Origin: a virus
Strand: one strand, 5' to 3'
DNA length: 21,105 bases
Virus record (IMG/VR): IMGVR_UViG_3300024344_000154
Span: 1-21,105 of that record
The notes below the pieces were generated by a model. That model worked only from the letters and a program-made list of their open reading frames with translations. It did not search any database and was not told the origin of the DNA. Position 1 is the stretch's first letter; the number at the start of each line of letters is the position of its first letter. Positions 1 to 21,105 of this stretch are shown here, in pieces. Both the position numbers and the translations under genes were made by a program.

Positions 1-507
1 AGCTCCTAGCTGTAACATGTAATCTTCGATCCATTCTCTACGTTTCGGCTTGTTAGTTTGCTTGAAATCCATTATACTATCGGCGTTTTTATATACACCC
101 ACTAAGTCAGTAGCCCCTGCATACAGATCAGGATAGTGTAAAGCCACCTCACAGCCCCATATTTCATCGATATTGCAAAGCCCTTTCTCTATGACCACAT
201 CAGCCATTTTGTGGGCGTCCTGTCCTATATCAGTCAAATCAAGCCTATTTTTACCTAGTATGTGGTGTTCCAAGATGCTGTGCATCGCTGTCCCTCTAGC
301 TGCTGCCTGGTCCATGATCCTTGTTGCCTCTACCTCGCCTACTTTAGCACGCCAATTAGCAAGTCCCTCAGCCTTCTCGGCTGTCTGAGTCTTACCCAAG
401 ATCGTCGTAACTGATGGCAACTTCTCGTTGTTTATGTTGTAATGTCTAAGTCCCTCGACCATTTCTCGAACGGTTCTAGGGTATTCAAATTTTTTATTCC
501 ATTTCAT
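1..507 (-). CDS. RecB-like PD-(D/E)XK nuclease, C-terminus beyond left edge
   Basis: The frame is open from the ATG at 507 to the window edge, giving 169 residues of a longer protein. Visible motifs fit the RecB/Cas4-type nuclease fold: LPSVTTILG near residues 30-38, RGTAMHSILE at 71-80 (His76), an acidic Glu120, GATDLVG at 131-137 with Asp134, and DFKQTNK at 147-153 giving the D-x-K pair Asp147/Lys149, followed by EDYMLQL. These are the metal-binding and catalytic residues of the family. Such phage proteins are usually assigned to DNA end processing, recombination or host DNA breakdown; the exact role here is inferred. AAAGG lies 7 bases before the ATG. The ATG overlaps the stop of the upstream mini-gene as ATGA, so the two are probably translated together. 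The last gene segments are outside the window. Confidence 0.85.
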   Translation of the reverse strand, partial: MKWNKKFEYPRTVREMVEGLRHYNINNEKLPSVTTILGKTQTAEKAEGLANWRAKVGEVEATRIMDQAAARGTAMHSILEHHILGKNRLDLTDIGQDAHKMADVVIEKGLCNIDEIWGCEVALHYPDLYAGATDLVGVYKNADSIMDFKQTNKPKRREWIEDYMLQLGA

Positions 508-637
508 GGTTTGCCTTTATTAGTTGGTTTAATACTGTCGTGTACGGGTTTAAATCGTAGTCTTTTATACACCCCGATAAACTTATCAATATAACACTCA
601 GCACAATAATATTTTTTATCTTCAATAATAACTGCAT
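494..637 (-). CDS. Possible 47-residue lipoprotein in an overlapping frame
   Basis: Starting at the ATG at 637, this frame encodes basic residues, a hydrophobic stretch (IIVLSVILISL) and a lipobox-like LSGC with Cys23, then a short 25-residue mature part ending inside the nuclease start region. AAGGAG lies 10 bases before the ATG, an acceptable ribosome site. Taken alone this is a textbook small phage lipoprotein, a class that includes outer-membrane spanins. It overlaps almost completely, in another frame, with the zinc-binding mini-protein at 504-674, so either one is a shadow or the locus is dual-coding. The zinc frame has the better junctions; the lipoprotein frame has the canonical start codon. 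I cannot decide from sequence alone. Confidence 0.3.
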   Translation of the reverse strand: MQLLLKIKNIIVLSVILISLSGCIKDYDLNPYTTVLNQLIKANHEME

Positions 638-674
638 CTTTTTCACACTCCTTATATTCGCACTTCTTTTTTAT
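504..674 (-). CDS. 56-residue zinc-binding mini-protein with apparent AUA start
   Basis: This frame would be missed by gene finders because it has no ATG, GTG or TTG near its 5' end. It is open from 674 and ends in a TGA that overlaps the nuclease ATG (ATGA). If the ATA at 672-674 is read as the start, the product begins M-K-K-K-C-E-Y-K-E-C and carries a second pair YYCAECY near residues 22-28, so four cysteines (5, 10, 24, 27) could bind zinc. A perfect AGGAGG at 680-685 sits 5 bases upstream of the ATA, and the ATA overlaps the TAA stop of the preceding gene as ATAA, the same four-base junction used elsewhere here as ATGA or GTGA. The alternative is a sequencing or assembly change of an original ATG. 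Function unknown. A competing frame at 494-637 uses the same bases. Confidence 0.6.
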   Translation of the reverse strand: MKKKCEYKECEKDAVIIEDKKYYCAECYIDKFIGVYKRLRFKPVHDSIKPTNKGKP

Positions 675-865
675 CTGAACCTCCTAAAAAATAATCTCCA
701 TAACCAAGATCTAAACATCGATACGCACATAAATATAACGGCGATGTTAAAGCTTTCCCATACTGTAGGATACATTCCAAAAAAAGGAAAGACATATAAC
801 TGTAGTAATGTAGCTATAATTAACCCTGATCCAACGTCAATAATACTTTCAATTAGTTCCCTCAC
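671..865 (-). CDS. Small membrane protein, DUF7220-like
   Basis: This 64-residue protein starts at a GTG whose last two bases form part of the methyltransferase TGA stop (GTGA), indicating coupled translation. It has two predicted membrane segments, about residues 11-31 (VGSGLIIATLLQLYVFPFF) and 38-56, and a very basic tail (RSWLWRLFFRRFR). The layout, with an early ESI..VGSGL motif and a terminal R-rich stretch after a second helix, resembles the DUF7220 family of small phage membrane proteins as I remember it. No function is known. The basic C-terminus suggests both ends face the cytoplasm. The end of the preceding alternative frame (849) lies inside this gene's start. Confidence 0.7.
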   Translation of the reverse strand: MRELIESIIDVGSGLIIATLLQLYVFPFFGMYPTVWESFNIAVIFMCVSMFRSWLWRLFFRRFR

Positions 866-2189
866 TCTTCCCTTTCTGCTTCGATAATGGCTTTGCCGAT
901 TTCTTCCGCAATTTTCGGGACGATAGAATTTCCCAATCCTTTAAGTCTGTATACCCTGCCGGGTACCCCATGAGCCACTCGACCCACGTCGGGTTCAAAG
1001 TCCCACCAGGCGCTTTCTCCTGATACGCCATCTCCGTCTCCAAATATTTCTTGTGTTTGAGATCCGCCATCCCTTGTGACAGCTTCATTGTCATTCCTAA
1101 TCCTGCTCTCGGCGTTGGCCACATCTTGACTGCGTTCGGAAGCTGAAAGTTTCTCGTTGACACTCCTTTCCAATCTCTTGCTACCGGTGTTGGCCACATT
1201 TTCACTGTGTCCGCTAGATTTAAACTGTGACTGTTCTTGCCGTCCTTCGTCAATCTTCTGCCCGTCTTCGTTAGTTTCATGTTCGGGTGTTCTATTTCTT
1301 GTGTCGTTGGAGTGGGCAACATCTTCTTCGGTTCCACTTGTTTCTTGCCTTCCACTAACTCCGCTAGTCCTCGACCGTAACCCTTCGTTGTTCTCCCTGG
1401 TTCCTTCGCCCTTGGCGTTGGCCACATTAGATTCGGATGGGCTACCTGATCGTTGATGCTGATTGGCATACCCTTCTTTAACTTCATCTTCATTCTTTTC
1501 TCGGAGCTCGGTCCCCTGTTGCAATGTGCGTCGGGAGTCCTCCACATTTTCATGTCCAAATGTTCTGCTACGTCGTTCAGACTCGCTCCGTATTTCACTT
1601 TTGATTCTTTCCTTATCTTGCTGAAACCCGTTGACGTTTCCACCACTCTCTTGCCCTCTGCTCCTTTGTAATCTCTCGCTTTCGGAGTGGGCAACATCTT
1701 CATATCCGTTGTTGGTTTGCCGTATTGAACTTGTTCTGCTAGTGAGCCTGGCGGAACTGTTGTCCTGCCTATGCTCTTCCTGTATTCCTCTCGATGTTTC
1801 ATCGCTTCTTCCGATCTCGTCGGTCTTATCGTAGCGTTTGGCGTGAGCCACAATCCAGATTCTTTCTCTTCTGTGGGGAGCACCGACACCTGCAGCTGGA
1901 ATATTGAACGCCCTGACTTCGTATCCTTCTCCTTCCAAGTCAGTACACACAGTCTCGAAGACCATGCCGTCTTGGAGGTTAACAAGACCTTTGACATTTT
2001 CTCCAATAACCCACCTCGGCTTAAGCTCTTGGATGATTCGAAACATCTCAGGCCAGAGATGTCTGTCGTCACTCGTTCCTTTTTGTTTGCCTGCGACCGA
2101 GAACGGTTGGCAGGGGAAACCTCCTGTGATGATATCGGGAAGTTCAACTCCATCTGATTTGAGTTTTTCTTTTGTAATTTCTTTGACAT
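849..2189 (-). CDS. Candidate overprinted 446-residue protein with WPTP repeats inside the methyltransferase gene
   Basis: One frame over from the methyltransferase, 447 codons run without a stop. The protein is basic and contains seven spaced modules: WLTPNA (114-119), MLPTPKARDYKG (165-176), MWRTPDAH (215-222), MWPTPRAKE (255-263), MLPTPTTQE (290-298), MWPTPVARDWKG (331-342) and MWPTPRAG (356-363). Most follow a short S-L-x-D/A-x-V lead-in. It ends with GGTLNPTWVEWLMGYPAGYT (395-414). From memory, proteins with WPTPxARD repeats and a WVEWLMG(Y/W)PxG(W/Y)T ending recur in phage annotations; I cannot check this here. AAGGAG lies 15 bases before the ATG, longer than ideal. The WVEWLMG end is an exact frame-shifted reading of the methyltransferase VGRVAHGVPGRVYRLKG segment, so shared constraint could create the pattern without translation. 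Function unknown. Confidence 0.4.
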   Translation of the reverse strand: MSKKLQKKNSNQMELNFPISSQEVSPANRSRSQANKKERVTTDISGLRCFESSKSLSRGGLLEKMSKVLLTSKTAWSSRLCVLTWKEKDTKSGRSIFQLQVSVLPTEEKESGLWLTPNATIRPTRSEEAMKHREEYRKSIGRTTVPPGSLAEQVQYGKPTTDMKMLPTPKARDYKGAEGKRVVETSTGFSKIRKESKVKYGASLNDVAEHLDMKMWRTPDAHCNRGPSSEKRMKMKLKKGMPISINDQVAHPNLMWPTPRAKEPGRTTKGYGRGLAELVEGKKQVEPKKMLPTPTTQEIEHPNMKLTKTGRRLTKDGKNSHSLNLADTVKMWPTPVARDWKGVSTRNFQLPNAVKMWPTPRAGLGMTMKLSQGMADLKHKKYLETEMAYQEKAPGGTLNPTWVEWLMGYPAGYTDLKDWEILSSRKLRKKSAKPLSKQKGKSEGTN

Positions 2190-2346
2190 CGTTATATATC
2201 TTAACTCCTTTCCAATGTTTTTGCAGCACTAAATTGCTGTATTTATCGTTGTCACAAAAAGCTATAGTTTCAAAGTTTCCTGTACGTTCTAAGCCAAGTG
2301 AGAAACCACCTAGTCCAGAGAATAGATCAAGAATCTTTAATTTCAT
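862..2346 (-). CDS. DNA cytosine-C5 methyltransferase (Dcm-type)
   Basis: The 494-residue product has the ordered motifs of C5-cytosine methyltransferases: motif I DLFSGLGGFSLGLE (7-20, SAM binding), motif IV GGFPCQPFSVAG (75-86, catalytic Cys79), motif VI GENVKGL (115-121), motif VIII RRERIWIVA (159-167), and a C-terminal RLKGLGNSIVP (467-477, motif X). It would methylate cytosine C5 in DNA, in phages usually as protection from host restriction. What is odd is the region between motif VIII and motif X: about 290 residues rich in E, R, S, G, N and Q with repeated VAN/VAH motifs, not a recognisable target-recognition domain. A second long frame covers 1.3 kb of the gene. The start overlaps the LAGLIDADG gene by 20 bases, with only a weak ribosome site. 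Target sequence unknown. Confidence 0.9.
   Translation of the reverse strand: MKLKILDLFSGLGGFSLGLERTGNFETIAFCDNDKYSNLVLQKHWKGVKIYNDVKEITKEKLKSDGVELPDIITGGFPCQPFSVAGKQKGTSDDRHLWPEMFRIIQELKPRWVIGENVKGLVNLQDGMVFETVCTDLEGEGYEVRAFNIPAAGVGAPHRRERIWIVAHAKRYDKTDEIGRSDETSRGIQEEHRQDNSSARLTSRTSSIRQTNNGYEDVAHSESERLQRSRGQESGGNVNGFQQDKERIKSEIRSESERRSRTFGHENVEDSRRTLQQGTELREKNEDEVKEGYANQHQRSGSPSESNVANAKGEGTRENNEGLRSRTSGVSGRQETSGTEEDVAHSNDTRNRTPEHETNEDGQKIDEGRQEQSQFKSSGHSENVANTGSKRLERSVNEKLSASERSQDVANAESRIRNDNEAVTRDGGSQTQEIFGDGDGVSGESAWWDFEPDVGRVAHGVPGRVYRLKGLGNSIVPKIAEEIGKAIIEAEREE
1101..1853 (-). repeat. Seven degenerate in-frame repeat modules
   Basis: Related cores lie at 1101-1124, 1164-1199, 1296-1322, 1401-1427, 1524-1547, 1662-1697 and 1833-1853. 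On the minus strand the best copies share ATGTGGCCAACGCC or close variants (ATGTTGCCCACTCC). In the methyltransferase frame each gives VAN/VAH/VED plus A/S/T; in the second frame each gives (W/L)PTP or a near variant. Start-to-start distances are 156, 150, 120, 105, 123 and 75 bases, all multiples of three, so phase is kept in both frames. Confidence 0.75.
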
Positions 2347-2704
2347 AATGTTTAACTATACTTTCTAGTTTATCTTTTTTAGTTATGCTAAACGGTATCA
2401 TTCTTTTAGCACATTGTAAAGCATCCCTATGAGAACAACGCCAACGATATTGATCAAAATTTTGATGGGCTGCTTTTGGTCTTAAATTCATATGTCCACA
2501 ACCAAAGTTATCAAATGCAAATTGTATTGTTTTCTCACAGGTCATAGCTATTTCTAATCTTATGTTCCAGGTAGGGTAAGCTCTAGGTTTACCCTTTCTT
2601 AGTTTCATAGAATTAGAATAAGTTACACAACCTTCGCCATCGAAGAGTCCTGCTAAATAAATATCTATTTTTTTACAATCGAAAGGTTTTGATTTTCTTC
2701 CCAT
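2327..2704 (-). CDS. LAGLIDADG-family protein, single motif
   Basis: The 125-residue product carries one LAGLIDADG-type motif, YLAGLFDGEGCV at residues 16-27, containing the acidic residues Asp22 and Glu24. Downstream are a strand-like NIRLEIAMTC and the family's typical later segments, W-x-C-x-x-x-x-A and a KKDKLE-like tail. One-motif members act as homodimers when active, cutting DNA as free-standing homing endonucleases; related phage proteins may instead be regulators, and activity cannot be judged from sequence. It overlaps the coiled-coil gene upstream by 40 bases and the methyltransferase downstream by 20, so it is built into the operon rather than inserted into a gene. The ribosome site is weak (AAGA). 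Confidence 0.75.
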   Translation of the reverse strand: MGRKSKPFDCKKIDIYLAGLFDGEGCVTYSNSMKLRKGKPRAYPTWNIRLEIAMTCEKTIQFAFDNFGCGHMNLRPKAAHQNFDQYRWRCSHRDALQCAKRMIPFSITKKDKLESIVKHYEIKDS

Positions 2705-2886
2705 AGTCTATTAATCTTATCTTCCATTTCTTTTCGCTTGGTCCCTGATTCTCGGCACTTGGTTTTTAAAAACTCACATTGTTTTTTTAAAAACTCTATG
2801 GTTGTATCTCGTTGCTCGACAACTATCTTAAGTTCAGCGACTCTTCTATCATCAGCCATTCTTTTTATATCTACACTTTCTAACAT
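2665..2886 (-). CDS. Small coiled-coil protein
   Basis: I prefer the ATG at 2886, one base after the upstream stop, over the earlier ATG at 2916, which would overlap the upstream gene by 29 bases. The 73-residue product is highly charged and predicted to be almost wholly coiled coil (VAELKIVVEQRDTTIEFLKK and what follows), with two cysteines near the middle. No enzymatic motif is present. Its 3' end overlaps the LAGLIDADG gene by 40 bases. Function unknown; proteins of this kind often act as oligomerising adaptors, which is only a guess here. Confidence 0.55.
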   Translation of the reverse strand: MLESVDIKRMADDRRVAELKIVVEQRDTTIEFLKKQCEFLKTKCRESGTKRKEMEDKINRLWEENQNLSIVKK

Positions 2887-2887
2887 A

Positions 2888-3064
2888 TTAATTTGGCTTG
2901 ACGAATTGATCGACAAAATCCTCTTCAGTTAAAATAATTTCTCCTTCGCATTTGCATGTATCACATTGTACGGTCACTTCTTCTTTCGCTAGATGGTAGG
3001 GAAGACGGAGATATCCATTTCCTTTACACTCGGGGCATATAACTTTATGCTTTGTTTTTTCCAT
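2888..3064 (-). CDS. Small zinc-binding protein, DnaJ-type cysteine motifs
   Basis: From the ATG at 3064 the product has 58 residues (62 from an ATG at 3076; neither start has a convincing ribosome site). It contains VICPECKGNGYLRLP and VQCDTCKCEGEIIL, two CxxC pairs followed by Gly-rich turns, like half of the zinc-binding region of DnaJ. A structural zinc site is therefore likely. The C-terminus is acidic (EEDFVDQF). With the later start it overlaps the ribbon-helix-helix gene by 20 bases. The role is unknown; such proteins are common in marine phage small-gene regions. Confidence 0.65.
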   Translation of the reverse strand: MEKTKHKVICPECKGNGYLRLPYHLAKEEVTVQCDTCKCEGEIILTEEDFVDQFVKPN

Positions 3065-3230
3065 GTAGTTTACCATTCAATTTAGTTATTTTTTCGTTCA
3101 CCAAGTAAGTTACAGCTTGGCTCCTGCTTAACTTTAGATTCGGATCTAAAGTTTTATTTCTTAAACTATCAAGGTCATTGTATGTTTTATGAGTGACCGT
3201 GATATTTTTGTATTTGCTTGTATCTGTCAT
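3045..3230 (-). CDS. Ribbon-helix-helix DNA-binding protein
   Basis: The 61-residue product fits the Arc/MetJ/CopG ribbon-helix-helix layout: a strand KNITVTHKTY (8-17) with alternating residues, a helix DLDSLRNK, then LSRSQAVTYLVNEKI (34-48) as the second helix after a turn. Proteins of this size bind DNA as dimers and usually regulate a nearby promoter. The gene is the first of its leftward operon and starts next to the shared promoter region at 3231-3295, so autoregulation of that region, including the opposing gene at 3295, is a reasonable inference. AGAAGGA lies 8 bases before the ATG. Confidence 0.7.
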   Translation of the reverse strand: MTDTSKYKNITVTHKTYNDLDSLRNKTLDPNLKLSRSQAVTYLVNEKITKLNGKLHGKNKA

Positions 3231-3259
3231 TTGTTATATCCTTCTTTCATATTTATAAG
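3231..3259 (+). promoter_or_regulatory. Sigma70-like promoter for the rightward gene at 3295
   Basis: TTGTTA (3231-3236), a 17-base spacer and TATAAG (3254-3259) match the bacterial -35/-10 consensus at 4/6 and 5/6. The start of transcription would fall near 3266, leaving a leader of about 30 bases with AGGA before the ATG. This is a motif reading only. Confidence 0.45.
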
Positions 3260-3266
3260 ATTAGAT

Positions 3267-3295
3267 TTTATCTCATAATGTAGGATGTTAGTCAA
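3267..3295 (-). promoter_or_regulatory. Sigma70-like promoter for the leftward small-gene operon
   Basis: On the minus strand TTGACT (3290-3295), a 17-base spacer and GATAAA (3267-3272) match 5/6 and 4/6 of the consensus. Transcription would start near 3260, giving a 30-base leader with the AGAAGGA ribosome site of the ribbon-helix-helix gene. It interlocks with the rightward promoter. Confidence 0.4.
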
Positions 3296-3507
3296 TGAAA
3301 ATATTATTATCTTTAGTAATATGCAGCTATGTGCAGGGTGTGTGTTTGCCAGCCCATGAATGGCCTGAACAATTTAATACAATGTATGATTGTTTAACTT
3401 TTGGTTATGAAGAATCTAATAAAAAAATGAAAGAGATTGGTAGAGCAGAAGTTAACAAACACGAAATCTATATTCGTTTTAATTGTCAACCTGTATCCAC
3501 TATTTAA
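3295..3507 (+). CDS. Small exported cysteine-containing protein (rightward)
   Basis: This 70-residue product is one of only two rightward genes. It begins MKILLSLVICSYVQG, a short signal-peptide-like segment, followed by a mature part with YDCL (31-34), AEVN (51-54) and FNC (62-64); Cys33 and Cys64 could pair in the periplasm. A diverged relative appears to lie at 4882-5091 on the other strand (DCL, EVN, FSC). The ATG has AGGA 9 bases upstream and its own promoter-like sequence at 3231-3259. Its TAA shares TTAA (3504-3507) with the stop of the opposing gene. Small exported proteins like this are common in marine phages; no function is known. Confidence 0.7.
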   Translation: MKILLSLVICSYVQGVCLPAHEWPEQFNTMYDCLTFGYEESNKKMKEIGRAEVNKHEIYIRFNCQPVSTI

Positions 3508-3713
3508 CGACAAATACAACCGTAAAAATCTCCACTGCCATCATTCATAACGTGTTGATTAAAAGGTGCATCGTGATACGTTGATAATTTAATTCTTAAA
3601 ATATCGCAGAGCTCAAAGCAATCCACATTACTTACTAGTGTTATCCCTTTTGTCATTTCTTTTGTTACTTCTACTAGATGAAACAGGCCGTCGCTTAATA
3701 TAATTATTTCCAT
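3504..3713 (-). CDS. Small cysteine-rich hypothetical protein
   Basis: The frame is 69 residues from the ATG at 3713, but that start overlaps the upstream gene by 86 bases. An internal ATG at 3656 would give 50 residues (starting MTKGITLVSNVDC) with a 29-base overlap and is the likelier start; neither has a good ribosome site. The C-terminal half holds VDCFELCDIL and ends FYGCICR, four cysteines in all. No membrane segment or known fold is evident. It is the last gene of its leftward run and its stop interlocks with that of the rightward gene at 3507. Confidence 0.5.
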   Translation of the reverse strand: MEIIILSDGLFHLVEVTKEMTKGITLVSNVDCFELCDILRIKLSTYHDAPFNQHVMNDGSGDFYGCICR

Positions 3714-3810
3714 AAGTTCTTATTAGTTTATACCACTGATCCTTATATGTAGGATCTTGGGTCTTATTCCATAAGTTAGCTAGTTCGTCTAATTTTTTTG
3801 TTAACGTCAT
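3628..3810 (-). CDS. Small basic hypothetical protein
   Basis: The 60-residue product has a helical N-terminal half (LTKKLDELANLWNKTQDPTY, then KDQWYKLIRTYG) and a basic, Ser/Asn/Lys/Arg-rich tail that is probably disordered. It overlaps the preceding gene by 35 bases. I recall similar short KLDxLA-x-WxKTxDP proteins from marine phage genomes, but no function is attached to them. The fold suggests a small helical hairpin with nucleic-acid affinity in the tail, an inference from charge only. Confidence 0.6.
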   Translation of the reverse strand: MTLTKKLDELANLWNKTQDPTYKDQWYKLIRTYGNNYIKRRPVSSSRSNKRNDKRDNTSK

Positions 3811-3979
3811 GAGTTCTAGTTCCCATTCTTACAATCTTTGCAAAATTAGGAGCATCAATATCAACTAACACACCAAATGGTTTCCAAGCTCTTTTCATTA
3901 TATTTAACTCTAATAAAAAAACTGACCATTGTTTTTGTGAAATGCCATTTAGTTTTATTTTTATCTGTTTATCTTTCAT
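3776..3979 (-). CDS. Conserved small phage protein
   Basis: The 67-residue basic product includes IKLNGISQKQWSVFLLELN, a KxAWKPFGV segment, and ends with WGTR-like MGTRTHDVNKK. This arrangement resembles a recurrent small protein of marine phages as I recall it, without assigned function. No membrane segment or cysteine is present. There is no ribosome site before the ATG. A TTGACA at 4009-4014 with TACACT 17 bases on (3986-3991) would place a transcription start almost at the ATG, so leaderless translation is possible. It overlaps the next gene by 35 bases. Confidence 0.65.
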   Translation of the reverse strand: MKDKQIKIKLNGISQKQWSVFLLELNIMKRAWKPFGVLVDIDAPNFAKIVRMGTRTHDVNKKIRRTS

Positions 3980-4010
3980 AAAAGGAGTGTAGAATATTAT
4001 TATATAAATG

Positions 4011-4142
4011 TCAATGCCCTTGTCCTCGGTACTTCTTATAATTACGCTTTTCAGCTTTGTTCATTCGTTTCTTGTGCCGACCTATTTTGGGAGGTGTTCT
4101 CTTTATATATGTATTAACGCCGAATTTAGATTTCTTCGCCAT
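4011..4142 (-). CDS. 43-residue very basic protein
   Basis: A short gene from the ATG at 4142 to the TGA at 4011. The product starts MAKKSKFGVNTYIKRTPPKI and ends in a Lys/Arg/His-rich stretch including GRHKKRMNKAEKRNYKKYRG. About 17 of 43 residues are K, R or H, suggesting nucleic-acid binding. Similar tiny KKxKFG...YIK+TPxK..GRHKKR proteins recur in marine phages as far as I remember. It overlaps the upstream zinc-ribbon gene by 17 bases. The ribosome site is weak (AAAGAA). Confidence 0.65.
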   Translation of the reverse strand: MAKKSKFGVNTYIKRTPPKIGRHKKRMNKAEKRNYKKYRGQGH

Positions 4143-4332
4143 CGTTCTTTAGAATCATTCTAATGTCACTACCATCTGTAGCTGTGGGTATGTATGATAT
4201 CTTTCCATTTACTTTTTGCTCTAAACTCATACCACATCTAGTGCATTTATAGAACTCAGCTATAGATACCAAAACAGTTTCTTCTGAGCACTCTGGACAA
4301 ATGCCATTAACAATTTCTGTTACCCATTTCAT
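4126..4332 (-). CDS. Small zinc-ribbon protein
   Basis: I place the start at the ATG at 4332, which overlaps the peptidase stop as ATGA, rather than at an upstream ATG (4356) inside the peptidase gene. The 68-residue product has CPEC (12-15) and CTRC (30-33), a four-cysteine zinc ribbon separated by 14 residues, followed by a polar C-terminus. Small ribbons like this occur in phages as nucleic-acid or protein binders; no partner can be named. It is translationally coupled to the peptidase gene. Confidence 0.7.
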   Translation of the reverse strand: MKWVTEIVNGICPECSEETVLVSIAEFYKCTRCGMSLEQKVNGKISYIPTATDGSDIRMILKNDGEEI

Positions 4333-4814
4333 TCTACAACTTGACCATCTTTCCACTTCATCTCAGGAAGTCCGTTCTCGTATTTCTTCCCGTCAAAAGT
4401 CAGCACTTGTTTTCTGTTAGCGCCTTTTTCATTGTAAGATACGTGGACCCATCCTGCTTGGCCATCGTTTGGTTTGTAGTATTCAAGGATTAATTGATCA
4501 AAATCACAGTTAGCTTCTATCCAATAAGCTATTTTAATATTAGGAATGGACATAATTTCTAGGTCTACGGCCTGGCCCTTCGCATGCTGGCTAGTTTTTT
4601 TGGACCCGATGGCTTCACAAAGCGCTTCGGAACGATAGCCTGATGTTATTGTAATTGGTTTGTCAAACTTTGCACGGAGTGGTTCTAATACATTATAACA
4701 AACTTCGGTAAGATTATGTATCTCACCTGACCCTGGTGTATTGTCGATGCCCTTACGAGCAGCCGTCATTGAACGGGTCATCTCTTCGAGAGTAAAATTT
4801 TTACTTAATCTCAT
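4329..4814 (-). CDS. Peptidase M15-type endolysin (D-Ala-D-Ala carboxypeptidase fold)
   Basis: The 161-residue product has the zinc-site pattern of M15 peptidases: ITSGYRSEALCEAIG (56-70), SQHAKGQAVDLE (75-86) with zinc ligands His77 and Asp84, and WVHVSY (122-127) with His124. The N-terminus (LSKNFTLEEMTRSMTAARKG) matches the usual lead of phage M15 proteins. These enzymes cleave peptide bonds in peptidoglycan stem peptides and serve as phage endolysins or virion lysins. No signal peptide is visible, so release would need a holin. The start overlaps the stop of the 23-residue membrane-peptide frame as ATGA. Nearby genes encode several exported or membrane proteins, fitting an envelope/lysis group. 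Confidence 0.88.
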   Translation of the reverse strand: MRLSKNFTLEEMTRSMTAARKGIDNTPGSGEIHNLTEVCYNVLEPLRAKFDKPITITSGYRSEALCEAIGSKKTSQHAKGQAVDLEIMSIPNIKIAYWIEANCDFDQLILEYYKPNDGQAGWVHVSYNEKGANRKQVLTFDGKKYENGLPEMKWKDGQVVE

Positions 4815-4882
4815 AAGCTATCTTTCAATCCTACATATATTACAATGCAAAGCAAGACAAAAACTATTAAAGTATTTTCCAT
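4811..4882 (-). CDS. 23-residue membrane peptide
   Basis: This tiny frame starts at an ATG embedded in the upstream stop (TAATG at 4880-4884) and ends in a TGA embedded in the peptidase start (ATGA at 4811-4814). It fills exactly the gap between two well-supported genes. The product is almost entirely one hydrophobic helix, NTLIVFVLLCIVIYVGL, with a short KDSL tail. No ribosome site is obvious, so it would depend on coupling. A single-helix peptide next to an endolysin could assist lysis, but that is a guess. Confidence 0.5.
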   Translation of the reverse strand: MENTLIVFVLLCIVIYVGLKDSL

Positions 4883-5091
4883 TATTCTAATATTTTAAGT
4901 ATCTTTTTTCGGTCCATGTATATCTCTGTTTGAGCCTTTACTTTCTTACAAGAAAACACAACTCGCTCTGGATTTACCTCGTTCTGAGCTATCCTCTTGG
5001 ACTTCAAACAATCGCTAAGGTTTGGTTTATATACATGTTCGATCATCGTTCCGTTTAATGTAAGTATCAGTGCAAATACAACTTCTATCAT
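4882..5091 (-). CDS. Small exported cysteine-pair protein
   Basis: The 69-residue product begins with a hydrophobic segment (MIEVVFALILTLNGT) that could be a signal peptide or anchor, then SDCL (26-29), EVN (38-40) and VFSC (45-48), ending in a charged helix. Cys28 and Cys48 are candidates for a disulphide. The DCL/EVN/FxC spacing makes it look like a diverged relative of the rightward gene at 3295. The start overlaps the upstream stop as ATGA. Homologous short proteins are common in marine viromes from memory; function unknown. Confidence 0.7.
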   Translation of the reverse strand: MIEVVFALILTLNGTMIEHVYKPNLSDCLKSKRIAQNEVNPERVVFSCKKVKAQTEIYMDRKKILKILE

Positions 5092-5600
5092 TTTTTATAA
5101 TTATCCAATGTTATTATATCAGGGTTTTCCTTCATATACTTATCTTTTAATTCTGTCCAATAACTTATTTTAGGATCAAAATCTCTATCGTTATCAAAGT
5201 GAGAAGTGGACATTACACCCACTTTCATACACATATTGATTAATTCTGCAAACTCTGGCGGTGGAGGATTAATTCTAGGGACTCTTTTACATTCTTTAAT
5301 GACTTCTAATTGTGTTTTAATTTTCATTTGCTTTTCTTGTTCAGCAATAAACTCATCGGTACATGCTGTCCCTAAATACTTTCTCCACGTAAATCTTAAC
5401 ATTCTATCATCATCAGTTCCTTCATAATTACTACTAGGATTATAATGATTATAATTATAAGTATCATCTCTTTGTTCTATAGAAACATCAAAGCTTCCTT
5501 GAGCACACGTGTTTGTGCCGTTTTGTAAATACTCATTTCTAGCTTCAGCTGTTGTACACAGCAAAAAACTAACGATTAAGATCTTTAATATCGTACGCAT
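5088..5600 (-). CDS. Exported conserved phage protein
   Basis: The 170-residue product starts with a clear signal peptide, MRTILKILIVSFLLCTTAEA, with a plausible cleavage after AEA near residue 20. The mature part contains CAQGSFDVSIEQRDDTYNY, then FTWRKYLGTACTDEF, a Lys/Glu-rich helical stretch, and a proline run (RINPPPPEF). Several cysteines fit a periplasmic location. I recall this as a recurrent marine-phage protein of unknown role, often near the two anchored coiled-coil genes, as here. It overlaps the preceding gene by 32 bases. Confidence 0.75.
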   Translation of the reverse strand: MRTILKILIVSFLLCTTAEARNEYLQNGTNTCAQGSFDVSIEQRDDTYNYNHYNPSSNYEGTDDDRMLRFTWRKYLGTACTDEFIAEQEKQMKIKTQLEVIKECKRVPRINPPPPEFAELINMCMKVGVMSTSHFDNDRDFDPKISYWTELKDKYMKENPDIITLDNYKK

Positions 5601-5886
5601 GTTCTCTTACCTGGTCTGCTAGTTGTCTATATAAATTTTCAGCCATCTCCCACGTTGCTTCAGCTGCAGATAATCTTGTGGCAACTTCGGTTAACTTATC
5701 TTCTGCTACTGTTAAATCCCTTGATAAATTAACGATAGTTTGTTTATTTGCTTCAATGGTATCAGTTAAACTTAATACATATCTAACTGATGTAAATGTT
5801 CCAGCTAGTATAGCGGCTACAACAGGAACAATTACTATATTCTTTTTTACCCATTCAAATCTAGATAACTTATTTTTTTTCATCAT
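5569..5886 (-). CDS. Membrane-anchored coiled-coil protein
   Basis: The 105-residue product has a basic N-terminus, one membrane helix at about residues 17-40 (IVIVPVVAAILAGTF), and then a long predicted coiled coil (IEANKQTIVNLSRDLTVAED and following). This N-in, single-anchor, periplasmic coiled-coil layout is that of inner-membrane spanins (Rz-like) but also of many other phage membrane proteins, so spanin is only a possibility. Its ATG overlaps the upstream stop as ATGA. The location in the exported/lysis group supports an envelope role. Confidence 0.7.
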   Translation of the reverse strand: MMKKNKLSRFEWVKKNIVIVPVVAAILAGTFTSVRYVLSLTDTIEANKQTIVNLSRDLTVAEDKLTEVATRLSAAEATWEMAENLYRQLADQVREHAYDIKDLNR

Positions 5887-6278
5887 TGGTGTTTCCCGCT
5901 TCCGTTTCTAATTAACTTCTCTACATCTTCAGTTAACTTCTCAGTTCTTTTTTTTAAAAATTCTATGTTAACGGCATTGTTTCTCATACCCTTAATCTCT
6001 GCCTCTACATCTTCTAATAAACCACTAACGTGTTCTACAATCATAAAAAGCTCTGCTTCCCCAGCTGATTGACCTAACTCACCCCTTGGATATTTAATTC
6101 TAAACTCTGAGTTAGCTTCTAAATCTTTTTGCATTAACTCTATCTTTGTAGAGTGTTGGTTAAGCGTTTCATGTAAGCCGAAGTATGCCCAGGTCCCGAT
6201 GGCGACCATCGCGATCAAACTGGCAACCGTCTTCATTGGCATCTGTACGGATGCGGATTCAGAAATTTTTAATGCCAT
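5883..6278 (-). CDS. Membrane-anchored coiled-coil protein, conserved in marine phages
   Basis: The 131-residue product has a short soluble start (MALKISESASVQMPMKTVAS), one membrane helix at about 17-35 (VASLIAMVAIGTWAYFGL), and a long coiled coil containing SEFRIKYPRGELG and a VEHVSGLLEDVEAEIKG stretch. The pattern is one I recall from many pelagiphage-like genomes, where it has no assigned function. It shares its topology with the next gene, suggesting the two could associate. The ATG lies three bases after the stop of the 33-residue gene. Confidence 0.72.
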   Translation of the reverse strand: MALKISESASVQMPMKTVASLIAMVAIGTWAYFGLHETLNQHSTKIELMQKDLEANSEFRIKYPRGELGQSAGEAELFMIVEHVSGLLEDVEAEIKGMRNNAVNIEFLKKRTEKLTEDVEKLIRNGSGKHQ

Positions 6279-6281
6279 AAA

Positions 6282-6383
6282 TTACCTGTTGAATGTTGAC
6301 ACGATTTTGTCAGATACCCATTTCCAACCAGCTTTAATTTTGTCCCAAACTTTACAACAAATGTTTTTACATTTATTTATCAT
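6282..6383 (-). CDS. 33-residue cysteine-containing amphipathic peptide
   Basis: A short gene with one of the best ribosome sites here: GAGGAG with 7 bases to the ATG at 6383. The product begins MINKCKNICCKVWDKIKAGW and ends KWVSDKIVSTFNR; three cysteines lie within residues 5-10 and the rest forms an amphipathic helix with tryptophans. It overlaps the preceding gene by 11 bases and its stop lies three bases before the next ATG. Membrane-surface association is likely from composition; function unknown. Confidence 0.65.
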   Translation of the reverse strand: MINKCKNICCKVWDKIKAGWKWVSDKIVSTFNR

Positions 6384-7026
6384 GTTTTTTCTCCTCAATT
6401 TCGTAGAAGAACTTATCAGTGTCTTCTGTTTTCCATTGACTTGTGTTCTCTACGTTCCACTCAGATGTTTGCACTTTCCAATTTGGAATCTCATCTTTCA
6501 CTGTGAATGATGGTATATCCCAAATGCATCTATTGTTAGGTTGTGCTGCATAGTTCCCGTCATCGAGCGCTATGATGTGAGCACACTTGTGCTCGTGCGG
6601 TATCTCTGAATGATCCGTATCCAGTATATTACTCTCTGGGTGTGCAAAGTCAACGGTAAATACGTACTTACCTGGGTGCCATTTCTTATCTTTTCCAATG
6701 TACTTACCTGCTTGTCCTGCTAGAATATCCCAAGTAGTAACAGCAGGATAATAACTAAAACAATTCCAAAGCTGTAACTCGTCAAGTCTACGTCTAGGAA
6801 CTTCTTTTGGATCATAACCTCTTTGAATGAACGCAGATATCGGGAGACGATAGAAGATAGCTCCATTTTCCATAATACAATGAAAAAGGATACTACGCCC
6901 TGTAATAGCCGATAGACCAAAAATAATACAGTCTTCAACTTCTCCATGATGTTTCTTAAGGTCATAAAGATATTCTCTTTTTATTTGTGCGTATTCTACA
7001 GGAATGTTTGCGTTTAAGTAAGCCAT
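6373..7026 (-). CDS. Conserved phage protein of unknown function
   Basis: The 217-residue product starts MAYLNANIPVEYAQIKREYL and includes LKKHHGEVEDCIIFGL, an ENGAIFYRLPISAF segment, and FTVDFAHPESNILDT followed by PHEHKCAHII. The C-terminal part repeats short W-x-V-x-T-S/E motifs (NWKVQTSEWNVEN, QWKTED). No catalytic motif is recognised. As I remember it, this is a widespread protein of marine phages, beginning MAYxxANxPVxYAQ. It lies two bases after the polymerase gene and may be co-expressed with it. Confidence 0.75.
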   Translation of the reverse strand: MAYLNANIPVEYAQIKREYLYDLKKHHGEVEDCIIFGLSAITGRSILFHCIMENGAIFYRLPISAFIQRGYDPKEVPRRRLDELQLWNCFSYYPAVTTWDILAGQAGKYIGKDKKWHPGKYVFTVDFAHPESNILDTDHSEIPHEHKCAHIIALDDGNYAAQPNNRCIWDIPSFTVKDEIPNWKVQTSEWNVENTSQWKTEDTDKFFYEIEEKKHDK

Positions 7027-7028
7027 AA

Positions 7029-8885
7029 TTATCCATAAATATCACCCCAATTGTTTCCAAATTCATAGTCAACTTTATTGGGAACTTCTAGTTTAACAGC
7101 CTGCTCCATAATCTCAATGATTTTTTTTGCCTCAGCATCATCTTTTATGGACAAGTCCAATTCATCATGTATTTGAATGTGTGGTATAATTCCTTCTTTG
7201 TAAAGTTCTAGCATTGCTTTCTTTGTCATGTCAGCAGCAGATCCTTGAATTAATTTATTCAATGCTTTGTATGTGTAAGCTCTTCTGATCCCCGGTCCAT
7301 GTTCCCTGAGTGCATCTTCGTGAGGCAATGCTTTATGCATACCGAATTGATTTGGTTCCCATAAATGAAACCTGCATAGCCGACCTAGCAATGTTCTAAT
7401 CTGTCCTCTGTCTTGCGATCTATTAGAAGCTTTGGTCATCAATTGTTTTACAAATGGAACTTTTGCATGATACGTATTAAAAAGTTCCGCTGCTTTTTCT
7501 TTTGATACCCCGAGCTCTGCTTGTAGTTTGGATTTACCCATACCATAGAATAAACCAAGGTTTATAGTCTTAGCCTGTGATCTAGGTATCTCTGCCATAT
7601 CAGCAACAGTTTGATGGAAGTCTGCATTTGGATCATTGTTGTATGCATCGATAACATCATAGACTGATGGCAGTTTATATAGAGATGCATAGTGTACAAC
7701 GAGTCTTGGTTCTTGTTGTGAATAGTCAAAGCATCCCCACTTGCATCCATTTTCGGGAAGGAATAGTGACCTAATTTTAGGTCCTAAATCCTTGTTTCTA
7801 GCAGGTATTTGTTGCAAGTTAGGGTTTTGATAACTAAATCTACCTGTAACTGTGCCACCACCTGCGTTTCTTAATTGATTAATCTCTGCATGTATTCTGC
7901 CATTGTGTTCATATTTAATAATCGAATCAATGAAAGTTGTGTGTGCTTTGTTTATCTCTCTAGCTTTTGCAATCATATTTACAACAGGGTGCTTGTGTTC
8001 CTGTAAAAAGTTTTTTGTAAATGATGGTGCATCTGTTTTCTCTGTTCTTTCAAAAGGTATTTTTAAATTTTCAAATACCTGAGCGATACTTCTAGCTGCC
8101 CAAATCTGTGGTCTTACATTTGTTTCTGATTCTATTTTATTTAATAAATTATTTTCTTCTTTGATAAAATCTTTTTTCATCAGATGGGCTTTTTCTATGT
8201 CAACTCTTACACCTTTGAATCTCATATCAACAAGGCAAGGAAACAATTCTGTTTCTAGATCAAAGATATCTTCAAGGTCCTGGTGTAGTATTTCTTTTTT
8301 CATTTCTTGCCATAGACCAAATGTAATCTCTGCGTCCCGTTCTGCGTATCCACCAACGTGCATAGCAGGAAGTTTATACATCTCTGCTTTTGGATCGATA
8401 CCCCAACTCTCTGCAGCCTCTGATAAAGCTGATTCATTTTTACCATAGCCTAGGTAATGCCACGATAAACTATTAAGATCATATCTAAATCTGTTTTCAT
8501 CAGTCACAGCTGAGGCTATCATCGTGCAAACAATGTCACCCTGTATTGTAAGTCCAAGTCTTCTTAACCAACAAACATCATAGATTGCGTTATGAAATAT
8601 TTTTGTTGATGGTGCATTTAATATATCTTGTAGCCAATTTAAAACTTGTTTACGATCCATGTTACCACCACCTTCGTGTGCGATAGGAAAGTATCCTTTG
8701 TAATGTGCTGTAGATACAGCGATACCTACAACATCACCATTACCAATGATTGACCCTGATCCCTGTTCCTTTAGCCCTGGGTCTTTTGTTTCTAAGTCGA
8801 TAGCTATTTCATCAACTTGCCTTAAGTCTGGAAACTCTGTAGGCTTCACCCATTCTGTCTGTGCTTCAAACTTTGGTATTCGCAT
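7029..8885 (-). CDS. polA: Family A DNA polymerase with 3'-5' exonuclease domain
   Basis: The 618-residue product replicates phage DNA. An exonuclease domain is shown by AIDLETKD (28-35, ExoI), HNAIYDVCWL (98-107, ExoII) and YAERDAE (180-186, ExoIII), all with acidic ligands. The polymerase domain has TGRFSYQNPNLQQIP (347-361), motif A DYSQQEPRLVVHYA (387-400, Asp387), motif B RSQAKTINLGLFYGMG (435-450, Arg435, Lys439, Tyr447) and motif C IHDELDLSI (572-580). Aligned with E. coli Pol I, position Phe762 is Leu443 here. There is no 5'-nuclease domain, as in phage enzymes. GAGGG precedes the ATG. The gene overlaps DUF3310 by 20 bases, in a replication operon with helicase and primase. Confidence 0.97.
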   Translation of the reverse strand: MRIPKFEAQTEWVKPTEFPDLRQVDEIAIDLETKDPGLKEQGSGSIIGNGDVVGIAVSTAHYKGYFPIAHEGGGNMDRKQVLNWLQDILNAPSTKIFHNAIYDVCWLRRLGLTIQGDIVCTMIASAVTDENRFRYDLNSLSWHYLGYGKNESALSEAAESWGIDPKAEMYKLPAMHVGGYAERDAEITFGLWQEMKKEILHQDLEDIFDLETELFPCLVDMRFKGVRVDIEKAHLMKKDFIKEENNLLNKIESETNVRPQIWAARSIAQVFENLKIPFERTEKTDAPSFTKNFLQEHKHPVVNMIAKAREINKAHTTFIDSIIKYEHNGRIHAEINQLRNAGGGTVTGRFSYQNPNLQQIPARNKDLGPKIRSLFLPENGCKWGCFDYSQQEPRLVVHYASLYKLPSVYDVIDAYNNDPNADFHQTVADMAEIPRSQAKTINLGLFYGMGKSKLQAELGVSKEKAAELFNTYHAKVPFVKQLMTKASNRSQDRGQIRTLLGRLCRFHLWEPNQFGMHKALPHEDALREHGPGIRRAYTYKALNKLIQGSAADMTKKAMLELYKEGIIPHIQIHDELDLSIKDDAEAKKIIEIMEQAVKLEVPNKVDYEFGNNWGDIYG

Positions 8886-9090
8886 AATCCCTCTCTAGTA
8901 TCATCTCTAAATAATGAATTGCCTTATGTATATCTTCTTGCTTTCCTTTCGCAGCGTGTCTGCATATATATTTTATAGCCGATGCCTCTGCGAAAAGCAA
9001 CCTGTTCTTGTTTACAAACTCACTCGGTTGCACGACCATGTTTCGATAGTGGTTGCCGCCAATTTGTTTTTTATATACCTTCGATGTCAT
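8866..9090 (-). CDS. DUF3310 protein (T7 gp1.7-like)
   Basis: The 74-residue product matches the DUF3310 pattern: KQIGGNHYRNMVVQPSEFV (8-26), then AIKYICRHAAKG (38-49) and a C-terminal HKAIHYLEMILE helix. The family includes T7 gp1.7, described as an unusual nucleotide kinase acting on dTMP/dGMP, though most members are uncharacterised and the short phage forms may have other roles. It overlaps both helicase and polymerase by 20 bases, consistent with a part in nucleotide supply for replication. Confidence 0.85.
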   Translation of the reverse strand: MTSKVYKKQIGGNHYRNMVVQPSEFVNKNRLLFAEASAIKYICRHAAKGKQEDIHKAIHYLEMILERDYANTKV

Positions 9091-10549
9091 AACCTAATCT
9101 ATCCTCCTTTGCTGCCATTATGTATAAGTTTTGTTTAGTTCGCGTTACACCTACGTACCAAACTCTATGTTCTTCGTCTGCTTTCTCAGGACTCTTCTCT
9201 ATGCTTTCACGAATCTTATCTGTATTATCTAATATTAATAATACATTGTCAGCTTCTCCACCTTTAGCCGAATGAATCGTAGATAGTTTTACTCTTGCTT
9301 CCTCAGAAAGTTTTTCTTTGTTACTTAACATTTGTCTGATGTATAGAACTTGTTCAGGGTCTGCATCAAAGAGCTCGTACCATGTATCAGATGTATCAAT
9401 ATTAAAAGATTCACAGCTATAACTCTTATGATCTTCACCATCAAATTCGTGTTTTGTATAATCAAATATATCTTTTATTTCACTAGCCGTTAGTTGTGCA
9501 CCTGATGTCCACTTTGAAAAATCTCTAATAGCTTTCCATAACTTTGCACTAAAACTTTTTCGTTCTTTATATTCAAAATAAATACCACGTTCCATTAGAT
9601 ATGGTTTCATTTTAATTAAACGATAATTTGTCCGTGCAAGAACTAACCATTTACCTTGCGTAAGATCAACTTCATCAAGGTCATAAACTTCTTTACATTC
9701 ACCTTCTTCATTCCTTGGATTCCATATTTTATTTATCCTTGTATCAATCTGAGAGATGATAGAGTCTGCAACTTTCTGAACCCTAATTGGAACTCTGTAA
9801 GATTGTGGTAAAATTTTTTCTTTTGCAGGTTCATCTTGAAATCTTTTTACATCTGCTCCTGCCCAACCATAAATAGCTTGGTCATCATCACCTGCTAATA
9901 TCATAATCTTTGTATTCTTTTTAATGATGTCATACATCTTCCATTGAATTGGTGATAAGTCTTGTGCTTCATCAATAAATACTACATCAAATTTAGGGCA
10001 TAATTCTGACGAAACAAATTTTTCTATCATGTCGGTAAAGTCATACAGAACAAAAGAACTCTTATAGTTTTTAAGTTCTGCTTCTATAATCTCTACTAGA
10101 TTATAATCTATTTCATCTGAGTATAAATCTGTATTGTATTCATCTTTAGGCGTGATGTTTTTAATTCTAGCTATGTTAATAAGATTAAAGTATTCGCTAT
10201 CAGAATCAATGTATCCTGTTTCTTCTTCACCGCCCCTATAAACAGATACTTGAACACCAATAGTTCTTCCTATCTCTTCGTAGTGTTCGGGTTGCATAAC
10301 ATTATCTTTCTTCATTCCTAATGTGTTAAATGCTAGAGAGTGTAATGTTTGAAAGTGATTAAGATCTCTGTATCCATATTGTGGAAATAGTTTCAACATT
10401 CTTTCTTTGGCCTCTGTAGCTGCTTTCTTTGTAAAAGCAAAGTAACCAATCTTCTCTATTGGTGTTCCTAGTTTTAAAAATGTCTGCACATATTTTAATA
10501 GCTTTGTAGTCTTACCTGTCCCTGGTGGTCCTAGTATCTTTCTTATCAT
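9071..10549 (-). CDS. UvrD/PcrA-like superfamily 1 helicase
   Basis: The 492-residue product has the full SF1 motif set: Walker A GPPGTGKTT (7-15), Ia AFTKKAA (38-44), motif II FIDEAQDLSPIQW (191-203), motif III AGDDDQAIYGWAGA (219-232), motif IV QSYRVP (249-254), motif V STIHSAKGGEADNVLLI (423-439) and motif VI VWYVGVTRTKQNLYI (463-477). It is an ATP-driven 3'-5' DNA helicase by family. At about 490 residues it is shorter than bacterial UvrD (about 720), with reduced 1B/2B domains. It probably unwinds DNA at the phage fork or in recombination. The ATG overlaps the primase stop as ATGA. Confidence 0.93.
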   Translation of the reverse strand: MIRKILGPPGTGKTTKLLKYVQTFLKLGTPIEKIGYFAFTKKAATEAKERMLKLFPQYGYRDLNHFQTLHSLAFNTLGMKKDNVMQPEHYEEIGRTIGVQVSVYRGGEEETGYIDSDSEYFNLINIARIKNITPKDEYNTDLYSDEIDYNLVEIIEAELKNYKSSFVLYDFTDMIEKFVSSELCPKFDVVFIDEAQDLSPIQWKMYDIIKKNTKIMILAGDDDQAIYGWAGADVKRFQDEPAKEKILPQSYRVPIRVQKVADSIISQIDTRINKIWNPRNEEGECKEVYDLDEVDLTQGKWLVLARTNYRLIKMKPYLMERGIYFEYKERKSFSAKLWKAIRDFSKWTSGAQLTASEIKDIFDYTKHEFDGEDHKSYSCESFNIDTSDTWYELFDADPEQVLYIRQMLSNKEKLSEEARVKLSTIHSAKGGEADNVLLILDNTDKIRESIEKSPEKADEEHRVWYVGVTRTKQNLYIMAAKEDRLGYDIEGI

Positions 10550-12162
10550 AGTATATCCTTTTTATGTTCTGTTACCTTGTGGTAAATTTTTATCTTGTCA
10601 AATTTTTTAATTGATATCATTACAACATTTTTAGTAGGGCTGTTGTGTCTACCCTTTTCCTTAGTTGGAAATCTTTTTTGATCTAAGAAATCTATCTCAC
10701 AATCTTTATATATCTTTAACATTATAGAACCCGTCTTATCTTCAGGGTAACGCCAACCTTTGTTCTTTAATTTCTTATAGAACACATCAAATTTAAAGTA
10801 AGCATAACCTTCTTGAATTAATGTTGTACCTGTTTTAAACGATGCATCGTTCTTTGCTTCAGGTCCTGTTATCTTTTGATAAACATTGTCGTGTAATTTT
10901 TCTCTCGGTGTTGTACCAACTGGTGGTGGCATAATGGTTTGAGTTTTAAATAATACATCTAAAACTTTTTGATCGTCCCCACCTTTTTGCAGTGGTGGTA
11001 CGAATCCTGCATACTTTGCTATTGAGTTTCTTCTCTTTCTTTGATCTGTTAAATGTTCTATCGTTTTACAATGCACTGATCTTACCGTTTGTCCATCAGG
11101 TAAGGTAACATCAAAATTATATTCTGGTTCTGGTTCCAAATCCACCTTCTCTAAATTAGAACACAGTGGATAAGAATCGTGTGAGTCTGATGCAACTCCA
11201 TAAGTTCTTTTAACACAGAGTCCTCTCATACAATGTTGAGCAATAGGATCTTGATTACAAGTGTAACCTTTATAGTTTTGTTTCCATGATCTAATTTTCT
11301 GTGTAAGTTTTTGTTTAGACCAAGCTACTGAGTCTTCAAAATACAATACGGGTGCACTCATTACTTTCTCTTCCCAATTGTCAGGGTATTTCTTTTTGGC
11401 AAACACCATATAGTTATATAAAAATCTATCTCTACCATCCGATAATTTATTTTTTGACAATGCTGCTAGACAAGGTGGACCATCACGAAACTCTGCGTTT
11501 GATCCTTCTAAAACTTTCTTTTCTAGTTCATCGTCTATCTCTTTTATTCTTTCTGCTGTTATAAAATTTTCTTCAACGAGTTGTATGAATTGTTCAAAGG
11601 TAAACTCTGTCCCATCATAGTTGACAGCTCTTCTTTCCGTCTTCTTAAAGTATGGAAGATTTATAAAATTTCCTTTGTTCATCTCTCCTGTCTCACTGTC
11701 TTTGACAAGTTCTGTTTGTTTTGGAAACACTTCTGTTTCGGGTTTTAAATTAAATATTGGAATAAGGTTTGTTAAAAATGATCTTATTATTTTTGCAGGA
11801 ATAAAATTTCTTGTAAATACATATAGATGAAGTCCACCACTCTTAGATAGTATAGGTATAATCGGTAGATTATATTCTTTTATTTTATCTAAATAAAATT
11901 TTAAATCAAAGCCTGCATATTCTTGTGGGTCTATATCAATAGCACCAAACTTTGCATGATTCTTTTCGTTACAAGGTTGGATACCAATTGATTTAGTCCC
12001 TGTTAAATGTTCTTTGTAATCATCATCGGTAAGTCTTTGTTGTGCCCATCTGTATTCAGGCTTTTGTTTTTTAGAGATAGGGTCAACTTCAAGTCGCTGC
12101 ATATCAGCTTGACCATAGTTCTCAGAGAACCCACTAAATATCTGTATAAATTTTTCTTCCAT
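10546..12162 (-). CDS. Archaeo-eukaryotic-type primase (AEP/TOTE-like)
   Basis: The 538-residue product carries the AEP catalytic pattern: FGAIDID (72-78; metal ligands Asp76 and Asp78), LSKSGGLHLYVF (105-116; His112) and ETEVFPKQ (142-149), followed by GNFINLPYF (164-172). A conserved DGPPCLAAL (228-236) opens the C-terminal part, which has four cysteines (302, 311, 316, 334) spaced like a metal or Fe-S site. The family makes primers for DNA synthesis, and some members also polymerise DNA. No helicase domain is fused; the separate UvrD-like gene follows at once with a four-base overlap. Only a weak AGGA precedes the ATG, and the spacer upstream is strongly structured. Confidence 0.85.
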   Translation of the reverse strand: MEEKFIQIFSGFSENYGQADMQRLEVDPISKKQKPEYRWAQQRLTDDDYKEHLTGTKSIGIQPCNEKNHAKFGAIDIDPQEYAGFDLKFYLDKIKEYNLPIIPILSKSGGLHLYVFTRNFIPAKIIRSFLTNLIPIFNLKPETEVFPKQTELVKDSETGEMNKGNFINLPYFKKTERRAVNYDGTEFTFEQFIQLVEENFITAERIKEIDDELEKKVLEGSNAEFRDGPPCLAALSKNKLSDGRDRFLYNYMVFAKKKYPDNWEEKVMSAPVLYFEDSVAWSKQKLTQKIRSWKQNYKGYTCNQDPIAQHCMRGLCVKRTYGVASDSHDSYPLCSNLEKVDLEPEPEYNFDVTLPDGQTVRSVHCKTIEHLTDQRKRRNSIAKYAGFVPPLQKGGDDQKVLDVLFKTQTIMPPPVGTTPREKLHDNVYQKITGPEAKNDASFKTGTTLIQEGYAYFKFDVFYKKLKNKGWRYPEDKTGSIMLKIYKDCEIDFLDQKRFPTKEKGRHNSPTKNVVMISIKKFDKIKIYHKVTEHKKDIL

Positions 12163-12228
12163 ATCCTATAAGTAAAGGGCGGATCAACTCTCGCATCCCC
12201 GCCCTTGTTGCAACTATTCCCAAAGGAA
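12163..12228 (-). promoter_or_regulatory. Structured spacer before the primase gene
   Basis: Within 66 bases there are a hairpin with 8-bp arms AAGGGCGG/CCGCCCTT (12175-12182 and 12199-12206), a perfect 8-bp palindrome GTTGCAAC (12207-12214) and a short hairpin ATTCC-CAAA-GGAAT (12216-12229) touching the preceding stop codon. There is no U-run after the main stem on the minus strand, so it is not a standard terminator. It could be an RNA control element, processing site or replication-initiation site. Confidence 0.5.
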
Positions 12229-12987
12229 TTAGAAGTGCGATGAATCCTTTTTATTAGTTTCACCGTGCTTTGCTTTAACATTTCCTTTCGAAATGCTTTC
12301 AGCAAAAACTTTTGCTTGTTGGTACAGCTCTGTATTAGATACAGGTCCTATCTTCTGTACTTCCCAACCAAACCACGTGCCTTTATCGTTAGACTGCTGA
12401 ACAGTTCTTAACCTGTATTCATGGCTAAAAGATGCTGGCGTGAATAATCCATTCTTACCTTTCATCTTTATACCTGCCATCATTGAGTTCCATTTTCTAC
12501 TAATTTTTAATTGAGTAGATTTCATAGAAATCAAAGCAGTGGCTGCTGTAGGATTGGTAATCAAAACAAAGTGAGATGCTGTCTTATCAATATAATTACC
12601 ATTTGGTAATCTATCTTTGTAATTTGCATCAGTCTTTGTTTGACTCATGATGTCTGAAGAAGCTTCGTGAATTTGTACTGGTCCACCTGATCCTTCTCCT
12701 CTATCTTTCCACTCTATGTATTCGAGTTTGTAATAGCACGGAACGACAGTTATGCCTTTCGTACCATCATACAACTCTCCTGAAACAGAATTGAATATCA
12801 TTCCTGGTTCAGCACCTTCGACATACTTACCATCGCGTTTATTAACTTCCGGTGAAAGCTGTCCAAGGATTTTTAGAAAAGGAAGGGCTAGATCTTCTTG
12901 ACCTAATTTACCCAAACCTTTTGCTGCATCTTCTTCAAACACATTGGCTGGAAGACTTGCAGTCTTTTTTTCTGCTACTTGGTTCAT
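12229..12987 (-). CDS. Conserved replication-module protein, possible ssDNA-binding protein
   Basis: The 252-residue product includes LALPFLKILGQLSPEVNKRD (33-52), a YVEGAEPGMIFNSVSGELYD segment, VVPCYYKLEYIEW (81-93) and a highly regular STQLKISRKWNSMMAGIKM stretch. The composition (aromatic and basic residues on predicted strands) and the position directly before primase, helicase and polymerase make a single-strand binding role plausible, but I see no definitive OB-fold signature and the tail is not the acidic tip of bacterial SSB. AAGGAG lies 9 bases before the ATG. I recall close relatives in many marine phages, mostly without function. Confidence 0.75.
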   Translation of the reverse strand: MNQVAEKKTASLPANVFEEDAAKGLGKLGQEDLALPFLKILGQLSPEVNKRDGKYVEGAEPGMIFNSVSGELYDGTKGITVVPCYYKLEYIEWKDRGEGSGGPVQIHEASSDIMSQTKTDANYKDRLPNGNYIDKTASHFVLITNPTAATALISMKSTQLKISRKWNSMMAGIKMKGKNGLFTPASFSHEYRLRTVQQSNDKGTWFGWEVQKIGPVSNTELYQQAKVFAESISKGNVKAKHGETNKKDSSHF

Positions 12988-12989
12988 GT

Positions 12990-13586
12990 TTATTTGCTCC
13001 TTGTTATTTTTGTTCTGTTGCCTGCGAACACGTTAAATAGATCAGAGGGCATTTCTTGTCCAGATTCAAGACGCTCTCTGACCAATGCTTTTAGAGTCAT
13101 GGGTTCAACCTTTAGTTTCTGGACCGGTTCATACCCTTGACCCTGTGCAAGGCTAGCGTAAGCTAGTGCCTTGTTGTCTTCGTTACGACCAAAAGCAACA
13201 GTGACCTCATTTTTAATAAGATCACCTAGGCCGTTTTTTCGAAGCCAGGTAAATGCATCTTCCTTTTTAGCTGCAGGAATGGATGCACCGTAGACGGGTT
13301 TCACTTCAACAGCGGAACCGTCTGCTAATTTTAAAGTTGAGATGTTCATCTCAGTCATCATCGTAGGAATTACTTCTCCCGATAATAACTCTTGATTTCT
13401 TTTCAACTCCTTAAGTTTTTTCTCTTGCTCATCAATCTCATCTTCTAGAGATTGAAGTTTCGTTACTTGATCAGAAAGAGTTTTGGCGTTATTTACTTCA
13501 CCTAAACTTTCCTTTCTGTCTTCTTCAAAGTCAATAGATCCACTTCCTGTGAATGTCTTAACTTTTATTGTTTGTTTAATGCTCAT
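12990..13586 (-). CDS. Conserved phage protein with coiled coil
   Basis: The 198-residue product has a coiled coil at about residues 36-70 (DQVTKLQSLEDEIDEQEKKL), then a globular part with STLKLADGSAVEVKPVYGAS, TWLRKNGLGDLIKNEVTVAF and KVEPMTLKALVRERLESGQ. The LKLxDGSxVEVK and FGRxED motifs recur in phage proteins found in replication or recombination modules, to my recollection, with no proven function. AAGGAG lies 7 bases before the ATG. It overlaps the preceding gene by 11 bases and ends two bases before the next start, so it belongs to the replication operon. Confidence 0.78.
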   Translation of the reverse strand: MSIKQTIKVKTFTGSGSIDFEEDRKESLGEVNNAKTLSDQVTKLQSLEDEIDEQEKKLKELKRNQELLSGEVIPTMMTEMNISTLKLADGSAVEVKPVYGASIPAAKKEDAFTWLRKNGLGDLIKNEVTVAFGRNEDNKALAYASLAQGQGYEPVQKLKVEPMTLKALVRERLESGQEMPSDLFNVFAGNRTKITRSK

Positions 13587-13935
13587 CTATTTCTCCTTTC
13601 TCATAAAGATTAACATTGATAGGATAATACTTTTTCTCTTGCTTATCCCATTTTAATAGCTTGTATTTACCATTTGTTAAATCCGATACAATCGAACAAG
13701 CCACACCGATTATAGCAGGATCTCCCGTTAATAAAAGATAATCATCACTTGTATAATCTTTCAAAGATTTTCTTAGTTTAAAAACTAATGGTCCTGGAGA
13801 GAATATAATTTGTGATAGTTCAGGTAAAAGAAATTTTAAATTACCATAATGAGAAGCTCCCATAATGTTAATCTTAGGCTTACCCTCTCGAGTGCCCGCA
13901 ATTTCTTGTATTACATAAACTGTATTTTCTTTCAT
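13576..13935 (-). CDS. Conserved small phage protein, first gene of the replication operon
   Basis: The frame has ATGs at 13944, 13941 and 13935; I choose the last because the minus-strand promoter below would start transcription near 13937. The 119-residue product includes YVIQEIAGTREGKPKINIMG, a YLLLTGDPAIIGVACSIVSD segment and KLLKWDKQEKKYYPINVNLY. The TGDPAxIG and KWDxQExKYYP motifs are familiar from marine phages without assigned function. No ribosome site is visible, compatible with leaderless translation. It overlaps the next gene by 11 bases. Confidence 0.7.
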   Translation of the reverse strand: MKENTVYVIQEIAGTREGKPKINIMGASHYGNLKFLLPELSQIIFSPGPLVFKLRKSLKDYTSDDYLLLTGDPAIIGVACSIVSDLTNGKYKLLKWDKQEKKYYPINVNLYEKGEIDEH

Positions 13936-13961
13936 TGACATCATTTATAAATTAATATAAG
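13935..13961 (+). promoter_or_regulatory. Promoter-like site for the SNF2 helicase gene
   Basis: A perfect TTGACA (13935-13940) with TATAAG (13956-13961), spacer 15 bases, points rightward 28 bases before the ATG. The short spacer lowers confidence. The -10 hexamer is the same as that before the other rightward gene (3254-3259). Confidence 0.35.
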
Positions 13962-13971
13962 AGATTGTCAA
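13944..13971 (-). promoter_or_regulatory. Promoter-like site for the replication operon
   Basis: On the minus strand a perfect TTGACA (13966-13971), a 16-base spacer and TATAAA (13944-13949) give a strong sigma70-like match. Start of transcription near 13937 would make the ATG at 13935 essentially leaderless. The flanking ATTGACA (13934-13940) and TGTCAAT (13966-13972) form a 7-bp inverted repeat across the region. Confidence 0.45.
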
Positions 13972-13988
13972 TAGAAAGAAGAAAAATT

Positions 13989-15416
13989 ATGGATTATAAA
14001 TTTAAGACAACACCCTATAAGCATCAAGTAACTGCTTTAGAAAATTCTTGGATGAAAGAATACTATGCCTATTTTATGGAGATGGGTACAGGTAAATCTA
14101 AAGTATTAATAGACAATGCGGCAATGCTTTATGACAACGGAAAGATTGATGGCCTTTTAATTATAGCACCTAAGGGTGTGTATAAAAATTGGCATGAATC
14201 TGAAATACCCACACATTTAGCTGATCACATTGAGAATGTGTCTGTTCTGTGGCAAGCCAATATCACTTTAAAACAAAAAAGAGACTTAGATACTTTGTTT
14301 AAAACAGATCATAAATTACATATTCTATGTATGAACGTTGAATCTTTTTCTACCAAGAAGGGCGTTGACTTTGCATACAAATTTTTATCTTGCCATAGAA
14401 CAATGATGGTTATAGATGAATCTACTACCATTAAAAATCCTAGTGCTAAACGTACTAAAAACATTTGTTCACTAGCCGAATACTCTAGATACAGAAGAAT
14501 ACTTACAGGTTCGCCTGTCACAAAATCGCCGCTAGATTTATTCAAACAATGTGAGTTCTTACGATCGGAGCTCTTAGGTCATGTATCTTTTTATACCTTT
14601 AGACAAAGGTATGCTGTTATGAGAAAGATGAATTTTGGTGGAAGATCTGTAGAGATTCCAATTGGTTATAGAAATCTTGATGAGTTAAGCGTTAAATTAA
14701 AAGCTTTTTCGTATAGGGTATTGAAAGATGAATGTTTAGATTTACCTAAAAAAACTTTTATGAAAAGAATTATTCAACTATCTCCTGATCAATTTAAATT
14801 ATATGATCAAATGAAACAAATGGCTTTAGCACTACATAATGGCAAAAGTATGACCACAGCCACAGTTTTAACACAATTAATGAGATTACAGCAGATAACT
14901 TGCGGCCACTTTACGGCAGATGATGGAACGCTACAAGATATTAAAAACAATCGACTCGAAGAATTAATTAATGTTTTACATGAAGTTGAAGGCAAGGTTG
15001 TCATTTGGGCTCATTGGCAAAGAGATGTTAATAAAATTATTGAAGCTATTAAAAAAGAATTTGATGAAGACTGTGTGGATTACTATGGCCTTACACCTAG
15101 TGCGGACAGACAAAAAAATATTAAGAAGTTTCAAGAAGATCCTAATTGCAGATTCTTTGTAGGGACTCCACAAACCGGAGGTTATGGTATTACTTTAACA
15201 GCTGCATCAACAATGGTTTATTATTCTAATGGGTATGACCTTGAAAAAAGAATGCAATCAGAAGCTAGAATCGATCGTATTGGACAAACTAAACCTATGA
15301 CTTATATTGATATAATCTGTGAAGATACAGTAGATCAAAAGATTGTAAAATCTCTTAGAAAGAAAGTTGATATTGCAACTCAGATTATGGGTGAAGAATT
15401 AAAAGATTGGATTTAA
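13989..15416 (+). CDS. SNF2-like superfamily 2 helicase (rightward)
   Basis: The 475-residue product from the ATG at 13989 (preceded by a purine-rich AGAAG) is an SNF2-type ATPase: Walker A EMGTGKSK (31-38), LLIIAPKGVYKNW (56-68, motif Ia), motif II VIDESTTIKN (141-150), motif III LTGSPVTKSPLDL (172-184), then VVIWAHWQRDV (337-347), VGTPQTGGYGITLTAAS (391-407) and QSEARIDRIGQ (423-433, motif VI). Motif II reads DEST rather than DEAH. Such proteins translocate on duplex DNA and remodel complexes; in phages they are linked to replication or recombination. A longer frame from a TTG at 13965 lacks support. It is on the opposite strand to all its neighbours. Confidence 0.93.
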   Translation: MDYKFKTTPYKHQVTALENSWMKEYYAYFMEMGTGKSKVLIDNAAMLYDNGKIDGLLIIAPKGVYKNWHESEIPTHLADHIENVSVLWQANITLKQKRDLDTLFKTDHKLHILCMNVESFSTKKGVDFAYKFLSCHRTMMVIDESTTIKNPSAKRTKNICSLAEYSRYRRILTGSPVTKSPLDLFKQCEFLRSELLGHVSFYTFRQRYAVMRKMNFGGRSVEIPIGYRNLDELSVKLKAFSYRVLKDECLDLPKKTFMKRIIQLSPDQFKLYDQMKQMALALHNGKSMTTATVLTQLMRLQQITCGHFTADDGTLQDIKNNRLEELINVLHEVEGKVVIWAHWQRDVNKIIEAIKKEFDEDCVDYYGLTPSADRQKNIKKFQEDPNCRFFVGTPQTGGYGITLTAASTMVYYSNGYDLEKRMQSEARIDRIGQTKPMTYIDIICEDTVDQKIVKSLRKKVDIATQIMGEELKDWI

Positions 15417-15607
15417 TTAAACATTCTTTCCAACACAAAAACAACTGCTGTTCCCGCAACAGTTAAAAGAACCCAATAGATTTGATCTATCTTACCGCCC
15501 AACTTTTCTACGTCTTCGTGTACATGTTTTAAATTTTTCTTGACACCTGATATGTGTCCATACAAAGATAAAATGTGTTCTCTTGTGTTTTTAGGTTCTA
15601 TTGCCAT
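15413..15607 (-). CDS. XhlA-like holin or membrane-anchored coiled-coil protein
   Basis: The 64-residue product has a coiled-coil N-terminal half (HISGVKKNLKHVHEDVEKLG) and one C-terminal membrane helix at about 43-60 (IYWVLLTVAGTAVVFVLERM). This order, helix first and anchor last, is that of the XhlA/haemolysin family associated with phage lysis, and the IYWxLLTxxG motif is typical. Holin function is inferred. The ATG overlaps the stop of the virion gene as TAATG, with GAGGA just upstream; the TAA interlocks with the helicase stop in TTAA (15413-15416). Confidence 0.68.
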   Translation of the reverse strand: MAIEPKNTREHILSLYGHISGVKKNLKHVHEDVEKLGGKIDQIYWVLLTVAGTAVVFVLERMFN

Positions 15608-18600
15608 TATATTCCTCTCATTGCGTTGTCGTATTCTATTTTTTCTGCAACCGTCATTTGATTGTAAGGTTTCATGGTCCCTGATGCCTGGGTCGTGTTG
15701 CCTACAATACTTGCATTGGGTGCACCGCCCGATACTATGTTTGAAGTTAGTCTGTCAAATTTTTTACCTAATGTACTTGGTGCACTAGGCATTTCAAATT
15801 TAGGCATTGTAAATACATCTTCTCCTAAATCTAATCTTCGATTTGTATTAATTATTTTATTTAGATAAGGTAATGCTTTTGGATAAGGGTTTGGTAGATT
15901 AACTCCTTCTACTCTATTGAGATTTCTATTTATCTCTGCTAGTCTGTCAATAAAGAAATCACTAGGATACTCAGGTGTGTATTTTCCTATTAATAGATTA
16001 TCAATAACATCTCTTTTGATACCTTTTCTTTTTTCTAACTCTGTTCTTATTTTAAAATTTTTCATTCCTAAAGTTTTCATTGCTTCAACATCTTTGTACA
16101 TTTCTTTTAAAGTATTAAATCTTCTAGACTCGGCATAACCAAATCGTTCTATGATTTCTTCAGGAGATACACGTCCACCTCTAAGCAGTGGTCCGATAAA
16201 TAAGTTGTAATCTTTTTTTAAGTTAGAACCGAAAGCTGTTGTCTTATATTTAAGAGCTCGTTCTGGATCAGAGTTTATAACTCTCATTCCATATAGTCCA
16301 TGTATCTCATCGCTTAAATTAAATGATCTACCGTAATCATCACTTACCCCTGTTGTAGATTGTGCAAGTCTTTTAAACTGAGACAATGATCCAGGAGCTA
16401 GTGATTTTGCTATATGTGATATTCCTTTAAAAGCCCTAACACCAAAGTCATCTTCTTCTGACCATATTTTTCTACCACCTCTACCAACTCCTCTCCTAAT
16501 CACTGAGTCTAGTAATGCTTCTGTGTAGATAGATTCTGTTGCATAAGGTTTTAAAATTTCTGACATACTATCTGCCATTCCCGCAGCAAGTCCTGCTTTT
16601 AAAGATTTATTGTCTGCGTTCGCTTGAGATAAACCACCATACACAGCCATAACAGGTCTTATAACAGTGTCATATGCATTTGAGTAACTGAAATCAATGT
16701 ATTTTAAATATCCATTTTTGTCTCTACCCATAGGAACAAGTGTAGAATTTTTAGACCACTCAGGCACGACTCTTCGAAGTGCTTTCATTTCTTCATCGTC
16801 CACATCGTGATAAGCTTTAGCTGCACCTACGATTGCTGTAGGAACTCCAACAGCTGTTGCACCAAAACTAGCTAATCTTTTATATCCAAGTTTTTCAATT
16901 TGAGGGATACCACTTGTTATATCGTCAATTGATCTAGTTATAATATTATTACTTGTTCTCATAATTTCTAATGGAAAGGCTATGAAGTTTCCAAAAGGTG
17001 ATTGTCTTAATGCTCTTGCTGTCATACCTACATAACCATAGTTAGGTACCTGATTACGTGTCAAATTACCTGCTATCTCATCTAAAAAATTACTATACTG
17101 TTGAGCATTACCTACACCACTTTCTATATAACTTGTTCTTTGAGCGAGTTTAGTAAAGTAATCTGTTATCGCTTGACCATTTTCACCAAGTGCTTCTATA
17201 GCCTCTTTGCTTTTTGCTTGTCTAATTGCAAAGTCTTCAGCTGTTTCAGTTAATCTTTGTGGTACTTTAGAATCTATTAATGCTTTAAAATTATCTTCTG
17301 TTACACCTATTTCTTTTGTTAAAGTTGAATACCTGTTTCTTTCAAGGTTCCAATTTATAATTTTCCAAAAATCATCTTCAGCTACATATGCATCTTGAAG
17401 TTTAGCAAAGCCTTTTAATAATTTTCTTTTTGTTTCTGCTCCTACTTTTTGTGGAACCTTTGTCATTAAACTTCTATCAACTGCAGCAGGGTCTTTAAAC
17501 ATATCTCTAAATAATCTTTTTGTTTCGTTCGCTTGAACTTGAGAATCAACCACTCCAACTTTTAAAAGTCTTTGATATAATTCTGAATCTGCTTTGGTCA
17601 TTGTACCAAAAACTCTTTTACCTGAAATGCCGTACGCCTGTCGGTATACAGATTGATTAGAAAAAGGATTTAATAATTTCCAATCTCCATAGTTTGGAAA
17701 GAACGCACCATTAGCAGCAACAAATGCTCCTGCACTAACTGCGTTTCGAACGTGTGTTAATGGAGATAAAATTGTTTTTGCAATCTGTGACCCTGCTTTA
17801 GGTGCAAGCACAAGCGTTTTATAGAAAGGACCAATGTGACCAGTGTTTAACCAATTGCTTGAAGTGTCAAAGATACCTTCATACATAGGAGCTTTTATAT
17901 ATTTACCATCTAATGGTGTAGGAATCTTAGCTGCCTTTTCTACCTTTCTCCATTTTCTAGGATCGTCAAATTGTAGTTCGTCTGCAACCTGTCCTCTTAT
18001 GGTTTTCTCTAATGCTTCATCAGCAGCATCATCAAAAGCTGGCCCTGTATATCCTACAAGTCTATCTTTTTTTGCCTGTGTAATTCTACTTTGAATTATT
18101 CTTTCAGGATCAATAACAAAAGGGTCACTACCCTCTACTCCTATTTTAGCAATATCATCCATATAAGAAAGAGTACCATTTAAATTTGCTTGTTTAGCAA
18201 CCGTTGAGAAAAAAGTATACGATGGATCTTTTATTTCACCGAGTAATTCTCTTTGCCAATTTTGAATCATTTCTGATTTTTTAAGTATGCCTTCTTTAAT
18301 TTGAATTTCATTTAAAGTTTCTTTTCCAATGTTTGATTCTGCTAAATATCTTGGGTCTACTTCATCGTTAGCCATTTTTTTCATATAGTCTTCTACCTGT
18401 ATTCTAGCTTTATCTTTTATTTTAGCTAACTCATCAGGCGTAGCTGTTTTACCTAAAGCCCTTAATTCACTTTGGACAAATAATTCTTCTGATCTATCAA
18501 TAATTTGTTGAGTTGGTTTGTATTTATAAAAACCAAAAAAACCTTTTTGTTCATATTGTCTATAAGTTGTATTTAAATAACGACCAAAATTACTTCTAAC

Positions 18601-20040
18601 AGCTTCACTAACTTCTTTAGGCATCTGCCTTTGAAGAAGTCTTGCGGACATATTATCTACAGCTAGACGCATATCAAAAATATTATTCTTTAATCTTTCA
18701 GCTGCTTCCTCTCCTGAACTTTCTTTAACAAGCTTCATAAGATCATCCATTTCTTTTGTTGCTTGAAGATCACTTTTTTGAAACACACCTTGTTCATCAA
18801 ACTTTTTAACTTGATCTACAATATCGGGGTATTGTTTTGTTAATAATTTAAATCTGTCTTTTAAATCAACTAATAAACTTTCTAATGCCTCATCATTTAA
18901 ATTTTTACCTTGTGATGTAGCAACTTCTAATAATTCTTTTTGTAAATTTTTATATTTAAATACAGGATCCATTTCTTTTAATTTTAAGTTTGCAGTCTTA
19001 AGATTTAAAAGTCTATCAGCGTCAGTTGATTTAGGACTAATTATGCTTTGAATTTTTTCTAAAACTTTTGCGTGAGCATTATCTGTTGTTTTTAAACCAC
19101 TATTTTTTAAATAGTCATCGTAAAAAGAATCACCTAGATTTCTTAAATTTTTTTCTAAAGAGTTTGTTAATTCAGTAGCTCCAACTGCTACTGCTTTTTC
19201 AATTCCTTTAGCGGCTTCTTTAGCTTCGAAAGTAGCAGCAGTATTAAAACCTTTTGCACTTAAACCATACTCTCCATACTTTTGTAAAAAAGCTTCTACT
19301 CTACCTTTTGCAAATTCATCGGGTGCAGCTTCTTTAGGATTTCTTAAAGTTTGAATACCTTTACCTGCTCCAACTAAAGCAAGATTAAATAGAGCACCCT
19401 CAGTTCCAAATTTTAATCTGTTAACTATTCTTCTTAGTGCGTCTTGTCTACCTTCTAAAGTTTCATCTTTATTCATCATAGTAAGAGCAAAAGGTTCTAG
19501 TGATGTGCCTCTAGCTATGTCTGCAAAAGTTCCAATATCTTCATCAGCTACAACTGCCTCTCCAAGTCCGCCTCCTATAACACCTCCTGTTATTGCTGCT
19601 CTCGTAGGTGTCTTAGAAATTAAATTACCAACTCTAGCTAAACTCATATAGCTACCTGCTCTTTTAGCTTCAACTGCCTTCTTTGCTAAATCAGCAGCAG
19701 TTCTCGCTTGCCAAGCCTTAGCTGCCGTTGAGCCTACTTTAAAACCATAACCTGCGGGTATTGCTATCTGAGATATTGCTTGAGTTATTTTACCAACGGT
19801 TCTTGCTTCAGCTTCATCGTCCCAAGGGTTAACATCATCAAACCATTCTTCAACGCTTTTGGCTGTGTTAGTGTCTGCCGCTAAATCAAATATAGTTGCA
19901 CCAAGTGAGAATACACCTTTAGGTATATTCCAAAGTCCTGTTGCTACACCTGCTAACGCAGACTCAAAAAAACCTACGTCGTTATCTTTCTTTTTCTTTT
20001 GTTGTTGAGAGCCGTATACTTCATCCAATGATTTTGGCAT
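15607..20040 (-). CDS. Very large virion-type protein (candidate internal or ejection protein)
   Basis: The 1477-residue product is the longest gene here. It has glycine/alanine-rich hydrophobic segments near the N-terminus (about 23-54 and 148-166) and another near 1055-1077 (ATAVGVPTAIVGAAKAY), separated by long helical, charged stretches. Such size and alternation of amphipathic helices with membrane-active segments fit internal virion or DNA-ejection proteins of short-tailed phages. I see no transglycosylase ESxxNP motif and no RNA polymerase motifs. AGGAGG lies just before the ATG, the strongest ribosome site of the window, suggesting high expression. It follows the partial virion-type gene directly and precedes the holin-like gene. 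Assignment rests on size, composition and position. Confidence 0.7.
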   Translation of the reverse strand: MPKSLDEVYGSQQQKKKKDNDVGFFESALAGVATGLWNIPKGVFSLGATIFDLAADTNTAKSVEEWFDDVNPWDDEAEARTVGKITQAISQIAIPAGYGFKVGSTAAKAWQARTAADLAKKAVEAKRAGSYMSLARVGNLISKTPTRAAITGGVIGGGLGEAVVADEDIGTFADIARGTSLEPFALTMMNKDETLEGRQDALRRIVNRLKFGTEGALFNLALVGAGKGIQTLRNPKEAAPDEFAKGRVEAFLQKYGEYGLSAKGFNTAATFEAKEAAKGIEKAVAVGATELTNSLEKNLRNLGDSFYDDYLKNSGLKTTDNAHAKVLEKIQSIISPKSTDADRLLNLKTANLKLKEMDPVFKYKNLQKELLEVATSQGKNLNDEALESLLVDLKDRFKLLTKQYPDIVDQVKKFDEQGVFQKSDLQATKEMDDLMKLVKESSGEEAAERLKNNIFDMRLAVDNMSARLLQRQMPKEVSEAVRSNFGRYLNTTYRQYEQKGFFGFYKYKPTQQIIDRSEELFVQSELRALGKTATPDELAKIKDKARIQVEDYMKKMANDEVDPRYLAESNIGKETLNEIQIKEGILKKSEMIQNWQRELLGEIKDPSYTFFSTVAKQANLNGTLSYMDDIAKIGVEGSDPFVIDPERIIQSRITQAKKDRLVGYTGPAFDDAADEALEKTIRGQVADELQFDDPRKWRKVEKAAKIPTPLDGKYIKAPMYEGIFDTSSNWLNTGHIGPFYKTLVLAPKAGSQIAKTILSPLTHVRNAVSAGAFVAANGAFFPNYGDWKLLNPFSNQSVYRQAYGISGKRVFGTMTKADSELYQRLLKVGVVDSQVQANETKRLFRDMFKDPAAVDRSLMTKVPQKVGAETKRKLLKGFAKLQDAYVAEDDFWKIINWNLERNRYSTLTKEIGVTEDNFKALIDSKVPQRLTETAEDFAIRQAKSKEAIEALGENGQAITDYFTKLAQRTSYIESGVGNAQQYSNFLDEIAGNLTRNQVPNYGYVGMTARALRQSPFGNFIAFPLEIMRTSNNIITRSIDDITSGIPQIEKLGYKRLASFGATAVGVPTAIVGAAKAYHDVDDEEMKALRRVVPEWSKNSTLVPMGRDKNGYLKYIDFSYSNAYDTVIRPVMAVYGGLSQANADNKSLKAGLAAGMADSMSEILKPYATESIYTEALLDSVIRRGVGRGGRKIWSEEDDFGVRAFKGISHIAKSLAPGSLSQFKRLAQSTTGVSDDYGRSFNLSDEIHGLYGMRVINSDPERALKYKTTAFGSNLKKDYNLFIGPLLRGGRVSPEEIIERFGYAESRRFNTLKEMYKDVEAMKTLGMKNFKIRTELEKRKGIKRDVIDNLLIGKYTPEYPSDFFIDRLAEINRNLNRVEGVNLPNPYPKALPYLNKIINTNRRLDLGEDVFTMPKFEMPSAPSTLGKKFDRLTSNIVSGGAPNASIVGNTTQASGTMKPYNQMTVAEKIEYDNAMRGI

Positions 20041-20049
20041 GAGCCCTCC

Positions 20050-21105
20050 TTATTTCTTTTTCTTTTTATCAGCAAATCCTGTATCACCGATATATAAGAA
20101 TTTGCTTCCATCCCATCTAACAAGATCACCGTTAGTGTCTACGTAGTAATTTCCTTTTTGTTCTGCTCCTAAATCTTCTCTGTCAGGAAGAGTTTCGGTA
20201 AATTTACCTGCAAGAGAATTATTTCCCATATTTATTAATCTTAAAATTTGACTTGTGTAATTTAATGAACCACCTTCATTAAGACCTAATTTTTTAACAG
20301 CTCCTTCTGATATAAACTTAACTTGAGAAGCTTTAATTTGTTCTTCACCTGTGCTCGTTAAGAAAGTATTTGCTACCTCTTCTTCTGATCTACCAGAGAG
20401 TCTTGCTATTGTTTTAATTTTTTGTGCTGTTGGATTATTTTGTTTGTCTTTGTAAATATCTAGTGCAACACCAATAGCTGTTTCAGCTGGTTTTCTTTTA
20501 CCTTGTCTTTTAGTTTCTGCAATTCTAGTTAAACCTTCTAATGGTTCTTCAGCTGCTTTACCAATCGCTCCAACTAAATTGCCACCTGGTTGAGCCATTA
20601 AACCAGCGCCAAACTTAGCTAGTTCTAAATATCTTTGTCTATTTAATTCACTATCATCTACACCAAGAGTTGATTGAAGTAATGGTAATAAGTCTTCATA
20701 AACTGTTTTAATATCTTGAGCAGCACTAGGTTGAGCTGTGTTAGTATTAACATTTTCCCCACCTAAATTAGCATTGTTAGGATTGTTAGCATTGTTCTCA
20801 GGATTGTTTACGTTTGGATTATTCTCCGAAGCACTAGCTGTTCCTGATTTATTGTCTGCAAATATTCCTGAAGGAGTTGCATCTAAGTTAATCCCAAAAA
20901 ATTCTGTTATATTTGGATTTGCATCTTCATCATGATAAAATACATCTGGATTGTTAGGATCATAAATTTCTGCATTCTTACCAAACAAACTTTTCTTAAT
21001 AGATTCTTGAGCCTTGTTCATACTTAACCCAGGATTAGAACCAAGAAAGAATCTACTTCCTTGATTTATTGGAGTGAAGATAGCCGTATCAATAACACTA
21101 CTTGG
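20050..21105 (-). CDS. Virion-type protein with Asn-rich linker, N-terminus beyond right edge
   Basis: The frame is open through the window edge; 351 C-terminal residues are seen. An internal ATG at 21021 has no ribosome site and the 28 codons upstream stay open (SRFFLGSNPGLS just before it), so the real start is outside. The protein has a linker very rich in Asn and Pro, a helical region with LAKFGAGLMAQPGGNLVGAI, a GRSEEEVANTF segment, and a C-terminal part with GNYYVDTNGDLVRWDGSKF ending in a lysine run (DKKKKK). The KFGxGLMxxPGGNxxxAIG motif is typical of phage structural proteins as I remember them. The gene ends 10 bases before the large virion gene. Confidence 0.72.
   Translation of the reverse strand, partial: PSSVIDTAIFTPINQGSRFFLGSNPGLSMNKAQESIKKSLFGKNAEIYDPNNPDVFYHDEDANPNITEFFGINLDATPSGIFADNKSGTASASENNPNVNNPENNANNPNNANLGGENVNTNTAQPSAAQDIKTVYEDLLPLLQSTLGVDDSELNRQRYLELAKFGAGLMAQPGGNLVGAIGKAAEEPLEGLTRIAETKRQGKRKPAETAIGVALDIYKDKQNNPTAQKIKTIARLSGRSEEEVANTFLTSTGEEQIKASQVKFISEGAVKKLGLNEGGSLNYTSQILRLINMGNNSLAGKFTETLPDREDLGAEQKGNYYVDTNGDLVRWDGSKFLYIGDTGFADKKKKK
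20740..20823 (-). repeat. Short imperfect repeats encoding an Asn-rich linker
   Basis: On the plus strand near-copies of GGATTGTTAGCATTGTT and TTGTTAGG follow one another, giving runs of NNP, NNA and NPNN in the partial virion-type protein. This is coding microsatellite-like DNA, probably a flexible linker and prone to length change. Confidence 0.6.

Follow-up and report, generated by a model that had tools for sequence, protein, structure and literature searches.

Closest described methyltransferases

In the Bacillus phages of the SPbeta group (SPR, phi3T, and rho11s), C5-methyltransferases carry several short recognition domains in a row, and these domains are exchanged between phages. A different arrangement is found in M.EcoHK31I (YGGCCR), in which a smaller polypeptide of about 176 amino acids is encoded in an alternative frame inside the gene of the larger one. 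M.EcoHK31I is a two-polypeptide C5-methyltransferase whose larger chain holds motifs I-VIII and X and whose smaller chain holds motif IX; its predicted recognition domain was placed in the larger subunit and not in the smaller one (PMC3404938). M.AquI (CYCGRG) is also composed of two polypeptides (PMC3404938). It is split within the variable region, and motifs IX and X stay together on the same chain.

The stretch analysed here (the window) comprises 21,105 nt, positions 1 to 21,105 of the IMG/VR virus record IMGVR_UViG_3300024344_000154. It very probably codes for a cytosine-5 DNA methyltransferase made of two subunits, alpha and beta, whose frames overlap and which act as one enzyme. As in M.EcoHK31I, alpha holds motifs I-VIII and X, beta holds motif IX, and the gene of the smaller chain overlaps that of the larger one in another frame. 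Unlike the smaller chain of M.EcoHK31I, beta has 446 amino acids with seven shuffled modules and is the chain to which target recognition is provisionally assigned; the locus is, moreover, phage-borne, and no restriction enzyme was recognised alongside it. In contrast to M.AquI, the window keeps motif X on alpha. The multispecific enzymes of the SPbeta group may serve as a working analogy for the module array, although they are single chains read in one frame. The second-frame protein itself corresponds to the family phrog_1008 and, in Paenibacillus larvae phages, to the “internal gene” (DIVA_50, LILY_63); these proteins have fewer modules and carry the labels “hypothetical protein” or “DNA methyltransferase,” with no subunit reading attached. 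What is apparently new is the large shuffled array, with seven modules in the window, together with the change of the selected frame along the locus and the broad distribution among phages.

Organization of the locus

The two genes and their parts, all on the minus strand, are located in the window as follows.

862-2346, minus strand: alpha, the C5-methyltransferase frame with motifs I-VIII, a linker, and motif X, 494 amino acids (PF00145, E=3.1e-49)
849-2189, minus strand: beta, the second frame, 446 amino acids, ATG start, +1 relative to alpha (ORF; phrog_1008, E=6.9e-28)
1840-2346, minus strand: catalytic region of alpha, motifs I to VIII (sequence positions; pLDDT mostly 80-97 at residues 1-170)
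2098-2124, 1993-2004, and 1840-1872, minus strand: motif marks of alpha, GGFPCQPFS, GENV, and RRERIWIVAHA, respectively (sequence positions)
982-1839, minus strand: linker of alpha, hydrophilic and apparently disordered, the same DNA as the beta modules (pLDDT 30-50; substitution rates)
868-957, minus strand: motif X helix of alpha, with RLKGLGNSIVP at 916-948 (aligned with M.HhaI 299-318, weak score)
2205-2211, minus strand: possible ribosome-binding site of beta, AAAGGAG, 15 nt before the beta ATG (long spacing)
1851-2057, minus strand: N-terminal conserved part of beta, SGxxC ... LTWKxKxTKxxRxxFQL (conserved columns, alignment A4)
1695-1850, minus strand: beta module 1, WLTPNATIRPTRSEE...
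1545-1694, minus strand: beta module 2, LPTPKARDYKG...
1425-1544, minus strand: beta module 3, WRTPDAHCNRGPSSEKRMKMKL..., belonging to the most frequent class of module (cluster of 50 loci)
1320-1424, minus strand: beta module 4, WPTPRAKEPGR...
1197-1319, minus strand: beta module 5, LPTPTTQEIEHPNMKLTKTGRR... (100% identical to module 1 of locus L016)
1122-1196, minus strand: beta module 6, WPTPVARDWKG...
999-1121, minus strand: beta module 7, WPTPRAGLGMTMK...
948-998, minus strand: beta motif IX, LNPTWVEWLMGYPAGYT, residues 398-414 (its counterpart in locus L200 aligns to motif IX of M.HhaI)

The seven [W/L]xTP modules of beta start at residues 114, 166, 216, 256, 291, 332, and 357, and the N-terminal conserved part, which overlaps motifs IV-VIII of alpha, is partly found in the free-standing beta of locus L184 as well. 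The modules and the tail reported in the earlier note are thus present. The tail had been taken there for a frame-shifted reading of motif X; it is more than that, namely motif IX, and it stops where motif X of alpha starts in the other frame.

Several other genes of the window were also noted. An ORF at 2327-2704 (minus strand) is weakly similar to LAGLIDADG endonucleases (PF00961, E=0.0029, below the cut-off) and lies just upstream of the methyltransferase start, with an overlap of about 20 nt. A primase-like gene at 10546-12162 (minus strand), matching the AEP domain of TOTE conflict systems (PF22548, E=7.2e-15), adjoins a UvrD-like helicase gene, and a family A DNA polymerase gene is nearby. 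The SNF2-family helicase gene at 13965-15416 (PF00176) is the sole plus-strand gene among the larger likely genes. The 1,477-amino acid protein encoded at 15607-20040 (minus strand) had no Pfam match and is probably a large virion protein.

Openness of the second frame

The joint openness of two same-strand frames described in the earlier note was confirmed, the ORF at 849-2189 being nested in the frame at 862-2346. When synonymous methyltransferase codons of the window were permuted, 10.8 +/- 1.9 second-frame stops were expected over 442 codons, and none was seen. The same shuffle with the phage's own codon usage, taken from its other genes, gave an expectation of 22.3 +/- 3.4 stops. The second frame contains seven [WL]xTP motifs as compared with 0.7 expected, a number reached by 0 of 5,000 shuffles, and the third frame of the same strand has 42 stops. 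Since synonymous shuffles produce stops and none is observed, a chance origin of the open frame in the window is excluded.

The result extended to 46 loci with 8,658 linker codons in total, where no stop was found in the second frame (164 expected) or in the methyltransferase frame (279 expected), while the third-frame control had 744 stops against 712 expected. Chance and codon bias were ruled out as explanations by the synonymous shuffles in both directions. Selection holds both frames open; the overlapping one is a genuine gene, conserved and protein-coding. Because stops are avoided in both frames, the methyltransferase must be read through to motif X, even though the residues passed on the way hardly matter.

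Distribution and existing annotation

Of about 280 related loci, nearly all have both frames open. When the second-frame protein was used as the query, 80 viral contigs were retrieved, all with both frames open and in the same +1 phase. To avoid the bias of this choice, a further set of loci was selected through the methyltransferase protein alone; in this set, 70 of 78 loci had no second-frame stop between motifs IV and X, whereas the third frame averaged 20.6 stops. In two of the exceptions that were read by eye (L155 and L159), the second-frame stop falls after motif IX.

Isolate phages infecting Lacticaseibacillus, Paenibacillus, and Bacteroides share this layout, as do an uncultured marine phage and bacterial contigs from many phyla; bacterial and plasmid copies exist. 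Among the genomes sampled from two bacterial classes, 13 of 369 and 7 of 395 carried the locus, nearly always in dual-coded form. The recurrence in phage annotations, to which the earlier note had pointed, was borne out by the phrog_1008 match and by phage records in which the second frame appears as an “internal gene” or as a second “DNA methyltransferase.” The nested ORF is called “g49 internal gene” in Paenibacillus phage Diva and “g62 internal gene” in Paenibacillus phage Lily, and the records of Jacopo and of Xanthomonas phage PhiXhv-5 each list two methyltransferase CDSs that overlap. The literature search found no paper describing such an overlap in phages or the nested protein as a subunit.

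Selection on the two frames

Mismatch rates were counted per methyltransferase codon position (1/2/3) in loci chosen by the methyltransferase frame. The non-overlapping 5' part had rates of.206/.099/.378. Over motifs IV-VIII they were.157/.096/.258, and the linker from motif VIII to motif X gave.297/.121/.066. Expressed in second-frame codon positions, the linker rates are.121/.066/.297, which is the normal coding pattern. Linker changes that are silent in the methyltransferase and alter the second frame had a rate of.054, as compared with.396 for changes that are silent in the second frame and alter the methyltransferase; the latter value is near the.456 of methyltransferase-silent changes in the 5' part. 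Position 3 had a lower rate than position 1 in the linker of 63 of 64 loci and in the 5' part of 0 of 80, a uniform result at the level of loci, although the locus pairs share ancestry and their counts are not independent. The window's own pairs concur, for example with 36/13/6 mismatches against L087. A selection bias from loci chosen by the second frame was ruled out, as loci drawn via the methyltransferase frame alone gave the same result.

Beyond motif VIII, selection acts on the second frame, and each frame is constrained over a different part. The rates suggest that the region of alpha corresponding to the predicted recognition domain in the larger chain of M.EcoHK31I is, in this family, under no amino-acid selection. 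The proposal that the second frame encodes a dual-coded protein is borne out by the missing stops together with the selection on this frame in the linker. In the tests proposed to refute it, no stops were found in close homologues, and the methyltransferase-synonymous sites were strongly conserved.

These rates also bear on the possibility that the second frame is open and repetitive merely as a by-product of the methyltransferase protein, base composition, or DNA repeats. GC is higher within the overlap, and constraint shared with the methyltransferase, which the earlier note had put forward as a caveat, does explain part of the beta conservation over motifs IV-VIII. It explains nothing beyond them: in the linker, the methyltransferase residues are variable and the second-frame residues are the conserved ones, the open frame is not reproduced by synonymous shuffles, and a free-standing copy of beta exists in L184. 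The by-product reading is already refuted for the linker, and as an account of the locus we regard it as having almost no chance of being right.

The catalytic chain

The PF00145 match of alpha is accompanied by invariant PCQ (catalytic cysteine) and ENV in alignment A6. The alpha profile aligned to M.HhaI over motifs I-VIII and, weakly, over motif X, with nothing between them. The AlphaFold model of alpha was similar to M.HhaI over 197 residues (Z=20.8, rmsd 3.1); pLDDT was mostly 80-97 in the core (residues 1-170), with lower values in loops, and 70-92 in the C-terminal helix, and approximately residues 180-460, with pLDDT of 30-50, were almost without secondary structure. Neither motif IX nor a folded target recognition domain was recognisable in the overlap part of alpha by M.HhaI profile alignment or in the AlphaFold model. 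Given this and the nearly free residues of the overlap, it is most likely the second frame that contributes the enzyme's missing half.

Motif IX and the start of beta

The consensus of the beta tail, LNPxWVEWLMGxPxGYT, corresponds to motif IX of C5-methyltransferases, and, judging from sequence, the tail is the missing motif IX. The phrog_1008 profile matched beta at positions 40-212 of 329, and a genome search recovered the same frame at 942-2168. Pfam and NCBIfam searches with beta gave no useful match, an NCBIfam MvaT hit (E=0.088) being taken as noise, and a profile search against solved structures gave no match. The AlphaFold model of beta (mean pLDDT 54.9) was too poor for fold comparison.

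The start of beta lies in a common place, a median of 139 nt after motif I among homologous starts, and an SD-like site was found 4-18 nt upstream of 122 of 193 homologous beta starts as compared with 22% of internal ATGs. In the window, the AAAGGAG at 15 nt was treated as just outside the range counted for SD-like sites; this spacing is not ideal, and therefore the beta start of the window is not certain.

An alternative route to the same parts would be a single polypeptide made through two programmed frameshifts, with a slip from motifs I-VIII to the modules and motif IX and a slip back to motif X. If the frames switched twice, the order I-VIII, modules, IX, X would be canonical. However, the methyltransferase frame is kept open through the whole linker, which would then be needless; the conservation of beta reaches far upstream of motif VIII, and beta has the common, often SD-preceded start region; and in L184 beta is a separate gene. 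For these reasons, the double frameshift seems to us highly improbable.

Loci with other arrangements

Three relatives show the parts of the two frames in other combinations. In L200, RLNPDWVEWLMGYPISWT...LMALGNSVVP stands in the methyltransferase frame, inside a PF00145 match covering 2-322 of 324, and this stretch aligned with the motif IX-X region of M.HhaI (as a weak second domain). L207 (2191-3493) has an AquI-like division: alpha ends behind motif VIII, and a single second-frame ORF comprises the modules together with motifs IX and X. In L184, a free-standing beta gene, which contains modules and LNPVWVEWLMGYPANWT, comes next after alpha; the methyltransferase frame under this gene has 12 stops, i.e., no methyltransferase frame exists there, and the overlapped beta copy of the same locus has lost motif IX. 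The separate gene of L184 shows, therefore, that the second-frame protein is real outside the overlap.

Of 12 apparent free-standing copies of beta, most were beta ORFs that overlapped a normal alpha and ran past its stop; therefore, only L184 counts as free-standing, and L207 and the downstream ORF of L254 count partly. L184, L200, and L207 are single contigs of assembled metagenomes, and L200 and L207 could each hold an indel error; this concern is smaller for L184, because decayed and intact copies of the beta region stand there side by side. In L005 (1800-2636), L176 (2134-3182), and L308, the methyltransferase ORF is broken between frames, which may reflect indel errors or frame rearrangements like that of L207.

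The in-frame motif IX of L200 and L207 together with the separate gene of L184 indicate that beta is not an unrelated overprinted gene. Such a protein, with another role (e.g., anti-restriction or regulatory) and overprinted on a complete, self-sufficient methyltransferase, would be in line with the selection on a distinct protein, with the lack of a matching Pfam family or solved structure, and with the relatives in which beta is extended by more modules and a C-terminal HTH-like part. An extra gene inside a complete methyltransferase was also the view of the earlier note. It was not supported: within the overlap, the methyltransferase frame has no recognisable motif IX or folded recognition domain and its amino acids are under almost no constraint, and the beta tail is a motif IX that is joined in frame to the catalytic core in L200 and to motif X in L207. 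We consider a separate role of beta very improbable.

The module array

Among 124 distinct second-frame proteins, one to seven modules precede motif IX, and the median module length is 41 residues. Module classes recur at differing positions, as in the case of module 5 of the window and module 1 of L016, and 445 pairs of modules with at least 80% identity came from loci with catalytic cores less than 60% identical. The modules have conserved edges and a variable middle and are placed between motif VIII and motif IX; target recognition is, therefore, the natural reading. From this position and pattern, they are most likely DNA-recognition modules in place of a target recognition domain. The array may give the enzyme several specificities and, in this way, protect the phage DNA from several restriction enzymes.

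In L020 (475-2208), L040 (789-2030), and L043 (2992-4797), the beta frame extends past the stop of alpha, adding WPTP modules, a conserved C-terminal part, or both; in L254 (2276-3499 and 3565-4011), beta is extended as well, and the C-terminal part is a separate downstream ORF. The extensions reach 100-230 codons past the alpha stop in these four loci, three of which have the C-terminal part RTPTAIDS...TTVEHWFR. This part, without a confident Pfam match, is possibly an HTH-like domain.

Proposed two-subunit enzyme

In the two-subunit explanation that we favour, alpha (862-2346) would provide the AdoMet-binding and catalytic core (motifs I-VIII) and, via a long unstructured linker, motif X as the closing helix. 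Beta (849-2189), whose start lies within alpha in the +1 frame, would provide motif IX and seven modules of about 40 residues replacing the target recognition domain, and the two chains would assemble into one active enzyme. The DNA encoding beta would be translated in the alpha frame only for reaching motif X, so that alpha residues would drift freely there while stops would be barred. We infer that beta is translated independently, that alpha and beta form a complex, and that the modules read DNA.

A wider generalization, to which we give somewhat less than even chances, is that these loci form a widespread class of phage and prophage enzymes that are dual-coded by necessity. Their array of mobile modules of about 40 residues would have a target of its own for each module, and the exchange of cassettes would rebuild the methylation. 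As module swaps must keep both frames open, phages would exchange dual-frame cassettes.

If the two-subunit explanation is right, the common phage annotation “DNA cytosine methyltransferase” often denotes half an enzyme, the other half lying hidden in the second frame, where it is mostly missed or mislabelled, and studies of conservation or expression of such methyltransferases that ignore the second frame will mislead. The overlap would rank with the longer and better conserved of the same-strand gene overlaps in phages, and its upkeep would have a clear reason, as it would encode two pieces of one enzyme with selection passing between the frames. The shuffled modules could represent a readable code for the sequences methylated by phages and provide new parts for the study of methylation specificity.
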